A stretch of DNA of 64,000 nt from the NCBI GenBank assembly GCA_910574995.1, contig CAJTCS010000010.1, positions 1-64,000 of the forward strand, given 5' to 3'. Source of the stretch: Oscillospiraceae bacterium (GTDB lineage Bacteria > Bacillota > Clostridia > Oscillospirales > Acutalibacteraceae). Below, piece after piece: positions 1 through 64,000 of this stretch. Below the pieces are notes generated by a model. It ran no database searches, was not told where the DNA came from, and worked only from the letters and a program-made list of their open reading frames with translations. The position numbers and the translations under genes were made by a program. Numbering within the stretch: position 1 is the stretch's first letter; each line of letters opens with the position of its first letter.

Positions 1-2
1 TG

Positions 3-380
3 GGCAAAAAGCTGCAGGAGGAAGAGTGCTACATCAAAATGCGGACGGCCCAGCAGACCTGCGACGAGGACCAAGGCCTGCAGCAGGCTATCGGGGAGTT
101 CAACCTGAAGCGTATGGCCATCAACAACGAGGTGCAGAAGGACGACCGGAACGAGGAGACCTTAAAGCGCCTGAACGAGGAATTCCGGGCGGCCTACGGG
201 CAGATTATGGGGAACGAAAACATGCAGCGGTATAATGAAGCGAAGACAGAGTTCGACGCGCTTTTGCAGCGGGTAACGGGTATTATCGGCCTGTGCGCGG
301 ACGGGGAGGACCCGGAAACCTGCGAATACGAGGCGTCCTGCGGCGGGGACTGCGCGTCCTGCGGCGGCAGCTGCCACTGA
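3..380 (+). CDS. YlbF/YmcA-family protein, 5' partial
   Basis: The reading frame is open from the first bases, so the true start lies upstream of the window; an internal ATG at 39 is probably not the start. What is seen is an all-helical, charged protein (LQEEECYIKMRTAQQ and onward) matching the YlbF/YmcA family. In Bacillus these proteins form a complex with YaaT that affects competence, sporulation and RNase Y. The last 20 residues are rich in cysteine and glycine (CEYEASCGGDCASCGGSCH), a plausible metal or Fe-S ligand set; the Bacillus complex is known to carry Fe-S clusters. It lies upstream of mutS with a 144-bp gap. Family confidence is good; the function here is inferred. Confidence 0.75.
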   Translation, partial: GKKLQEEECYIKMRTAQQTCDEDQGLQQAIGEFNLKRMAINNEVQKDDRNEETLKRLNEEFRAAYGQIMGNENMQRYNEAKTEFDALLQRVTGIIGLCADGEDPETCEYEASCGGDCASCGGSCH

Positions 381-524
381 GAAAAAATTCCCGTGCGCCT
401 TTCCCTGCCTGCCATGCGGGGAAGGGCGCGCTGCGCAAAAAGGGAACGGATATGTAGGGGCGGCGGGCGTAAGGGCAGGACAGGCAACGGCAAATTTGGA
501 AGAAAAGGGTTGGGTTGAAACAAG

Positions 525-3155
525 ATGGCGGATCTTTCCCCGATGATGAAGCAATACCTAGAGATGAAGGAAAAGCATCCGAACACGATACTTTTCTTTC
601 GCCTGGGGGATTTTTACGAGATGTTTTTCCAGGACGCGGTGACGGCTTCCCGAGAGCTGGAGCTGACCCTGACGGGACGGGAATGCGGCCTGGAAGAGAG
701 GGCCCCCATGTGCGGGGTGCCCTTCCACAGCGCCGAAGGGTACGTTGCCCGGCTGGTGGCAAAGGGCTATAAGGTAGCCATCTGCGAGCAGCTGGAGGAC
801 CCCAAGCAGGTGAAGGGGCTGGTAAAGCGGGACATTATCCGCGTGGTAACGCCGGGCACCGTGCTGGAAAGCAGCATGTTGGACGAGGCCCGGAACAACT
901 ATATCTGTTCCCTGTGTTGCGATGGGCAAGGGGGCGCGGGGCTGTGCTTCGGGGACGTGTCTACCGGGCAGCTGCTGGCCTGCCAGGTGGCGGCGGAGGA
1001 CAAGGGGGCGCTGGTCCGGGCGCTGCAGGACCATCTGTCCCGCTTTGGGCCCCGGGAGGTGCTGGTCAACCCCCAGGCCGCCGGCCTTACAGAGCTGGCG
1101 GGCTTTATTCGGGACAGGGCGGGGGCCTCGTTAGAATGCCTGGACGCTGCCTTGTATGAGGACATGGGGGTGGCCGGGAAAGCGGTTTGCGGGCAATTCC
1201 CTGGGGAAACCCTGGCCTCCCTTTCTTTAGAGGGCAGGCCCTTGGCGGTGCTGGCGCTTTCAGCGTTGTTCGACTACCTCTCCCGCACCCAGATAAACGG
1301 GCTGGAGCGTATGGCCAAGGTAGAGCTGTTGGAGGAAGAGGCCTTTATGGCATTGGACCGGAACGCCCGGCGGAACCTGGAACTGACGGAGACCCTGCGG
1401 GGCAAAGAACGCAGGGGCTCTTTGCTATGGGTGCTGGACCGGACGAAGACGGCCATGGGCAAGCGGCTGATACGCGCCTGGATCGAGCGGCCCCTTTTAA
1501 GCCCGGCCAAGATCACCCTGCGGCAGAATGCCGTGGAAGAGCTGGCGGGGGACAGGCCCCTGCTGGATGAATTGACCCAGCAGCTGACAGGCATCTACGA
1601 CCTAGAGCGCATTATGAGCCGGATCGTATATGGCTCGGCAAATGGGCGGGAACTGCGGAGCCTGTGCGGGGCGGCGCAGCGCCTGCCAGGGCTGAAGGCG
1701 CTGCTGGCGGGGGCGCGGTCTACCATGCTGCAAGAGTTGGACGCCCAGATAGACAGCTTAGAGGACGTGGCGGGGCTGATTGACCGGGCCATTGTGGCAG
1801 AGCCGCCCTTTACCATCCGGGAAGGGGGCGTCATCGAAAAGGGGTATGACCAGGAGCTGGACGAAGTGCGGGCCGACATGGAAGGGGGGCAAGGGCTCAT
1901 TGCGGCGGTAGAGCGGCGGGAGCGGGAACGCACAGGGATACCCAAGCTGAAGACGGGCTATAACCGGGTGTTCGGCTATTACATAGAGGTATCCAACGCC
2001 TATAAGGGCCAGGTACCGGAAGATTATATCCGCAAGCAGACCCTGGCAAACGGCGAGCGGTTTATCACGCCAGAGCTGAAAGCCCTGGAAAACCGCATCT
2101 TAGGCGCCCACGATCGGGCCGTTGCCTTGGAAGGGAAGCTGTTTGAAGAGGTGCGGGTATATGTGGCACGGCAGCTGCCCCGGGTACAGGCGGCGGCCAG
2201 CGCCGTGGCCGCGTTGGACGTGCTGTGCTCGTTCGCCGTGGTCTCGGTGCAGAACGACTATACGCGGCCGGTGCTGAACCTGAGCGGGAAGCTGTACCTA
2301 AAGGACAGCCGGCACCCGGTGGTAGAGGCGCTGCTGCATGACACCCCCTTTGTGCCAAACGACGTGGGCATGGACATGCACGACAACCGGGTGGCCATCA
2401 TTACCGGGCCCAATATGGCGGGGAAGTCCACCTATATGCGGCAGATCGCCCTGGCCGTCATTATGGCGCAGGCCGGGTGCTTCGTGCCGGCGTCTGTGGC
2501 GGAGATCGGCATCATAGACGGGGTGTATACCCGGGTGGGCGCCTCGGACGACCTGTCGGCGGGGCAGTCCACCTTTATGGTGGAGATGAGCGAGGTGGCG
2601 GAGATCCTGCAAAGCGCCACCTCCCGCTCCCTGCTGGTCCTCGACGAGATAGGCAGAGGGACCTCTACCTTTGACGGGATGAGCATTGCCCGGGCCGTGC
2701 TGGAGTACGTACATGACAAGAAACAGGTTGGGGCTAAGGCCCTGTTTGCCACCCATTATCACGAGCTGACCGCTTTAGAGGAAGAACTGCCTGGGGTGCG
2801 GAATTTCAACATCGCGGTGAAAAAGCGCGGGGAGGACATCACGTTCCTGCGGCGCATTGTGCCGGGGGGCGCGGACGACAGCTTCGGTATCGAGGTGGCC
2901 AGGCTGGCCGGGGTGCCGGACAAGGTGCTGAAGCGGGCCCGGGAGGTGCTGCGGGACCTGGAAAGCGGCGGGGAGAAGCGCCCCGCGCCGGGCAAGGGCA
3001 AGCTGCGGCTGCTGCCTAAAGAGGAGCCGGTGCAGCTGACCATGGAATCGGCGGACAGCCAGGCGCTGCAAAGGCTGCGGGCCATGGACGTGAACGCCAT
3101 GACGCCCATCGAATGTATGAACGCACTGTTCGAGCTGCGGAAAATGCTGGACTGA
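525..3155 (+). CDS. mutS: DNA mismatch repair protein MutS
   Basis: This is a full-length 876-residue MutS, the ATPase that recognises base mismatches and recruits MutL. The mismatch-wedging F-x-E motif is in GDFYEMF near residue 30. The Walker A loop GPNMAGKST is near residue 628 and the Walker B/signature LLVLDEIGRGTSTFDG near 702-717. A TFATHYHEL-like switch motif follows. Start ATG 525 gives the usual N-terminus (MADLSPMMKQYLEMK). It heads a plus-strand cluster that also holds mutL about 2.5 kb downstream, with four unrelated genes between them, an expanded version of the common clostridial mutS-mutL-miaA order. Confidence 0.97.
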   Translation: MADLSPMMKQYLEMKEKHPNTILFFRLGDFYEMFFQDAVTASRELELTLTGRECGLEERAPMCGVPFHSAEGYVARLVAKGYKVAICEQLEDPKQVKGLVKRDIIRVVTPGTVLESSMLDEARNNYICSLCCDGQGGAGLCFGDVSTGQLLACQVAAEDKGALVRALQDHLSRFGPREVLVNPQAAGLTELAGFIRDRAGASLECLDAALYEDMGVAGKAVCGQFPGETLASLSLEGRPLAVLALSALFDYLSRTQINGLERMAKVELLEEEAFMALDRNARRNLELTETLRGKERRGSLLWVLDRTKTAMGKRLIRAWIERPLLSPAKITLRQNAVEELAGDRPLLDELTQQLTGIYDLERIMSRIVYGSANGRELRSLCGAAQRLPGLKALLAGARSTMLQELDAQIDSLEDVAGLIDRAIVAEPPFTIREGGVIEKGYDQELDEVRADMEGGQGLIAAVERRERERTGIPKLKTGYNRVFGYYIEVSNAYKGQVPEDYIRKQTLANGERFITPELKALENRILGAHDRAVALEGKLFEEVRVYVARQLPRVQAAASAVAALDVLCSFAVVSVQNDYTRPVLNLSGKLYLKDSRHPVVEALLHDTPFVPNDVGMDMHDNRVAIITGPNMAGKSTYMRQIALAVIMAQAGCFVPASVAEIGIIDGVYTRVGASDDLSAGQSTFMVEMSEVAEILQSATSRSLLVLDEIGRGTSTFDGMSIARAVLEYVHDKKQVGAKALFATHYHELTALEEELPGVRNFNIAVKKRGEDITFLRRIVPGGADDSFGIEVARLAGVPDKVLKRAREVLRDLESGGEKRPAPGKGKLRLLPKEEPVQLTMESADSQALQRLRAMDVNAMTPIECMNALFELRKMLD

Positions 3156-3204
3156 GGATAAAAAACGCTGCCCGGCTGGCAGCCAGGATACAGGAAGGAA
3201 AGCC

Positions 3205-3981
3205 ATGGAAAATTATCAGGATATAAACGCCCGCACCATCGACGGCTGGGTGGAAGAAGGCTGGGAGTGGGGTAGGCCCATCTCCCACGAAGAATATGTA
3301 AACGCCCGGGAGGGCCGGTGGAACGTGCTGCTGACCCCCACAAAGCCCGTGCCGAAAGAGTGGTTCGGGGAGCTGAAGGGCAAAAGGGTGCTGGGCCTGG
3401 CCAGCGGCGGCGGGCAGCAAATGCCCATCTTTGCCGCGCTGGGGGCCGTGTGCACAGTGCTGGATTACTCCCCCAGGCAGATAGAGAGCGAGCAGATGGT
3501 GGCAGAGCGGGAGGGGTATGACATCCGCATCCTACGGGGCGACATGACCAAGCCCCTGCCCTTTGAGGACGGGGAATTTGACCTGATCTTCCACCCGGTT
3601 TCCAACTGCTATGTGCGGGAGGTAAAGCCCATTTTCCAGGAGTGCTGCCGGGTGCTGTCCCCCGGGGGCGTGCTGCTGTGCGGGCTGGATAATGGTATCA
3701 ATTTCCTTTTTGCGGATGAGGACAAGCGGGAGCGGCTGCATACCTTCCCCTTCGACCCAGTGGCCAATGAGGAACAGCGCAGGGAGCTGGAGGAATGCGG
3801 CGACGGCATGCAGTTTTCCCACACTTTGGAGGAGCAGATCGGCGGCCAGCTGGAGGCCGGGTTCCGCCTGACCCATTTATATGAGGATACAGACGGGGAA
3901 GGCGTCTTTCACGAGCATAATATCCCGACCTATTTGGCCACCCGGGCGGTGAAGGAGGGTCCGCCCGCCCCGGGCCGGTAA
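3205..3981 (+). CDS. class I SAM-dependent methyltransferase
   Basis: 258 residues with a Rossmann methyltransferase core. The SAM-binding glycine motif VLGLASGGGQQ is at residues 62-72, an acidic end-of-strand residue lies in VLDYSP, and a FDLIFHPVSNCYV motif IV region follows. The substrate cannot be told from sequence. It starts 49 bases after mutS behind an AGGAAGGAAAGCC ribosome-binding region and is probably cotranscribed with it. It resembles the generic Methyltransf_11 enzymes common in Clostridia. A role in repair is not implied by position alone. Confidence 0.85.
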   Translation: MENYQDINARTIDGWVEEGWEWGRPISHEEYVNAREGRWNVLLTPTKPVPKEWFGELKGKRVLGLASGGGQQMPIFAALGAVCTVLDYSPRQIESEQMVAEREGYDIRILRGDMTKPLPFEDGEFDLIFHPVSNCYVREVKPIFQECCRVLSPGGVLLCGLDNGINFLFADEDKRERLHTFPFDPVANEEQRRELEECGDGMQFSHTLEEQIGGQLEAGFRLTHLYEDTDGEGVFHEHNIPTYLATRAVKEGPPAPGR

Positions 3982-4035
3982 GCCGGTTGGGGGGAAGCGG
4001 GCCCGCCGGGCGGCAAAAAGAAAGGGGCGAGCGCT

Positions 4036-4665
4036 ATGCTGCCGGATATCAAAACAGCGGAAAAAGAACTGGAAATGGCGGGGGAGATGAACCCCGGACC
4101 ATGGACAAAGCACTCTGTAAACGTGGGCGTCGCGGCACGGAACATCGCGGAAAGGGTGCCCGGCCTGGATAGGAGGCGGGCCTACATCCTGGGGCTGCTT
4201 CACGATATCGGGCGCAGGGTGGGGGTGGTCAGCATCCCTAAGCATGTATATGAAGGATACCGTTATGCCCAGGCCAGGGGCTGGGACGAGGTGGCGAAGG
4301 TCTGCATGACACACTCGTACCCGCTGCTGGAAAAGGAATTCACCGGTAATGAGGCCAGCGAAGAGGAAAAGGCCATACGGGCGTATATCGCCCAATGCCG
4401 GTGCGGCGAGTATGACTGGCTGATACAGCTGTGCGACAGCTTGGCGGTGGATTACGGTTTCTGTATATTGGAAAAACGGTTTGTCGATGTGGCCCGCCGG
4501 TACGGCATATGGGAAAACAGCGTGGACAGGTGGGAACGGATCTTTGAGATAAAAGAGATGTTTGAGGGGCGCATGGGGTGCTCTGTCTATGACGTACTGC
4601 CGGACATTGGCCGGACGACCCTGTTGTGCCCGCCGCCCTGGAAGCCCCCGGCCACAGGACAGTAA
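4036..4665 (+). CDS. HD-domain phosphohydrolase-like protein
   Basis: 209 residues. The HD metal-binding pattern is visible as His26 (WTKHSVNVG), then His56-Asp57 in LLHDIGRR, and a later His in CMTHSYPL, which fits the H...HD...H layout of small HD hydrolases. Such proteins usually hydrolyse nucleotides or phosphate esters; no substrate can be assigned. The gene lies between the methyltransferase and two acetyltransferases, all on the same strand with short gaps, so it is probably a passenger in the mutS-mutL transcription unit. Confidence 0.8.
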   Translation: MLPDIKTAEKELEMAGEMNPGPWTKHSVNVGVAARNIAERVPGLDRRRAYILGLLHDIGRRVGVVSIPKHVYEGYRYAQARGWDEVAKVCMTHSYPLLEKEFTGNEASEEEKAIRAYIAQCRCGEYDWLIQLCDSLAVDYGFCILEKRFVDVARRYGIWENSVDRWERIFEIKEMFEGRMGCSVYDVLPDIGRTTLLCPPPWKPPATGQ

Positions 4666-4702
4666 GCCGGCGCGGCGCAGGTTGGAAAAAAGAGGAGGCT
4701 GT

Positions 4703-5158
4703 ATGTATACCATTGTGAAGCTGCGGGAAACCCCCGGCCTGCTGGGCCTGGCCGCCCAGTGGTTCCATGAGAAGTGGGGCATAGAAGAGGAGGCCTACCG
4801 GGAGAGCATGGAAGCGTGCGTAACGGGCGGCCAGGCCGTGCCCCAATGGTACCTGTGCATGGAGGGGGAGGAAATCGCCGGGGGGCTGGGGGTCATCGAA
4901 AATGATTTCCACGACCGGAAAGACCTGGCCCCCAACGTGTGCGCGGTATATACGGAAGAGGCCCGCCGGAAGCAAGGCGTGGCCGGGAAGTTGCTGGACG
5001 CTGTGTGCGTGGACATGGCCGGGCTGGGGGTGCGCACCCTCTACCTGCTGACAGACCACGACAGCTTTTACGAGCGGTATGGCTGGGAATTTTTTTGCAT
5101 GGCCCAAGGGGACGGGGAAGAATACCCGGCCCGGCTGTACCGGAAGGTCACGCTGTGA
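4703..5158 (+). CDS. GNAT-family N-acetyltransferase
   Basis: 151 residues from ATG 4703, chosen because AGAGGAGG sits 6-8 bases upstream; longer in-frame starts would run back into the HD gene. The acetyl-CoA-binding GNAT motif is seen as RRKQGVAGKLLDAV, preceded by the beta-strand VCAVYTEEA, and the C-terminal FYERYGWEF motif is typical of the family. The acceptor substrate is unknown. Its stop overlaps the region of the next GNAT gene, so the two are probably translated from one message. Confidence 0.85.
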   Translation: MYTIVKLRETPGLLGLAAQWFHEKWGIEEEAYRESMEACVTGGQAVPQWYLCMEGEEIAGGLGVIENDFHDRKDLAPNVCAVYTEEARRKQGVAGKLLDAVCVDMAGLGVRTLYLLTDHDSFYERYGWEFFCMAQGDGEEYPARLYRKVTL

Positions 5159-5172
5159 AGAGGGGGGATACC

Positions 5173-5574
5173 ATGGTGCGGTATGCGGCGGGGGACGATT
5201 TGGAAACCATCGCGCTTCAAGACCGGCACATCGCCCGGGGAGAGCTGGCGCGCAGCGTCGGCCAAAACAGGGTGCTGGTACTGGAGGAAGGGGGGCGGTT
5301 TGCGGGCTGGCTGCGGTGGAACCTTTTTTGGGACAATACGCCCTTCATGAATATGCTCTTTTTGCTGGAGGGATGCCGGGGCAAGGGCCTTGGCAGGCAG
5401 CTGGTAGGATTCTGGGAGCGGGAGATGGCCGCCCAGGGCTACCGCGAAGTATTGACCTCCACCCTTTCGGACGAGCCGGCCCAGCATTTTTACCGCAGGC
5501 TGGGGTATACGGACTGCGGCTGTTTGCTGTTGCCCGGCGAGGCGCTGGAAATCTTTTTCCGGAAAGGGCTGTAA
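5173..5574 (+). CDS. GNAT-family N-acetyltransferase (second copy)
   Basis: 133 residues from ATG 5173, with AGGGGGG spaced 6 bases upstream; a GTG at 5155 overlapping the previous stop is an alternative. The acetyl-CoA loop is CRGKGLGRQL and the C-terminal FYRRLGYTDCG motif matches small GNATs. It is not a close duplicate of the preceding acetyltransferase; the two differ along most of their length. Substrate unknown. It is followed after 70 bases by mutL. Confidence 0.85.
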   Translation: MVRYAAGDDLETIALQDRHIARGELARSVGQNRVLVLEEGGRFAGWLRWNLFWDNTPFMNMLFLLEGCRGKGLGRQLVGFWEREMAAQGYREVLTSTLSDEPAQHFYRRLGYTDCGCLLLPGEALEIFFRKGL

Positions 5575-5644
5575 GGCGGGCCTGGGACAGGGCCCCGTGT
5601 AAAAACAGGCGGCCGCGGGCGCGCCAAGGAAAGCAGGTGCAAAA

Positions 5645-7594
5645 ATGCCAAAGATACAGGTGCTGGAAAAACAGGTGGCAGAGCTTATCGCCGCCGGGGA
5701 AGTGGTGGAGCGCCCCTCCTCGGTCATCAAGGAGCTGGTGGAAAACGCCATTGACGCCGGGGCCACGGTGGTCACGGTGGAGATACGCCGGGGCGGGGCG
5801 GCCTACATGCGGGTAACGGACAATGGCTGCGGCATCGCCCCGGAAGACGTGCCTACGGCTTTCCTGCGCCACGCCACCAGCAAGATCGTCCAGCGGGAAG
5901 ACCTGGACGCTATCGGTACCCTGGGCTTCCGGGGGGAGGCGCTGGCGGCCATCTCGGCGGTGGGGCATATCGAGCTGCTGACCAGGGCGGCGGGCCAGGA
6001 GGCCGGCCTGCGCTATACCTGCGGCGGGGAGGAAGAGCCCCTGGCAGAGGAGGCGGGATGCCCCCAGGGCACCACGATCGTGGTGCGGGACCTGTTCTTC
6101 AATACGCCGGCCCGGATGAAGTTCTTGAAAAAGGACGTGACCGAGGGCAACTCGGTGGCGGGCATCCTGGACAAGCTGGCCCTTTCCCACCCGGAGATAT
6201 CCTTCCGTTTCCTGCGGGATGGGAAGGAATGCCTGCGCAGCCCTGGGGATGGGAAGCTGCCTTCCGCGGTATACGCTGTGTATGGCAAGGAATTTTCCGC
6301 CGGGATGATCCCCGTAGACTATGCCCTGGGGGGCATACGGGTATCCGGCCTTGTCAGCAAACCCTCGGCCAGCCGGGCAAACCGGTCTATGCAAAGCTTT
6401 TTCATAAACGGCCGGTATATCCGCAGCCGTACGGCCGGGGCGGCCCTGGAAGAGGCCTGTAAGGGATGCGTGATGGTGGGGAAATTCCCCGCCTGCGTGC
6501 TGCACCTTTCCGTGGCCAGCGGGGCCGTGGATGTAAACGTACACCCGGCAAAGCTGGAGATCCGCTTCGTGAACGAGCGGCCCATTTTCGACGCGGTATA
6601 CCATGGGGTAAAGTCGGCGCTGGAGCTGGGGGACGGCCCCAAGGTGATGGGCTGGAAGCCCCAGAAGCCCGTTTTGCCCAGCCAGTCCCCCCTGGTGGAA
6701 AGGTCCGGGCGGCTGCCCCTGCCTCCCGCCGCCCCCGGGGAAGAGGCCGAGCCGGAGGTCAGCGTGCCCCGGCTGGGGACATTCCGGGACAGCCGCGCGG
6801 CTGCCCGGAAGCTGCCGGAATTCGACCAGGCGGCGCTGCGCCTGCTGGACACAGCGCCCTTGAAACGGGAAGAAGCGCCTGCGGCCATCCCCATCCAGCC
6901 GGCGCTGGAGAGCCGGCTGGATGCGCCGCCGGCAGGGGGGCGCCAAGAGGAAGGGCGGGCCGCGCCAAAGGCAGCCTTTGCCCAGCCAGGGGAAGAAGGG
7001 CAAAGGCTGGGGCCGGGGACGTTCCATGGGAAAATATTGGGGGAGGCTTTCGGTACGTATATCCTTGTAGAGCACAGCCCCCAGGCGCTGATGCTGATTG
7101 ACAAGCATGCCGCCCACGAGAGGCTGCTGTATGAGCGGCTGAAGGCCCAGCACACCGGGGGGGAGGCCCAGACTCTTTTGGAGCCTGTGCCGGTCACCCT
7201 GGACAAGGAAGAGTATACCGCCGTGCTGGCAAATGCGGAAGCCCTGTCCCAGGCGGGTTTCCTGGTGGAGGATTTTGGGCCGGGGACGGTGCTGGTGCGG
7301 GCGGCGCCCTTGCTGTTGGACGGGGAGGACGCCGCTGGGGCGCTGCAAGAGGTTGCGGGGAAGCTGGCGGAGCACAAGTCCGGGCTGACCACCCAGCATT
7401 TGGATTGGGTGTACCACAATGTAGCCTGCCGGGCGGCCATGAAAGCCGGGGACGTGACGCGGCCGGAGGAGCTGGCCGCCCTGTGCCAGAAGCTGGAGGA
7501 GAACCCCCAGGTACGGTATTGCCCCCATGGCAGGCCCGTGTACATGCTGCTGCCCCGGCGGGAAATCGAAAAACAGTTTGGCAGGGTAACGTAA
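5645..7594 (+). CDS. mutL: DNA mismatch repair protein MutL
   Basis: 649 residues, full length. The GHKL ATPase motifs are present in order: ELVENAIDAGA, DNGCGI and TLGFRGEAL in the first 100 residues. The C-terminal half holds the metal-binding endonuclease motif as DKHAAHERLLYE (about residues 485-496), the DQHA-x2-E-x4-E motif with Lys in place of Gln, and CPHGRP near residue 626. This marks it as a nicking MutL of the kind found in bacteria without MutH. The linker (about 330-460) is Pro/Ala-rich. Start ATG 5645 is preceded by AGCAGG. Confidence 0.97.
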   Translation: MPKIQVLEKQVAELIAAGEVVERPSSVIKELVENAIDAGATVVTVEIRRGGAAYMRVTDNGCGIAPEDVPTAFLRHATSKIVQREDLDAIGTLGFRGEALAAISAVGHIELLTRAAGQEAGLRYTCGGEEEPLAEEAGCPQGTTIVVRDLFFNTPARMKFLKKDVTEGNSVAGILDKLALSHPEISFRFLRDGKECLRSPGDGKLPSAVYAVYGKEFSAGMIPVDYALGGIRVSGLVSKPSASRANRSMQSFFINGRYIRSRTAGAALEEACKGCVMVGKFPACVLHLSVASGAVDVNVHPAKLEIRFVNERPIFDAVYHGVKSALELGDGPKVMGWKPQKPVLPSQSPLVERSGRLPLPPAAPGEEAEPEVSVPRLGTFRDSRAAARKLPEFDQAALRLLDTAPLKREEAPAAIPIQPALESRLDAPPAGGRQEEGRAAPKAAFAQPGEEGQRLGPGTFHGKILGEAFGTYILVEHSPQALMLIDKHAAHERLLYERLKAQHTGGEAQTLLEPVPVTLDKEEYTAVLANAEALSQAGFLVEDFGPGTVLVRAAPLLLDGEDAAGALQEVAGKLAEHKSGLTTQHLDWVYHNVACRAAMKAGDVTRPEELAALCQKLEENPQVRYCPHGRPVYMLLPRREIEKQFGRVT

Positions 7595-7633
7595 GCGGGC
7601 AAAGCGGATTACAGAGGAAGGGGGCGGCTTTTT

Positions 7634-8605
7634 ATGGATGGCAAGACGCCGGTAGTGGCGGTGGCGGGCCCTACGGCCACAGGGAAGACAAGGCTGGGGC
7701 TGGGCCTGGCGGGGAAGCTGGGGGGGGAGATCGTCTCCTGCGATTCCATGCAGGTATACCGTGGGCTGCCCATCGGCACGGCGCAGCCCACGCCAGAGGA
7801 GCTGGCCGAAGCCCCCCACCACCTGGTGGGCTTCCTGGATGTGGACGAGCCTTTCAGCGTATCGGATTATGTGGGGCTGGCCGGGCGGGCCATTGGGGAA
7901 ATATATGCCCGGGGGAAGCTGCCTGTCCTGGTGGGCGGGACAGGGCTGTATGCCCGTTCCCTTTTGCGGGGGTTCTCCTTTGAAGAGGGGGCCCGGGACG
8001 AGGCCCTGCGGGAAAAGCTTTTCCAAGAGGCGGATAGCCAGGGGCCAGGGGCCCTATACCAGCGGCTTCTACAGGCAGACCCAGCGGCGGCCAAGGAGAT
8101 ACACCCCCACAATGTGAAGCGCGTACTGCGGGCGCTGGAATACTGTATCCTTTCAGGAGAGCCCTTCTCCGCCCAGGCGGCGCGGTGTGCAAAAGCCCAA
8201 AGCCCATACCGTTTCTTACTGCTGTGCCCGGTGTACCAGGACCGGCGGCTTTTGTATGGGCGCATTGACAAAAGGGTAGACGCCATGCTGGAAGAGGGGC
8301 TGCTGGACGAAGCGGAAAGGTTTTTCCGCCATTGCCAGCGGGCGGGCACGCCCCCCACCGCCGCCCAGGCCATCGGCTATAAGGAATTGTTCCCTTATTT
8401 CCAGGGGGAAAAGCCCTTAGAAGAGGCGGTGGACAGCTTGAAACGGGAGAGCCGCCGCTATGCCAAGCGGCAGATGACCTGGTTCAAGCGGGAGGAAGGG
8501 GCGCGGTTCCTATACCTGGATGGGAAGGGCCCAGAGGAGGCCCTGGATGAAGCTGTGGGTATCGTGGAAGAGTGGATGGAGGCAGAGGGGGTGGCCCGGG
8601 CATGA
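7634..8605 (+). CDS. miaA: tRNA dimethylallyltransferase MiaA
   Basis: 323 residues. MiaA puts a dimethylallyl group on A37 of tRNAs reading UNN codons. The P-loop GPTATGKT is at residues 12-19, followed by CDSMQVYRGLPIGTA, the substrate-binding segment that defines the family, and GGTGLYARSLL. It lies 39 bases after mutL behind GGAAGGGGGCGG, giving the conserved mutL-miaA order. Its TGA stop overlaps the ATG of the next gene (ATGA), suggesting translational coupling. Confidence 0.97.
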   Translation: MDGKTPVVAVAGPTATGKTRLGLGLAGKLGGEIVSCDSMQVYRGLPIGTAQPTPEELAEAPHHLVGFLDVDEPFSVSDYVGLAGRAIGEIYARGKLPVLVGGTGLYARSLLRGFSFEEGARDEALREKLFQEADSQGPGALYQRLLQADPAAAKEIHPHNVKRVLRALEYCILSGEPFSAQAARCAKAQSPYRFLLLCPVYQDRRLLYGRIDKRVDAMLEEGLLDEAERFFRHCQRAGTPPTAAQAIGYKELFPYFQGEKPLEEAVDSLKRESRRYAKRQMTWFKREEGARFLYLDGKGPEEALDEAVGIVEEWMEAEGVARA

Positions 8606-9924
8606 ACTCGAAACGGATACGGTCATTGGCGGCCATCAGCATAGCCTTTTTGATTTTGCTATACATCGCCTTTTACCTGGTGAACCAGCAGGCCAGCCAG
8701 TTCACCCAGCAGGGGGTAAAGACCGAGACCGCCATGTACGGGGAGGTTTCGGACACGCTGCAGGCCAAGGGCTTTGCCATACGGGACGAAAGCGTGTTGG
8801 AGGGCAGCTATACCGGCGTGCTGAATTACCGGGTGTCCAACGGTACCCGGGTGTCGCAGGGCGGGGTGATAGCCGACGTGTTCCAAAGCGAGAACGACGC
8901 CGCGGCCCAGAACATGCTGGACCGGTTAGACCGGGAGATCGACAGCTTGTCGCAGCTTTCCAAGTCTTCAGACCTGTTCGTCTCCAACCCGGCGATGATT
9001 GGCGCGCAGATATACAACGCCCTGGGGGATATTGCCGGGGAAATACGCTTGGGGCACTTTTCGGAAATTGGCGGGCTGAAGGACGGCCTGCAAAACGCCC
9101 TTTCCCGCAAGCAGGTGATTGCCGGGGAGGAAAGCGCCGAGGACTATGCCCAGCGGGTATCGGACCTGGAAGCCCAGCGGGAGCAGCTGCGGCTTCGGGG
9201 CGGCCAGGCTGTTGCCAGCGTAACCGCCCCCAGGGCCGGGTATTTTATCGACAGCACGGACGGCTACGAAGGGGTGATGGCCTCAGACCGGGTGCAGTAC
9301 ATCACCGTGGGCCAGGCCAAGGAGCTGCTGGGCCAGGAGCCCCAGCGCACCACTGGGGGGGCCATTGGCAAGATCTGCTCGGACTTCACCTGGAAGCTGG
9401 TGTGTGTGTTCGAGGACAGCGACATGGTGAAGTTCGAAGGTGTGGAGGACGTAAGCCTGGACATCCCCTTTGCCAGCTCGGAGACCATCCCGGCAAAGAT
9501 CATTGCCAAGAACCGGGACGGGGAGACCGGGGAAACGGCGGTGGTGTTCGAGTGCTCGTATATGGACGCAGACCTGGCCGCCGTGCGCTGCGAGGCGGTG
9601 CATGTGAATGTGAAGACCTACAGCGGGGTTTTGGTAAGCGAAAAGGCGCTGCGGTTCGAGGACGTGCCATATACGGAGACGGACGAGGACGGCAACCAGG
9701 TGGAGAAGGTACGCGAGAACGTAAAAGGCGTATACGTACAGTATGCCGGGCGGCTGCGGTTCGTGCAGGTGTTCACGGAAAAGGATGTGAACGGTTACGC
9801 GGTGTGCAAGACCCAGCTTTCGGAAGAAGAGCAGGCCAGCCTGGTGACAGAGCAAACGGTGCAGCTGTATGACGAAGTGGTAGTGGGAGGGACGGATCTA
9901 TATGACGGGAAGGTTGTCCGCTGA
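8602..9924 (+). CDS. HlyD-like membrane-anchored adaptor protein
   Basis: 440 residues from ATG 8602, which overlaps the miaA stop. One N-terminal membrane segment (about residues 9-29, AAISIAFLILLYIAFYLV) is followed by an extracytoplasmic part with a split lipoyl/barrel-like region (LEGSYTGVLNYRVSNGTRVSQGGVIADVF), a helical segment and a second beta-rich half. This fits the HlyD-type adaptor proteins often found just before yggS-sepF in gut Clostridia. No partner transporter is nearby, and position suggests an envelope or division-linked role. Function is inferred from context. Confidence 0.7.
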   Translation: MNSKRIRSLAAISIAFLILLYIAFYLVNQQASQFTQQGVKTETAMYGEVSDTLQAKGFAIRDESVLEGSYTGVLNYRVSNGTRVSQGGVIADVFQSENDAAAQNMLDRLDREIDSLSQLSKSSDLFVSNPAMIGAQIYNALGDIAGEIRLGHFSEIGGLKDGLQNALSRKQVIAGEESAEDYAQRVSDLEAQREQLRLRGGQAVASVTAPRAGYFIDSTDGYEGVMASDRVQYITVGQAKELLGQEPQRTTGGAIGKICSDFTWKLVCVFEDSDMVKFEGVEDVSLDIPFASSETIPAKIIAKNRDGETGETAVVFECSYMDADLAAVRCEAVHVNVKTYSGVLVSEKALRFEDVPYTETDEDGNQVEKVRENVKGVYVQYAGRLRFVQVFTEKDVNGYAVCKTQLSEEEQASLVTEQTVQLYDEVVVGGTDLYDGKVVR

Positions 9925-10636
9925 GGCCATGGGGGCCTTTGACGAGAATTATAAAAGGGTGCAGGACCAGATAGCCGAGGCGGCTGTCAAGGCTGGCCGG
10001 GACCCGGGGGAGGTGACGCTGCTGGCAGCCACCAAGACCGTGCCGGTAGAGATGATAAATTATGCCATATCCCAGGGGCTGCCTGCCCTGGGGGAAAACC
10101 GGGTGCAGGAGTTTTTAGAAAAGCAGGGGCGGCTGGAAAGGGGCGCCTGCGACGTGCAGTTCATTGGCCGGCTGCAGACGAACAAGGCGAAATACCTGGC
10201 GGGCAAGGTCAGCTGCATACAGTCGGTGGACAGCGTGAAGCTGGCAAAGGAGATCGGCCGGCAAAGCGCGGCTGTGGGCCAGGTGATGAAGGTCCTGGTA
10301 CAGGTAAACGTGGGCCGGGAAGAACAGAAGGGCGGCGTGCTGCCCGAGGCGCTGCTGGAGTTTATCGATGAGATACGCGGGATAGAGGGGATATCGGTCA
10401 ACGGATTGATGGCAGTGCCGCCCATTTGCAGCGATCCGGCCCAGCTTTCCTGTTATTTTTTGGATATGCGCAAATATTATGTTGACATAGCGGCGAAAAA
10501 ATCGGATAATGTAAGTATGCGCTGCCTGTCTATGGGGATGTCGGCCGATTTCCCCTTGGCGATAGCCTGCGGGGCCACCATGGTGCGGGTGGGTTCGTCG
10601 CTGTTTGGCCAGAGGCAGTACCCGGGGAAAGCCTAA
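9902..10636 (+). CDS. yggS: YggS/PROSC-family pyridoxal-phosphate homeostasis protein
   Basis: 244 residues of the alanine-racemase-like PLP-binding fold. The PLP lysine lies in LLAATKTVP, and GENRVQEF, HxxGxLQxNK-like IGRLQTNKAKY and the C-terminal SMGMSADFPLAIACGATMVRVGSSLFG signature region are all visible. The family binds PLP without known catalysis and keeps vitamin B6 and amino-acid pools balanced. Its start overlaps the end of the HlyD-like gene by 23 bases. The yggS-sepF-ylmH-divIVA order is the usual Bacillota arrangement. Confidence 0.93.
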   Translation: MTGRLSAEAMGAFDENYKRVQDQIAEAAVKAGRDPGEVTLLAATKTVPVEMINYAISQGLPALGENRVQEFLEKQGRLERGACDVQFIGRLQTNKAKYLAGKVSCIQSVDSVKLAKEIGRQSAAVGQVMKVLVQVNVGREEQKGGVLPEALLEFIDEIRGIEGISVNGLMAVPPICSDPAQLSCYFLDMRKYYVDIAAKKSDNVSMRCLSMGMSADFPLAIACGATMVRVGSSLFGQRQYPGKA

Positions 10637-10713
10637 AAGGCGGCTTCCCCTTTGTGGAAGGTATCGGGTCTATGCCCGGGAGATTTTACTTGCACCAGGA
10701 GGCGGGGATCATA

Positions 10714-11211
10714 ATGGCAGGGTTTCGGGATAAGCTGCAGCGGATGTTCAATCCGCCGGACGACGAGTACGAATATGACGATTATTACGACGAGGAGGAG
10801 CCCCAGGAGCCTGCTCGCACTTCCAGCGCCTATGAGGAGCCCCGCCGGGTAACCACCCCAGACTACGGCTTCTCCACCTTTTCTTCCCGGGGGCGGGAAG
10901 AGGGCAAGGTGGTGAACATCAGCGGCCGGAACCAGATGCAGGTGGTGGTGTTCCGGCCTATGTCCTTTGGGGACGAGGCCTGGGAGATTGCGGACGAACT
11001 GTTGAAGCGCCATGCGGTTGTGCTGAACCTGGAGAAGACGGAAAAGGATGTTTCCCGGCGCATTGTGGACTTTTTAAGCGGCGTGGCCTATGCCAACAAC
11101 GGGAAGATCAAGCGGGTGGCTACGGCTACCTTTATCATCACGCCCTATAACATGGACCTGACCGGCGACGACCTTTTGGACGAGCTGGAAGGCAGCGGGC
11201 TGTATTTTTAG
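10714..11211 (+). CDS. sepF: cell division protein SepF
   Basis: 165 residues from ATG 10714, chosen because CCAGGAGGCGGGG lies just upstream and MAGFRDKLQRMF is the amphipathic membrane-binding N-terminus typical of SepF. An acidic, tyrosine-rich linker (residues 17-35) leads to the C-terminal FtsZ-binding domain with VVFRPMSFGDEAWEIADEL and RIVDFLSGVAYA. SepF tethers FtsZ to the membrane and stabilises the Z-ring. The gene for the membrane protein YlmG, usually found next, is absent here. Confidence 0.93.
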   Translation: MAGFRDKLQRMFNPPDDEYEYDDYYDEEEPQEPARTSSAYEEPRRVTTPDYGFSTFSSRGREEGKVVNISGRNQMQVVVFRPMSFGDEAWEIADELLKRHAVVLNLEKTEKDVSRRIVDFLSGVAYANNGKIKRVATATFIITPYNMDLTGDDLLDELEGSGLYF

Positions 11212-11214
11212 GCC

Positions 11215-11961
11215 ATGGCGCAGGTGGAAAAAGAACTGCTGCTGCGCAAGCTGGAGGACTGCGTCCGGCAGGGCAGGCATAGGCCATGCTTTTTAGGTTT
11301 CCTGGACGAAAGCCAGGCGGCCCTGTGCAGGGAGGTTTTGTCCTCCAGGAAAGACGCCAGCTGGCTTTCCTGGGGCGGGCATGAAGACGCCGAGCGGGTG
11401 CTGCTTGGGCTTTTCCCAGACTATTGGGAACCGGACAAGGGGGATTTCCCCCTGGAAGCATTGACGTTTACCTACCGGGCGGCGGATAAACTTTCCCACC
11501 GGGACTTCCTAGGGGCTTTCATGGCGCTGGGGGTAGAGCGCGGCGTAGTGGGGGATATCCTGGTGGGGGAGGGCCGGTGCGTGGCCTTTGTGAAGGAAGG
11601 CATGGCCCGGTACTTCCTGGACAATGTGGGGAAAGTGGGCCGGGTGGGGGTGAAAAGCGCCCTGGGGGCGGAAGAGCCCTTGCCCGGCGGCCGGGTATAC
11701 AAGGAGATAAGCGGGGTAGTGGCCTCGGCCCGGTTAGACTGCCTGACGGCCCTGGCGGCCCGCACCAGCCGGGAGAAAGCGGCGGGGATGATAACTGCCG
11801 GGCTGGTGCAGCAGAACCACCGGGAAAACCTAAGCCCGCCTTCCCGGGTGGCGGAAGGGGATATCCTTTCTGTGCGGGGGCATGGGCGGTTCATCATAGA
11901 TAAGCTGGGGCCTTTGACAAGCAAGGGGCGGCTTTCGGTGAAATGCCGGAAATACGAATAA
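11215..11961 (+). CDS. ylmH: YlmH-type S4-domain RNA-binding protein
   Basis: 248 residues. The N-terminal part (about 1-170) is the YlmH domain (FLGFLDESQAALC, LTFTYRAADKLSHRDFLGAFMALG and GDILV). The C-terminal S4 RNA-binding domain contains SREKAAGMITAGLVQQNHR and GDILSVRGHGRF. YlmH proteins bind ribosome-associated RNA and have been linked to rescue of stalled ribosomes in Bacillus. It begins three bases after sepF with no strong ribosome-binding site of its own, so coupling is likely. Confidence 0.9.
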   Translation: MAQVEKELLLRKLEDCVRQGRHRPCFLGFLDESQAALCREVLSSRKDASWLSWGGHEDAERVLLGLFPDYWEPDKGDFPLEALTFTYRAADKLSHRDFLGAFMALGVERGVVGDILVGEGRCVAFVKEGMARYFLDNVGKVGRVGVKSALGAEEPLPGGRVYKEISGVVASARLDCLTALAARTSREKAAGMITAGLVQQNHRENLSPPSRVAEGDILSVRGHGRFIIDKLGPLTSKGRLSVKCRKYE

Positions 11962-11974
11962 GGGGGATCTACCG

Positions 11975-13171
11975 ATGCTGACGGTAAAGGAAATAAACGA
12001 GGTGAGCTTTGGAAAAGCTGGCTTTTCGGGATATAAGCCAGAAGACGTGGATACATTTATAGATGAAGTAGCCGCGTCTTTCCAAGAGCTGGAAAAGGCC
12101 CGGGACGCGGCCCAGCAGCAGGCGGCCGACCTGGCCCAGCAGAACGCCCAGCTCTCCGCCAAGGTGGCGGAACTTACCGCTAAAAATGGGGATTCCCAAA
12201 AGAAGCTGTCTATCCTGGCGCAGAAGATCGAATCCTACCGGGAGGAGGAGGAGGGCATCAAAGAAGCCTTGTTAAGCGCCCAGAAGCTGGCTAAGGAATC
12301 GGTGCAGGAAGCCAGGGACAAGGCGGCCATCATGCTGGCAGACGCCCAAGACAGCGCCAAGCAGATTTTGGACGAGGCCCAGAGCGATGCTAACCAGCTT
12401 TTGTCCGACGCCAAGGCCGAAGCCGCCAAGACCGCTGGGGAGTATATGGCCCAAGCGGAGACCAAGAAAGCGGAGCTGGAGGAGATCAAGCGGCAAGTGT
12501 CGGCGTTTAAGGTCTCCCTGTTGGAAATGTATAAGAAGCACCTGGAGTGCATCGACCATATCCCAGCCTTCCGGCAAAAGGAGAAGGATGCGGAAACGGC
12601 GCCTGCCCACCAAGAGGAAGCTGCTGTGGCCCAGGAGCAGAAGCTGCTAGAACAGCGGCAGGCCGAGCAGAGGCGGAAAATGGAAGAGGAACGGGAAGCG
12701 GAACGCCAAAGGCAAATTGAGCAGCAGCGGGAAGCGGAGCGCCAAAGGCAGATCGAGCAGCAGCGGGCGGCGGAACGCCAAAGGCAGATTGAGCAGCAGC
12801 GGGAAGCGGAGCGCCAAAGGCAGATTGAGCAGCAGCGGGAAGCGGAACGCCAAAGGCAGATCGAGCAGCAGCGGGAAGCGGAGCGCCAAAGGCAGATCGA
12901 GCAGCAGCGGGCGGCGGAACGCCAAAGGCAGGTCCAGGCCCGCCCGCGCCCTGCGGAGGAAATGGACTATGTCCAAGAGCAGCTGCAGCCCTCCATGCCG
13001 CAGGGGGACTATATGGACGACGATGATTTGGCCGGGGTGGGCATTGACATCAAAACCTACAGCAACATACCCGAAAGCCTGCGGCGGGAGAAAGATTCCC
13101 ACTACAGCAACCTGGAATTTGGCGATGGGGTAGAGTTGGACCCCAAAGAGGGCCGGAAGCGGAAAAGGTAA
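11975..13171 (+). CDS. divIVA: DivIVA-domain cell division/polarity protein with 12-residue repeats
   Basis: 398 residues. The N-terminal DivIVA lipid-binding motif is EVSFGKAGFSGYKPEDVDTF, followed by a long coiled coil (about 25-205) with many E-K and A-K pairs. A second region (about 240-323) is a tandem array of a 12-residue unit, REAERQRQIEQQ. The C-terminus is acidic (DYMDDDDLAG). DivIVA marks curved membrane at poles and septa. It closes the division cluster 13 bases after ylmH behind AGGGGGATC. The length is greater than typical DivIVA because of the repeat array. Confidence 0.92.
   Translation: MLTVKEINEVSFGKAGFSGYKPEDVDTFIDEVAASFQELEKARDAAQQQAADLAQQNAQLSAKVAELTAKNGDSQKKLSILAQKIESYREEEEGIKEALLSAQKLAKESVQEARDKAAIMLADAQDSAKQILDEAQSDANQLLSDAKAEAAKTAGEYMAQAETKKAELEEIKRQVSAFKVSLLEMYKKHLECIDHIPAFRQKEKDAETAPAHQEEAAVAQEQKLLEQRQAEQRRKMEEEREAERQRQIEQQREAERQRQIEQQRAAERQRQIEQQREAERQRQIEQQREAERQRQIEQQREAERQRQIEQQRAAERQRQVQARPRPAEEMDYVQEQLQPSMPQGDYMDDDDLAGVGIDIKTYSNIPESLRREKDSHYSNLEFGDGVELDPKEGRKRKR
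12692..12943 (+). repeat. 36-bp tandem repeats inside divIVA (7 units)
   Basis: Seven head-to-tail 36-bp units starting at the Arg codon at 12692 encode REAERQRQIEQQ, with RAAERQRQ variants in units 3 and 7 and a degenerate last unit. Units differ mainly at synonymous sites (for example attgag/atcgag), so the array is recent but not freshly copied. It keeps frame and heptad-like charge, so copy-number change by slippage would lengthen or shorten the coiled coil without breaking the protein. Confidence 0.93.
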
Positions 13172-13224
13172 AGGCGGTAAAGGGCCATAGGGGATGAAAA
13201 CCCTGCCAAAAGGAGGGGATGCAG

Positions 13225-13740
13225 GTGAAAAAAACGTGGGACAGCCGGGGCCGCGCCCTGCTGGTGTTGGCGGCGGCAGCTTTGCTGCTGGCAGTGGACC
13301 AAATTACAAAAGGGGCCGTGCTGGAAAGGCTGAAGCCTATAGGGGCAGTGACGGTAATACCGGGGCTGTTGGAATTTTCCTATGTGGAAAACACCGCCGC
13401 CGCTATGGGGCTGTTCGGCGGGCTGATATGGCTGGTAGTGCTGGTGACGGTAGTCACCTGCGTTGCCATTCTGGTGCTTCTGTTCCGGTATAAAGGGCAT
13501 ACTTTTTTTAGCTATATGACCAGCGCGCTGCTGTTGGCAGGGGGTGTTGGGAACCTTTTGGACCGGATACAGTATGGGTATGTGGTAGACTTCATCCATG
13601 TGCTGTTTTTCCAATATGTATTTAATTTTGCCGACTGCTGTGTGACCGTGGGGGCGGTTTGTTTTGTGCTGCACCATTTGATGTTGTCCCGGCGGGAGAA
13701 AGAGCGGCAGCAGGCGGAAGCTCCTGAAGAGGAGGGCTGA
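13225..13740 (+). CDS. lspA: lipoprotein signal peptidase LspA
   Basis: 171 residues. GTG 13225 is preferred because AGGAGG ends 8 bases upstream; ATG 13219 is only two bases from it. Four membrane segments are visible. The conserved DQITKG segment, ENTAAAMG and the two catalytic aspartates in GYVVDFIH and FNFADCC are present. LspA cleaves the signal peptide of diacylglyceryl-modified prolipoproteins in the membrane. It is followed three bases later by the RluD-type gene, the usual lspA-rluD pairing in Bacillota. Confidence 0.95.
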   Translation: MKKTWDSRGRALLVLAAAALLLAVDQITKGAVLERLKPIGAVTVIPGLLEFSYVENTAAAMGLFGGLIWLVVLVTVVTCVAILVLLFRYKGHTFFSYMTSALLLAGGVGNLLDRIQYGYVVDFIHVLFFQYVFNFADCCVTVGAVCFVLHHLMLSRREKERQQAEAPEEEG

Positions 13741-13743
13741 AGC

Positions 13744-14676
13744 ATGCCCGAAATTTTATATGTGAAGGTGGAACAAGAGGGCCAGCGGCTGGACAAGCTG
13801 CTGGCTACCGCTTTGCCTGGGATGACGCGTTCGGCCCTGCAAAACCTAATCGCAGCGGGGCAGGTTACAGTGGGGGGAAGGCCTTTGCCGAAAAACGCCC
13901 GCCCCCCTGTGGGGACGGAGCTTTTGGTGTGTATCCCAGAGGCAAAGCCTTTAGAGGCCCAGCCAGAGGATATCCCCCTAGACATTGCCTATGAGGACGG
14001 GGACCTGCTGGTGGTGAACAAGCCCAAGGGCATGGTGGTGCACCCAGCCCCGGGGAACGGCCACGGCACCCTGGTGAACGCACTGCTGGCCCATTGCGGC
14101 GGTTCCCTTTCGGGGATAAACGGGGTGCTGAGGCCCGGCATAGTGCACCGGATAGACAAAGACACCAGCGGGCTGCTGGTCGTAGCCAAGAACGACCGGG
14201 CCCACCAGGGCCTGGCTGCCCAGATACAGGCGCACAGCTTCACACGGGAATACCGGGCGGTGGTGTACGGTGTTATAAAGGAGGAGCAAGGCACAGTGGA
14301 CAAGCCTTTGGCCAGGCACAAGGTTGACCGGAAGAAAATGGCCGTGCGGGAGGACCTGCCCAGCGCCCGGCGGGCTGTCACACACTTTTTTGTACAAGAG
14401 CGCCTGCCAGGGTTCACCCACCTGCGGCTGAAGCTGGAGACGGGCCGCACCCACCAGATCCGGGTGCACATGGCCAGCATAGGGCACCCGGTGGCAGGGG
14501 ACCCCCTGTATGGTCCGAAGAAGGTCCTGACAGCCCTGCGGGGCCAGTGCCTGCACGCCGGCCGCATCGGGTTCGTCCATCCTATAACCGGGGCATACCA
14601 AGAGTTTACAGCGCCGTTACCCCCGTATTTTACCGGTTTCCTGGAAAAGCTGCGCCGGGAAGGGCCTGGGGAGTGA
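13744..14676 (+). CDS. RluD-family 23S rRNA pseudouridine synthase
   Basis: 310 residues. An N-terminal S4 RNA-binding domain (QRLDKLLATALPGMTRSALQ) precedes the pseudouridine synthase domain with the catalytic-Asp motif HRIDKDTSGLLVVAK. The RTHQIRVHMASIGHPVAGD motif follows. The target is probably 23S rRNA helix 69 or a related uridine, but the exact RluD versus YlyB assignment cannot be made by eye. Its stop overlaps the GTG start of the ComEA-like gene. Confidence 0.93.
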   Translation: MPEILYVKVEQEGQRLDKLLATALPGMTRSALQNLIAAGQVTVGGRPLPKNARPPVGTELLVCIPEAKPLEAQPEDIPLDIAYEDGDLLVVNKPKGMVVHPAPGNGHGTLVNALLAHCGGSLSGINGVLRPGIVHRIDKDTSGLLVVAKNDRAHQGLAAQIQAHSFTREYRAVVYGVIKEEQGTVDKPLARHKVDRKKMAVREDLPSARRAVTHFFVQERLPGFTHLRLKLETGRTHQIRVHMASIGHPVAGDPLYGPKKVLTALRGQCLHAGRIGFVHPITGAYQEFTAPLPPYFTGFLEKLRREGPGE

Positions 14677-15062
14677 AGCCGGAACAGGCCGCCCGGGTGT
14701 CATTGGCGTTGGTTGCAGCAGCCATCCTGTGCTTTGTGCTGGCCTGGGAACAGGGCGGCCGGCCTATAGAGATCTACTATGTAGAGGGTATGGCAAGCAG
14801 CACTGTTCCAGTGGAAGGGGCTGTGAAAGGGGCGCAAAGCCCAAAGCCGGCCCCCGCTTCTAGCGTAGATATCAATACGGCTGGGGAAGAGGAACTGTGC
14901 GCCCTGCCGGGGGTGGGCCCGGCTATGGCCAAGCGCATCCTTGCATACCGGGAGGAGCACGGGGGCTTTTACGATATTGAAGAGCTGCTGCAGGTGCCGG
15001 GCATCGGGGAAAAGACGTTGGAGCGCCTGGCGCCCTATGCGACGGCGCGGCCCTGGCAATAA
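14673..15062 (+). CDS. ComEA-like helix-hairpin-helix protein
   Basis: 129 residues from GTG 14673 (GTGA overlap with the previous stop). One N-terminal membrane segment (about 9-25) and a short linker lead to a C-terminal tandem helix-hairpin-helix domain: VDINTAGEEELCALPGVGPAMAKRILAYREEHGGFYDIEELLQVPGIGEKT. In Bacillus, ComEA is the membrane DNA receptor for competence. This copy is shorter in its linker, and no comEC is in the window, so competence is not proven. Confidence 0.85.
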   Translation: MKPEQAARVSLALVAAAILCFVLAWEQGGRPIEIYYVEGMASSTVPVEGAVKGAQSPKPAPASSVDINTAGEEELCALPGVGPAMAKRILAYREEHGGFYDIEELLQVPGIGEKTLERLAPYATARPWQ

Positions 15063-15169
15063 ATAAGCCCCGCGGCTTGAAAAAGCCTGGTTGCAGGCTG
15101 CGGGGAAACCAGCCTAGAGCATGTACCTGGGCCAGCCGGAAACACAGGTTTTAAAACGGGGAGGCTGGA

Positions 15170-15210
15170 AAAGAGGACCCCTAGGCTGCGGGAGCCTAGG
15201 GGTCCTCTTT
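15170..15210. terminator. bidirectional intrinsic terminator
   Basis: A perfect 18-bp stem (15170-15187 with 15193-15210) closed by a 5-base loop. The arms begin with AAAG and end with CTTT, so both strands end in a short T-run. It sits between the convergent comEA-like gene (stop 15062) and the DUF1934 gene (stop 15216) and should stop transcription from both sides. Confidence 0.9.
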
Positions 15211-15215
15211 CGGCT

Positions 15216-15662
15216 TCAGGGCTGGGGGCGGCGTTTGCCCCTGGGGGAGACGGTGACCGTCAGCTGGTTGCTGCTGGAAAAGTTCGAGTCTATGTCCAGG
15301 GTATACGCGATATCCAACGAGCCGCCTTGAGGCGTAAGGGCTTGGCTGAGGCGGCTGGTAAACACGCCCACGGTGAGGGAACCAAAACCTGTATCATACA
15401 GGCACAGGTGGCGGCGGCCTTCCTCCAGGATCAGGCGGGTGGACGAACCCTGGCGGATCATGGTGACTTTGCCGGGCTCCACCTTCAGCACAGCGGTGTG
15501 GCAAACCCGGGGGTTTTCATCGTCATATTCCTTATAGGCGATGAACCGGGCGCCGTCCCGCTGGGTGTATGAGCCGGTCGTGCTTAGGGTTATCTCCCCC
15601 CGGTCTTCGTCCTCGTACAGCTGGCGCCCCGTGATACTGATGTTGTAGTCATCTTTTAACAT
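15216..15662 (-). CDS. DUF1934 (YwiB-like) beta-barrel protein
   Basis: 148 residues from the ATG at 15662, with GGGAGG 8 bases upstream on the minus strand; an earlier in-frame ATG at 15707 lacks a site. The sequence is beta-rich (NISITGRQLYEDEDRGEITLSTTG, then FIAYKEYDDENP and a DIAYTLDID motif) and matches the YwiB/DUF1934 calycin-like family. Function is unknown. It is the last gene of a ddl-murI-DUF1934 operon, which links it loosely to cell-wall metabolism. Confidence 0.85.
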   Translation of the reverse strand: MLKDDYNISITGRQLYEDEDRGEITLSTTGSYTQRDGARFIAYKEYDDENPRVCHTAVLKVEPGKVTMIRQGSSTRLILEEGRRHLCLYDTGFGSLTVGVFTSRLSQALTPQGGSLDIAYTLDIDSNFSSSNQLTVTVSPRGKRRPQP

Positions 15663-15715
15663 GGCTCGTTCCTCCCTTCCCATTGCCGCTGGCGGATGCT
15701 TTTCCACAAAATGTT

Positions 15716-16525
15716 TCAGCTGCCCACGTCCACCCGTTCTACGCGGCCCTGCACGCTGTGGCCTAGGAACAGCTCGGCTACGCTGGTAAAACTTTCCGGC
15801 TCGTCGGTGACGAAATAAGACGAAGAGCGGGGACGCCCCTCCCTACACAGCAGCCCCTCTCCCTGCAAGGTGCCGGCCAGGGCCAGGGCGGCCTCCTTTC
15901 CTGGGTCTATCAAGGCCACGCCCCGGCCCATCACGGAACCAATGATGGGGCTGATGATGGGGTAATGGGTACAGCCTAAAATCAGCGTGTCTACCCCTGC
16001 CTCCCGGATAGGCCCCAGGTACCGCTGGGCCACCAGGCGGGTTACCTCTTCCTGGGGGGAGATGAACGCGTTCTCTACCAACGGGACAAAAAGCGGGCAG
16101 GCCTGGGGGTACACCTCCAGCCGGTAGTCCAAGGCCAAAAGGGCCTGGCGGTAGGAATCGCTGTGGATGGTGGCGCTGGTGCCGATTACGCCCACTTTTT
16201 TGTTCTGGGTCCGCGCGGCGGCGGCCCGGGCCGCCGGGCCGATCACGTCAAAGTACGGCACGGGCAGCTTTTGGCCGATATCCCCGGCTGTAGAGCTGAC
16301 CGTACCGCAGGCGGCCAACACAGCCTTTACACCATGTTCCATAAGGAAGGCCATGTCCTGGGCGGCGTACCGCCGGATGGTTTCCCGGCTGCGGGTGCCA
16401 TAGGGGACCCGGCCCGTGTCTCCAAAATAGACGATGCTTTCCTGGGGGAGGAGCTGCTCCAGCTCTTTCAAAGCGGTAAGGCCCCCAAGGCCGGAATCGA
16501 AAATGCCAATAGGACGGTCGTCCAT
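15716..16525 (-). CDS. murI: glutamate racemase
   Basis: 269 residues. MurI makes D-glutamate for peptidoglycan. The N-terminal GIFDSGLGGLTALKEL and YFGDTGRVPYG motifs are classic. The second catalytic cysteine lies in LGCTHYPII. The first lies in AACGTVSS, where most racemases have ACNT, so Asn is replaced by Gly beside the cysteine. The gene follows ddl in one operon and feeds the same cell-wall pathway. Assignment is firm despite the variant motif. Confidence 0.93.
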   Translation of the reverse strand: MDDRPIGIFDSGLGGLTALKELEQLLPQESIVYFGDTGRVPYGTRSRETIRRYAAQDMAFLMEHGVKAVLAACGTVSSTAGDIGQKLPVPYFDVIGPAARAAAARTQNKKVGVIGTSATIHSDSYRQALLALDYRLEVYPQACPLFVPLVENAFISPQEEVTRLVAQRYLGPIREAGVDTLILGCTHYPIISPIIGSVMGRGVALIDPGKEAALALAGTLQGEGLLCREGRPRSSSYFVTDEPESFTSVAELFLGHSVQGRVERVDVGS

Positions 16526-16539
16526 CTTCCCGCCCCCCT

Positions 16540-17625
16540 TCAGCAGCCCGCCTTTTCAAGGGCCAGCTCCACCAGCCGGTCCAACAGCTCCCCATAAGTC
16601 AAGCCCATGGACGTCCACAGCTTGGGGTACATACTGATAGAGGTGAAGCCAGGCAGGGTGTTCAGCTCGTTGAGCACCACTTTCTGCTCCCCCTCGGTTA
16701 CGAAGAAATCCACCCGGGCCAGGCCCGAGCATCCCAACAGCCGGAAAGCCCGCACAGCGGTCTCCCGGATTTTTTCAGCGGCCTCTTCCCCAATGCGGGC
16801 GGGGATGTACAGCTGGCTGGTGCCGTTCTTATATTTATCGTCATAGTCGTAGAAAGAGGCGGAGGCCCCGATCTCCCCCACAATAGAGGCTTGGGCGTCC
16901 TGCCGGTTGCCCAGCACGGCGCACTCGACTTCCTGTCCCTTTATGCCCTCTTCTACGATGACTTTCCCATCCTCGGCCATGGCAAGCTGGATGGCCGCGT
17001 CCAGGCCTTCGGGGCTGTCTACCCGGCTGACGCCCACAGAAGAGCCGGCGTTGGCGGGCTTGACAAAGACGGGGAAATCAAGCCGGGCGCAAATCTTGTT
17101 TTTAATGGTATCCGCAGCCGCGTTGAACCGGTCGGAATAAAACCATAGGTAGTGGGCTTGCTCAATGCTGGCGGCGGAAAGCAGGGTGTGGGTCACGGCC
17201 TTGTCCATGCAGATGGCGGAGGCTTCCGTATCGCACCCTACATAGGGGATGCCGGACAGGGCGAAAAGGCCCTGCAGGGTGCCGTCTTCGCCTTTTTTCC
17301 CGTGGAGGGCGGGGAAGAGGCAATCCAAACGGATGGTGCGGGCATGAGAGCCCTCTAAAACCACCAGCCCATGGACGGAAGGGTCCGGGGCTAAGATAGC
17401 GGGGGCGGTGGGGCCTTGCTGCCAAGCGCCGGAGAGGATTTGGGAAACAGGGCCGGTGTATAGCAGCCAGCGGCCGTCTTTGGTGATGCCCACCATGTGT
17501 ACGTCATATTTCTCTCGGGAAAGGTTCTCCAGGATGGAGGTAGCGGACATGAGTGAGACCTCGTGTTCGGAAGATTGGCCGCCGAACAGCACCGCTATAC
17601 TGCTTTTTTTCTTTGCTTCGCTCAT
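16540..17625 (-). CDS. ddl: D-alanine--D-alanine ligase
   Basis: 361 residues with the ATP-grasp fold. The N-terminal VLFGGQSSEHEVSLMSA motif, the serine-loop FVKPANAGSSVGVSRV and the C-terminal VVLNELNTLPGFTSISMYP magnesium-binding motif are all present. It ligates two D-alanines for the peptidoglycan stem peptide. The LNTLPGFT ending is shared by D-Ala-D-Ala ligases and some D-Ala-D-Ser ligases, so substrate preference is not settled. It is the first gene of the operon and follows a consensus-like promoter. Confidence 0.93.
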   Translation of the reverse strand: MSEAKKKSSIAVLFGGQSSEHEVSLMSATSILENLSREKYDVHMVGITKDGRWLLYTGPVSQILSGAWQQGPTAPAILAPDPSVHGLVVLEGSHARTIRLDCLFPALHGKKGEDGTLQGLFALSGIPYVGCDTEASAICMDKAVTHTLLSAASIEQAHYLWFYSDRFNAAADTIKNKICARLDFPVFVKPANAGSSVGVSRVDSPEGLDAAIQLAMAEDGKVIVEEGIKGQEVECAVLGNRQDAQASIVGEIGASASFYDYDDKYKNGTSQLYIPARIGEEAAEKIRETAVRAFRLLGCSGLARVDFFVTEGEQKVVLNELNTLPGFTSISMYPKLWTSMGLTYGELLDRLVELALEKAGC

Positions 17626-17775
17626 ATAGGTCGCCTAGGATACAGGGCATGGGGAAAGAGGGCTTGCCTTGTGCGCCTGCACCGATCCTTTCTTCATATT
17701 TTTTACGGCGCGGCGCCCTGCCCGATCCCCTGCAAGAGGCCGCCCCCTGGTCTTTTGTACGTTGCCTGGCACTTT

Positions 17776-17804
17776 ATTATACTATATGCACGGGGAATTA
17801 TCAA
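17776..17804 (-). promoter_or_regulatory. sigma-A promoter for ddl-murI-DUF1934
   Basis: On the minus strand a TTGATA -35 (17799-17804) and a TATAAT -10 (17776-17781) are separated by exactly 17 bases. The site lies about 150 bases upstream of the ddl start in a GC-rich gap with no gene. Confidence 0.8.
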
Positions 17805-17857
17805 CTGTTTTGCGGCATTCGGGCGGCAAAAAGCCCAGGGCGGCGCAGGGAAACCAA

Positions 17858-17883
17858 GGGCCGGCGCAGCGTGGCGCCGGCCC
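17858..17883 (-). terminator. GC-rich hairpin after the 107-residue gene
   Basis: A 10-bp perfect stem (gggccggcgc with its complement) and 6-base loop lies 26 bases past the stop of the minus-strand gene at 17909. On the minus strand the following bases are only moderately T-rich (ttggttt), so it is a probable but weak terminator. Confidence 0.5.
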
Positions 17884-17908
17884 GCATGGGGGTCCTGATT
17901 TTATGGCG

Positions 17909-18232
17909 TTATGTATAGTTCCCGTACTCTACAGGGACCAGTTCTGTCAGGTCATCCCCGTCTGGCCCCCCGGATTTGCGCATCAGGTTCAGCTCTGAGA
18001 TGGTGAAGGTTTCCAGCAGGCCGCTCTTGCTTTCAGAGGGCAGCAGCGGCACGAAATAGAACGCCCGGTTCAAAAGGAGCACGCTGTCCTCGAAGATGTC
18101 TTCGCTGCCCAGGCAATACCGGGGGAGTTCACCCCGCCTTTTGGGCTGTGCTGCCGCATTCGCGTTTTCGTGGAACCAGGCCAGGTAGCGGTCGTACACT
18201 CTTTCAAGAGAGTGACTGTTTTCAGTCGTCAT
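17909..18232 (-). CDS. hypothetical protein, 107 residues
   Basis: A short gene with a good ribosome-binding site (AGGAGG, 8 bases before the ATG at 18232). The product is soluble with no membrane segment. Its visible segments are RVYDRYLAWFHENANAA, a basic middle and DSVLLLNRAFYFVPLLPSE. I do not recognise a family. It is transcribed alone, divergently from the cytidylate-kinase-like gene, with a 373-base gap between them. Confidence 0.6.
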   Translation of the reverse strand: MTTENSHSLERVYDRYLAWFHENANAAAQPKRRGELPRYCLGSEDIFEDSVLLLNRAFYFVPLLPSESKSGLLETFTISELNLMRKSGGPDGDDLTELVPVEYGNYT

Positions 18233-18377
18233 ATGAAAAGCCTCCTGTTTGATACAATTCTGATGTAATGTTGTGTATTTTTGTTTATATGCTTCCCTGG
18301 TCCAGGTTTGCTATATATGTATAGTATCATATAGAAGGCTAAAAAACAAGCTACAGTGGGGCCAAACTTTGCATATT

Positions 18378-18397
18378 GCTTTAAAATATTTTAAAGC
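18378..18397. promoter_or_regulatory. perfect 20-bp palindrome in divergent intergenic region
   Basis: gctttaaaatattttaaagc is fully self-complementary and lies midway in the 373-base gap (18233-18605) between two divergent genes. It is not followed by a T-run, so an operator is more likely than a terminator. No regulator gene is adjacent. Confidence 0.45.
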
Positions 18398-18498
18398 GCA
18401 CATATAAAAAGGTGTTTACTTTATCACAGCCCCCTCCCGTGTTTTTGGGGCGGCGCGGGAAGCATATAAGCCGCGCTGGCAAAAACCGGAAATAGCTG

Positions 18499-18527
18499 TT
18501 GACTTTTCCTTGGGGAAAGTGTATCAT
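18499..18527 (+). promoter_or_regulatory. sigma-A promoter for cytidylate-kinase-like gene
   Basis: TTGACT (18499-18504), a 17-base spacer and TATCAT (18522-18527), about 80 bases before the ATG at 18606, which itself has an AAGGAGG site. Confidence 0.7.
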
Positions 18528-18605
18528 AAGGATAGGGAAATTCCCCAGAATTCGAAGGTGTAAATCCAGATATATTAGAAGTTTTATATAAGGAGGATTC
18601 AAGTT

Positions 18606-19223
18606 ATGTTACCTGCAATCACCATTGCACGCCAGTACGGAAGCCGGGGGCATGAGGTGGGCCGGAAGTTGGCAGAGCGCCTGGGCATCCCCTATTACGA
18701 CAAGGCGTTGATTGCCATGGCGGCCAAGCAGAGCGGCCTTTCAGAGGAGGTGTTTGCAGACGCCGACGAAAGGGCCACCAGCAGCCTGTTGTATTCCATG
18801 GTCATGGGCAGCTATGCTTTCGGCGCACGGGTGCCCGGTGTAAACGAGATGCCCATTAACGACAAGCTGTTCATCATCCAGTCGGACATCATAAAAAAGG
18901 CGGCGGCACAAGGGCCCTGCGTGGTTGTCGGGCGCTGTGGCGATTACATCCTGCGGGAGCGCAAGAACTGCCTGCATGTGTTCATCCGTGCGGATAAGGA
19001 GCAGCGGATCGAGCAGGCGGTGAAGTCTGGTGACTGCGAGGCCAAAAAGGCGCCGGATTTTGTAACAAAAAAGGACAAACAGCGGGCCAACTACTATAAC
19101 TTCTATTCCAACAAGAGGTGGGACGACCTGCAGAACTATGATATTACCTTGTCCACTTCCCGGTTCACCATCGACGAGGCTGTGGATCTCATAGAAAGCG
19201 CGGCACGGAAGCTGGACCGGTAG
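18606..19223 (+). CDS. cytidylate kinase-like family protein
   Basis: 205 residues of the cytidylate-kinase-like family (PF13189 type). The N-terminus ITIARQYGSRGHEVGRKLAERLGIPYYDK combines a degenerate P-loop with the nucleotide-binding start seen across this family. VVGRCGDYIL and NCLHVFIRADKEQRIEQAV follow. The family is common in Clostridia and its substrate is unproven; it is distinct from the true Cmk/RpsA kinase. It is transcribed alone with its own promoter and terminator. Confidence 0.85.
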   Translation: MLPAITIARQYGSRGHEVGRKLAERLGIPYYDKALIAMAAKQSGLSEEVFADADERATSSLLYSMVMGSYAFGARVPGVNEMPINDKLFIIQSDIIKKAAAQGPCVVVGRCGDYILRERKNCLHVFIRADKEQRIEQAVKSGDCEAKKAPDFVTKKDKQRANYYNFYSNKRWDDLQNYDITLSTSRFTIDEAVDLIESAARKLDR

Positions 19224-19239
19224 GTTGGGCGTGGGCGGA

Positions 19240-19273
19240 AGCCGGCGGGGGATAGCCCCCGCCGGCTTTTTCT
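19240..19273 (+). terminator. intrinsic terminator after cytidylate-kinase-like gene
   Basis: A perfect 12-bp GC-rich stem (19240-19251 with 19256-19267), a 4-base loop (atag) and a trailing TTTTTCT run, 17 bases after the stop codon. Confidence 0.9.
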
Positions 19274-19496
19274 GCGTGCAATGGTAAACATGAATTTTTT
19301 TCAAGGGGGCGGCTGCGTGCCGGCTTAAAATGAGGCGCATATCCCCTTTTAAACCGCGCTGCCCATACAGGTATACGGCATAATATACCGGCTTTTGGAG
19401 CAAAATACCTATGTATGCAGCCGCAGCACTTGCCGCATTGCGCCGGCTTTCAAGTGTGTTGGCTATAAAACCGTTTGCCGGGAAAGGATGAGTTTT

Positions 19497-19943
19497 ATGA
19501 AGACCGTTTCTAAGCAGGAGTACAGCCAAAGGGTAAAGGAGGCTTCGCCCCCTTCCCCGGTGGGGAAGGACTGCCTGCTGGCGTTCCTGTTTGGAGGTTT
19601 TATATGCACAGTGGGCCAGGCGCTGTGCAACCTGTATCAGGGCATGGGCCTGGAGCTGAAGGATGCCCGCAGCCTGGTGGCCATCAGCTTGATTTTTATC
19701 TCCGCAGCCTTTACGGCTATTGGCTGGTATGACCAGATTGCCAAGCATGCGGGCGCGGGGGTGCTGGTGCCGATTACGGGTTTTGCCAATTCCATGGTAT
19801 CCCCAGCCATGGAATTCAAGACAGAAGGCTTCATCACCGGCCTGGGCGCCAAGCTCTTCACCGTGGCCGGGCCGGTGCTGGTGTTCGGCATTACGGCCAG
19901 CGTGGTGTTTGGGCTGGTTTTGTGGATAATTCAACTAATTTAA
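19497..19943 (+). CDS. spoVAC: stage V sporulation protein SpoVAC, with element-supplied 3' end
   Basis: 148 residues from ATG 19497 (AAAGGA 8 bases upstream; an ATG at 19488 abuts the site). SpoVAC is an inner-membrane channel protein of spores, needed for dipicolinic acid movement. Membrane segments include CLLAFLFGGFICTVGQAL, LVAISLIFISAAFTAIG and the C-terminal helix. The sequence from 19822 is repeated almost exactly at 23162, after which the two copies end differently (LVLWIIQLI here, LILFIFQL there). The gene is therefore intact but its last ~9 codons come from the inserted element. spoVAD and spoVAE, the usual neighbours, are not seen. A CATAATA stretch near 19380 could be a sigma-G -10, but no matching -35 was found. 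Confidence 0.88.
   Translation: MKTVSKQEYSQRVKEASPPSPVGKDCLLAFLFGGFICTVGQALCNLYQGMGLELKDARSLVAISLIFISAAFTAIGWYDQIAKHAGAGVLVPITGFANSMVSPAMEFKTEGFITGLGAKLFTVAGPVLVFGITASVVFGLVLWIIQLI
19822..19916 (+). repeat. left 95-bp direct repeat (attL-like), spoVAC 3' region
   Basis: Matches 23162-23256 with two mismatches (19833 a/g and 19910 t/c). The match begins at cagaaggct and ends at gggctg, beyond which the copies diverge. This is the arrangement expected when an element carries a copy of its target gene's end. Confidence 0.9.
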
Positions 19944-20081
19944 TGTTTTCAATGGGAAGACGCTGTCCAATACGGATGACGTCTTCTTATTTTGACACAG
20001 CAAAATGATTCTGCTATTTTATATTGGCTTCCTACAGCACGGGGGAGGCGGTAATAAAAAACGGAAGGAGGTGCATACCTG

Positions 20082-20186
20082 ATGCGGAAAAATTTTATGA
20101 GAGGAGGCTACAGCGCAGTGCAAGGTCTTTTTATATCCATAAAGGCCAGCTATGACGCTCGCAGTTATGGCAGACAACTCGTTTAA
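20082..20186 (+). CDS. 34-residue ORF overlapping the recombinase start
   Basis: ATG 20082 follows a very strong site (GGAAGGAGG, 10 bases upstream). The predicted peptide starts MRKNFMRGGYSAVQGLF and is basic with no known domain. It stops at 20186, 20 bases inside the recombinase gene, whose own ATG at 20167 has no visible ribosome-binding site. The simplest reading is a leader ORF that couples translation into the recombinase. Whether the peptide itself does anything is unknown. Confidence 0.5.
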   Translation: MRKNFMRGGYSAVQGLFISIKASYDARSYGRQLV

Positions 20187-21351
20187 GAGTTTGGAAAACC
20201 GCAGAGGACGGAAAGAGCGCAGGCGCGAGCAGCTATGGGAAGAGATCCGGCAAAACCAGGGGAGCGGCGGCGTGATTGTGATACCGCCTCCGCCAAAGGC
20301 AGGGCCGCAAATGGAGCGGCAAAAACTACGTGTTGCCGCCTACTGCCGGGTCAGCACACAGGAAGAAGAGCAGATGGGGAGCTTTGATATGCAAGTCCAT
20401 CATTTTACAAAACGCATCGAGGGCAACCCCCAGTGGGAGATGGCAGGGATTTACCAGGACGAGGGCTTAAGCGCCACCACTGTACATAAACGCTTAGGCT
20501 TTCAAAAGATGATCGAGGACGCTAAAGCAGGGAAAATCGACCTGATACTTACCAAGAGCATCAGCCGTTTTGGCAGGAATATTGTAGATATCCTGGACAA
20601 CCTACGGACGCTGTCCTCCCTGGAGCCACCCGTTTCAGTAGAATTTGAAACAGAGGGCATCACTCACACCGGCGATGGAAAAAACAGCCTGCTGATTATC
20701 CTGCTGTCTGCCCTGGCGGAGATGGAATCTCAGCAAAAAAGCGAGGCTATCAAGGCAGGCATACGCTGGCGCATGGCAGAAGGTGTGTATAAATTTTCTG
20801 TCCAAAACACGTTGGGCTATTACCGGGACCATTTTGGCAGGCTGGTCATTGAGCCAACGGAAGCACGGATCGTAAGGTACATATATGAAAGCTGCCTGGA
20901 AGGGGCCACCCCTGCTGAAATTGCGGAGGCCCTGACAGAACAGGGCATAGCGTCGCCTATGCACCGGAACCGCTGGCTGCCCGGGACGGTGCGCAGTATT
21001 TTGAAAAACGAAAAATACTGCGGCGACGCCCTGATGCAGAAAACCTATACCAAGGATTTCCGCACGCACAAATCCGTAAAAAACACAGACCTGAATATGT
21101 ATTTTAAAGAGAACCATCACGCGGCTATCATACCCAAGGCTAACTGGCTGAAAGTGCAGGAGATCCTGTCTTTGCGGCGTGATGGCAAGAAAACTGTGCG
21201 CCTGCGCTGGCTGGGGGAAAAGTTTGTGGCCCAGCAGGTAAAAAACGGCCTGCTCAAAGGCTATTACCTCTTAGACCCCCAGTGGACACAGGCAGAGCGC
21301 CAACAATTCTTAGGGATTATCCAAGAAATATTGAAAAATGGAAAGGGATAA
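20167..21351 (+). CDS. serine recombinase (integrase of the spoVAC element)
   Basis: 394 residues from ATG 20167. A basic N-terminal extension (about 55 residues) precedes the resolvase catalytic domain, with the nucleophile in AAYCRVSTQEEEQ, then DEGLSATT and LILTKSISRFGRNIVDIL. A recombinase DNA-binding domain follows (VRSILKNEKYCGDALMQKTYTKDF). It lacks the zinc-ribbon/coiled-coil tail of large serine integrases, so it is a mid-size member. It is the only intact recombinase in this element and the likely agent of its integration into spoVAC. Confidence 0.88.
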   Translation: MADNSFKSLENRRGRKERRREQLWEEIRQNQGSGGVIVIPPPPKAGPQMERQKLRVAAYCRVSTQEEEQMGSFDMQVHHFTKRIEGNPQWEMAGIYQDEGLSATTVHKRLGFQKMIEDAKAGKIDLILTKSISRFGRNIVDILDNLRTLSSLEPPVSVEFETEGITHTGDGKNSLLIILLSALAEMESQQKSEAIKAGIRWRMAEGVYKFSVQNTLGYYRDHFGRLVIEPTEARIVRYIYESCLEGATPAEIAEALTEQGIASPMHRNRWLPGTVRSILKNEKYCGDALMQKTYTKDFRTHKSVKNTDLNMYFKENHHAAIIPKANWLKVQEILSLRRDGKKTVRLRWLGEKFVAQQVKNGLLKGYYLLDPQWTQAERQQFLGIIQEILKNGKG

Positions 21352-21355
21352 AATT

Positions 21356-21769
21356 ATGAAATTCGATTTTAATTCGCTCAACTTTGAAACACTGGATGTC
21401 AATATCAACGCCTACCCGGATATGTATGTCAACGCAGGCGGCGTTACCTTTACAAAAAAGGTGTTGGAGGAGATGAATTATCCTGCCCAAGTATTATGTC
21501 AGCTCGATGTCAAAAACAAGGTGTTCGCCATACGGCCCTGCAAGGCCAGTGAGCCAAAGGGTGTTAAGTTCTCCAAACCCCGCAGTGAGCAGAAAGGCAC
21601 GGTGAACATTGCCAACAAAAACCTGCTGGAGCCTATACGCCGCACCATGGCGGATAGGTGGGAACCGGATAAACGCTACAAGGTAACAGGCTTTTGGGTG
21701 GCAGAAGCGCGGGCTATGTGCTTTGACTTGAGCGAAGGCGTACAGGAGGTTTTCCGGGAAAACAGTTAA
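21356..21769 (+). CDS. conserved recombinase-associated protein, 137 residues
   Basis: ATG 21356 lies four bases after the recombinase stop, behind GAAAGGG. The product starts MKFDFNSLNFETLDVNINAY and has mixed alpha/beta character. Two segments, QVLCQLDVKNKVFAIRPCK and VTGFWVAEARAMCFDLS, look like repeats of one motif, with no membrane segment. I recognise it only as a protein often found beside clostridial serine recombinases; no function is known. Operon position suggests a partner or directionality factor, which is a guess. Confidence 0.65.
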   Translation: MKFDFNSLNFETLDVNINAYPDMYVNAGGVTFTKKVLEEMNYPAQVLCQLDVKNKVFAIRPCKASEPKGVKFSKPRSEQKGTVNIANKNLLEPIRRTMADRWEPDKRYKVTGFWVAEARAMCFDLSEGVQEVFRENS

Positions 21770-21862
21770 CAGCAAGCCCCTCCCGCTTGGCCAGCGGGAT
21801 CAAAGGCTGCATACCGCTGGTTTGAGCCGTTACCTATTTAATTAATAAAGACCAGCATTACG

Positions 21863-21898
21863 GGCACACAAGGGTTTTCGCTTTTGTGTGCCTTTTTT
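21863..21898 (+). terminator. intrinsic terminator after recombinase operon
   Basis: A 9-bp stem ggcacacaa/ttgtgtgcc (21863-21871 with 21884-21892) followed by TTTTTT. Confidence 0.85.
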
Positions 21899-21996
21899 AT
21901 CCGGAAAAATACGTTTTGATAAAAATGTCTAAATAAAAATCTGATTGGGACGGACTTCCTTGCCTGTTATTTGGCCTTTCATTTTGAAAGGGATGG

Positions 21997-22005
21997 TGGT
22001 ATAAT
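21997..22005 (+). promoter_or_regulatory. extended -10 promoter before rhuM
   Basis: TGGTATAAT forms an extended -10 with only a weak -35. A 6-bp inverted repeat (cctttc/gaaagg) lies just upstream, where a repressor could bind. The rest of the 302-base gap (21770-22071) holds the terminator above and nothing else recognisable. Confidence 0.55.
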
Positions 22006-22071
22006 GATTTTAACGTTGTGTGAAGTCGAACCGTTTAGCTCTACAATAAAATCTCGTATATGAGGGAGTAA

Positions 22072-23089
22072 ATGTCTAAAAAAGATTTAACTATCCGTAA
22101 TAGCACGGCTGAATTTCTCATATTTGAGAAACAGACCCATGCAGACAGCATAGAAGTCCGCTACGAGGCCGAAACCCTGTGGCTGACACAAAAGATGATG
22201 GAGCAGCTTTTTGATGTAAGTGTCAAAACAATCAATGAGCATTTGAGAAATGTTTTTGAGTCGGGTGAGTTAGAGCGGCAGGCAACTATCCGGAAATTCC
22301 AGATAGTTCAAACCGGAGGTTCCCGCCAGGTGACCCGGAACATAGAACATTACAATCTGGACGCTGTTATTTCCGTAGGCTATCGGGTCAACTCCATCTG
22401 CGCCACGCAGTTCCGCCGCTGGGCGACCCAGGTGCTGGCTCAATATGCCAAAACCGGTTATGTGATAGACCAAAAGCGCATGGAAAACGGCGCTTTTCTG
22501 GACGAAGATTATTTCGAGCGCCTTCTGGAGGAAATCCGGGAAATCCGCTTGAGCGAGCGCCGCTTCTATCAGAAAGTCACAGATCTATATGCCACTGCAG
22601 TGGATTATGATAAGAACGCTCCCACTACAAAACTGTTTCACAAAAGTGCAGAACAAGATGCACTACGCCGTGTCCCATCAGACGGCGGCGGAAATTATCT
22701 ACAACCGTGCGGATAGCGGGCAGGAACACATGGGGCCGGCCAGTTGGGCCAACTCCCCTGACGGGAAGATTCTCAAGTCTGACGTATCGGTTGCAAAGAA
22801 CTACTTGTCCAAAGAGGAATTAGGGGATTTGGGCCGCGTTGTCAGTGCCTTTCTGGATCTAGCCGAATCGGCCGCCCGACGGCATATCCCTATGACTATG
22901 GAAGACTGGGCCGGACGAATAGACAGGTTCCTCTTAGCAGATGATCGGGATATTTTGCGGGATGCCGGGAAAATCAGCATGGAGATAGCGAAGAGCCATG
23001 CGGAGAGCGAGTCCGAGAAATACCGCATCGTGCAGGATAGGCTATATGAAAGCGATTTTGACCGACTGGAAGCAGAAAGCATTAAATAG
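22072..23089 (+). pseudogene. RhuM-family protein gene, frameshifted
   Basis: The first frame (22072 to about 22638) gives a RhuM/Fic-associated N-terminus: EVRYEAETLWLTQKMMEQLF, SVKTINEHLRNVF, HYNLDAVISVGYRVNS and VDYDKNAPTTKLF. The match then jumps frame to KVQNKMHYAV, IYNRADSGQEHMG and DGKILKSDVSVAKNYL, ending at 23089. The break is at ctgtttcaca (22634-22640); restoring FF in KLFFTK would need two more bases. RhuM proteins occur in Salmonella islands and many mobile elements, function unknown. A sequencing error cannot be excluded. Confidence 0.85.
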
Positions 23090-23161
23090 CACAAACAGTT
23101 GCATGAAATGCATGCTGATATTGTACAAATTTCAGCTTTGTTGTTCCTAACTTGACACAAG

Positions 23162-23280
23162 CAGAAGGCTTCGTCACCGGCCTGGGCGCCAAGCTCTTCA
23201 CCGTGGCCGGGCCGGTGCTGGTGTTCGGCATTACGGCCAGCGTGGTGTTCGGGCTGATACTGTTCATTTTTCAGCTTTAG
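23162..23280 (+). pseudogene. spoVAC: displaced 3' end of spoVAC (attR-like)
   Basis: Repeats 19822-19916 at 93 of 95 positions, then ends with its own codons (LILFIFQL and TAG at 23278). No start precedes it. It is the native tail pushed away by the 3.3-kb element, and it would rejoin the gene on excision. A short inverted repeat (ctttgcg/cgcaaag at about 23310-23329) follows and may be the gene's old terminator. Confidence 0.88.
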
Positions 23281-23350
23281 CCTCTGCTTGCCGAAAAAAA
23301 CCTGCCTATCTTTGCGTGATATCGCAAAGGGAGAAATTAGCAGATGATAT

Positions 23351-23381
23351 GTATCCGAAAGGCAGTAAGCCTTTCGGATAC
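23351..23381 (-). terminator. 12-bp hairpin after truncated recombinase
   Basis: gtatccgaaagg and its exact complement (23351-23362, 23370-23381) with a 7-base loop lie 6 bases beyond the minus-strand stop at 23387. No T-run follows on the minus strand, so it may be a terminator or an end structure of the element. Confidence 0.5.
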
Positions 23382-23386
23382 TGCCA

Positions 23387-24805
23387 TTAAACAGTCTTTT
23401 TCGGCAGAGGCATGACCTTTTCTATGGCAGGAACCCCATTCTGCTCCGGCAGCTGGAACGCATAATGGATGACAATGGGGTTGCCGCAGGTGCGGGAATA
23501 CTTTTCCAGCTTTTCATACACTTCGATCCTGCGGATAAACACCCGCAGCAGTTCAGGCGTCAGCTTCGGCATTTCGATATACTCCCGGGCCTTGCTCATG
23601 AACTCCCGGATGCACATTTCCCTCATATCCATTTCGTTGATGCGGACGGTGATGGATTTGAGCTCCTGCCGTAGTTCAGCCTGCTCCTGTTCATAGCCGC
23701 CCGCCATAACATCATACCTCTCCGGTGTGATCCGTCCACAGACACGATCCTCGTACAAGCACCGGATGATGTTGTCAAGCTCCCGGACACGGCTCTCGAG
23801 CTGGGCCTTTTCACGTTCCGCAGTTTCATAAAACTTTTCCGCCTCTCTCTCACCATTCCGCGAGGCCATCTCATAAAATTCATCCGGCTGCTCTCTCGCA
23901 AAGGCGGTCACCGTTTTCAGGTTTTGCAGGACGATCTGGTCAAGCACACTCTCGCGGATATAGTGCGCGGTGCATTCCTTTGTTCTGGTTTGAAACCCGC
24001 CGCACTGGAAATTATTGTTTTCCGGCTTGATCGTTTTCCCCCTGTGCAGATAGAGGCGGCTGCCGCATTCGCCGCAGTAGAGATATCCTGCGTACTTATC
24101 TATCTCGCCCTGCTTGTCCGGGCGCTTCCGCCCGGCAAAATGCTTTTGCACCATCTCAAAGGCCTTGCGGTCAACGATGGCATCATGGGTGTTCTCAAAG
24201 ATGAGGACATTTTCGGGCGGGTTTTTCAGCCTCTTTTTCAGCTTGTTGGACTTGGAGTAGGTTTTGAAGTTGACGGTATCACCCACGTATTCCCTGTTTG
24301 CCAGCATTTTGCGCACCGTTGTCTGCGACCAGTGGTACGGCCTTGCCATATCAGGTTTCCCGGAACGGCTGCCTGTCTTTCGGAATGCGTATACGCTTGG
24401 CGATACAATCTTTTCCGCAGACAGCCTGTCGCAGATTTTTACGATCCCGATACCGCTGGCATACATTTCAAAAATGCGCTTGATGACGGGCGCTGTTTCG
24501 GGGTCGGGGATATACTGCCTGGGGTCGTCGGGACTTTTCATATAGCCATACGGAACCGTTGTTCCCACCCGCTCTCCACGCTCGCCTTTGGCGCGCTGTA
24601 CGGCCCGGATCTTGCGGCTGGTGTCCCTGGCATAAAAATCGTTGAAATAATTTTTGATGCCGGAGAAGTCGCTGACGCCCTCCGCGCTGTCCACGCCGTC
24701 ATTGATTGCAATGAACCGCACGTCAAACTGGGGAAAGGTGATCTCCATCAGCATTCCTGTCTGCAGATAGTCCCTGCCGAGGCGGGATTGGTCTCCTTGT
24801 GTCAA
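23387..24805 (-). pseudogene. large serine recombinase, catalytic domain missing
   Basis: 472 codons are open, starting with a TTG at 24805 in unrelated sequence. Homology begins abruptly at DQSRLGRDYLQTGMLMEI, which normally lies about 80-90 residues into the protein, so the domain holding the active-site serine is gone. The rest is complete. FIAINDGVDSAEG, the recombinase domain ending WSQTTVRKMLANREYVGDT, a zinc ribbon (YCGECGSRLY with a later CGG...C) and a long coiled coil are present. It is of the Tn4451/Tn5397-like large recombinase type. It cannot be active alone. Confidence 0.85.
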
Positions 24806-24894
24806 CTAAACACGAAAATTTTTACGAATGCCAGAGGCGGCCAACAGGTCTTTTCCAGACCGCCTCCGGCATCCGCTTTATGCAGAAAGAAACC

Positions 24895-25305
24895 TCACAC
24901 CACCGTTTGCTTTGCCAGCAGGAACTGTCCCACTCCCCGGACAGAAAAATCTCCATTCAGGCAGACAACCTCAACCTTGTGCTTTTCCAGCCAGCCAACA
25001 TATTCGAGCGTGTTCCAGATGTCGCGCCCCAGCCTTGAGGCGTTCAGGACAAGCAGGATGTCCATTTTGCCCTGGAGTGCCGCATTGGTGATCTCAGCCA
25101 GTCCGGGGCGGGTCATTGTTGTGCCGGCCTCATGCCTGGATGTGCAGCCCACAATATCATAGTGGTTTTTCTCTGCAAAGGCCGTAAGTTCTTCCTGCTG
25201 TATCTTTAACGCAAAGGCGTTCGGCTCCGCTGTCCGGCAGTATATCCACGCCCTGGGCGCTCTTGCGACCCGCATATAGATCGCAGCCCTTCTCGTTTTA
25301 TCCAT
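24895..25305 (-). CDS. small resolvase-like protein lacking the catalytic serine
   Basis: 136 residues from ATG 25305 (GGAGGAAG 6 bases upstream), overlapping the previous gene by 8 bases. The resolvase fold is clear: WIYCRTAEPNAFALKIQQEEL, an HEAGTTMTRPGLAEI segment and LLVLNASRLGRDIWNTLE. Where active enzymes have YCRVS, this has YCRTAE, so the nucleophile appears to be absent. It ends near the length of a bare catalytic domain, without a DNA-binding part. It may be a regulatory partner of the large recombinases or simply decayed. Confidence 0.7.
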   Translation of the reverse strand: MDKTRRAAIYMRVARAPRAWIYCRTAEPNAFALKIQQEELTAFAEKNHYDIVGCTSRHEAGTTMTRPGLAEITNAALQGKMDILLVLNASRLGRDIWNTLEYVGWLEKHKVEVVCLNGDFSVRGVGQFLLAKQTVV

Positions 25306-26301
25306 TGTCTACTTCCTCCTCTTTTGTGCCAAAGTGACCGCCAAACACATCCCGGAACTTCCAGTCGATCTCGATCTCTGTGGGAGAGGACACCAAAATC
25401 TCCTTGATAAATGTCCCCGCCAGTTCTGCCGTCAATTCCGTTGCCTCGGCAAAGGAATTGAACACATCATCCTTCTGCTCCTTGTCCTGAAAAGCCTGCC
25501 GCTCCAGTTCAGATAAAAGCTGTTCCTGTGCCTCCTGTTCAACTTTGGCGGCGGCGAGTTTGCTGTCAATCTCCTCCCGCTGTTTCAGATAGGCGTCCTT
25601 TGTCAGTGTTCCGCCACTGAAATTCTCATAGACCCTAAACTTCTCCTGCTTGTACCGTTCCTGCTGTTGCTCCAGCCTTTGAAGCTCCGAAAGACAGGCG
25701 GCGATACGCTCCTTGCGGGTCATCATCAGGGAGGACTTCTGCTTTCTCTGCTCCTGGCACATCGCCAGCATCTGCATGATTGCCCGGAACACAATGCCCT
25801 CGATCTCTTTCTCAGTGAACAGTTTCCCTTTTGGGCAATCGCTGGCCTCGTCCGTCCTGCTTTTGGTGCATCGGTAGTAATAATATCCAGCACTGCTGTG
25901 GACTCGGCTCAATGTCCTATGGCAGTTGCCGCACTTGAGAAGCCCTTTCAGCGGGTACTCCTGCGGCGTTCCGCCGGCCCGCCTGGGTCTCTGCCGGATG
26001 ATCTCCTGCGCCCGGTCAAAGTCCGCCCTGCTGATGATGGCGTCATGCGCCCCCTCATAGATGATCCAGTCAGCTTTATCCTGCGGGACCGTCCGCTTTT
26101 CGTGGAGGCTGGCCTTGTACCGCTTGCGCCCCACCAATGCCCCGGTGTACTCATACTGGTGCAGGATGTTCAGCACCGATGCCGCCGTCCAGCCGTTCTT
26201 TTCGGAGGCTTTGCGGAACCGTCCGCTCCCCGGATTTTTTTGGCGGAAGTAGGCGCCGGGAGTAAGGACACCCTCGCTGTTCAGCCTGCGGGCAATTCTC
26301 T
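25298..26301 (-). pseudogene. large serine recombinase, 5' truncated
   Basis: Homology runs from IARRLNSEGVLTPGAYFRQ through GRFRKASEKNGWTAASVLNIL to the end, so it extends about 125 bases upstream of the first ATG at 26176. Upstream of IARRL the frame meets a TAG at the junction with SLH-protein sequence. Retained parts are the recombinase DNA-binding domain, the zinc ribbon (LLKCGNCHRTLS with a later C...C), the coiled coil and the C-terminal conserved segment. The catalytic domain is missing. Confidence 0.82.
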
Positions 26302-27979
26302 AACGGTTACTGCGGAGAGCGATACCCATATGGGTGAAATTACGCTCCCCATCACCATTGCCAAGCGTCAGCTTGCCTGGGACGTTTCAGGACTTACCGC
26401 CTCTAAACCTCAAACCAGCCAGGGGGAGGCGGCGGTTTACGGAGAACTCAACCTTTCTGGTGTGATAAACGGCGAAGTAACGCTGAATGTTACCGATTCA
26501 CTGACTACATATGGACTGGCAGGGACAAAAGCACCCGGAAATTACGATGTTGCTATACATGGCACTTGGAACTTTGACCCGGCAAGCCCTCAAAACTATG
26601 AGCTGCCGGATGAAAAGGAGCTTCCCATGGTGAGCGCCAGGGTTACCGCTATTCAGAATTTGGGGACCCCACCGGAATCGACCCAGGATAAGCAGTTCAA
26701 GCTGGAGATGGAAACTGGGATTTCCACCGTCCCAGCTGGATTGCAGGGCAATGATGACCTGAATACCCCCACTAAGCTGGAAACAGCCATGAAACTTGAG
26801 GTCAAAAAAGCAAACACTGCCATTGCTGAAGAAAACACCGTTGTGTACGACGTGTCGCTGCTTGTCAGCACGGATGGCGGTGCTAACTGGACTACAGCTA
26901 TAGCGGACAATTTCCCTGTGAACGGACTCACCGTTACGCTCCCTTTTCCAGATGGGACGGGCCAAAACACCCATGACTTTGTGGTGACCCATATGTTTAC
27001 CACCAGCGACTTTGGGAAAACTCCCGGCGCAACGGAGAAACCAGCCGTTACTAAGACAGCTAAGGGGATTCAATTCAAGGTCACCGGCCTATCTCCTATC
27101 GCGGTGGGCTGGGTAAAGAAAAACAGCGGCTCGGGCGGTGGCGGCTGGTACCCATCTGTCAGCTATTACGATGTAAAGGTCGAGAAAGCGGAGCACGGCA
27201 CCGTTACTGCCAGTCCGACAAGCGCAAGTTCGGGTAGTACCGTGACCCTGACCGTGAAGCCCGACGAGGGCTATAAGCTGGACAAGATAGCCGTCACCGA
27301 CAGCCAGGGCAAGGCCGTGGAACTCACCGAAAAGGACGACAAGTATACCTTCAAGATGCCCGCCCGGAACGTAACAGTACAGGCCGGGTTTGTCCTTGAG
27401 CAGACGGCGACGCCCAGCCCCTCACCGAAGCCCTGGGAAAACCCTTTCCCGGATGTGAAGGACAGCGAGTGGTACATCAAGGCCGTTGAATTTGTGTGTA
27501 CGAACGGCCTGATGAGCGGTTATGCCAACGGCAGGTTCGGCCCGAACGACACCCTCACCCGGGCGCAGTTCGCCCAAATCATCTACAACAAGGGGGGCAG
27601 GCCTCAGGCGGAGGGCGGCAAGTTCAGCGACGTGACCACCGGCTGGTACGCGGACGCTGTGAACTGGGCGGCGGCAGAGGGCATCGTCGCCGGGATAGGC
27701 GGCGGTAAGTTCGCCCCCGACCGGCCTATCACCCGGCAGGACCTAGCGGTCATGCTCTGGCGTTATGCCGGAAGGTCCGAGCCGGGGAAGAATGAACTGG
27801 ATTTCAATGACTCCGATAGGGTCAGCGGATACGCCTGGAAAGCTTTATGCTGGGCCAGTGAGAACGGCATTGTCAGCGGCAGGGGGAACGGCGTGCTAGA
27901 CCCGAAAGGGAACGCGACCCGGGCTGAGGCGGCGCAGATGGTGATGAAGTATTTAGGAGAGAGGATAGACCAAGAGTAA
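26298..27979 (+). pseudogene. SLH-domain surface protein, 5' truncated
   Basis: About 560 codons remain. The reading frame continues upstream to 25667, but that part is only the antisense of the recombinase. Real homology starts near NSLTVTAESDTHMGEITLP at the junction. Domains in order are beta-sandwich repeats, a Gly-rich stretch, an InlB B-repeat-like domain (AEHGTVTASPTSASSGSTV), a TPSPSPKP linker and three S-layer homology domains (NPFPDVKDSEWYIKAVEF; KFSDVTTGWYADAVNWAA; ALCWASENGIVSGRGNG). The protein would bind secondary cell-wall polymer, but the signal peptide and front are lost. Confidence 0.85.
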
Positions 27980-28055
27980 GAAGATAAAGATGTCCATGAA
28001 ATCCATGTTGAATTTATCACACTAACTACGTAAAGACAAGGAAGAATGCCTGGAG

Positions 28056-28119
28056 ACAGAAAGTCCCGCTTGGATGAATGCTGTGCACTTCATTAATCCA
28101 GGCGGGACTTTCTGTTTTT
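28056..28119 (+). terminator. terminator after SLH gene
   Basis: A 14-bp perfect outer stem (28056-28069 with 28102-28115) with further inner pairing (tgga/tcca), followed by TTTTT. The rest of 28120-28349 shows no gene, promoter or further clear structure. Confidence 0.85.
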
Positions 28120-28349
28120 CTTACCCTATTCGGTCTTTTTTTACTTCTCCCCTAAGAATATCACGCTTTATTGGGCAGGTTTTTTCGTTTATTTGTAAGG
28201 CCCCGTGGTGCAGGGCCCGGCCCCAGGCTGGGGATGTGCGCAAGCGCGGCCGGTGCGTCCAGTTTTGGGGCAAGGGACGTCCTAGGGAGAGCGGCTTGTG
28301 CTGGGCTGCACTTTGCCCACGTACGCCCCACAGCCTCCAGCCGCCTCCC

Positions 28350-29504
28350 TTACGCCCCAAAAATCCCTTTCGCTTTCTCCATATGCTCCACGATCTTCAC
28401 CCCAAAGGGGCAGCGGCCCTCGCAGGCCCCACAGGCGATACAGTCCCCGGCCTTGTGCTCCAGGGCGGCGTAATGTTCCCGCAAGGTCTCGGGAACCGTA
28501 CCCTGGGCCTCGCACAAATCGGCAAATTTATTCACCGTGGCAATGTCGATGCCCGCTGTGCACGGGGCGCAATGGCCGCAGTACATGCATTTGTCGGTGA
28601 AGGGGTGGGCTGGGCAGCTGCTTAGCAGCTGTGCGTAGTCCTTTTCTTCGTCAGGCGCTTCGCAGTAAGCCGCCGCCTGCATCAGCTCCTCTTGATTGTG
28701 CGCCCCTGCCAATACGGTTGCCACGCCGGGGCGGGTCAGGCAGTAATGCAGGCACTGGAGCACCGTCATGGCCGCCCCAAAGGGGGACTCGTCCGCTTTC
28801 AGCAGCGCCCCGCCGCCATAGGGCTTCATAACCGTTAAGGCCACGCCCTGGCTCTCGCATAAGCTGTAAAGCGCCTGGCGCTCTGGGTCGGTGGAGGACA
28901 GCACGTCTGGGCCTTGATAGGTTTCGGCTTTAAAAAGGGTATTTATGTCTTCGTTGGGCGGCAGGATGTCATAAGCCGGGTTGACGCTGAACATGACCAC
29001 GTCAACCAGCCCGGATTTCACCGCCTGGATGGCTATCCGGGGATTGTGGGTGCTCATGCCGATATGCCGGATTTTACCGGCCGCCTTTTGCTCTTTGGCA
29101 AATTCGATCACCGGGCCGCCAAATACTTTGTCAAAATCTTTCTGCTCGTCCACATAGTGGATCATGCCCACGTCTATGTATCCTGTGTTTAGGCGGGACA
29201 TAAGGTCTGCAAAAGCGGCCTTCACCTCGCCCATGTCCCGGGTGCGCTTATATTGGCTGTCGATCCAGGCCGAGCACAGGTGCGCCTGCAAAATGAACTT
29301 TTCCCTTTGCCCCTCCATGGCCTTGCCAAAAGAGCTGCGGATGTAGGGCTCGGGGTTATAGAGGTCAAAGTAGTTGACCCCGGCCTCCAGCGCGGCGCGG
29401 ATAAGGTTTTGGGCAAAAACGTCGTCTTGGTTGACGAATGCCTCGCTGCCTAGGCCCACCTCGCTGACCTTCAGCCCCGTGCGGCCCAGTGTCCGGTAAT
29501 GCAT
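28350..29504 (-). CDS. aldo/keto reductase with C-terminal 4Fe-4S domain
   Basis: 384 residues from ATG 29504 (GGAGGAGAGG upstream). The N-terminal TIM-barrel reductase shows RTLGRTGLKVSEVGLGS and IRHIGMSTHNP. The usual catalytic Tyr of DxxxxYG is replaced in the FDLYNPEPYIRSSFG segment. The C-terminus has ferredoxin-like cysteines: CMYCGHCAPC and then CIACGACEGRCPFG. This architecture is common in anaerobic Clostridia; substrate and electron donor are unknown. It is transcribed alone. Confidence 0.88.
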   Translation of the reverse strand: MHYRTLGRTGLKVSEVGLGSEAFVNQDDVFAQNLIRAALEAGVNYFDLYNPEPYIRSSFGKAMEGQREKFILQAHLCSAWIDSQYKRTRDMGEVKAAFADLMSRLNTGYIDVGMIHYVDEQKDFDKVFGGPVIEFAKEQKAAGKIRHIGMSTHNPRIAIQAVKSGLVDVVMFSVNPAYDILPPNEDINTLFKAETYQGPDVLSSTDPERQALYSLCESQGVALTVMKPYGGGALLKADESPFGAAMTVLQCLHYCLTRPGVATVLAGAHNQEELMQAAAYCEAPDEEKDYAQLLSSCPAHPFTDKCMYCGHCAPCTAGIDIATVNKFADLCEAQGTVPETLREHYAALEHKAGDCIACGACEGRCPFGVKIVEHMEKAKGIFGA

Positions 29505-29636
29505 AGATACCTCTCCTCCCATAAAATATTGGACTAAGCATACCGCAAATCAGGCAGAAATGCAAGGGAGAATCCCCCCTGGCTGTGTGAATTCTCACTT
29601 GCTGCCCGGCGCGTGCTTCCTGGATGGAAAAACGGG

Positions 29637-29665
29637 TTGACTTCCTGGCGGTTTTGCGGTATTAT
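29637..29665 (+). promoter_or_regulatory. promoter of tRNA-Pro
   Basis: TTGACT (29637-29642), 17-base spacer, TATTAT (29660-29665), 43 bases before the tRNA. Confidence 0.75.
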
Positions 29666-29707
29666 ATAAAAGGGGTTTGCCTCATCATGTACGTGTAAGC
29701 AACCTGC

Positions 29708-29783
29708 CGAGGTGTTGCGCAGCTGGTAGCGCGCCTGCTTTGGGAGCAGGAGGCCGCAGGTTCGAGTCCTGTCACCTCGACCA
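29708..29783 (+). tRNA. tRNA-Pro (anticodon TGG)
   Basis: 76 bases fold as a cloverleaf with acceptor CGAGGTG/CACCTCG, anticodon stem CTGCT/AGCAG with loop TTTGGGA, T-loop GTTCGAGTC and an encoded CCA end. The D-arm is GCGCAGCTGGTAGCGC. The type III restriction genes begin 117 bases downstream. Confidence 0.95.
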
Positions 29784-29819
29784 TGCGGAGTGTCCTTATG
29801 GGATGCTCCGCATAATTTT
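29783..29819 (+). terminator. terminator after tRNA-Pro
   Basis: An 8-bp stem atgcggag/ctccgcat followed by AATTTTTT. Confidence 0.8.
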
Positions 29820-29899
29820 TTATGCCCTAGATAGGGATTTGCGGTACGATGAAAAGCGCCCATGCCCAGCTATAACGCAAGAAAGAGGAGGGGGTCGCA

Positions 29900-31753
29900 A
29901 TGCCTAACCTATCGCAGCTGAAACGGCAGAGGATGCTGGGGTTTTTGGACAAAATCCGCGGGGAGCATACAGACGATGAATCCCGGATTGCCATCCATGA
30001 AATTGAAACCGAGCTGACAAACAGGAAATATGGGCTTATTTGGGAAGAGCACGAGGAACGGGTAGAGTCTGAAATGCGGGAAGCGGTCCCGGTGTTCACC
30101 GAAGTGGCTGATAAAGAAATTATAAGCGATGCGAGCCTGCCCTATAACTTTTTGCTGGAGGGCGACAACCTGCATAGCTTGAAGCTTCTGCAAAAAACCC
30201 ATATGGGCAGGGTTGACCTTATCTATATAGACCCGCCCTATAACACGGAAAGCAAAGATTTCCAATATGACGACCTATACGTGGAATCGTCCGATAGCTT
30301 CAGGCATTCCAAATGGATTTCTTTTATGCACGAAAGGCTGGCGGCTGCCAGGGGCCTGTTGTCGGAGGACGGCTGTATCCTCATTTCTATCAATGAAAAC
30401 GAATTGTTTGTCCTCAAGCTGTTATGCGATGAAATCTTTGGGGAAGAGCATTATCTGACCACTTTCTCCATCAGGGTCCGGCACGAGGACCGGATCCTCA
30501 AGGGGGACAAGGACTTCCATGAGGTAACGGAATTCTTATTGATGTACAGGAAATCGTTTGCTTTTAAACCCAAAAAGCGGGCCGCAGGCAACACGTCTAT
30601 GGATGACTATCAATATAAGGTCATAGAGAAAACCTCCGCGCCCCAGTTGGTTGAGATGGGCGGCAAACAGGTTGCGGTGTTTAAGCCGGGCGAGTATGAG
30701 GTTGTGAAAACGGGCCCTTGCAGGGACGGGCTGAAAGCCGTGAATATCCGGGGCTCGATCAAAGAGGGCAATAGCAGCGGCAGGTTTTTTATGAAGTACC
30801 TTGAGGGCAGGATGGAGTCGGAGCGGGGCTACTTATACAAGGTCTTTGATATGGGCGCCGATGGTTTGGGGTACCGGTATTTCTCCATCCCGCGGGGCGG
30901 CCGGGTAAACGGCGACTATTACCAAGGCATACCGGCTGTAAGCCCAGAGGTAAAAGAAATCCCCTATGCCAATTACCTGGACTTTGAGGCTGATTTCAAT
31001 TCGGTGGGGTACGAGGGGGGCGTTGTTTTCCGCAACGGCAAAAAACCGCTGTCCTTCCTGGAGTTCTGTTTTGAAATTGCAAACCTTAAAGAAAAGAAGG
31101 AAGGCATTGTCCTGGATTTCTTCGCGGGCAGCGGCACAACCGGGCACGCTTTATTAAAGCTAAACGAAGACGGCGGCAGGCGGACCGCAATCCTTTGCAG
31201 CAACAACGAGGTAGGCCCGAAGAAGGAAGACGCGTTTAAGAAGATGCACCATGTAGACGGCGGGCAATTCATGGCAATGAAGCAAAACCATGACCAGGCG
31301 TGGCTGTCATACTGCGAAGAAAACGGCATATGCAGTTCTGTGGCATACCCGCGGATGTGCAATGCGATTAAAGGGTACCTCAAGAGGAAGATATATATGG
31401 AGGGCCTCCCCGCCAACCTTAAATACTATAAAACCGGTTTTATCCCCAAAACCTCTGACGACCCGGCGTACAGCGTTGCCCAAGAGCTTTTGAAGCACAC
31501 GGCGGAAATGGTCCAGCTTGCCCACGGGGTGAAGCTGGACGGGGCGCGCTATATCCTGGTCATGTCAGACGAAGAGGCCGACCGCGTTTTTGCCGGCCCA
31601 GACAAGCTGGGCAGTTGTAAAGCCCTGTACATATCGGCTTCAGTCCTCTTGACAGGGGAACAGCAGAAAACGCTTTCCCAAAGGGATATCGACGTGCATG
31701 TGGTCCCCGACTGTTACTTTGAGGCGGAGCTTTTGGAGGTGGGCGAAAGATGA
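29900..31753 (+). CDS. type III restriction-modification system, Mod methyltransferase
   Basis: 617 residues. The catalytic motif IV is DPPY (LIYIDPPYNTES, about residue 111) and the SAM-binding motif I is DFFAGSGTTGHAL (about 406-418). This order, IV before I, is that of the beta-class N6-adenine/N4-cytosine methylases used as type III Mod subunits. The middle (about 190-380) would carry target recognition. It overlaps the next gene by four bases (ATGA). The pair looks less GC-rich than its neighbours, suggesting transfer. The recognition sequence cannot be predicted. Confidence 0.9.
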   Translation: MPNLSQLKRQRMLGFLDKIRGEHTDDESRIAIHEIETELTNRKYGLIWEEHEERVESEMREAVPVFTEVADKEIISDASLPYNFLLEGDNLHSLKLLQKTHMGRVDLIYIDPPYNTESKDFQYDDLYVESSDSFRHSKWISFMHERLAAARGLLSEDGCILISINENELFVLKLLCDEIFGEEHYLTTFSIRVRHEDRILKGDKDFHEVTEFLLMYRKSFAFKPKKRAAGNTSMDDYQYKVIEKTSAPQLVEMGGKQVAVFKPGEYEVVKTGPCRDGLKAVNIRGSIKEGNSSGRFFMKYLEGRMESERGYLYKVFDMGADGLGYRYFSIPRGGRVNGDYYQGIPAVSPEVKEIPYANYLDFEADFNSVGYEGGVVFRNGKKPLSFLEFCFEIANLKEKKEGIVLDFFAGSGTTGHALLKLNEDGGRRTAILCSNNEVGPKKEDAFKKMHHVDGGQFMAMKQNHDQAWLSYCEENGICSSVAYPRMCNAIKGYLKRKIYMEGLPANLKYYKTGFIPKTSDDPAYSVAQELLKHTAEMVQLAHGVKLDGARYILVMSDEEADRVFAGPDKLGSCKALYISASVLLTGEQQKTLSQRDIDVHVVPDCYFEAELLEVGER

Positions 31754-33972
31754 TAAACCTGCCAAAAGGATTGTTTGCCTTTCAAGAGGAGTGCTCCCTG
31801 TATCTGCTTGACACCGTATCCAACCGGAGCAGTAAGCAGACCGTTACGGTAAAAGCGCCCACCGGCGCGGGCAAGACCGTTATCCTTCTAGATTTTATCG
31901 ACAAGTATCTGAATACGGTAAATGCCAACACGGCCTTTGTCTGGCTGTGCCCCGGCAAGGGCGATTTGGAAGAGCAAAGCCGCCGGAAGATGCAGCGGCT
32001 TTTACCCAACCGGGCCGCAAAAAAACTTTACGACGCTTTGCTTTCTGGTTTTGAGGCGGGCAGCGCCACCTTTGTAAATTGGGAGCTTGTCACCAAAAAA
32101 GGCAATAAGGCAATCAGCGAAAGTGAAAAGAAAAACCTATACGACCGCATTGCACAGGGGCACAGGAAAAATATCCAATATATCGTCATAATCGACGAAG
32201 AGCATTCCCACGACACCAAAAAGGCCAACGACGTCATCCAGGCTTTCGCTGCAAAAAATATTATCCGCGTTTCCGCCACGGCAAAGAGGAACCCTTTGTA
32301 CGAATATTATGAAGTGGACGAGCTGGACGTAATCCAATCCGGCTTGATTACAAAGGCCCTTTATATTAACGAGGCGGTGGAGTATACCGGCGATTTTGAC
32401 AACGAACACCGGTACCTGATCGGCCTTGCCGACAAAAAACGCCAAGCGGTTGCGGCGGCTTACCGGGACCAGCCAGGGAAAGCAAGGGATATCCGGCCCC
32501 TTTGCATCATCCAGTTCCCGAATTCCTCCGACAGGCTTGTACAGGACACGGAAGCCTACCTTGCCCAATTGGGGTATACCTATGACAACAAAATGGTTGC
32601 CAAGTGGATGAGCGGAAGCGGCGGGAAGATCAATACCAGCCATATTGCCGACCCCTGCGCAAGCCCCGTGTTTCTTCTGATGAAGCAGGCGGTTGCCACA
32701 GGATGGGACTGCCCAAGGGCCAAGATACTGGTAAAGCTTCGAGAACGCATGGCGGAAGACTTTGAGATACAGACCATCGGCAGGCTGCGGCGCATGCCCG
32801 AAGCCGTCCACTATGATAGGGATATCCTTGATTTTTGTTACCTTTATACTTTTGACGAAAAGTATAAAGAAAGCGTTAAGGAATCCATAGGCGCGGCTTT
32901 TGAAACCAAGCGTTTGTTTTTAAAGGACAAATGCAAAGCGTTCTCCCTGGAAAAGCAGCTGCGGAACAAGGACGTGGACGGCCTGGGGGAAAGGGAGACC
33001 TTTTACGCTGTGCGGCAATATTTTGCGCAGGCGTATGGTTTAACCGGCGATAAGAAGGGGAACCGGTTCCGCCTTGAGGGTGCGGGGTACAGCTTTGATA
33101 CAAAAATCAAGGGTTTGCAGCTGGAGGGCAAGTTCATCAAGACAGAGTCGCTTGCGGCTGCTGGCAGCGCCCAGTTCAAGACGACGGCGCGCACAGTCAG
33201 CACCCATGCAAACGGGATGGATCTTTTGCATGCCGTCGATTCCATCAAATCTGCCATTGGGATGACGTCGCAGAAGGCAAAGGTAGTTTTGGAAAGGCTG
33301 TTTCGGGAAAAAGTACCCAGCCCCGCAAAGCTGCTTTCCCTGGATACCGCCCAGTATTATGCGTTTGTAATCAACAATGCGCGTCAGCTGAAGGAGGATT
33401 TCCAGGGCGCCACCGCGCAGCTTGCGCGGCAGGTTGCTTTTACCGAGCCCAAAACGGCAATCTTTACCATCCCCGAGCAGGAGTTTTACCGTTTTGACCC
33501 GGCCGAGGCCGATGTGGAAGAGATGCAGTCCAACGCCTACCAAGGGTATTCTTCCGCGATGGTGGTAGAAGGCACGCGCTCTAAATGCGAACGCCTGTTT
33601 GAAAATTACTGCGAGGAACGGGGGGACGTGGAGTGGGTCTATAAGAACGGGGATACAGGGCAGCAGTATTTCTCCATCGCCTATTGGGACGGTTTAGGGA
33701 AGCAATGGCTTTTTTATCCAGACTACATTGTGAAGAAGAAAAGTGGGGAAGTATGGATCATCGAGACCAAAGGCGGCGAAAGCGGAAACAAAAGCAAAAA
33801 CGTGGATATACAAACCGGGAACAAATTTGCGGCCTTTAAGGCGTACGCGGCGAAAAAGGGCCTGCATTGGGGGTTTGTCCGTGATAAAAATGAAAAGCTT
33901 AAAATCAACAATACGGTTTATTCCGACAGCTTGGGTACAGACGCATGGAGGCCGCTTCGGGAAATTTTTTAA
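31750..33972 (+). CDS. type III restriction-modification system, Res helicase-endonuclease
   Basis: 740 residues. Superfamily 2 helicase motifs are present: Walker A VKAPTGAGKT (about 34-43), the DEEH box in VIIDEEHSHD (about 147-156), motif III VSATAKRNP and motif VI QTIGRLRRMP (about 341). Near the C-terminus, YPDYIVKKKSGEVWIIETKGG (about 655-676) is split here as YPDYI...ETKGG and fits the PD-x(n)-ExK nuclease site. It is somewhat short for Res (often 850-1000 residues) but has all key motifs. With Mod it should cut DNA carrying inversely oriented unmethylated sites. Confidence 0.88.
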   Translation: MINLPKGLFAFQEECSLYLLDTVSNRSSKQTVTVKAPTGAGKTVILLDFIDKYLNTVNANTAFVWLCPGKGDLEEQSRRKMQRLLPNRAAKKLYDALLSGFEAGSATFVNWELVTKKGNKAISESEKKNLYDRIAQGHRKNIQYIVIIDEEHSHDTKKANDVIQAFAAKNIIRVSATAKRNPLYEYYEVDELDVIQSGLITKALYINEAVEYTGDFDNEHRYLIGLADKKRQAVAAAYRDQPGKARDIRPLCIIQFPNSSDRLVQDTEAYLAQLGYTYDNKMVAKWMSGSGGKINTSHIADPCASPVFLLMKQAVATGWDCPRAKILVKLRERMAEDFEIQTIGRLRRMPEAVHYDRDILDFCYLYTFDEKYKESVKESIGAAFETKRLFLKDKCKAFSLEKQLRNKDVDGLGERETFYAVRQYFAQAYGLTGDKKGNRFRLEGAGYSFDTKIKGLQLEGKFIKTESLAAAGSAQFKTTARTVSTHANGMDLLHAVDSIKSAIGMTSQKAKVVLERLFREKVPSPAKLLSLDTAQYYAFVINNARQLKEDFQGATAQLARQVAFTEPKTAIFTIPEQEFYRFDPAEADVEEMQSNAYQGYSSAMVVEGTRSKCERLFENYCEERGDVEWVYKNGDTGQQYFSIAYWDGLGKQWLFYPDYIVKKKSGEVWIIETKGGESGNKSKNVDIQTGNKFAAFKAYAAKKGLHWGFVRDKNEKLKINNTVYSDSLGTDAWRPLREIF

Positions 33973-34098
33973 GTGCGGGGAAAAGGGGAGGGCAGCCGCG
34001 TTTGTAGGCGGAAGATAGGGGAAGCGCGGGGCTTTTGACGGTTTCCCTTAGTTAAAAAACGGGCGCGGCTCCCAGCCAAAGGCCCGCCCATATAGCAA

Positions 34099-34139
34099 AA
34101 GGCAGGGCCGCTGTGTTGCCACCACAGCGGCCCTGCCTT
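34099..34139. terminator. strong hairpin terminator between res and mcp
   Basis: A 17-bp perfect stem (34099-34115 with 34123-34139) and 7-base loop lies between the convergent res and chemoreceptor genes. Both sides carry AA/TT ends, so it probably works in both directions. The remaining 33973-34098 shows nothing else. Confidence 0.8.
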
Positions 34140-34162
34140 GTTATAGAAAGCTGGTTTTAGGC

Positions 34163-36187
34163 TTACCTTATGCGGAACCGGCTGATAAGCTGGTTCAAGG
34201 TACGGGCCTGCCCAGACAGTTCTTTGGATACGGCGGCGCTTTCCTCTGCGGAAGACGCGTTTGCCTGCACCACCTGGGAGATTTCCTTAATCCCGTCTTC
34301 CACCTGGGAGATCATCTCAGACTGCCGCACGCTGGCGGCGGCAATCTCGTCCATCAAATCCTTGATGGATTGTACGCAGCTGTGGATGACCTGCATGGCG
34401 GAAACGGCTAGATCTGTAGAGTCCGTCCCGGTCTTTACGTCCTGTATGGAGCGGGTCACCAGGCTGTTGGTGTTCTGGGCGGCTTCCGTAGATTTGGAGG
34501 CCAAGTTCCGCACCTCTTCTGCTACAACGGAAAAACCCTTCCCAGCCGTACCGGCCCGGGCGGCCTCCACAGAGGCGTTCAACGCCAGGATATTTGTCTG
34601 GAAAGCAATGTCTTCAATGGTCTTGATGATCGTTACGATCCGGGAGGAAGACGCGTCGATATTCTTGGTGGCCGTCATAAGCTGTTCCATCTTAGCGTCG
34701 GCCTCCGCCGCGTACCCGGTAGCCTTATCCACCAGCTCGCTGGCACTGCTGCAGCGCAGGTTGCTGGTCTGTATCTGCGAGGTGATAGCGGCCACATTGC
34801 CCATCAGCCCGTCGATGGAGGCCGCCTGCTCCGCGGTCCCTTGGGACAGAGCCTGCGCGCCGGCGGACACCTGGTCTGCGCTGGTATCCACCTGGCCAGC
34901 CACCTGGGAGATGTCCCGGATCACACGGGTCAGGTTGGCGTGGATGGACCGCAGGCTTTCCCATAAGACCCGGAAATCCCCTATATACAGGCCTTCATTC
35001 TTTTCCACGTCCACAGTCAGGCTGCCCTGGGCTATCTCCCCCAAAACGCGCCCTGCGTCGTCGATGGTTTCCCGCAGGCACCCGCACACCTGGTGGGCTG
35101 TCCGGGCAATTTTGCCTATCTCGTCTTCCCTGCCATAAAAGCCTTCCAGGTCCTTGTCGGCGGAAAGGTTCAAATCCCCCAGGCGGCGGATAGCCCCCTC
35201 TACCATCATCAATTCCCGGCTCTCCCTGCGCAAAATCAAGAGGGTGATCAGGATAATAGCGGCGGCCACCAGGGCGCACAATATCCCCACGATGATCCGC
35301 ACGGCCGTTACGGCCTGGAAAACCTCCGCGGCGCTTTCCCGCACCATAAAGGCCCAGCCCCGGTCTTTCAAAAATTTATACACCACCAGCTGCTCTTGGC
35401 CGTTCTCGTCCCGGTAAGAATATGTACCCGCCTGGGCGCTCCCGTCCTCCTGTATCCGCCGCAGGATCTCCTGATAGCCTATGTCTGTGGTTTCCGTGTT
35501 TAAAAGCGCCTCGTCCTCGTGGTACAGGTATACGCCGGACTCTACATTCAGGAAAGCGTATTCGCTGTCCAGGCCCTTGATATCCAGGTTTAAAAGCGCG
35601 TCCATCAGGTGGCTGGCGTATACGCCGGCCCCTACGTAGCCCAGGCACTGCTCCCCGTCAAAAACCGGGTAATACATGGAAAGGATCATGCTTCCAGTGC
35701 CAGGGGATTTCATGATGCCCAGGTTTGTCAGCTGCTGCTGGGCCAAAATGGTGCTTTGGAATTCCTCCAGGGAGTCCCCGGACCGGGTGGTTATGCCAAT
35801 GGCCCCCTGGGAGGTATGGGTGAGGACATAGGTGGCGGGGGTGGCAATGTACAGCCCCTCGAAAACGCCTTTGACAGATGCGAAATCCTCGGTATACCGC
35901 TGGGCCCTTTCCACCAGCCCGGGGTCCTCCGGGTCCCGCAAAAGCTCCCGCACCTCGGTGCCCAAGGCAAAGGCCTCCACATATTCTTCCGCCGATGCCA
36001 CATAGTCGTTGATGATGGCGGCGCGGGATTCCACCGCGTCGGTCAATTGGTTGGTAATGTTGGCCTGGACCGTAGCGGATGCGTTGGTAGAAACGGTGAG
36101 CCACAGCAAAAGCATCCCGGCCAATACAAGTACCGTTGTAATGGCGCCGATACGTGTCGCGAGCTTTTTGTTTTCAAGGAACTTCAT
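34163..36187 (-). CDS. methyl-accepting chemotaxis protein
   Basis: 674 residues. The first membrane segment (about 14-34) is followed by a large extracytoplasmic sensing domain with dCache features (YVEAFALG, then GMMKSPG-like and YYPVFDGEQCLGYVGAGVY). A second membrane segment (about 296-320, VRIIVGILCALVAAAIILI) leads to a HAMP linker and the cytoplasmic signalling hairpin, whose tip is seen as IAFQTNILALNASVEAARAG and GFSVVAEEVRNLASKS. There is no C-terminal CheR-tethering pentapeptide. The ligand is unknown, and no other chemotaxis genes are in the window. Confidence 0.93.
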   Translation of the reverse strand: MKFLENKKLATRIGAITTVLVLAGMLLLWLTVSTNASATVQANITNQLTDAVESRAAIINDYVASAEEYVEAFALGTEVRELLRDPEDPGLVERAQRYTEDFASVKGVFEGLYIATPATYVLTHTSQGAIGITTRSGDSLEEFQSTILAQQQLTNLGIMKSPGTGSMILSMYYPVFDGEQCLGYVGAGVYASHLMDALLNLDIKGLDSEYAFLNVESGVYLYHEDEALLNTETTDIGYQEILRRIQEDGSAQAGTYSYRDENGQEQLVVYKFLKDRGWAFMVRESAAEVFQAVTAVRIIVGILCALVAAAIILITLLILRRESRELMMVEGAIRRLGDLNLSADKDLEGFYGREDEIGKIARTAHQVCGCLRETIDDAGRVLGEIAQGSLTVDVEKNEGLYIGDFRVLWESLRSIHANLTRVIRDISQVAGQVDTSADQVSAGAQALSQGTAEQAASIDGLMGNVAAITSQIQTSNLRCSSASELVDKATGYAAEADAKMEQLMTATKNIDASSSRIVTIIKTIEDIAFQTNILALNASVEAARAGTAGKGFSVVAEEVRNLASKSTEAAQNTNSLVTRSIQDVKTGTDSTDLAVSAMQVIHSCVQSIKDLMDEIAAASVRQSEMISQVEDGIKEISQVVQANASSAEESAAVSKELSGQARTLNQLISRFRIR

Positions 36188-36367
36188 AAAACTCTCCTCC
36201 GCAGGAAATAGTTTAAAAGGCCCCCGTCTTCAGGACGCCCGCCTGGATGGGGAACGGGTAAGACCATATGGCATAGCCGCCGTTAGCGGGCCGCTTTTAG
36301 GATGGGCGGGGCCCAGGCGCGGGGCCCGTTTATAGCCTTTGGCTATCCGCTTATCTTAATCGTAAAT

Positions 36368-36396
36368 ATTATAGCATACAGACTATTTCCTGTCCA
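36368..36396 (-). promoter_or_regulatory. sigma-A promoter of the chemoreceptor gene
   Basis: On the minus strand TGGACA (36391-36396), 17 bases, TATAAT (36368-36373), about 180 bases before the start at 36187. No gene is seen in 36188-36630. Confidence 0.75.
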
Positions 36397-36561
36397 GAGG
36401 GTTTGTCGGGAACTTAGACGGGTGGTTTTTTCTTTTCCCAAAAAACCGGGCCCCTACGCGACGCTGCCCCGGCCAGCTCCCTCGGAAGGGGCGTTTGGAC
36501 GCCTTTTGGGGTTTATTGCGGGCTTGCGGCTGTGCCTAAGCGCGGCGGGATTACTTTTGCC

Positions 36562-36590
36562 TTGCATTTTAGCGGGCCCTGTAGTATAGT
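36562..36590 (+). promoter_or_regulatory. promoter of the nfeD-SPFH operon
   Basis: TTGCAT (36562-36567), 17 bases, TATAGT (36585-36590), 41 bases before the TTG start of the nfeD gene. Confidence 0.7.
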
Positions 36591-36630
36591 ATAATTTAGC
36601 TGGGGAATCTACTAAAAAGGGGAGGATACT

Positions 36631-37095
36631 TTGGAGGTTATAACGGGTGTGTGGCTGGGGGTAACGATCCTGGCGGCCGTTGTGGAGGCGCTGGCGCCTG
36701 CCCTGGTGTCCATCTGGTTTGTGCCGGGGGGCCTGGCGGCGCTGATCTGCTCTTTGGCGGGGGGGCCGGTGTGGCTGCAAGCAGCGTTGTTTTTGGCGTT
36801 GTCCTGCCTGGCGCTGCTGTTCACCAGGCCGCTGGCCAGGCGGCTGCAAAAGGGAGGGCCGGCCAGCACCAATGCAGACCGGGTGCTGGGCCGCACCGGA
36901 GTGGTTACCCAGGAGGTAGATAATCTTTTGGGCACGGGCCGGGTGGCGGTTATGGGCAATTCCTGGGCCGCCCGCAGCGTTGCGCTGGAGGGCAGGATTG
37001 CCGAGAACACCCGGGTACGCATCGAACGCATAGAGGGGGTCAAGCTCATCGTGTCCCCCGAATCCGCTGGCAAGGAAGGAAAGGAGCAAGCATAA
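36631..37095 (+). CDS. NfeD-family membrane protein
   Basis: 154 residues from a TTG start, supported by GGGGAGG 5 bases upstream. Membrane segments span about 3-28, 34-46 and 47-64. The C-terminal OB-fold (DRVLGRTGVVTQEVDNLLGTGRVAVMGNSW) is the NfeD signature. Short NfeD proteins work with the stomatin-like SPFH protein encoded next; the TAATG overlap implies coupled translation. Confidence 0.9.
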   Translation: MEVITGVWLGVTILAAVVEALAPALVSIWFVPGGLAALICSLAGGPVWLQAALFLALSCLALLFTRPLARRLQKGGPASTNADRVLGRTGVVTQEVDNLLGTGRVAVMGNSWAARSVALEGRIAENTRVRIERIEGVKLIVSPESAGKEGKEQA

Positions 37096-38039
37096 TGGCT
37101 ATTACAGAGATGGGCACGTTCTTACGCTCGTTAGGAGGGGCGCTGGGCTGGGTTGTGCTGATTGCCTTTGCCCTGATCGTCATCATCTCCAACATCAAGG
37201 TCGTGCCCCAGGCCCACGCCTATGTGGTGGAACGCCTGGGGGCTTTCCACGCCGCCTGGGGGACAGGGCTGCACTTCAAGATACCATTCCTGGACCGCAT
37301 CGCGAAAAAAATCAGCCTGAAGGAACAGGTCATCGATTTCCCGCCCCAGCCGGTCATTACCAAAGACAATGTGACCATGCAGATCGACACGGTGGTATAC
37401 TTCCAGATAACAGACCCGAAGCTGTATGCGTATGGGGTGGAGAATCCCCTTTCCGCGATTGAGAACCTTTCGGCCACCACCCTGCGGAATATCATCGGCG
37501 ATATGGAACTGGACCACACCCTCACCTCCCGGGACGTGATCAACTCCAAAATCCGGGTTATCCTGGACGAGGCTACCGACGCCTGGGGCATTAAGGTGAA
37601 CCGGGTAGAGTTGAAAAATATCATCCCCCCGGCGGAGATACAGGACTCTATGGAAAAGCAGATGAAGGCCGAGCGGGAACGCCGGGCCAAAATCCTGGAC
37701 GCGGAAGGTGAAAAGCGCAGCGCCATCCTCATTGCCGAGGGGCAGAAGGAATCTGCTGTGCTGCGGGCCGAGGCCGTGAAGGAGACTAAAATCCGGGAGG
37801 CCCAGGGCGAAGCGGAAGCGATCCTGTCCGTACAGCGGGCCTTGGCCGACGCCATCAAGCTGATGAACGAAGCCGCTCCCAGCGACCAGGTCATCGCCCT
37901 GAAAAGCCTGGAGGCTTTCCAGAAGGCCGCGGACGGTAAGGCCACCAAAATCATCATCCCTTCCAATATCCAAAGCCTGGCCGGGCTTGCCGCCTCTTTT
38001 AAAGAGCTGGTGGGCAGCGATCCCTCCTCAGACAGGTAA
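37095..38039 (+). CDS. SPFH/band-7 (stomatin-like) membrane protein
   Basis: 314 residues. One N-terminal membrane segment (about 17-35) precedes the SPFH domain: VPQAHAYVVERLGAFHAAWGTGLHF, VIDFPPQPVITKDNVTMQIDTVVYF and LRNIIGDMELDHTLTSRD. A long Glu/Ala/Arg-rich coiled coil (about 200-260) and QVIALKSLEAFQKAADGKATKIIIP follow. Such proteins scaffold membrane microdomains. Partner of the upstream NfeD protein; closest to the QmcA/YbbK subgroup. Confidence 0.92.
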   Translation: MAITEMGTFLRSLGGALGWVVLIAFALIVIISNIKVVPQAHAYVVERLGAFHAAWGTGLHFKIPFLDRIAKKISLKEQVIDFPPQPVITKDNVTMQIDTVVYFQITDPKLYAYGVENPLSAIENLSATTLRNIIGDMELDHTLTSRDVINSKIRVILDEATDAWGIKVNRVELKNIIPPAEIQDSMEKQMKAERERRAKILDAEGEKRSAILIAEGQKESAVLRAEAVKETKIREAQGEAEAILSVQRALADAIKLMNEAAPSDQVIALKSLEAFQKAADGKATKIIIPSNIQSLAGLAASFKELVGSDPSSDR

Positions 38040-38056
38040 ATCCAAAGGCTGCATAA

Positions 38057-38098
38057 AAAAGCGCGCCCCCCGCCAACATTGGCGGGGGGCGCGCTTTT
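38057..38098. terminator. terminator between SPFH and glycosyltransferase genes
   Basis: A 19-bp perfect stem (38057-38075 with 38080-38098) with a 4-base loop, bounded by AAAA and TTTT, between convergent genes. Confidence 0.9.
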
Positions 38099-38172
38099 AG
38101 CCTAGAGTATTTGGGGGGAAAGGGCCTTTGCGTCGCGCGCCGCCAGGGGCCGGATGGTTCTTGGGGGCGCGG

Positions 38173-39423
38173 TTACCGTTTAGAGGGGGGCAGGTCGCCG
38201 ATGGAAAGGGCCACCGTATGCTGGATAGGTTTCCACTGGACGTTGCCGAACACGGCCAGCAGCATTGCGATACCAAAGGTAAAGACGAAGACGGGGTATG
38301 TAAAGGCGGCCAGGACCTTTTTCCGGGCTGTGGCGTGGATATGCTTCCATTCGGTGACAAGGGGCAGCAAGCCCATGACGAACATGAGCAGGTATGAATT
38401 CAGCACAGCAGAGAATACCGACTGGAAGAAGATGCCCATTTCGTGGCGGGCCCCCAGCATACCTAAAACGAACATGCAGCTGTTTACCAAAATGCTGCAC
38501 ACAGTCAACACGGCGGCGGGCAGGGTGGTCATAAGCATGTCATAGCAGGCAAAGCTGCCTGCCCCCAGCATCCGGCGTACCAGGCTGCCACCCCGTTTGG
38601 CAATGACCTGCAAATACCCCTTCACCCACCGGGAACGCTGTATGATAGACTGGGAAAAGCTGGTGGGCTGCTCGTCGTATAAAACGGCAGCGCCGCAATA
38701 GGCCACCCTGCGGCCCCGGGCAATCAGGTCCGCCGTAAACTCTAAGTCCTCCGTCAGCAGAAAATACTCCCAGCCCCGCCCTTCCAGCAAGGAGGGGGAG
38801 AACAGGAACCCGGTGCCCGATACTGCGCAGCTGACCCCGAAGGAATCCCGGGGGCGGTTCATGTATTCCGATTCCCGCAAAAACCACAGCCCATACCCGG
38901 CGGTGATCCAATTGTCCCCGAAGTTCTTGGTATTCCGGTAGCCGGTCACGGCGTCGGCCCCATTGGAAAACACCTTGTTCATTTCAGTGACATAATGGGG
39001 GTCTAACAGGTTGTCCGCATCAAAAACGAAAAAACCATCGTAGCTTTGGCCGGTTTCCGCTACCTTTTCCAACAGGAAACGTAGGGCATAGCCCTTTCCG
39101 ACCTGCACCTTGTTTTGCCTTTCGAAAACCGCGGCCCCATGGGCCCGGGCTACCTGGGCCGTGGCGTCGGTACAGTTGTCCGCCGCCACGAAGATATCGA
39201 GCAACTCTTGGGGATAATCCTGGGCCAAGATGCTGTCGATCAGTTGGCCGATGACCGCGCTCTCGTTCCGGGCGCAGATGAGCACCCCATACCGGCACAA
39301 GCGGCCAGCCTGAAACGTGGGGCGCTTGCGCAGCAGGCGGGCGCAGCAGTATACGGCCTGGTAGGCACAGCAGGCCACGAACAGCGCCGCCACAATAAAA
39401 TTGATGACAGATAGGGTTTGCAT
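38173..39423 (-). CDS. family 2 membrane glycosyltransferase
   Basis: 416 residues. An N-terminal membrane segment leads into a GT2 catalytic domain with VLICARNESAVIGQLIDSIL, FVAADNCTDATAQ, the DxD-like FVFDADNLLDPHY, the TEDLE motif and the processivity-type QRSRW. Four or so C-terminal membrane segments follow. This is the layout of hyaluronan/cellulose-synthase-like or N-acetylglucosamine transferases. Product unknown; probably an envelope polysaccharide. RBS GAGGTG 8 bases before the ATG. Confidence 0.88.
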   Translation of the reverse strand: MQTLSVINFIVAALFVACCAYQAVYCCARLLRKRPTFQAGRLCRYGVLICARNESAVIGQLIDSILAQDYPQELLDIFVAADNCTDATAQVARAHGAAVFERQNKVQVGKGYALRFLLEKVAETGQSYDGFFVFDADNLLDPHYVTEMNKVFSNGADAVTGYRNTKNFGDNWITAGYGLWFLRESEYMNRPRDSFGVSCAVSGTGFLFSPSLLEGRGWEYFLLTEDLEFTADLIARGRRVAYCGAAVLYDEQPTSFSQSIIQRSRWVKGYLQVIAKRGGSLVRRMLGAGSFACYDMLMTTLPAAVLTVCSILVNSCMFVLGMLGARHEMGIFFQSVFSAVLNSYLLMFVMGLLPLVTEWKHIHATARKKVLAAFTYPVFVFTFGIAMLLAVFGNVQWKPIQHTVALSIGDLPPSKR

Positions 39424-39712
39424 GTGTGTTCACCTCAAAATTGATAAAAGGGCAATCTCGCTCTTTTTAGGTAGCCTATCACAGAATGGGTATCATTTTT
39501 GCCGTTTTCTGTCGGGGGAGTTCTGCGTATAGGCAGCCCTTATAAACTATACCCGTATTATATTGTGAACAAATTAAGTACAAGGCAATGTTTTTCTTAC
39601 GAATTTATTAACAAAGAGCTTTCCACAAGGGTAAAGGGACGTCTGGCGGCACCATTTTTTATATATGAAGAAAACAGCAGGCAAAAAATTTCGAAAAAAA
39701 TCAAAAAAAGGC

Positions 39713-39741
39713 TTGCATTTTTCCGCAAGCTGTGGTATTCT
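39713..39741 (+). promoter_or_regulatory. promoter upstream of tRNA-Ala region
   Basis: TTGCAT (39713-39718), 17 bases, TATTCT (39736-39741), in an AT-rich gap (39424-39895) that otherwise holds only the tRNA fragment described next. Confidence 0.6.
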
Positions 39742-39795
39742 ATAAAAGCACTAAGCGAGAGGCAAAACACTTCAAGAGATGTAAATGAAAAACTC

Positions 39796-39817
39796 GGGGG
39801 TATAGCTCAGCTGGGAG
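39796..39817 (+). pseudogene. 5' fragment of tRNA-Ala
   Basis: 22 bases identical to the start of the intact tRNA-Ala (39896-39917), after which the sequences diverge. Bases further on (cacccccg, to about 39844) can pair back with the ggggg of the fragment, so it may still fold as a hairpin. It cannot make a functional tRNA. Confidence 0.8.
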
Positions 39818-39895
39818 CGCAATACAAGCGTGTACCCACCCCCGTCAATAGTCAAAATTGAAAATTGTCACTCTCTTCCAGAAATGGAAATATCT

Positions 39896-39971
<76 letters not shown>

Positions 39972-39986
39972 TCACGAGAGTGACGT

Positions 39987-40018
39987 AAAAACCTCGTTTC
40001 TTCGGAAACGGGGTTTTT
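39987..40018. terminator. bidirectional terminator between tRNA-Ala and recombinase
   Basis: A 14-bp stem with one G-U pair and a TTCG tetraloop (39987-40000, 40005-40018), with AAAAA on one side and TTTTT on the other. Confidence 0.88.
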
Positions 40019-40021
40019 GCT

Positions 40022-41620
40022 TTATGCTACGCTGATCGTGATACTTGTAGTGAACTGCTCCAGGTCGATATTGAAGTCGATATGCAGCTTATAGTCCCGG
40101 TAGACCTCCACCCGCTTGATGAGGCAGTTCACGATCATCTTTTTAGCCTCCAGGCTGGCTCCGTCGTACATATCCGCCCAGGAGATGATGTCCGCATACT
40201 GGGCATTCAAAGCGTCCATGACGGCCTGCCCTTCCCTGTAAGCGGTCTGGGCGGCGTCAAGCTGCTCCTGAAGGGCGGCTGTTTTGGCCTCGGCCTCAGC
40301 TACCATGCCGCTTAACAGGTCCTTGGAGAAGGTGCTTTCGCCCCGCAGGACGTTGATGATCTCCGCTTTCAGCATATCCAGCTCGGAGGCAGCTTTTGCG
40401 TGTTCGGCCCGGACAGATTGGAGCAGCAGTTTCCGTTCCTCCATCTTCTGACGGTAGCGGGCGTTGACGATCTCGCTTTTGGGAACAGACCGCATCCGCT
40501 CAAAAATCTGCCGCACAATCTTGTCGATCATGCCATCCAGAATGTGGGCGGTATAGCCAGTCTGCCCATCGCACTCCGTCTGCTTGCGGGTCTTGCCGTA
40601 GCAGATGTAGCGGACACGCTTTACAATGCGGTTCGGGTCAGCCGCACAGGGATAGGCTTTCCCATTGGTCGTGAGGGCCAGCCGCGCTCCACAGTGACCG
40701 CAAAAGACGTTGCCGGACAAGAGGGACTGCCCCCCGATATTACGGGGAACAGTGCGCTCCTGCTCTGCGGCGTTGGCACGGGCGGTACGGATGCGCTGGG
40801 CGGCGTCAAACATCTCCTGGGAGATCAGCTGCAAGTGGGGGAGTACCTGGGAACGGCTTTCCCCGCTCCGCAGAACGCCGGTGTAGGTCAAGTTGCAGAT
40901 GATGCCCCGGATGGTGGCGTGATGCCAGTTCTTCCCCGTTCTGGCCCGGTAGCCCAGGCGGTTCAGATAAGTGGCGATCCGCTGTGCGCCAAAGCCCTCG
41001 TTGACGTACTTCTCAAAGATGATACGCACGACAGCGGCCTCAGTTTCATTGACCGCCAGATTGAACAGCTCGTGCTTGCGCTTGTTCAGCTGGCCGCTCT
41101 TTACGAGGTCATAGCCATAAGGGGCAACGCCGCCCTTGAAACCGCCGCTTTCTACCAGCTGGCCCAGGGCGGTCCTGGTACGGATAGAGGTCTTTTCGCT
41201 CTCGCCGTCAGCCTGCCAGAAACGGATGTAATTGGTGAGCTTGTCGGTATGATTGTCAAACCGCTGCTCCCCTTCCTGGGTACTCCAGACCCGGATGCCG
41301 TTCTTTGCGAACCATTCCACCACAAAGGGCGTTTCATCCGCGATGCGGCCGATCCGGTCGAACATGAACACCAGCAGAATGTCAAATTTCCCCTGGCGGG
41401 CGTGTTCCTTGATGATCTGGAGCTTATCACGGTTCTCTGCCCGGACTTTGTGGCCGGAAACGCCGTCCTCCTGTTCCTCGTGAACGATGGTCCAGCCCTT
41501 TTCCTCCGCAAAGCGGTGGCAGGCTTTTCGCTGCATGGGGATGTCTGCCTGACATTTATCGTCATAGTCCACCTGTTTGCCGGTGGACACCCTGTAAAGA
41601 CAATAGACTCGATCTTTCAT
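40022..41620 (-). CDS. large serine recombinase (element integrase)
   Basis: 532 residues from ATG 41620 (AAAGGACGG 8 bases upstream); an ATG at 41650 has no site. The catalytic serine is in YCLYRVSTGKQ, followed by QEDGVSGHKVRAENRDKLQ and LLVFMFDRIGRIADETPF. A recombinase domain (HHATIRGIICNLTYTGVLRSG), a zinc ribbon (VFCGHCGARLAL with a later C...C) and a coiled coil complete it. It is intact and sits at the element's edge, so it is the likely integrase. Confidence 0.92.
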   Translation of the reverse strand: MKDRVYCLYRVSTGKQVDYDDKCQADIPMQRKACHRFAEEKGWTIVHEEQEDGVSGHKVRAENRDKLQIIKEHARQGKFDILLVFMFDRIGRIADETPFVVEWFAKNGIRVWSTQEGEQRFDNHTDKLTNYIRFWQADGESEKTSIRTRTALGQLVESGGFKGGVAPYGYDLVKSGQLNKRKHELFNLAVNETEAAVVRIIFEKYVNEGFGAQRIATYLNRLGYRARTGKNWHHATIRGIICNLTYTGVLRSGESRSQVLPHLQLISQEMFDAAQRIRTARANAAEQERTVPRNIGGQSLLSGNVFCGHCGARLALTTNGKAYPCAADPNRIVKRVRYICYGKTRKQTECDGQTGYTAHILDGMIDKIVRQIFERMRSVPKSEIVNARYRQKMEERKLLLQSVRAEHAKAASELDMLKAEIINVLRGESTFSKDLLSGMVAEAEAKTAALQEQLDAAQTAYREGQAVMDALNAQYADIISWADMYDGASLEAKKMIVNCLIKRVEVYRDYKLHIDFNIDLEQFTTSITISVA

Positions 41621-41717
41621 GCACTGTTCCGTCCTTTCTGGGTGATACACGGGTAAAGGGCGAGATCAATGCACAGGAGAGATAGATTGTCAAGGTGCAT
41701 GAGGGCTGACCCTCACG

Positions 41718-41909
41718 CTAATTATCCCCCTGTTTCGAGCAGATTGCAAGGATGTCGCCGGTCTGGGGCTTGACTGTGTTTGCTATGTAAGAAGAAAGCA
41801 AAATCTGCTTTATTTGATTGATTATAGCGGTATTCTTATCCGTGGCAAAACTGACGGAAACTTCCCGCCCATCAACGAAGATCATCTTCTCAGACTGCAT
41901 CATATCCAC
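41718..41909 (-). CDS. small conserved element protein, 63 residues
   Basis: Starts at GTG 41909 with CAGGAGG 5 bases upstream; ATG 41903 is the alternative. The product contains EKMIFVDGREVSVSFATDKN and IINQIKQILLSSYI. No domain is recognised. It is encoded between the structured leader and the recombinase on the same strand, so it may regulate integration or excision; that is position-based inference only. Confidence 0.6.
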   Translation of the reverse strand: MDMMQSEKMIFVDGREVSVSFATDKNTAIINQIKQILLSSYIANTVKPQTGDILAICSKQGDN

Positions 41910-41944
41910 AGATACCTCCTGTGTATCTTGTGTTCGTAGAGAGC

Positions 41945-42250
41945 AGCCGCGCCGGGAAAAGATGTGTCCGCATACATAGAACGGGCGATACCCCCGGCGC
42001 GGCTGAAATTTGTTTGTTTCGATGCGCTTTCACCGTATTTGCCACGCGCCCCCGGTGAGGGGATACTGCAAGCCGCCCCTGGCGGGGCTGTCATAACTCC
42101 GCAGCACCGTTCTGAGCGTATGCCGCAGGGTTCCGTCGCAAGTCCGTGGACGGGCGTGAGCAAGTTTCATTATCCTCTGCGCAGTCATCGCGCCCGATGT
42201 GCCATGATCGGGTCCAGGACTTACGTTGATCGCTCGGCCAGCTTGTCCAT
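41945..42250 (-). promoter_or_regulatory. structured leader RNA with 9-codon mini-ORF
   Basis: The 487-base gap 41910-42396 holds no normal gene. On the minus strand, in order: an AGGAGG site and mini-ORF MDKLAERST (42250-42221), then an imperfect 11-bp stem (42212-42222 with 42140-42151) enclosing two small hairpins, then a GCCCC/GGGGC hairpin near 42076-42090, then a perfect 12-bp stem (41993-42004 with 41945-41956) ending just before the 63-residue gene. The mini-ORF stop codon overlaps the first stem arm, which is a typical attenuator layout. Inference from structure only. Confidence 0.55.
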
Positions 42251-42396
42251 CACCTCCTAAAGCTGACTGTCTTGGCGGCGCGTCCTGTGCCGCTGGTGCG
42301 CAGATTTTGTGCTTGCAGTACCGTGTATTCAGTTGTCAAAGTATCACAAAAGGCACAGAGAACGCGCCCTTCACTTACCGCCTCTGAAACGGCATT

Positions 42397-42882
42397 TCAC
42401 AGGGGCGGATTGAGAAATTTTTTGAGTTTTTCTTTTGCTCTCCACAGGCACTCAGCTACACTCTGCTGTTTCACATTTTCTGCCAGAGCTATCGCATCCT
42501 CTGTCAGCCCGTCCACGCAGTACAGCCAGAGGCGGCGGCGCTGGGTCGGGGTCAGGCAGCTGTCCAGGCCCTTCATGAGCATCCGGCGCAGTTCCCGGCG
42601 CTCCTGCTGTTCCTGGTCCTCCATCATGGTGTCCTCCGGCGATGGCACTGCGATGGCCTTTTCGGACAGGCCATGCAGCGAACGGGTGTGGTTGTAGTAG
42701 ACATGGCTGGCCTTTTCGATGTCGTGGTAATTCTCGTCAGACCACGCTTTCCACCGCTGAAATTCCTCCAGGCTGGGGAAGTCAGCCTGCGTGAGCTGGG
42801 TCACTTCCCCGGCGGCGTCTTTATATACGATGGCATCGGGGGCCATCTTGTTCAGAGCGTAGTCACTCTTGGGGTCAAACAT
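42397..42882 (-). CDS. sigma-70 region 4-like regulator
   Basis: 161 residues from ATG 42882 (GGAGG 7 bases upstream). An acidic N-terminal part (YKDAAGEVTQLTQADFPSLEEFQRW) precedes a helix-turn-helix resembling sigma region 4: RRLWLYCVDGLTEDAIALAENVKQQSVAECLWRAKEKLKKFL. Such small sigma-like factors are standard in Tn1549-type elements, next to an XRE regulator and the integrase. It probably controls element genes. The 383-base gap upstream (42988-43370) shows only short hairpins and the promoter of the divergent gene. Confidence 0.8.
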   Translation of the reverse strand: MFDPKSDYALNKMAPDAIVYKDAAGEVTQLTQADFPSLEEFQRWKAWSDENYHDIEKASHVYYNHTRSLHGLSEKAIAVPSPEDTMMEDQEQQERRELRRMLMKGLDSCLTPTQRRRLWLYCVDGLTEDAIALAENVKQQSVAECLWRAKEKLKKFLNPPL

Positions 42883-43322
42883 AGTGGTTCCTCCGTTTCG
42901 ATGTTGGTGGGACTGGGGCGGCGCATCGAAACGGAGGGCGGACTGCGGCATCCGCAGGGGGCAGCAGATTTCTTTAGAGATAGGCAAAGCAGAAGGCCAG
43001 GTACAGTTGTTGTGTACCCGGCCTTCTGCCGCATTTCCGAACGATACTTCTGCTCTGCATACTTCAGTAATTCCGATTGATGGGTGTACTGGGCGGCATC
43101 AGGAGCAGAGATTTTTTTGACAAGCTATCTGATCGACACGGGGAAGGAATCCCGGTCCTATAAAGAAAAAATGCCATAGGCCCCTCCAAAACGGAGTCCC
43201 ACAGCATTTGAGCGCAAAAATGCGTCCCGCGAGGCCACCGTTTTTTTTAAGCCTCTCGGGAATATTGCAAAGCCAGGAAAAAATCGGAACAATACTGCAT
43301 GGTAGTCGGAAGTGTAGGGGTA

Positions 43323-43351
43323 TTCAAACTGTGCTTTCCGAACTATACAAT
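43323..43351 (+). promoter_or_regulatory. promoter of the XRE regulator
   Basis: TTCAAA (43323-43328), 17 bases, TACAAT (43346-43351), 19 bases before the ATG at 43371. The short leader leaves room for autorepression. Confidence 0.65.
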
Positions 43352-43370
43352 ACAGTAGAGGTGAAGAATA

Positions 43371-43715
43371 ATGCCGAATGATGTCTTGTCTGTCCTTGGT
43401 ACGCGGCTGAAAGCCGCCAGAAAGGGGCGCGACCTCACGCAGGAACGGCTGGCGGAGCTGTCTGGCGTGTCTGCCCGCCATATCGCAAAGATCGAGAAGG
43501 GGGATGTGAATCCCTCGTTTGAGGTCCTGTCTACATTGGTGAAAACCCTTGGCGTGTCCTTTGACGCCATCTTCGACCCGGCCAGCGAGCAGGTGGAGGC
43601 CGAAATCCAGGAGGTCGCCGGTTTGTACCGGGCTTGCCCGGAACAGGAGCGGCGGCTGATGTTGGCAGTGATTCGCACCATGTTGCGGGAACTGATGGGC
43701 GAGGCAAAAGACTGA
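43371..43715 (+). CDS. XRE-family transcriptional regulator
   Basis: 114 residues. The helix-turn-helix is at about 8-62: LGTRLKAARKGRDLTQERLAELSGV, then SARHIAKIEKGDVNPSFEVLSTL. The C-terminal half is helical and could dimerise. It is transcribed away from the sigma-like gene and the integrase, the usual place for the master repressor of such an element. The effector signal is unknown. Confidence 0.87.
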   Translation: MPNDVLSVLGTRLKAARKGRDLTQERLAELSGVSARHIAKIEKGDVNPSFEVLSTLVKTLGVSFDAIFDPASEQVEAEIQEVAGLYRACPEQERRLMLAVIRTMLRELMGEAKD

Positions 43716-43797
43716 TAATCCAGTTGGCAAAGTGAACGGCAAACAGATGGACACATCTTAACTTACATCGAGTTTTTTCAATACGTTCACTTTAGAG

Positions 43798-43830
43798 AAA
43801 GCCGCTCCAATTAACCTGGAACGGCTTTTC
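43798..43830 (+). terminator. terminator after XRE gene
   Basis: Stem aaagccg/cggcttt with an inner tcca/tgga pairing and a trailing TTTTCTCTT. It lies between the convergent XRE and acr3 genes; on the minus strand the tail is weak. Confidence 0.7.
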
Positions 43831-43917
43831 TCTTATTTACCGCCTTTTTGATGAGAGTTTAATATAGTTTTCATAGTAGGAACTTTGGATTTTATTCATT
43901 TGAAATTGGTCAAAACA

Positions 43918-44988
43918 CTATCTATAAATATCACATTTCTGCGAGGTAATGCAAAACTGTCCGGCGGTTTTGTTCGCAATTTTTACCAGAGTCAGCATGA
44001 CCGGTACCTCAGTCAGTACACCCACGGTTGTAGCGAGAGCCGCAGGGCTGGTCGTGCCGAACAACGCCACAGCCACCGCAACAGACAGTTCAAAGAAGTT
44101 GGACGCTCCGATCATACCGGCGGGAGCCGCAATGTCGTGGGGCAGTTTCAGCAGCTTGCAGGCAAGATAAGCGATAAAGAAAATCAAAAAGGTTTGAATT
44201 GTCAGCGGCACCGCTATCAAAACGATGTGCAGAGGATTTTTGAGAATAATTTCGCTCTGCCCCATGAAAATCAGTACCAGCGTCAGCAGCAGTCCGATTG
44301 TCGTGGCTGAATCAAACTTGTGGATAAACACGTTTTCAAAGTAGTCGGTTCCTTTGCTCTTGACAACCAGCAGACGGGTCAAAACACCGCCAGCCAGGGG
44401 AATCACCACAAAAAGGACTACACTGAGGAACAGCGTGTCCGTTGGCACCGCCACATTGGAAACGCCCAGCAGGAATTTCACGATGGGAACAAATGCAAAC
44501 AAAATAATCAGATCGTTGGTAGCGACTTGCACTACGGTATAGGCCGGATTTCCGTTGGTCAGGGTACTCCATACGAACACCATAGCGGTGCAGGGAGCCG
44601 CCCCCAGCAGAACCGCTCCGGCCAGATACTCGGTTGCCAAGTCCGGCGTAATGAACGCCTTGAACACCGCAAAGAAGAACAGGGACGCAATACCATACAT
44701 TGTGAAGGGTTTAATGAGCCAATTCACAATCCATGTTACAAAAAGCCCTTTTGGATTTTTGCCTACGTTTCGCACACTGTTGAAATCCACCTTCAGCATC
44801 ATAGGATAAATCATCACCCAAATCAAAATGGCCATCGGGATGGATACACGCGCATATTCAAAGTGGTTTAGCAGTTCGGGCAAAGCTGGGGTAAAATGGC
44901 CCAGCAGTACGCCTACCACCATACACAGAAACACCCATACTGTTAGATACCGCTGGAAAAAGCTAATACCAGCATGATTGTCTTTCAT
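43918..44988 (-). CDS. acr3: ACR3-family arsenite efflux permease
   Basis: 356 residues with about ten membrane segments. The family signature LLGAAPCTAMVFVWSTLTNGNPAYTVVQVATND holds the conserved cysteine; MILIWVMIYPMMLKVDF and GVSNVAVP are also typical. It exports As(III) using the proton gradient. It is last in the arsenic cluster, downstream of arsC after a hairpin, and its ATG has AGTAGGT 5 bases upstream. Highest-confidence member of the cargo. Confidence 0.94.
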   Translation of the reverse strand: MKDNHAGISFFQRYLTVWVFLCMVVGVLLGHFTPALPELLNHFEYARVSIPMAILIWVMIYPMMLKVDFNSVRNVGKNPKGLFVTWIVNWLIKPFTMYGIASLFFFAVFKAFITPDLATEYLAGAVLLGAAPCTAMVFVWSTLTNGNPAYTVVQVATNDLIILFAFVPIVKFLLGVSNVAVPTDTLFLSVVLFVVIPLAGGVLTRLLVVKSKGTDYFENVFIHKFDSATTIGLLLTLVLIFMGQSEIILKNPLHIVLIAVPLTIQTFLIFFIAYLACKLLKLPHDIAAPAGMIGASNFFELSVAVAVALFGTTSPAALATTVGVLTEVPVMLTLVKIANKTAGQFCITSQKCDIYR

Positions 44989-45038
44989 GGGACACCTACT
45001 TTCTCAAATTCACTTTTTTCAATGTGTTTCTTTTGAAA

Positions 45039-45071
45039 AGAGCCGTCCCGGATAGTTTCGGGGACGGCTCT
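45039..45071 (-). terminator. hairpin between arsC and acr3
   Basis: An 11-bp stem agagccgtccc/gggacggctct followed on the minus strand by TTTTC. It could end the arsC message or let only part of transcription reach acr3. Confidence 0.7.
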
Positions 45072-45077
45072 ATGGGT

Positions 45078-45494
45078 CTAACGCAGTTTTTCCTTGAGCT
45101 GAAGGACCTTTTCTTCAATTTGCTGGATCGTAGCCAGAAAAACATCGTCCGACTGGCCGCTGGGATCATCCAGCCCCCAGTTTTCCGTGTACTGACTGGG
45201 GAGAATTGGGCATCCTACATTGCACCCCATCAAAATCAATACATCCGGGGTAGGAATATCGGAAAGGAGCTTGCTGTGCTGGGACTGCTCCATATCAATA
45301 CCATACACCCGTTTCATCAGTCGCACAGCATCCCGGTTGATATGCTCTTGACGCTCTGTTCCCGCCGAATAGCTTTCAAATACATCTGCGGCCAGTTTTT
45401 TTCCCAGGGCCTCCGCGATCTGACTACGGCAGGAATTGTGAACGCATACGAAGGCCACTTTGGGCTTGCCGGTGCAATCCAGTTTCTCTTGCAT
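45078..45494 (-). CDS. arsC: arsenate reductase, thioredoxin-coupled type
   Basis: 138 residues of the low-molecular-weight phosphatase fold. The active-site loop C-x5-R is CVHNSCR (Cys17, Arg23), and the redox pair is GCNVGC (Cys91, Cys95). This three-cysteine relay is that of plasmid pI258-type ArsC, which is recycled by thioredoxin rather than glutaredoxin. It reduces As(V) to As(III) for export by Acr3. It starts nine bases after the Cys-rich thioredoxin gene with no clear site of its own, so translation is probably coupled. Confidence 0.93.
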   Translation of the reverse strand: MQEKLDCTGKPKVAFVCVHNSCRSQIAEALGKKLAADVFESYSAGTERQEHINRDAVRLMKRVYGIDMEQSQHSKLLSDIPTPDVLILMGCNVGCPILPSQYTENWGLDDPSGQSDDVFLATIQQIEEKVLQLKEKLR

Positions 45495-45503
45495 AGCTAA
45501 AAA

Positions 45504-45950
45504 TCAAAAGCCCAGCTTGTGCAGCAGTTTCACCACATCGCCAGCTTTCAGCACTCTGCCGGAAGAAACGACCTGCTCATTGACCACCAGCGCCGGAGTA
45601 GACATGACACCATAGTTGGCAACGATAGCCATATCGGTCACATACTCCACGGCCACCGCAGAGCCAATCTCTTTCAACGCGGCCTGGGTGCTTTCCAGCA
45701 GAGCATGACAGTTCTTGCAGCCGGGGCCGAGGACCTTCACGCTGTTCAAAGTGCCGGTGCCATCCCCCTTGTCGGCCTCATAGGTTTCCACCGGGCCGGT
45801 GCAGCAGCAGGCCGGTTCCGCTTTCTGCTCCGCCGTACCGCCACAGCAGGAACCACCCTCCGGCTCCTCCACGATCTCCATGTTGCAGCATCCGCTGCCG
45901 CCCTTTTTGCCGCCAAACAAGCCGCCCAGGAATCCCTTTTTCTCACTCAT
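45504..45950 (-). CDS. thioredoxin-like protein with Cys-rich N-terminal extension
   Basis: 148 residues from ATG 45950 (AAAGGA upstream; a TTG at 45956 is possible). The first ~55 residues are Gly/Cys-rich, with SGCCNMEI, GGSCCGGT and EPACCCTG. The rest is a small thioredoxin of the MTH895 type with active site GPGCKNCHAL and a cis-Pro loop MSTPALVVN. The N-terminal cysteine pairs could bind As(III) or another metal. Placed directly before arsC, it is a natural reductant for that enzyme; this role is inferred. Confidence 0.85.
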   Translation of the reverse strand: MSEKKGFLGGLFGGKKGGSGCCNMEIVEEPEGGSCCGGTAEQKAEPACCCTGPVETYEADKGDGTGTLNSVKVLGPGCKNCHALLESTQAALKEIGSAVAVEYVTDMAIVANYGVMSTPALVVNEQVVSSGRVLKAGDVVKLLHKLGF

Positions 45951-46020
45951 AATCAAATCGTCCTTTCAAGAAGTTGTTAATATTGCCACCCGCATTGATA
46001 AGCGGATAGGGCCAAGGTTG

Positions 46021-46944
46021 TTACATGACCAAATTGAAGATATAGCCGGTGATGGTCGCCACCGCGAAGATACACAGCACAAAGGTAATGACCATCTTCT
46101 TTTTGAAAATTGAGCCGAGCAGCGATACCTCCGGGATGCTGGCCCCAGCGCCGCCTAAAATCAGAGCGATCATCACGCCGGGTGCCACGCCCTTTGAAAT
46201 CAGGATGCTGGCAATGGGGATCATCGTTTCCGTGCGGATATACATGGGAATGCCCACAACAGCCGCCAGCGGCACGGCCCACAGGTTGCCCGCTCCGGCG
46301 AAATTCGCCAGCAGGTCGGTGGGGACAAATTCATAGATAAACGCTCCAATGCCAGCCCCCAGCAGGAGGTACAGCACGACGCCTTTGAACAGGCCGAAAG
46401 CGTCTTTGATGGAAATCTTGAACGCTTGGAGCTGCTTCTGCCAGAATGTTCCCTGCATCGTTTCCCAGGATACGGCGTCCTGATGCCCGCCTCGGACGGA
46501 AACATTCTTGATTTCCTTTTCAAAGCCTGCCGCGTCCAGAATCAGGCCCATGACCACCGCGAAGATAAAGGTAAAGGCCATATAGATGATCGTGGCCTTT
46601 ACGCCGAAGAACGCCAGCATCAGCGTGATGATTGCGGGGTTCAAAATGGGCGAGGTCAGCAGGAAGGAGATAGCCCCGCAGAAGGGCGCTCCGCTCTTGA
46701 ACAAGCCCACCAGCACCGGGATTGTGGAACAGGAGCAGAAGGGTGTCACCGCGCCCAGCAGCGCACCGAGAACACTGTTCAGCCCTTTGCGCGGCGTGGT
46801 CAGTATCTTCTTGATGCGCTCCTGAGAAACATAGATTTGCAGGAGCGCCACCAGAAAGCTGATGCCGATGAACAGCCCAAACAATTCGCCAAACAGCATG
46901 AGGAATGTCTGGCCCGCATGGATAAGAGTTTCACTTGTGAACAT
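46021..46944 (-). CDS. ArsP-type permease (UPF0718/DUF318)
   Basis: 307 residues from ATG 46944, with AGTAGGT upstream. Eight or so membrane segments are seen. The family motif GAVTPFCSCSTIPVLVGL carries the vicinal cysteines, and the second half has GIPMYIRTETMIPIA and ILGGAGASIPEVSLLG. ArsP proteins export trivalent organoarsenicals such as methylarsenite; related permeases of unknown substrate share the motif. Position inside the ars cluster supports an arsenical substrate. Confidence 0.85.
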   Translation of the reverse strand: MFTSETLIHAGQTFLMLFGELFGLFIGISFLVALLQIYVSQERIKKILTTPRKGLNSVLGALLGAVTPFCSCSTIPVLVGLFKSGAPFCGAISFLLTSPILNPAIITLMLAFFGVKATIIYMAFTFIFAVVMGLILDAAGFEKEIKNVSVRGGHQDAVSWETMQGTFWQKQLQAFKISIKDAFGLFKGVVLYLLLGAGIGAFIYEFVPTDLLANFAGAGNLWAVPLAAVVGIPMYIRTETMIPIASILISKGVAPGVMIALILGGAGASIPEVSLLGSIFKKKMVITFVLCIFAVATITGYIFNLVM

Positions 46945-46947
46945 AAA

Positions 46948-46980
46948 CAAATACCTACTTTCTCAAAATGATGGAAGTTG
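46948..46980 (-). promoter_or_regulatory. shared GAGAAAGTAGGT leader before arsP-like gene
   Basis: On the minus strand TTTTGAGAAAGTAGGT precedes this gene, and TTTGAGAAAGTAGGT precedes acr3 (about 44991-45010). The last bases act as ribosome-binding site, but the shared stretch is longer than that needs, so a common translational or mRNA signal is possible. Confidence 0.45.
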
Positions 46981-47006
46981 ATTACACTTTTGTAGAAAGC
47001 AGTTCG

Positions 47007-47048
47007 TTACCGTGACCGGCAATGCAGCCGGCAACCGCAGATGCACAT
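47007..47048 (-). CDS. 13-codon Cys-rich mini-ORF
   Basis: ATG 47048 follows AGGAGG at 8 bases, 12 bases after the ccdA stop. The peptide is MCICGCRLHCRSR, with four cysteines and a basic end. It is too short for standard gene callers. It could be an arsenite- or metal-binding micropeptide, or a leader ORF controlling the ArsP-type gene downstream. Only the ribosome-binding site, placement and composition support it. Confidence 0.45.
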   Translation of the reverse strand: MCICGCRLHCRSR

Positions 47049-47060
47049 AGGCAGTTCCTC

Positions 47061-47750
47061 CTAAAAAGCCAGATAGAACATATAGAATCCAATGAGCAGT
47101 ATCGCTGCGCCCATACCCCATTTCAGCCATTGGCTGACCTTTCCATACTTCTCATTTTGGGTCAGGGAGCGGACAAAGCCCACCGATGTACCCGCAAAAA
47201 TCGTCAGCGCACCGTGACCGATGGAGTAGAGCAGCAGCAGGAGCATCCCCCATGCCACGCTCCCCTTTCCCGCCACGATTGCCAACAGAGCGACCAACAC
47301 CGGCGTGGCGCAGGGGGAGGAAAAGATGCCGCCCAAAACCCCGGCAATCAAAGCCCCTGCATATCCTCTGCGGGTGTTCTTCGACAGCAGATAGGTGGAT
47401 GGAATGAAGTTGAAGATTTCCCAGGTCTGCAAGGCCATCAGCACCATCAGGATGCCCAAAGCCAGATACCACCAGGAGGCGGAAGTTCCAATCAGCCACC
47501 CCGCCAAGGACGCAAGCGTCCCCAGGATCGTAAAGGTGATTGCTGAACCAGCGGCAAACACCAGCGACAGGCGAAACGCCTTTTTCGGTTCTGTACCTGT
47601 TCCCCCCACATAGCCGATCACCAGCGGGATGCTGGATAACGAACATGGTGTAAACGAGGTCAGCACTCCCGCCAGCACAGCCAGCAGCGGAGCCAGCCAG
47701 ATGCTTTCAGAAATCAAAGTGCCGAGGGTGTTCAGCCAGGAATCAATCAT
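47061..47750 (-). CDS. CcdA-like transmembrane thiol-disulfide transporter
   Basis: 229 residues with six membrane segments. The two conserved cysteine motifs are SFTPCSLSSIPLVIGY and FSSPCATPVLVALL, as in CcdA/DsbD, which carry electrons from cytoplasmic thioredoxin to the outer face. Its start overlaps the preceding thioredoxin stop (ATGA). In this cluster it would keep an extracytoplasmic thioredoxin reduced. A cytochrome c role is unlikely, as no cytochrome genes are present. Confidence 0.88.
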   Translation of the reverse strand: MIDSWLNTLGTLISESIWLAPLLAVLAGVLTSFTPCSLSSIPLVIGYVGGTGTEPKKAFRLSLVFAAGSAITFTILGTLASLAGWLIGTSASWWYLALGILMVLMALQTWEIFNFIPSTYLLSKNTRRGYAGALIAGVLGGIFSSPCATPVLVALLAIVAGKGSVAWGMLLLLLYSIGHGALTIFAGTSVGFVRSLTQNEKYGKVSQWLKWGMGAAILLIGFYMFYLAF

Positions 47751-48286
47751 GCCTCCACCCCCATTTCCGTGAGGATCAGCCGCATTTGTTCTTCGGTCAT
47801 TCCGCCCTGATGGACAGTAAAGACGTGTTCCCCGGTTTCCCGTGAATTGTATAGGATGAACTCAATCTGTTGGGCCAGCTCGTCACTGGGGACAAAAGGT
47901 GTTCCGTCTGCGTTTACTAATACCTGTGTTGGAATAACCTGGACGGGGACGTTAGATGCTGCCTCGGCATACTCCCATACGTCCACAAACTTGATAAACG
48001 CCTTGCCGGTCATTTCCTCATTCATCGTTTTCAAAACCGGGGCCATTTGCTGGCAGGGGATGCAGGAATCAGAGCCATAGTCCACGATGATAGGCAGGCC
48101 ATGTTCGGCCAGCGCCTCAAAGTCAATGGCCTCTGTTGCGGTCAACGCAAAGTCGGTATCTTCCGGGACGATAGAATCCTCCGGGGTCTGAGTGGCCGCA
48201 GGTGGATTTTTGAAAAGATAGATACCGGCGATAACCGCCACGATCAGGCAGGGGACCAGAATTTTTACAAGTTTTTTCTTTGTCAT
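47747..48286 (-). CDS. membrane-anchored extracytoplasmic thioredoxin
   Basis: 179 residues. A single N-terminal membrane anchor (VKILVPCLIVAVIAGIYLF, about 6-24) is followed by an acidic linker and a thioredoxin domain with active site SCIPCQQMAPVL and cis-Pro loop VIPTQVLVN. It faces outside the cell and is the probable partner of the CcdA protein encoded next, with which it overlaps by four bases. Together they form a reducing relay across the membrane. Confidence 0.88.
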   Translation of the reverse strand: MTKKKLVKILVPCLIVAVIAGIYLFKNPPAATQTPEDSIVPEDTDFALTATEAIDFEALAEHGLPIIVDYGSDSCIPCQQMAPVLKTMNEEMTGKAFIKFVDVWEYAEAASNVPVQVIPTQVLVNADGTPFVPSDELAQQIEFILYNSRETGEHVFTVHQGGMTEEQMRLILTEMGVEA

Positions 48287-48298
48287 AGTGCCTCCCCA

Positions 48299-49312
48299 TT
48301 AGATAAATAGATACTGCAACGCATTGAACAAATAGCCGACAAGGATGATGCCCACAGAGCAGATCGTAATGAACAGGGCCAGCAGTTTCGGCTTTACCGC
48401 CTTGCGGAGCATGATGATGGAGGGCAGGCTCAAAGTGGTAACGGCCATCATAAAGGAGAGGATGGTGCCAAGCTGTGCGCCCTTCGCCAACAGCGCCTCC
48501 GCCACGGGAATTGTGCCAAAGATGTCCGCATACATGGGAACGCCCACCAGGACAGCCAGGAACACGCCAAAGGGATTGTTGCTGCCGAGGATTGCTTGAA
48601 TCCAGCTTTCGGGAATCCAGTTGTGGATGACTGCACCAATGCCCACGCCGATCAGAATGTAGGGGAACACTTTTTTGAACGTGCTGACAACCTGATCTTT
48701 TGCAAAAATAACCCGGTCACGCTTCGTCAAAGTCGGGGATTCCAAATCCACGCTGCTGGCGTTTCGGATAAATTCTTCTACATACTGCTCCATGTGCAGT
48801 TTCTCAATTAGAGTGCCGCCCGCAACGGCGATAATCAGCCCCAGCACGACATACCAGATGGCGATTTTTGCGCCGAAAATACTCATAAGGAGTACCAGAC
48901 TGCCCAGGTCAACCATCGGAGAGGAAATCAGGAAAGAGAAGGTTACGCCCAAAGGCAAGCCCGCGCTGGTAAAACCAATAAATAACGGGATGGACGAGCA
49001 GGAGCAGAACGGCGTTACCGTTCCCAGCAGAGCGGCGATGATGTTGGCCCCAATACCATGAAACCGGCCCAAGATGCGCTTGCTCCGCTCCGGCGGGAAA
49101 TAACTCTGGATGTACGAGATTATGAAAATCAGAGTACAGAGCAGGATGGTGATTTTGATTACATCATAGATGAAGAATTGAATACTCCCGCCCCAATGAG
49201 ATGCGGTATCCAGGCCGAGCGCCGACACCAAATTTCCGATCAGCACGTTCAGCCACTTCATGCCAAGAATTTGATCTTGGATGAACAGCCAAATCGTTTG
49301 CAGCAGTTCCAT
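48299..49312 (-). CDS. YraQ/UPF0718-family permease
   Basis: 337 residues from ATG 49312 (GGAGG 9 bases upstream); open frame upstream of it overlaps arsR and is not coding. Membrane segments and the motif LGTVTPFCSCSSIPLFIGF mark the same superfamily as the ArsP-type gene at 46021, but the two differ widely, so the cluster has two distinct CSCS permeases. GVPMYADIFGTIPVAEALL is the second-half motif. Substrate unproven; arsenical or other soft-metal export is the best inference. Confidence 0.85.
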   Translation of the reverse strand: MELLQTIWLFIQDQILGMKWLNVLIGNLVSALGLDTASHWGGSIQFFIYDVIKITILLCTLIFIISYIQSYFPPERSKRILGRFHGIGANIIAALLGTVTPFCSCSSIPLFIGFTSAGLPLGVTFSFLISSPMVDLGSLVLLMSIFGAKIAIWYVVLGLIIAVAGGTLIEKLHMEQYVEEFIRNASSVDLESPTLTKRDRVIFAKDQVVSTFKKVFPYILIGVGIGAVIHNWIPESWIQAILGSNNPFGVFLAVLVGVPMYADIFGTIPVAEALLAKGAQLGTILSFMMAVTTLSLPSIIMLRKAVKPKLLALFITICSVGIILVGYLFNALQYLFI

Positions 49313-49339
49313 ATAATTGTTCCTCCACGAATAAAATCT

Positions 49340-49363
49340 ATAAATCGCAATTTGTCGATTTAT
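49340..49363. promoter_or_regulatory. inverted repeat between arsR and permease (operator candidate)
   Basis: ataaatcg-N8-cgatttat is a perfect 8-bp inverted repeat in the 110-base gap between arsR and the permease. A second hairpin (ccgcca/tggcgg, about 49380-49400) lies nearer arsR. ArsR-type repressors bind AT-rich dyads of this kind. Confidence 0.5.
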
Positions 49364-49422
49364 TATTGCTAAAGTAAACCGCCACTGGCCACATGGCGGC
49401 TCACTTATCGCACAAATGAAAA

Positions 49423-49755
49423 TTATACGGCAGCACGTCTTGAACCGCATGAACAGTCAACATCTTCCGCCTCTGCGGTGCAGGTTGTCAGTTGGGTGAG
49501 CAAGGCAATCGCCTGTGCGCTCCCCTCCGGGTCGATGCGGTAATATACCCACTTTCCCTCTTTCCGGCCAACAACAACACCAGAATCACAGAGGATCTTC
49601 ATGTGGTGGGAAAGGGTGGACTGCCCTATGTGCAGTTCATCTAACAGCTTGCAGGCACACTTCTCACCTCCGCGCAAAAGCGACAGGATGTGCAGTCGGT
49701 TTTCATCGCAGAAAGCCTTGAAAACTCGTGTACTCTGTTTATCGGATAGGTACAT
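49423..49755 (-). CDS. arsR: ArsR/SmtB-family repressor
   Basis: 110 residues with a winged helix: FKAFCDENRLHILSLLRGGEKCACKLLDELHIGQSTLSHHMKIL. The KCACKLL motif in helix 3 matches the CxC As(III)-sensing site of classical ArsR; further cysteines lie at the C-terminus (TTCTAEAEDVDCSCGS), possibly a second metal site. It should repress the cluster until As(III) binds. RBS GAGGTG 6 bases before ATG 49755. Confidence 0.93.
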   Translation of the reverse strand: MYLSDKQSTRVFKAFCDENRLHILSLLRGGEKCACKLLDELHIGQSTLSHHMKILCDSGVVVGRKEGKWVYYRIDPEGSAQAIALLTQLTTCTAEAEDVDCSCGSRRAAV

Positions 49756-49787
49756 CGTTTCACCTCATATCTATTTTCTTCGATGTT

Positions 49788-49816
49788 ATTATATGCGATA
49801 CTTCTAAGAATGTCAA
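49788..49816 (-). promoter_or_regulatory. consensus promoter of the arsenic cluster
   Basis: On the minus strand TTGACA (49811-49816), exactly 17 bases, TATAAT (49788-49793), 32 bases before arsR. A perfect consensus promoter suggests strong expression kept off by ArsR. The flanking atcgcat/acatcga bases form a loose dyad over the -10. Confidence 0.88.
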
Positions 49817-49909
49817 TATGATTTTGAGGAAAATTTTTGTCAGCTAGATTATGGAGTAAGGCTGTCGAGTAACCGGCAAGCAATGCGGAATGGTACCCAT
49901 TCCACAAAA

Positions 49910-49941
49910 TTGAGCATCCTACCTCCCGGCAGGATGCTCAA
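49910..49941 (-). other. candidate origin of transfer (oriT)
   Basis: A perfect 11-bp inverted repeat (49910-49920, 49931-49941) surrounds GCATCCTGCCGGGAGG on the minus strand. ATCCTG followed by C is the known nick consensus of IncP/MOBP relaxases. It lies 120 bases past the relaxase gene, and a second small inverted repeat (ggaatgg/ccattcc, 49887-49903) is alongside. The surrounding 49756-50060 also carries several GC-rich hairpins (near 49981-50045). No nick data; inference from motif and position. Confidence 0.55.
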
Positions 49942-50060
49942 TTTGCTTGTTGGTGGCAAGCCCCCAAACCCCCTTGAACAGCCCCGTGCCGGGGCTGGCT
50001 GCGCGTTCCTGCGGAACGCTTTTTGACGGGCCTGCGGCCCGTTGACAGCAGACGAAGGTA

Positions 50061-51461
50061 TCAGCGTTCATCCTCCTGCCGGGTGGCCTCCGCCGCCTGC
50101 TGCTGTTCCTCATAGCCCATCAGCCGGTCCACATTGGCACGGACGGTCAGCAGCTCCCGCATCTCGTCCCGTGTCTTTCGGTAGTCGGCGTAGGCGGATT
50201 TTTTCTCCGCCAGCAGAGCGGCGTACTCAGCCTGGAGGCTTTTGACGGTGGGCAGCTTTTTCAGCCCCAGCCCGTCAAAATATTTCTTTGCTGCCTGATG
50301 CAGAAGTATCTCGCTCTCATGCTCCGCTCGGAATTTCTTTGAGTACCCGGCCTTGCGGTAGGCGACATAAACCTCTCTGGTCTTGGAGTAATTGATGATG
50401 TGCGTTTTGAGGACGGCGATCTCCGCCATGCGCTGCTCCGCCGCCTTGATCTGGCCGGACAAACTATTGTACCGGGATGTGGCCTCGTCCGCTCTGGCGG
50501 TGAGATCGGCGTAGTCCAGAATGCCGTGTTCCGTCAGATAGTTCAGCGTCTGGGCCATCTGCTTTAGGTTGAACACGCTGGCCCACCGTGCATAGCCTGC
50601 GCCCTTCCCGGCCTGGAGCTTTGCCTGAATATCCACCAGCAGATCGACCTTTGAGCAGTCGGGCTGGCGGATATTTTTTTGGCAAGGGACGTGAGTGCGC
50701 TTGCCGGACAGGACTTCCATCAGAGCGTCCACGCTGTACCCTTCGCCCATACTGTCAGCGTCCAGGCGGATAAACTTTTTGCCGCCCGGTGCTTTCAGCC
50801 GGATGGATTTTCCCCGTGGAGAAACCTCTATCCCGGCCTCCCGCAGGAGAGCCAGCAGCGCCTCCAGATCGTGGGGCTTTTTTTCGAGGGCGGCGTCAAT
50901 CGCCATGCGCAGCCGGTCCCGGTGGCATGGCGGCTTGTCCCCCAGCCACTTGTCGTAACTCTTGCCGCGCCGCTTTGGATTTTCCACGATGGAGTAGCCG
51001 TTTTCGATGCAGATGGTATCGTTCAGTCGCCGCACAGCTTTGGTGCTACCCCAGAAATTACGGAACTTTCGGGAGCAATCCAGCGTGGTGGAGTTCCAAA
51101 TGATGTGGTTATGGATATGGGCCTTGTCGATGTGAGTGCAGACGATAAAGGCGTGTTTCCCTTTGGTGAACCGCATCGCCAGATCATAGCCCAGGCGGTT
51201 GGCCTCTTCCGGGGTAATCTCGCCGGGAACGAAGGACTGCCGTATCTGGTAGGCCAGCACATCGTCCGCTCCCCGGTGCCTGCCGGTCTTGGCGATATAC
51301 TGCCGCTTTGCAAAAAGAAATTCAGCGTCTGCGATCCGGCTGTCGCACTGGTAGCTGGTGATAAGCCTGCCGCCGTCTGTCTTTCCTGGGTTCTCTACAT
51401 AGTCCAGGATGTCGCTGATCGCCGTCCCTGCCGACCGGCCCTTTCCGGTATGCAGCGGCAT
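50061..51461 (-). CDS. MobP-type relaxase/mobilization nuclease
   Basis: 466 residues from ATG 51461. Relaxases nick DNA at oriT and stay attached by a tyrosine. The metal-binding His cluster is HIDKAHIHNHIIWNST, and an N-terminal Tyr is in ILDYVENPGKT. A coiled-coil C-terminal half ends basic/acidic (RQEDER). Relatives usually begin MATTRLMPLHTGKGR; here the matching upstream codons are ATC GCC ACC ACC CGC CTG before the ATG. The strong GGAGG is placed 9 bases from the ATC at 51479, so the real start is uncertain. Confidence 0.88.
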   Translation of the reverse strand: MPLHTGKGRSAGTAISDILDYVENPGKTDGGRLITSYQCDSRIADAEFLFAKRQYIAKTGRHRGADDVLAYQIRQSFVPGEITPEEANRLGYDLAMRFTKGKHAFIVCTHIDKAHIHNHIIWNSTTLDCSRKFRNFWGSTKAVRRLNDTICIENGYSIVENPKRRGKSYDKWLGDKPPCHRDRLRMAIDAALEKKPHDLEALLALLREAGIEVSPRGKSIRLKAPGGKKFIRLDADSMGEGYSVDALMEVLSGKRTHVPCQKNIRQPDCSKVDLLVDIQAKLQAGKGAGYARWASVFNLKQMAQTLNYLTEHGILDYADLTARADEATSRYNSLSGQIKAAEQRMAEIAVLKTHIINYSKTREVYVAYRKAGYSKKFRAEHESEILLHQAAKKYFDGLGLKKLPTVKSLQAEYAALLAEKKSAYADYRKTRDEMRELLTVRANVDRLMGYEEQQQAAEATRQEDER

Positions 51462-51559
51462 CAGGCGGGTGGTGGCGATAGAAAGATACCTCCCTCCAAT
51501 AAGAAACGGCCTGCGTCATGCAGACCGTTTTCTGTCCTATCCGTAAATGTGGTCTTGTA

Positions 51560-51856
51560 TCAGGAACCGCACTTAGCGGCGAGGTCAGCCCCCAAGCGCT
51601 TGATCTCCTGCTCCTCCTGTTCGGACACATCCCGCTTGTAACCGTGGGTAAGCCGATAGCCCTGATACTCCTCCCAGCGGGAGCGCAGGATGTCCCGCAG
51701 CTGCTCCGGGGTCTGGCACAGGCGGGAAGTCACCCAGTTATTTTTGCTGCTCTCCCAGTCCACCACCAGATAGCCCCGGCTGGTGTCCAGCACTTCACAG
51801 GAACCGTCCTCGGACAAATACTCCCGAAAAACTTCCAGCACGTTTTCAAAGGTCAT
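51560..51856 (-). CDS. conserved element protein, 98 residues
   Basis: ATG 51856 is preferred over 51862 because GAGGTG then lies 6 bases upstream. The product starts MTFENVLEVFREYLSEDGSCE and includes SRGYLVVDWESSKNNWVTS and LRDILRSRWEEYQGYRLTHG. It resembles small proteins encoded beside relaxases in clostridial elements; function unknown. It ends 98 bases upstream of the relaxase, on the same strand. Confidence 0.65.
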   Translation of the reverse strand: MTFENVLEVFREYLSEDGSCEVLDTSRGYLVVDWESSKNNWVTSRLCQTPEQLRDILRSRWEEYQGYRLTHGYKRDVSEQEEQEIKRLGADLAAKCGS

Positions 51857-51931
51857 TGTCATCACCTCATCGTTTGATCTGTTCCAAGCATAATGCCGCT
51901 TGGCGAATTTTGCAAGGATGTGGCGGGGCAA

Positions 51932-52372
51932 TTATGTTTCTTCCCGCTGTATCGGAAATTGCACGATCACCTTTCCCCGCCGTTTTGCGTAGTCCAGAGT
52001 TTTCGCCGCCCCACCCCACCCATGCGTGACGCCGGAGATCACAACGTCACTTTCGCGGACCATCCACTCATTCCGCCTTACGATGGCATAACGCGGCGGC
52101 ACAGTTTCCAGCGGCGGATAAGTGGTCCCATCGTAACGGGAGGCATCCATTTCCCGGTTGAGGTAGGCCAGCACCAGGACAGCCTCGATATTGGGATACT
52201 TGGTTTTCTGCCGCCGCACCGCAGCAGCCGCCAAGCTGTCGAAGTCGCCGTAGCCGCCAAGATAAAATGTGGTCGCTCCGCCCTCGATCAGCGCTGGCAG
52301 TATTATGTCCAGCCATTTGGAAATGTTTTCAGTTTGATATAGCTTGCTGTGTCCGCAGAACGTGACGTTCAT
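51932..52372 (-). CDS. SLOG/DUF1273-like nucleotide-binding protein
   Basis: 146 residues from ATG 52372 (GGTGAGAGG just upstream). MNVTFCGHSKLYQ and FYLGGYGDFDSLAAAAV fit the Rossmann-like SLOG fold (YpsA/DUF1273 relatives), with DVVISGVTHGWGGAAKTLDYA as the later conserved part. SLOG proteins bind nucleotides or NAD-like ligands and often occur in mobile elements and defence systems. Function here is unknown. Divergent from the XRE gene at 52488. Confidence 0.7.
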   Translation of the reverse strand: MNVTFCGHSKLYQTENISKWLDIILPALIEGGATTFYLGGYGDFDSLAAAAVRRQKTKYPNIEAVLVLAYLNREMDASRYDGTTYPPLETVPPRYAIVRRNEWMVRESDVVISGVTHGWGGAAKTLDYAKRRGKVIVQFPIQREET

Positions 52373-52487
52373 CCTCTCACCCCCGCTGCTTTTGTATTTC
52401 GTTTTTATTATACGAAACAAATTATTAAAATGCAACGATTTGTAAAAGTATAATCAACGAAGAATACAAGCGCAAGGAGGCAGAGCT

Positions 52488-52793
52488 TTGAAGGATATTC
52501 TTACCGTCATTACAGCAAACAGAGAGGCAAGGGGATGGACAGAATATCAGCTTGCGGAACATTCGGGTCTGCCGCAATCTACTATTTCCTCTTGGTATAG
52601 AAAGAACATGATACCCACTCTCCCCTCGCTGGAAAAGATATGTCATGCGTTTGGCATTACCTTATCTCAGCTTTTTGCGGAAAGCGAGTCGCCGGTATCG
52701 CTGACGAAATCCCAAGCGGAACTACTGGATCGCTGGGCAAGACTGGATAAAAAACAACAGGCCGTGATTTTTCAGCTCCTGGATATTATGTGA
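52488..52793 (+). CDS. XRE-family regulator, TTG start
   Basis: 101 residues from TTG 52488 with AAGGAGG 7 bases upstream. The helix-turn-helix is TEYQLAEHSGLPQSTISSWYRKN, followed by PTLPSLEKICHAFGITLSQLF. The C-terminal LDRWARLDKKQQAVIFQLLDIM is typical of small element regulators. It probably controls the divergent SLOG gene and the mobilization genes. Confidence 0.87.
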   Translation: MKDILTVITANREARGWTEYQLAEHSGLPQSTISSWYRKNMIPTLPSLEKICHAFGITLSQLFAESESPVSLTKSQAELLDRWARLDKKQQAVIFQLLDIM

Positions 52794-52799
52794 CAATAC

Positions 52800-52834
52800 A
52801 GTAAGAGGACGGCCAGCAAGACCGCCCTCTTACT
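52800..52834. terminator. bidirectional terminator between XRE and mobC
   Basis: agtaagagg/cctcttact plus an inner cgg/ccg pair, between convergent genes; T-rich on the plus side (actattt). Confidence 0.75.
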
Positions 52835-52839
52835 ATTTA

Positions 52840-53181
52840 TCAGAGCTTTGCCAGAGAAGAAAGGATTTTCTGCGCCGCCTCCCACAGCCCGTCATAGTCC
52901 CGGCGCAGGTCCTCCAGGTCGGCATCATAGAACCGGCCCGTTTCGTGAACACGGCGGGTAAGCTGATTGAGGTTGTTGCTGGACCGGCGCAGAAGGGATA
53001 CCATCTCGCCCAGCTCCGGCAGCTCCAGGTTGACAGCGTATCCGTCAATCGCCATCTTCCGAAGATATGCTGCCATGTTGGAGGTCCCCAGTAGGGCCAT
53101 CTTCCGCTCGATCAGCTCCCGTTCCTCCGGGGTGACACGAAATTTCAGCTGGACTTCCCTCTGCCGGTTCGCCACAGTCAC
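52840..53181 (-). CDS. mobC: MobC-type relaxosome accessory protein
   Basis: 113 residues from GTG 53181, overlapping the previous stop (GTGA). A ribbon-helix-helix-like N-terminus (VQLKFRVTPEERELIERKMALLG) precedes the MobC segment SLLRRSSNNLNQLTRRVHETGRFY. MobC helps the relaxase open oriT. It lies on the relaxase strand but is separated from it by the XRE/SLOG pair. Confidence 0.88.
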   Translation of the reverse strand: MTVANRQREVQLKFRVTPEERELIERKMALLGTSNMAAYLRKMAIDGYAVNLELPELGEMVSLLRRSSNNLNQLTRRVHETGRFYDADLEDLRRDYDGLWEAAQKILSSLAKL

Positions 53182-54386
53182 CGCTCCTGTTCTTTGGACT
53201 TTTTCTTCGCGGGCGGTTTGGGGGCGGCGGACTGCTCCTGCAATTTCTTCCGCACAGAGGGCTTGCGGAGCTGGAGCTTTTGAAAACGGTTCTCGTTCTG
53301 GGAGATCAGGGCATAGGTCCCCCTGCGGCCCTCCAGGGTGGAGAAGGAGAGGGACTGAAAGGGCAGCATGGCCATGAGGCGGTCGGTGTCCTTCGTTTTG
53401 GCCCGTGCCAGGAAGTCGGGGGAAATCTGGGCCATGTAGTGGGTCCCGCTGGGGCTGTTCGGTTCCTGCTCAGATTGCAGCCGCTGCATGATATGTTCGG
53501 CCTCCGCTCTGATGTCCGCCGCCTTGAGGGGCTGTTTCAGCAAATGTTCATGCCGTGCCTCACTAGCGAACATATCCAAGAGGCCGGGGTGACTGCGCGT
53601 GATAAGGCAGGTCATATCCCGTTCTCCCTGTTCAAAGACAACGGGGATGGACTGCGCCCACTGCTTGTTGGCCCGCGAAATACGGCCATCTGAATCCATC
53701 GTCTGCAAGGTGTTCGCCAGCACATAGAGCATCCGCTCAAAGCCGAATTGCTGAACGACTTCCTTTACTGCTGCCGCCGTGTTCAGGCGATAGTCCCGGT
53801 AGTTATCGTTGATAGCTGTTACGATCGCGTCCTTGCAGGCGATATTGGCACGGCGGGATGCGTGATGCAGTTCTGCCTCGCCATGCTCATAGGCATACGC
53901 AAAGGTTTCTTTGTAGACCGGCGTCTTATCCAACTTGAAAACCTTCTCTCCACGGTCTGCGGAGTGTGTCCGCCGCTTCGTAGATTTCTGCTTTGCCAAC
54001 TCCTGGAGGTCGCTCTGCACCAGATCAATAAACAGGTCCACTTTGGCGGGGTGGCTTTCCAACGTACAGCTCTCCCGGCCACGGCCCATCCCGTGCATCG
54101 AAACGGTATTGGCCCAACTTGCATTGTGGCCGGAGAACCGATTATCAAAATTTGTTTCACGGACCGTATAGGCGAGAATGAATGTCACTCGCTCCTGCCC
54201 AAACCGCTCCAGAATTTCCTTCGCACAACCCTCGGGAAAGTTCATCCCATCCCAGTTACTGCGGATGGTGCTATCGATGGCGTTCCTGCACTCGGTAAGG
54301 GTCCTCATTGATGCTCTGTACTGCTCCAATTCGCCGTTTTCCCGTGCGTAGGCGGCGGAATGCGGATAGATCGGTGTTTTATCCAT
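53178..54386 (-). CDS. DUF3849-domain element protein
   Basis: 402 residues. Two copies of a DUF3849-like domain are visible, starting TPIYPHSAAYARENGELEQYRAS and TPVYKETFAYAYEHGEAELHHAS. Both continue into an ER-x-x-F/Y-I/V-LA motif (QERVTFILAYTVRE and FERMLYVLANTLQ). The C-terminal ~100 residues end in a basic tail with KPSVRKKL and KKKSKEQER. Function is unknown; the family occurs only in such elements. It overlaps mobC by four bases, so the two are cotranscribed. Confidence 0.82.
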   Translation of the reverse strand: MDKTPIYPHSAAYARENGELEQYRASMRTLTECRNAIDSTIRSNWDGMNFPEGCAKEILERFGQERVTFILAYTVRETNFDNRFSGHNASWANTVSMHGMGRGRESCTLESHPAKVDLFIDLVQSDLQELAKQKSTKRRTHSADRGEKVFKLDKTPVYKETFAYAYEHGEAELHHASRRANIACKDAIVTAINDNYRDYRLNTAAAVKEVVQQFGFERMLYVLANTLQTMDSDGRISRANKQWAQSIPVVFEQGERDMTCLITRSHPGLLDMFASEARHEHLLKQPLKAADIRAEAEHIMQRLQSEQEPNSPSGTHYMAQISPDFLARAKTKDTDRLMAMLPFQSLSFSTLEGRRGTYALISQNENRFQKLQLRKPSVRKKLQEQSAAPKPPAKKKSKEQER

Positions 54387-54453
54387 TTAATGCCTCCATT
54401 TCATATTAAAACTTGCTCTGCGGTGAGATCAGGCAGGGAAAGCCCCCTGCCTG

Positions 54454-57400
54454 TCACCGCTCCTGGCGGCGGTCCTTCGGTCTGTCCTGTTTCTGACGGG
54501 GAGGCACAGGCCGTTTCAGCCCCTCCAGTACCGAGGGCCGTGGGCTCTTGGCAACAGTCTGTTCCGCTGGCGGCGCTCCCCGGTCGATGTTGAGAGCGGC
54601 ATCCAGCTCCGCAAGGCGGGCAGACTTCGCTTGCAGCTCCGCCTCCTGGGGAAAGGGCTTGCCCAGCGCGGCTTTGGTGGCGCTCTGCTGCTGATAGAGG
54701 TTCTGGAGATGGGCCTCCACCCCTTGCAAACGCTCCGGCATTTTCTCCAGCGTGTTGTCCATGCGGGTGATGTTGCCGTAAATATCGTCACTCAACTCCA
54801 CAAGATGGGTCATCTGGCCTTTCAACGTCAGCGAAGTCCGCTCAAACATCTGGGCATGGGAGATGGACAGGGTAAAGCCCCGATAGCTGCCGATCTCCTT
54901 TGTTTCGCCTACCGCCAGCTCCTTGCAGGCGGCAAGCAGGGCTTTTCCGGCCTCTTCTTTGTCGGTGAAGGTCACGCCGCTGATCTCGATCCCGGCAAAA
55001 CCCTGTTTGACCTCCGCAGCGGCGGGGGCCTCCGGTGTACCGGCGGCGGGCGGTTCCTCTTCGGCAGTTTTGGCCGGAGGCTTTTCCACAGTGATGATGG
55101 GATGGGGATGCGCCGCCAGCGTTTCCATGTCGGCCTTGAAACCGGCGATAAACTCCTGGTTCTGCTTGATCTGCTCCGGGAAATATTTCAGCAGATTGTC
55201 CTCCATCCGGTACTGCTGGCTCTGGTGTTCGGCCTTCAGCAGGCGCAGCCGGGAAACGTCTATGTCCAGGTCCATCCGCTCTTTTATCCGGGGGTCCCCG
55301 GCGCACAGGGCCTTGATTTCGGCGTAACTGAGCGCCGCCTCGTCCACGTCCTCGCAGGAACGCACGGGGGACTTAGAAGTCATGATTTGTGATATAAACT
55401 TCTGTTTTGCCTCAATAGTCTGCCACAAATACGCGTCAAAAGTCCCCTCTGTGACATAACGGAACACATGGACTTTTTTGTTTTCATTGCCCCGGCGCTC
55501 GATGCGGCCCTTGCGCTGGATAAGGTCACGGGGCCTCCACGGACAATCCAGGTCGTGTAATGCGATCAGTCGCTTTTGAATATTTGTCCCCGCTCCAAGT
55601 TTTGCCGTACTGCCAATGATGACCCGCACCAGCCCATCATTAACTTTGGAGAACAGTGCCTTTTTCTTCTGGTCGGTGTCCGCGTCATGGATAAAGGCGA
55701 TCTGCTCCGGGGGCATCCCTGCGGCGATGAGCTTTTCCCGGATGTCATCATAGATGGTAAAGGGCTTTTCAGTATCCTGCGCAAGGCCCTTTTTCTTTTT
55801 AGAGGGCTTGGCCTGGGGCGTGGAAATATCGCAGAACACGATCTGAGTCAGTTTGTCGGCCTCGCCCTCCCGCCAGAAGTGCAGGATGTTCTCGACACAG
55901 CGGTTCACCTTCGTCCCCGGTTCGTCTGGCAGCAAAGGGTCAATGATGCGCTGGTCCAGCCCCAGCTTGCGGCCATCCGAGGTTATCTTCAACATATTGT
56001 CCTCGTGGGGGTCCACAGCGCCGCCATGCACTTTGGAGGCCCGTTCGGACAGCTGCTGGACCATCGCTTTCTGATGTTCAGTCGGCTTGGATGCAACGGT
56101 ATGATATTCGACCTCCGGGGTGGGCAGATGGAGCTGGTCGGCGGTTTTCACGTCCGCGACCTCCTTGAACAGGTTCATCAGCTCCGGGAGGTTGAAGAAT
56201 TTGGCGAACCGGGTCCGGGGGCGGTAGCCGGTCCCTTCCGGGGCCAGCTCCAAAACGGTGGATGTTTCCCCGAACCGGCTGGCCCAGCAGTCGAAGTGTC
56301 CCATACCCATCTCCTGCAAACGGTTATATTGGAGATAGCGGTGAATCGTGAACATTTCTGTCATGCTGTTGGAGATTGGTGTCCCCGTGGCGAAAATAAC
56401 GCCCCGCCCGCCGGTCAGCTCGTCCAGATAGCGGCATTTTGCAAACATATCGCTGGACTTCTGGGCATCGGTAGTGGACAGACCGGCCACGTTCCGCATT
56501 TTGGTCGTCATGAACAGGTTTTTATAGAAGTCGCTCTCGTCCACAAACATCCTGTCCACGCCCAGCTGCTCAAAGGTGATAACGCTGTCTTTTTTCTGGT
56601 CTGCCCTCAGCTTTTCCAAGCGTTCCTCCAGCCGCCGTCTGGTCTTTTCCATCTGCCGGATAGAAAAGTTTTCGCCCCCCATGTACTTCAATTCCTTGAT
56701 ACCGGCGAGTATCTCCTGAATTTCATCCCGGATAATGCGCTCCTGCCGCTCATAACTGATAGGGATCTTCTCGAATTGGCTCTGGCCGATAATAACGGCG
56801 TCGTAGTCCCCAGTGGCGATGCGGGCGCAGAACTTCTTTCGGCGGGCCGGTTCAAAATCTTTCTTGGTGGTAACAAGGACATGAGCGGAGGGATACAGCC
56901 GCATAAATTCGGAGGCCCACTGCTGGATCAGGTGATTGGGGACCACGAAGATGCTTTTGTGGCACAGTCCCAGGCGCTTGCTCTCCATAGCGGCGGCGAT
57001 CATCTCGAAGGTCTTGCCAGCGCCTACCTCGTGGGCCAGGAGGGTGTTGCCGCCGTAGAGGACGTGGGCCACGGCGTTGACCTGATGGGGCTGGAGCTTG
57101 ATCTCCGGGTTCATGCCGGAGAAAACGATGTGGCTCCCGTCATACTCGCGGGGCCGGGTGCTGTTCATTTCCTCGTTGTACTGCTTGACAAGGGCCTGCC
57201 GCCGCCTGGGGTCACGCCATATCCAGTCCCGGAAAGCGTCTTTCAACGCCTGCTGTTTCTGCTGGGCCAGGGTGGTTTCCTTGCCGTTGAGTACCCGATG
57301 CTCCTTGCCGTCCAGGTCTGTTACCAGGTCGTAGATACGGACATCCCGGAGGTTCAGCGTATCTTGCAGTATCTCATAGGCGTTGGCCCTGCTGGTCCCG

Positions 57401-60400
57401 AAGGTGGTGTAGGCGGCAACATCGTGGTCGTACACAGCTCTTTTGGATGTGATCTGCCACTCCGCTGTGACCGGCGAATAATTGACCTTGATACTTCTCT
57501 GCAAGCGCCAGGGGGTATCCAGCGTTTCATACATAAACTGCTGGATGTACTTTTTATCCACCCAGGTGGCCCCCAGCCGGACCTCGATCTCGGAGGCGTC
57601 CAGGTCTTTGGGCTGGGCAGCGGTCAGGGCCTCCACGTTCTGCCTGATCTTCGCGGCGTCCTCCGGGGGCAGGATCTCCGCCATCGCCTGGGCCATGCGC
57701 AGTTTCCGCCGCACGTTGCCGGAGAGGTATTCGTCAGCGGTGACAAGGGGAAAGCGGCTCAGATCGACATACGCCCTGGGGATGCGGTCCGGGTCCTCCG
57801 CACAGCGGATGTCCCGGAAGATCACGCCGGTCAGCTCCTGCTCCAGCTGCTCCTCGGTCTTGCCGGTAAGCTGGGACATATAGGGCATATCCACTCCGGC
57901 CTTCTCCGCAATGGAAACGGCCAGGGCCTCGGATGCGGTGTCCACGCTGGTGACAGTCCGGTGAGGGCTGACGGTGCGCTTTGTGAACATATCCGCCTTG
58001 CCCTCCAGACGCCCGTTCTCGTCCACGATCTCCAGGGCGCACAGGAGGTAGTAGCCGTCATCGCGGGAAAACGCCTGCTGATTGTTTCTGGCATTGATAA
58101 GGCCAAATTTGGCGGTATAGGCGTCATAGAGCTGCTCTAACCGCTCCTGCTGCTGCCGGATGGCACTGTCGGGAACATCCTCCCGCAGCTGAAGGTCGAT
58201 CAGGTCCCGAACGCAGTCCCGCAGCTCCACCATGCCCATGACACGCTCTTTGGCGGCACCGGACAAATCCTGCTTTTCCATGATGGAATTTTCCCGGTAG
58301 TAAACATCCCCGTCTACAATGGTATAGGAGAAGTTTTTCACATTCGGGTCAGCGGGGATGGTGACACGCTCCTGTTCGGCACCTTCCTCCAGCTCAGGCG
58401 GCGCGGCCTCCCGGTACTGGCCCCGGATATACTTGATGGCATCGTGGAGCTGATCGGCCAGTTCCAGGCCCTCAATGGGGGCCACGGTGAAGTCCTGCCT
58501 GCCGTACTGGGTACTCTCGGAGGTCTGACGGCCCAAGATCATTTCCGGGTGGTCAATGAAATAGCGGTTGACGGTAAAGCCGTCCTGGTTCTCTCCAACG
58601 TGTACCCAATCAGGCATTTCAACCTGGGGCGTGTCCCGTTTCTGGAAAAACAGGATGTCCGTCACCACATCTGTCCCGGCGTTGGCCCGGAAAGCGTTAT
58701 TGGGCAGACGGATAGCGCCCAGGAGGTCAGCCCGTTCCGCAAGGTACTTCCGGGCATCCTCGCCTTTGGCATCCATGGTGTAGCGGCTGGTGACAAAAGC
58801 CACGATCCCGCCGGGGCGCACCTGGTCCATCATTTTGGCGGCGAAATAATTGTGGATGCTGAAATGGTGGCGGTTGTAGGCGCGGTCACTGACAGGGTAA
58901 TCCCCAAACGGCACATTGCCTACGGCGAGGTCATAAAAGTCCCGGCGGTCAGTGGTTTCAAATCCGGCCACGGTGATGTTGGCCTGGGGGTAAAGCTGCC
59001 GGGCGATACGGCCGGTGATACTGTCCAGCTCCACGCCGTACAGTCTGGACGCAGCCATAGCCTCCGGCAGCAGGCCGAAGAAGTTCCCCACGCCGCAGGA
59101 CGGTTCCAGGATATTGCCAGCGGTAAAGCCCATATTGCCCACGGCCTTATAGATAGCCTTGATGACGGTGGGACTGGTGTAGTGGGCATTCAGGACTGAG
59201 GCCCGCGCCGCCTCATACTCTGCGGGGGTCAGGGCGGCTTTCAGCTCCAGGTATTCATCCGCCCACTCCGGCTTGTCCGGATCAAAAGCGTCCGGCAGAC
59301 CGCCCCAGCCCACATAGCGGGAAAGCACTTCCTGTTCCGACCGGGTGGCAGAGCGGCCCTCCAGCTCAATACCCTGGAGGGTGTTGATGGCCTCCATGTT
59401 CATGCGGAACTTGGCTTTCGGTCCGCCCTCGCCCAGGTGATCGTCTGTAATGCGGAAATTTTGAGCGGCAGTCTGCTCCGGCTGGGTCTGCTCCGGTTCA
59501 TCAACGGGCAGACGCTGAACGATCACATCAAAGGGCAGGCCGTTTTTATCGCCAGGATAAATGGTAGTGGTTTCCGGCGTGACCTCCGGTGCAGGAGGCG
59601 GGTCCGGCTCCTGGGTGAACAAGTGGGCATTGCGCTCGTCCTGACGTATAGCGTCCTCGAAAAAATCCCGGCTGACGACCTGATTGTTCCAGGTGTAGGG
59701 GCCGGTGTCGATGCGTACATCCAGGTCCCCGATGTAGCCAATGGTGCCAGTAAGTTCATGGTCGCCGTATTGGAAGGAAACCTTGTCCCCCACCTGATAG
59801 GAGGGCTTACCCTCCAGCCGTACAGGGTCACGCTGGACCGGCGCATGGGTAAAGCCGTCCAATTCCTGCTGCCAGAGGGAGCGCAGCACCGGCGCGATCT
59901 GATGCCAGGAATATGCCGCGCTCGCAATTTTCACTTCATCATCGTTCAAAATCTCTATCCGCATAGAGAGGCCGGATGTGAAATAGTCCGCCATTTCGCC
60001 GGTGGAAAGCTCCGTGGTGTCTACACGGTTGCCCAGAAGTCCCGACAGCAGACCGCCCATTTCCCGATTGCCTTTTCCAGCTCGAAAATATTCGATGATC
60101 TCATGTCTGTCCTCGTCCGTCAGCAGGCCGGAGGTCAGGACTTCCCGGAAGTCCTCGTTGAATTGGCTGAGGTCAGCCGCCACAAAATCCGTAATTTGGC
60201 TGTTCCGGCTGTCCCTCAAAAGCGCAGCCATAAAGCGGTCCTTGGGTTCTGAGCGGAGTACAGGGTAGGCTTGCGTGGGGTCACGCAGCTGCACATCAAA
60301 CAGGGAAATATCCTCAATGACGTATTCTGTGCCGTCCAGATAGACCTTATCTCCCACATCGTAGGCCGGGGCCAGCGGGTCACGGGCAGGCGGGGCCGTG

Positions 60401-62628
60401 CTGTCGGGGATTGCCGCCTGGATTTCCTGCCACTGTTCATCGGAAACAGTGATCTCTACCTCATGGGCGGTATCCCCAGCGCCGATGGTGATGGTATCTC
60501 CCTCACGGGTAATAGGCTGACTGGAGAGGTCGGGGGGCTTTACGTCCGGTTCAAAAACACCTTTGTCCCGCAGTTCACGAATGACAGCAGGCGCAACGGC
60601 ATCTTCTTCAAAATAGCACCAGCCGTTTTCAGAACCGCCAGCGGCTACGGTTTCGGGGGAAAGGAGGTTGCTTGCATCCGTATCCCGCACCATGATACCG
60701 CCGTGACCGGGAGTGCTGATCTGATAGATACCCTCCGCGAGTTTCTTGCTCTCCTGCACTTTGCCCCAGGGGGAATGGTCGCCGATCTCAACTCCCCAGG
60801 GCGGCGTTTCTTCATCATACTCCGGTATGGCCTCATGGGGCGCAGACAGGGCGGCATAGGTATCGTCAATGACCTCCCGATGCAGCCGGTAGCGGAAATC
60901 GGGCATATCGTAGTACAGCCGCATAAACTCCGGTTCCGTGATGGTGAGCGCCGCCCGTTTGACAGCGGCATCGCCCTCAATGACGGCGGTTTCCCTGTCA
61001 GAATTGCGGCAGGCGTTTTGATACGGCACATCCGCCAGCACCAAATCCTGGACAACCGGCTTATAACGGTCATAGACCTCACGGACGGTGGGCTGTGCCG
61101 GGACATCCTTTTTCGGTTCCTCCGCAGCGGCCTCGCCCCGTTCTTCTTCCGGGAGAAAGCGGTCCTCCTTCACCAGATGGGCAAGGTGGCGCTGGACTTT
61201 GGACCAGGGAAGGTCAATGGCCGCTCCGTCTGCGGTGACAGGGAACGCCGGGAGGCCATCGCCGTACTCGCTGCGCAGCCACTCCGCCGTTCCCTTCTCC
61301 CGGCCATGATCGGTCATATACTGCTGCACCCGGCGCTTGCTGTCCAGGTCGCCGTTCCACTCCCGGAGGGCGGCGTCAATGTCGGCCTGGGTAATTTCCC
61401 TTGCCGGGGCAGAGGTAGGTGTGGGAGGTTCCGGGGCAGGAACAACAGAAGGACCGGGCGCTTTCACGCTCGGTCCCTCCGGGTCAGGTTCGGTATTTAG
61501 CTGTAAACCAGTTCCGCTAGAATGATCTCCTCCGCCTGGGCCTTGCAGGAGTTCATCAGACCCACCCACGCCAGGGGGTCCCTGGATTTCAGTTCCTCCG
61601 TGGCCCCCGCCGTTTTCGCCAGTGAGGGCATCATCGCCTCCAGCATCTCGTTGGCCTTGTCCTCCACCTCCAACAGGTGCTGATGTAAGGTCCCCCGTAG
61701 AGTCAAGCGGTTGAACAGACCCGGGCGGTGTTCCTTCAGAAATCTCCTGCGCATCAGTCCGTACTTGCTCAGGCTCCGGTCCGGCTGGTCCGGGAAGGTC
61801 ATCTGGGGCAGGAGAACGTCCCCCACCTGTTTGTAGGTCAGTTCCAATTCCATGTTCGTTGCTCCTTTCCGCGTGCTTTTCACGCTCATACTGCTTGATG
61901 GCTACCTCGATCTCCCGCAGGACCTGTTCGCTGCTCTGACTGATGGCCGTCCCCAGCTCTGTCACTGTGTCCAGAGTGTTGAAGTCGAACACGCTCAGAA
62001 AGTCCTCGTGCTGAAAATGGGTTTCCGGCTCCAGACCGCAGCGGGCCATAAGCGCGTAGGTGGTGCTGACGGTAGCCGCCTGCCAGAACTGCACTCCGAT
62101 GTTGACGCTATCATACCCCTCCAGGAAACTGCCGTCAACGATACGGGCCAGCTCACTTCCATGCTCCGTCCAGTAGTCCCCCGCCAGCACAGAGGCGATC
62201 TGCTCCAGCTGGTCGGCGAGTCCGCTCTCCCCGGAAACACCAAAGCGCTTTTCCAGGGCATTGGCCACAGCCTGCTGGTGTTCCGGGCGGTACTGCCACA
62301 GCCAGGGGCGGCGGGCATTCTCCTTCTCGCCGGTGTCCGACACGTCAAACACATACCGTATCTTATTGTCCCCGGTGCTGGTGTCGATGAGGGCGATCCC
62401 TTTGGCCCCCCGCATCACATACCGGCGCATCTGCTTATTCCACAGGTCGTAGTCGGCGCAGGCGGTAGCGTTCGGGCGCTGGGCGTAGATGAGAAGTTGC
62501 TCGCTAAACGGATATTTATATAATCTGGCGGCGGTCGTTAAAAAGCCGGTCCACTCCTTGTAGCTGCCAGAGATTTGCCGTGTAGCCTGCTCGGACAGCT
62601 CCAGATATTCCTGGACCTTATTCGCCAT
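54454..62628 (-). CDS. giant methylase-helicase of the conjugative element
   Basis: 2724 residues from ATG 62628 (GGAGG 9 bases upstream). The N-terminal ~250 residues contain EQLLIYAQRPNATACADYDLW, typical of these proteins. A low-complexity linker (259-377) overlaps the tnpV gene. A methyltransferase core follows, with NILEPSCGVGNFFGLL (about 1176) and NVPFGDYP (about 1238). SNF2-type helicase motifs are HEVGAGKTFEM (about 1866), DESDFYKN (about 2029) and IQRKGRIERRGN (about 2373). The C-terminus is coiled coil plus a PSVLEGLK basic tail. It is thought to protect or process incoming element DNA; that role is unproven. Confidence 0.9.
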   Translation of the reverse strand: MANKVQEYLELSEQATRQISGSYKEWTGFLTTAARLYKYPFSEQLLIYAQRPNATACADYDLWNKQMRRYVMRGAKGIALIDTSTGDNKIRYVFDVSDTGEKENARRPWLWQYRPEHQQAVANALEKRFGVSGESGLADQLEQIASVLAGDYWTEHGSELARIVDGSFLEGYDSVNIGVQFWQAATVSTTYALMARCGLEPETHFQHEDFLSVFDFNTLDTVTELGTAISQSSEQVLREIEVAIKQYEREKHAERSNEHGIGTDLQTGGGRSPAPDDLPGPAGPEPEQVRTDAQEISEGTPPGSVQPLDSTGDLTSAPVGGGGQGQRDAGGDDALTGENGGGHGGTEIQGPPGVGGSDELLQGPGGGDHSSGTGLQLNTEPDPEGPSVKAPGPSVVPAPEPPTPTSAPAREITQADIDAALREWNGDLDSKRRVQQYMTDHGREKGTAEWLRSEYGDGLPAFPVTADGAAIDLPWSKVQRHLAHLVKEDRFLPEEERGEAAAEEPKKDVPAQPTVREVYDRYKPVVQDLVLADVPYQNACRNSDRETAVIEGDAAVKRAALTITEPEFMRLYYDMPDFRYRLHREVIDDTYAALSAPHEAIPEYDEETPPWGVEIGDHSPWGKVQESKKLAEGIYQISTPGHGGIMVRDTDASNLLSPETVAAGGSENGWCYFEEDAVAPAVIRELRDKGVFEPDVKPPDLSSQPITREGDTITIGAGDTAHEVEITVSDEQWQEIQAAIPDSTAPPARDPLAPAYDVGDKVYLDGTEYVIEDISLFDVQLRDPTQAYPVLRSEPKDRFMAALLRDSRNSQITDFVAADLSQFNEDFREVLTSGLLTDEDRHEIIEYFRAGKGNREMGGLLSGLLGNRVDTTELSTGEMADYFTSGLSMRIEILNDDEVKIASAAYSWHQIAPVLRSLWQQELDGFTHAPVQRDPVRLEGKPSYQVGDKVSFQYGDHELTGTIGYIGDLDVRIDTGPYTWNNQVVSRDFFEDAIRQDERNAHLFTQEPDPPPAPEVTPETTTIYPGDKNGLPFDVIVQRLPVDEPEQTQPEQTAAQNFRITDDHLGEGGPKAKFRMNMEAINTLQGIELEGRSATRSEQEVLSRYVGWGGLPDAFDPDKPEWADEYLELKAALTPAEYEAARASVLNAHYTSPTVIKAIYKAVGNMGFTAGNILEPSCGVGNFFGLLPEAMAASRLYGVELDSITGRIARQLYPQANITVAGFETTDRRDFYDLAVGNVPFGDYPVSDRAYNRHHFSIHNYFAAKMMDQVRPGGIVAFVTSRYTMDAKGEDARKYLAERADLLGAIRLPNNAFRANAGTDVVTDILFFQKRDTPQVEMPDWVHVGENQDGFTVNRYFIDHPEMILGRQTSESTQYGRQDFTVAPIEGLELADQLHDAIKYIRGQYREAAPPELEEGAEQERVTIPADPNVKNFSYTIVDGDVYYRENSIMEKQDLSGAAKERVMGMVELRDCVRDLIDLQLREDVPDSAIRQQQERLEQLYDAYTAKFGLINARNNQQAFSRDDGYYLLCALEIVDENGRLEGKADMFTKRTVSPHRTVTSVDTASEALAVSIAEKAGVDMPYMSQLTGKTEEQLEQELTGVIFRDIRCAEDPDRIPRAYVDLSRFPLVTADEYLSGNVRRKLRMAQAMAEILPPEDAAKIRQNVEALTAAQPKDLDASEIEVRLGATWVDKKYIQQFMYETLDTPWRLQRSIKVNYSPVTAEWQITSKRAVYDHDVAAYTTFGTSRANAYEILQDTLNLRDVRIYDLVTDLDGKEHRVLNGKETTLAQQKQQALKDAFRDWIWRDPRRRQALVKQYNEEMNSTRPREYDGSHIVFSGMNPEIKLQPHQVNAVAHVLYGGNTLLAHEVGAGKTFEMIAAAMESKRLGLCHKSIFVVPNHLIQQWASEFMRLYPSAHVLVTTKKDFEPARRKKFCARIATGDYDAVIIGQSQFEKIPISYERQERIIRDEIQEILAGIKELKYMGGENFSIRQMEKTRRRLEERLEKLRADQKKDSVITFEQLGVDRMFVDESDFYKNLFMTTKMRNVAGLSTTDAQKSSDMFAKCRYLDELTGGRGVIFATGTPISNSMTEMFTIHRYLQYNRLQEMGMGHFDCWASRFGETSTVLELAPEGTGYRPRTRFAKFFNLPELMNLFKEVADVKTADQLHLPTPEVEYHTVASKPTEHQKAMVQQLSERASKVHGGAVDPHEDNMLKITSDGRKLGLDQRIIDPLLPDEPGTKVNRCVENILHFWREGEADKLTQIVFCDISTPQAKPSKKKKGLAQDTEKPFTIYDDIREKLIAAGMPPEQIAFIHDADTDQKKKALFSKVNDGLVRVIIGSTAKLGAGTNIQKRLIALHDLDCPWRPRDLIQRKGRIERRGNENKKVHVFRYVTEGTFDAYLWQTIEAKQKFISQIMTSKSPVRSCEDVDEAALSYAEIKALCAGDPRIKERMDLDIDVSRLRLLKAEHQSQQYRMEDNLLKYFPEQIKQNQEFIAGFKADMETLAAHPHPIITVEKPPAKTAEEEPPAAGTPEAPAAAEVKQGFAGIEISGVTFTDKEEAGKALLAACKELAVGETKEIGSYRGFTLSISHAQMFERTSLTLKGQMTHLVELSDDIYGNITRMDNTLEKMPERLQGVEAHLQNLYQQQSATKAALGKPFPQEAELQAKSARLAELDAALNIDRGAPPAEQTVAKSPRPSVLEGLKRPVPPRQKQDRPKDRRQER
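61497..61853 (-). CDS. tnpV: TnpV protein, nested in another frame of the helicase gene
   Basis: 118 residues from ATG 61853, preceded by AAAGGAG 8 bases upstream, wholly inside the helicase gene in the +1 frame of the same strand. The product matches transposon TnpV: TYKQVGDVLLPQMTFPDQP, KYGLMRRRFLKEHRPGL and AEEIILAELVYS. In the helicase frame the same bases give only a Gly/Pro/Glu-rich linker. So tnpV is the frame with normal protein character. TnpV function is unknown even in Tn4451-like elements where it was named. Confidence 0.88.
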   Translation of the reverse strand: MELELTYKQVGDVLLPQMTFPDQPDRSLSKYGLMRRRFLKEHRPGLFNRLTLRGTLHQHLLEVEDKANEMLEAMMPSLAKTAGATEELKSRDPLAWVGLMNSCKAQAEEIILAELVYS

Positions 62629-62857
62629 AGGCAGAGTCCTCCGGGTCGAAGTCCGGGTAGAGGTCCACGGCCTCAAAGTCGGCATCGGTCATGCGCCGCA
62701 GCTTGCCGAGGGCGCTGTCGGTCAGCTCCCGCAGATCATCCTCGTCCGGCTGCAAATAGCCCCGCATATCCTCCAGGGCGGCGATCAGGCCGGTGCGCGT
62801 ACCGGAACCGCTGTAAATGCACATCAGGCTCCGTTCCTCAAATGTAAATTCGTTCAT
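62618..62857 (-). CDS. transposon-transfer assisting protein (TTRAP)
   Basis: 79 residues. FTFEERSLMCIYSGSGTRTGLI and LGKLRRMTDADFEAVDLYPDF match the TTRAP family of small acidic proteins in conjugative transposons. It overlaps the upstream gene by four bases (ATGA), and its end overlaps the helicase start by 11 bases, so the three are translated as a unit. Its exact job in transfer is not known. Confidence 0.85.
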   Translation of the reverse strand: MNEFTFEERSLMCIYSGSGTRTGLIAALEDMRGYLQPDEDDLRELTDSALGKLRRMTDADFEAVDLYPDFDPEDSAYGE

Positions 62858-63429
62858 CTCTCAAAACTCCTTCTCTTCTTTTTGGCGGACTTCTCAGCGG
62901 CCCGCTGGCGCTCCTGGATGTTCTGCTCGTTCCGCCCCTTGTACGCCGCCCGGATGTCGGCCATCAGACGGCGGCACTTGTCCGGGGGGATCTGGCGCAG
63001 CTTTTTCGCCGTGCTGTCGAACAGGTCATAGACCTGGGGGGCCTTTTTCAGCTGGGGCAGGGCGGCGGTCAGGTCCTCGATCAGATGCTCCGGGGTGTTC
63101 ATGGCATACTGGAAGATGGTCTGCTGTTCCTCGGCGGTAAAGTGGGTGAGGTAGTCGCTCATGCGGCGGAAGGCGGTGACAGCTCCGTCTTCGTCCCGGA
63201 CCGGCTCATACCGCTCCACCGTCCGCAGAAACATCCCGTCCATGCCAGCGCCGCCGATGTAAAAACCGGCCTCGTCCTTCTCGCTCTCCAGCAGCGCCGT
63301 CCCGTTTGCCAGCATATAGCCGGGTTCCATGCGGCGGTCGATGTAGCCGATGGGTACGCCGACCTGGGCGATCTCCACGATCTCCGCCGGAACATCGCCC
63401 AGCGTGATGTCATACCGTCCCTCTGCCAT
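62854..63429 (-). CDS. conserved element protein, 191 residues
   Basis: ATG 63429 has AGGTG 5 bases upstream, three bases after the previous stop. The product shows YDITLGDVPAEIVEIAQVGVP and MSDYLTHFTAEEQQTIFQYAM, then a very basic end (EKSAKKKRRSFER). No domain is recognised with certainty. Neighbours on both sides are transfer-region genes, and the basic tail resembles those of the helicase and DUF3849 proteins. Confidence 0.65.
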   Translation of the reverse strand: MAEGRYDITLGDVPAEIVEIAQVGVPIGYIDRRMEPGYMLANGTALLESEKDEAGFYIGGAGMDGMFLRTVERYEPVRDEDGAVTAFRRMSDYLTHFTAEEQQTIFQYAMNTPEHLIEDLTAALPQLKKAPQVYDLFDSTAKKLRQIPPDKCRRLMADIRAAYKGRNEQNIQERQRAAEKSAKKKRRSFER

Positions 63430-63432
63430 AGT

Positions 63433-63998
63433 TCACCTGTCCCTTTCCGCGCTCTTTTTGGGCGCTGTCCGTTTTTCCTCCGGTTTAGGAGGCGTTTTCA
63501 ATTTCTTCAGCACAGACGGTTTCTTCTCTGGCTGCTCCTTGGGGCCGTTGTTGATGATGCCATCGATCATGCCGAGATCATCTTCCACAGACATTTCCGC
63601 CGATTTCAGATAATTTTCCGGTTTGATAAAGTCCGGCACTCTCGCAAAGCCAATACTGTCGCAGTAATGGCAGGATACCACGCCGTCCTGTTTGACCGCA
63701 AGGATGTCGCTGACGGACATGGAGGGCCGGTGATAGTCCGCAGGGTGGTCGGTGTTGAATTTCTGATACAGTCTTTCCAGGGCGGTGGACCCAAGCCCGC
63801 AGGCCATTTCCCCGGTATAGGCCAGCTCGTAGTTGGCCCGGTCAGGGGACAGCCCTTGAGAGGTCAGCCAGTCCATATTCATAAAACGTAGACGGTCCGG
63901 GGCATCGTCCTTGATCTGATAGATAGCGAAACAGTCCCCGCCGTGGTCGAGAAAGGCCCTCTCCCGTTCCTCCTGGTGGTCCATACGGTCCATAATAA
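63433..63998 (-). CDS. YodL/DUF4316-domain element protein, 5' partial
   Basis: At least 186 residues are present. The frame stays open to the window edge, and relatives are longer, so the real start is probably beyond 64000. RMDHQEERERAFLDHGGDCFAIYQIK is the YodL-like part, followed by MNMDWLTSQGLSPDRANYELAYTG. The C-terminal DUF4316 segment holds YHRPSMSVSDILAVKQDGVVSCHYCDSIGF. The tail KKPSVLKKLKTPPKP ends basic. Function unknown; found in clostridial conjugative elements. Confidence 0.82.
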   Translation of the reverse strand, partial: IMDRMDHQEERERAFLDHGGDCFAIYQIKDDAPDRLRFMNMDWLTSQGLSPDRANYELAYTGEMACGLGSTALERLYQKFNTDHPADYHRPSMSVSDILAVKQDGVVSCHYCDSIGFARVPDFIKPENYLKSAEMSVEDDLGMIDGIINNGPKEQPEKKPSVLKKLKTPPKPEEKRTAPKKSAERDR

Positions 63999-64000
63999 GC

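Follow-up and report, generated by a model that had tools for sequence, protein, structure and literature searches.

The methylase/SNF2-helicase (DarB-like) gene at 54454..62628 (minus strand, 2724 codons and a stop) of the window, i.e. the whole stretch of 64,000 nucleotides analysed here, contains a second open reading frame resembling tnpV, which raises the question whether the same DNA is kept for two proteins and how the two frames came to be nested.

The nested pair and its predicted products

tnpV (61497..61853, minus strand; ATG, 118 codons, TAA) starts at helicase nucleotide 775 (counting from 0), i.e. in the +1 frame, and lies wholly within the helicase ORF, making the two a nested overlapping pair on the same strand. 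The overlap is ~357 bp and its DNA encodes helicase residues 259–377. A Shine-Dalgarno sequence, AAAGGAG (61862..61868, minus strand), is located 8 nt upstream of the ATG within the helicase codons GAA AGG AGC (Glu-Arg-Ser). The original prediction of a 118-codon tnpV with its own AAAGGAG inside the 2724-codon helicase gene, same strand and +1 frame, is confirmed by these coordinates and by a score of 126.5 bits against Pfam PF14198 (curated cut-off 27, E 5.7e-37), with residues 6–116 aligned to positions 1–111 of the 111 in the model. This homology of TnpV is by itself sufficient to exclude a chance ORF, which the Pfam score and the substitution pattern given below together rule out; the open frame alone does not exclude chance, since the +1 frame stays open in 10–35% of synonymous shuffles that keep the helicase protein.

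When analysing the helicase, matches above cut-off were found to the Pfam models SNF2-rel_dom and Helicase_C while the Eco57I methylase model scored below cut-off. The motor can be aligned with P1 DarB and DarB-like phage proteins at 25–44%, which places the protein in the DarB-like class (methylase and SNF2-type helicase in one DarB-alignable protein), and the core also aligns with the SNF2/COG4646 methylase-helicases of Tn5252- and Tn1549-type ICEs, whose genes have been reported as IME targets (PMC7168690, PMC5704250). The N-terminal domain, here named HelN (61861..62628, minus strand, ~256 aa), is predicted to be mostly ordered; its sequence gave no match in Pfam and its model nothing in the PDB at E 0.001 or better. 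It is followed by a predicted disordered linker (residues 260–411, 61396..61851, minus strand, pLDDT <50), and among the pooled nested copies the helicase frame across tnpV is, compared with the N-domain, enriched in G, P and D and depleted in C, M, W, F, K, Y and I. An alternative in-frame ATG at 62685 would extend the helicase to 2743 codons, and a TTRAP-family gene (62618..62857, minus strand) is situated upstream, sharing 11 nt with the start of the helicase gene.

From the same DNA AlphaFold2 thus gives a disordered helicase linker and an ordered TnpV (pLDDT 89.5), consisting of a hairpin and helices. The TnpV fold had no match in the PDB at E 0.001 or better and a best E of only 0.67 in a viral structure library, and the best E of its sequence against the PDB was only 0.16. 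TnpV of the Tn4451 and Tn6104/6105/6106 type is of the same sequence family and length, but is described in PMC3158075 as encoded by separate genes, whereas tnpV of the window is contained in the helicase gene, and so are its start signals. A lambda-Xis-like role has been postulated for TnpV of Tn4451 (PMC3158075); against such a factor stand the hairpin-plus-helices model and a title, cited in PMC5704250, according to which TnpX is the only transposon protein required for Tn4451/3 transposition. A scan of six ORFs at the locus identified TnpV, the helicase, two TTRAP, YodL/DUF4316 and DUF3849, with no adjoining large serine recombinase of the kind found in Tn4451-type elements. Tentatively, TnpV might be an accessory factor produced along with the conjugation helicase.

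Distribution of the nested arrangement

A search with HelN found tnpV at the identical place and in the identical frame in all 80 loci returned, these being the best 80 of at least 574 relatives, many of them closely related, and the query alignment being derived from helicases first found via tnpV. The gene is intact in 78; one of the others is cut by a contig end and one has both frames broken. The pattern that would contradict overprinting, a broken tnpV frame beside an intact linker, was looked for and occurred in 0/80. Among 30 loci fetched from a sample of the phylum, 15 (counting the window) have a HelN match of at least 98 bits, and nested tnpV was present in every one of these. The helicase frame across tnpV is free of stops in 120/120 nested copies, a count that is partly definitional because 'nested' was defined by the open helicase frame; the circularity is avoided by comparing intact TnpV entries with HelN upstream, where the helicase frame is open in 158/158, and without HelN, where it is closed in 74/75 (the exception, L021, being truncated where its contig ends).

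Gut bacteria and some plasmids share the arrangement, among them Clostridia elements and plasmids of Cohnella and Enterococcus; it is much wider than the single locus originally described, and a young insertion in this strain is ruled out by this spread among relatives. At the greatest distance the nested cases match weakly (iE 1.6e-5 for Enterococcus L208 and 1.4e-7 for L193), and Enterococcus pairs are nearly alike, with 6 and 7 differences between their nested ORFs. HelN without tnpV was found as two short ORFs in the genome of the window (L200, L201). No tnpV was seen in the related helicases L192 (partial HelN) and L210 (trace of HelN), and neither a HelN match nor nested tnpV in a DarB-like protein of a Vibrio phage (L213) and two streptococcal SNF2 proteins (L209, L214). 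A search of 299 genomes with the query P0002 gave no match.

Substitutions in the overlap and conserved start signals

Comparison of 113 sequences revealed that within the overlap the codon periodicity changes over to that of tnpV. Changes per site at positions 1, 2 and 3 are 12.9, 9.4 and 27.0 in HelN and, counted in the tnpV frame, 12.9, 9.8 and 20.3 in the overlap, whereby helicase position 3 becomes the slowest there. Between the window and its nearest relative helicase position 3 differs at 10/119 sites in the overlap, 59/258 in HelN and 240/574 downstream (Fisher tests of the overlap against HelN and downstream, 5e-4 and 8e-14). The fourfold sites of nested tnpV in turn show 20.3 changes against 26.9 in HelN (p 0.0015) and a G preference of 0.58 against 0.31. 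Pairwise distances of HelN and TnpV correlate at r = 0.856 over 67 rows, the best of 2000 permutations reaching 0.296. Judged by these substitutions, by the synonymously fixed Shine-Dalgarno described below and by the open and closed helicase frames counted above, both frames of the overlap are under selection.

The start signals are conserved at the synonymous level. The Arg codon within the Shine-Dalgarno is AGG in 98 of 98 cases with Arg, against an AGG background of 7.9% elsewhere, although by the rule used the motif is absent in 18 of 120 nested copies; ATG is at the expected place in 137/137 nested entries under a start rule that prefers ATG. Further upstream, within HelN codons 164–166, a -35-like TTGACG (62133..62138, minus strand) is followed after 17 nt by a -10-like TATGAT (62110..62115, minus strand; 256 nt upstream of the ATG). 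HelN residues 163–165 at this site have the fewest synonymous changes among 159 columns tested, and the Val codon is GTT in 75/77 (background 24%). The pair is a candidate internal promoter of tnpV, which the original description did not mention; roughly two thirds of the copies examined have it, and it is absent in 41/117. Overprinting, as originally proposed, is borne out by the substitution pattern, the synonymously fixed Shine-Dalgarno and the co-divergence with the helicase domain.

Could one of the frames be silent? If only tnpV were real, HelN and the helicase core would be separate genes with an untranslated helicase frame between them, as the annotation of a Monoglobus plasmid could imply by listing TnpV and beginning the SNF2 gene after it (the frame is nevertheless open through both); the 158/158 open and 74/75 closed helicase frames, the identical offset in 80/80 loci and the slow, G-preferring fourfold sites of the nested copies make this very unlikely. 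A stop-free helicase frame would be expected in 6% of cases from the nested copies' own codon usage, an estimate that is partly circular. It is still less probable that the helicase alone is translated and tnpV is the fossil of an old insertion: its frame by itself would fairly often stay open, but the periodicity follows the tnpV frame, the ATG is in place throughout, the Shine-Dalgarno and promoter are conserved synonymously, and a 118-aa family at ~47% mean pair identity is unexpected of a fossil. A HelN-TnpV fusion made by ribosomal frameshifting, with no start for TnpV itself, is suggested by the tnpV frame being often open upstream of the ATG (median ~110 nt) but seems equally improbable, as 17/120 copies have an in-frame stop within 30 nt upstream (the nearest at 0 nt) and the Shine-Dalgarno and promoter are conserved. 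We infer that both frames are translated.

Probable origin and release of tnpV

The whole explanation that we hold with high confidence is that one ~357-bp stretch encodes two proteins through a single ancient nesting, kept by selection on both frames and followed by later release. Helicase ribosomes would traverse the overlap in frame 0 and produce a flexible low-complexity linker joining the N-terminal domain to the remainder, while initiation at the internal ATG, preceded by a Shine-Dalgarno of its own, would yield TnpV as a compact beta-hairpin plus helical protein, in many copies presumably aided by the σA-like promoter within HelN. The nesting would have arisen once, before the divergence of the Clostridia-element helicases and the Cohnella/Enterococcus plasmid helicases, and been maintained by selection on both frames; free tnpV genes, some of which neighbour a gene for a serine recombinase or a T4SS coupling protein, would be releases from the helicase.

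Free copies dominate searches led by TnpV: 27/29 (class, Pfam), 27/40 (lower-ranked family matches) and 12/19 (viral contigs). Six of their upstream neighbours were scanned and comprised three recombinases, two coupling proteins and one RNA methyltransferase. In the TnpV tree (alignment of ~120 columns) nested and free copies interleave, with 7 changes of which 4 are forced, and one clade for the free copies is barely rejected (p 0.0425); in the helicase-core tree 2 changes suffice over 37 rows. This suggests one ancient nesting with several switches between nested and free, and since free copies branch off at several points within the nested tree, tnpV probably left the helicase gene on more than one occasion. 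A search for decayed helicase flanks beside free tnpV gave no match in 49/51 loci; a motor fragment is present at L162, and the match at L053 is explained by a nested copy in the same locus. The two proteins, predicted to be locked together, are so in the nested lineage, but as the family also occurs free-standing, other lineages have either undone this lock or never had it.

Repeated insertion of tnpV at the same helicase site could likewise produce interleaved trees and common free copies, and in Streptococcus suis ICEs the snf2 genes are reported to harbour elements that carry TnpV (PMC9815147). The identical site and frame in 80 loci, the co-divergence of HelN and TnpV and the mere 2 changes in the helicase-core tree render it unlikely, and a single origin of the nesting is inferred. 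Neither of the routes first envisaged, tnpV landing in a helicase ancestor or using the linker as a safe harbour, is proved; one ancient nesting is favoured. A rather doubtful extension would place the home of the entire TnpV family in the helicase gene, overprinted there or a very early settler, with the free genes, including those of resistance transposons and IMEs, as later escapees; if true, the nested gene would be a long-term reservoir for a mobile gene family.

When long nested genes on the same strand are met in bacteria, they are usually treated as annotation errors or young orphans. In the open-access literature searched, nesting of tnpV within a helicase gene was not found described. 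Lambda Rz/Rz1 and Bacillus srfAB/comS are same-strand pairs in which a short gene likewise lies wholly within a longer one in another frame, but here the inner family has free-standing members as well, disorder is predicted for the product of the outer frame, and many families carry the pair. Overprinting in bacteria is also known from E. coli genes such as laoB (PMC5810103); laoB is antiparallel, whereas tnpV and the helicase are on the same strand and widely conserved. Here a named family occupies a second frame of an unrelated gene in many bacterial lineages, its candidate promoter and its ribosome site being conserved synonymously, and the many homologues and free-standing controls offer a natural system in which two-frame selection is measurable. 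A disordered linker may arise as a by-product of the code of another protein, and insertions or edits in such helicase genes may affect two proteins. In existing annotation one partner alone is sometimes named.

The nested tnpV gene and its spread

The original prediction that tnpV is nested out of frame in the methylase/SNF2-helicase (DarB-like) gene (54454..62628, minus strand) was confirmed by ORF coordinates and a Pfam scan; tnpV (61853-61497, minus strand, 118 codons) lies wholly within the helicase ORF (start 62628, 2724 codons) in its +1 frame, and its identity is clear (PF14198, 126.5 bits, cut-off 27). The gene starts approximately where the N-terminal domain of the helicase (61861..62628, minus strand; here named HelN) ends. 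TTRAP-family and YodL/DUF4316 genes are located 5' of the helicase and a DUF3849 gene 3' of it, which we read as the setting of a conjugative element. The same genome holds seven TnpV matches, including one partial and one with a stop. In another copy, L005, HelN contains stops and tnpV is intact, and two HelN ORFs lack tnpV (L200:1859-3064 and L201, 402 and 333 codons), which may represent the domain's ancestral state.

A search with the window's TnpV gave matches in 154 of 300 genomes of the family and, among 30 family loci fetched including the window, the helicase frame is open across tnpV in 26 and not in 4. To avoid choosing loci by tnpV, a collection of genome contigs (84,980 species) was scanned with a HelN alignment, its 17 rows drawn from loci first found via tnpV. 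In every one of the best 80 of at least 574 relatives, tnpV-coding sequence occupies a single common position and frame; it is intact in 78, the other two being L093, cut by the contig end, and L104, with both frames broken; record titles name Ruminococcus, Roseburia, Blautia, Holdemania, Oscillibacter and Collinsella, among others. In a phylum sample HelN was matched in 30 of 398 genomes, and of the 30 loci fetched, all 15 with HelN of at least 98 bits (window included) are nested; of the remaining 15, whose HelN matches are shorter or weaker, one shows a weak nested TnpV (L146, read longer as L193). Nested cases also occur on plasmids of Cohnella (L204), Monoglobus (L215, and L118 with a broken N-domain) and Enterococcus faecalis (L208, a weak match), the frame of the latter being present at ≥97.9% in 26 E. 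faecalis plasmid records. Annotations conflict with this arrangement in L215:3697-10514, and also in L118 and L204; the table of L215 names TnpV and starts the SNF2 gene at 5946, the frame being open from 2835, before that start. TnpV is never named among the features listed under the frame in the 26 E. faecalis records, and the plasmid gene table is incomplete.

The gene also stands alone. The nested share is 13 of 40 lower-ranked family hits, 7 of 19 in viral contigs and 2 of 29 new loci fetched from a class-wide Pfam search, which matched TnpV in 140 of 391 genomes. When all loci are pooled, the helicase frame is open in 158 of 158 intact TnpV entries that have HelN upstream and closed in 74 of 75 that lack it, the exception (L021) being cut by the contig end. 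An earlier count sorted 205 distinct proteins into 132 nested ones that have HelN, 1 nested one that lacks it and 72 free ones, with no free protein having HelN.

Constraint on the two frames

Of 120 distinct nested copies, three lacked HelN by our cut and four had stops or N within it; these were dropped, and substitutions were mapped on the HelN tree of the remaining 113. HelN showed 12.9, 9.4 and 27.0 changes per site at helicase codon positions 1-3 and the overlap 12.9, 9.8 and 20.3 in the tnpV frame, so that the helicase third position is the slowest site there and the substitution pattern, too, bears out the prediction. Comparing the window with its nearest relative (L038), helicase third positions differ at 10 of 119 sites within the overlap, against 59 of 258 upstream and 240 of 574 downstream of it.

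The helicase frame of free copies contains 1-17 stops in 36 of 36, one of which, L053, may be a decaying nest. That copy (L053:49-355), a second tnpV at its locus, has two helicase-frame stops yet nested-like G-rich third positions (G 0.62) and is perhaps recently released or a decaying nest. When codons were shuffled keeping the TnpV protein, the helicase frame stayed open in 0.25% of draws with HelN usage, 0.07% with free-copy usage and 6% with the nested copies' own usage. A third-position T before AA, AG or GA would give a helicase stop. Nested tnpV has no such T across 2033 fourfold contexts and 752 of the NNY type (T in free copies, 18% and 48%), an absence that restates the open frame since nested copies are defined by it. 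Not implied by this definition, nested fourfold sites favour G (0.58 versus 0.31 in HelN); they are also slower than those of HelN (20.3 versus 26.9, p 0.0015; 17 and 49 columns).

AlphaFold2 predicted a beta hairpin and helices for TnpV (pLDDT 89.5). For helicase residues 1-433 the first ~255 are mostly of high confidence and residues 260-411, spanning the overlap (residues 259-377), have pLDDT <50. No match to the TnpV model was found in the PDB and a viral fold library at E 0.001 or better; the best viral match (model m65d003eab073) is a 1093-aa piece of the long viral protein Q8W6J4, with probability 0.97 but E 0.67. After the overlap (61396-61496), in the disordered stretch, homologues show a short motif, roughly EQI..I.EAES...PSAFS, which is little kept in the window.

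Start signals of tnpV within the helicase sequence

An ATG is found near the profile start in 137 of 137 nested entries, by a rule that prefers ATG. The Shine-Dalgarno sequence AAAGGAG falls within helicase Glu-Arg-Ser codons; its core codon is AGG in 98 of 117 copies, and where it encodes Arg it is always AGG (98/98; HelN background 7.9% of 1996 Arg). By our rule 18 of 120 nested copies have no Shine-Dalgarno sequence.

A promoter-like pair, TTGACG-N17-TATGAT, is located at 62138-62110, 256 nt before the tnpV ATG. Among 159 testable HelN columns, residues 163-165 show the fewest synonymous changes (Ile ATC 74/74, Val GTT 75/77, Asp GAC 73/76; GTT makes up 24% of Val codons in HelN overall), codons 164-165 holding TTGAC and codon 163 lying just ahead; the -10 residues are also fairly low in synonymous change (Tyr TAT 61/78, Asp GAT 86/101). 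All 70 sequences with this protein motif reach at least 9 of 12 promoter matches (null 25%) and 53 at least 10 (null 4%), the pair standing at exactly 256 nt in 59; without the motif, at least 9 are reached in 23 of 46 (null 23%). With a looser rule a pair near -256 was found in 76 of 117 copies, and in the other 41 it is often nearer the ATG (-110 to -20), reaching 9 matches in 15 (null 16%), a modest second, ATG-proximal promoter-like signal.

Origin of the nesting and putative function

Distances of HelN and nested TnpV are correlated (r 0.856; best of 2000 permutations 0.296) for 67 of 76 thinned nested rows. On a quick helicase-core tree (37 rows; outgroup, a DarB-like protein of a Vibrio phage; some long branches) nested tnpV needs two changes, readable as a single gain followed by one loss in the Lactobacillales records L209, L210 and L214, leaving the fork of L192 (without tnpV) and L193 open. 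An unrooted TnpV tree, built from 49 nested and 48 free copies (97 rows) after thinning at 72% identity and exclusion of six distant loci, shows seven changes of the nested/free label (bootstrap 6-8), four of these forced by well-supported branches, and constraining free copies to one group was only marginally rejected (p 0.0425, 105 rows). Such changes could stem from repeated insertion into the helicase or from repeated release of tnpV, of which release is more likely because the nested copies share one site and one frame. In L162 a helicase motor fragment lies ~2.3 kb from a free tnpV, an arrangement resembling a TnpV-bearing element lodged in a helicase gene.

The open-access literature searched gave no paper describing tnpV nested in a helicase gene. 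PMC9815147 reports that ICEs of Streptococcus suis have TnpV-carrying elements in their snf2 genes, and PMC3158075 states that an excision role had been postulated for TnpV of Tn4451. The likeliest putative role of TnpV is that of an accessory factor in element transfer or excision, which would be made together with the helicase. Large serine recombinases lie upstream of free tnpV at three of the six loci scanned (L120, L154, L016), coupling proteins at two (L156, L013) and an RNA methyltransferase at the sixth (L173), and on a C. coli plasmid an annotated recombinase gene overlaps tnpV by 4 nt.
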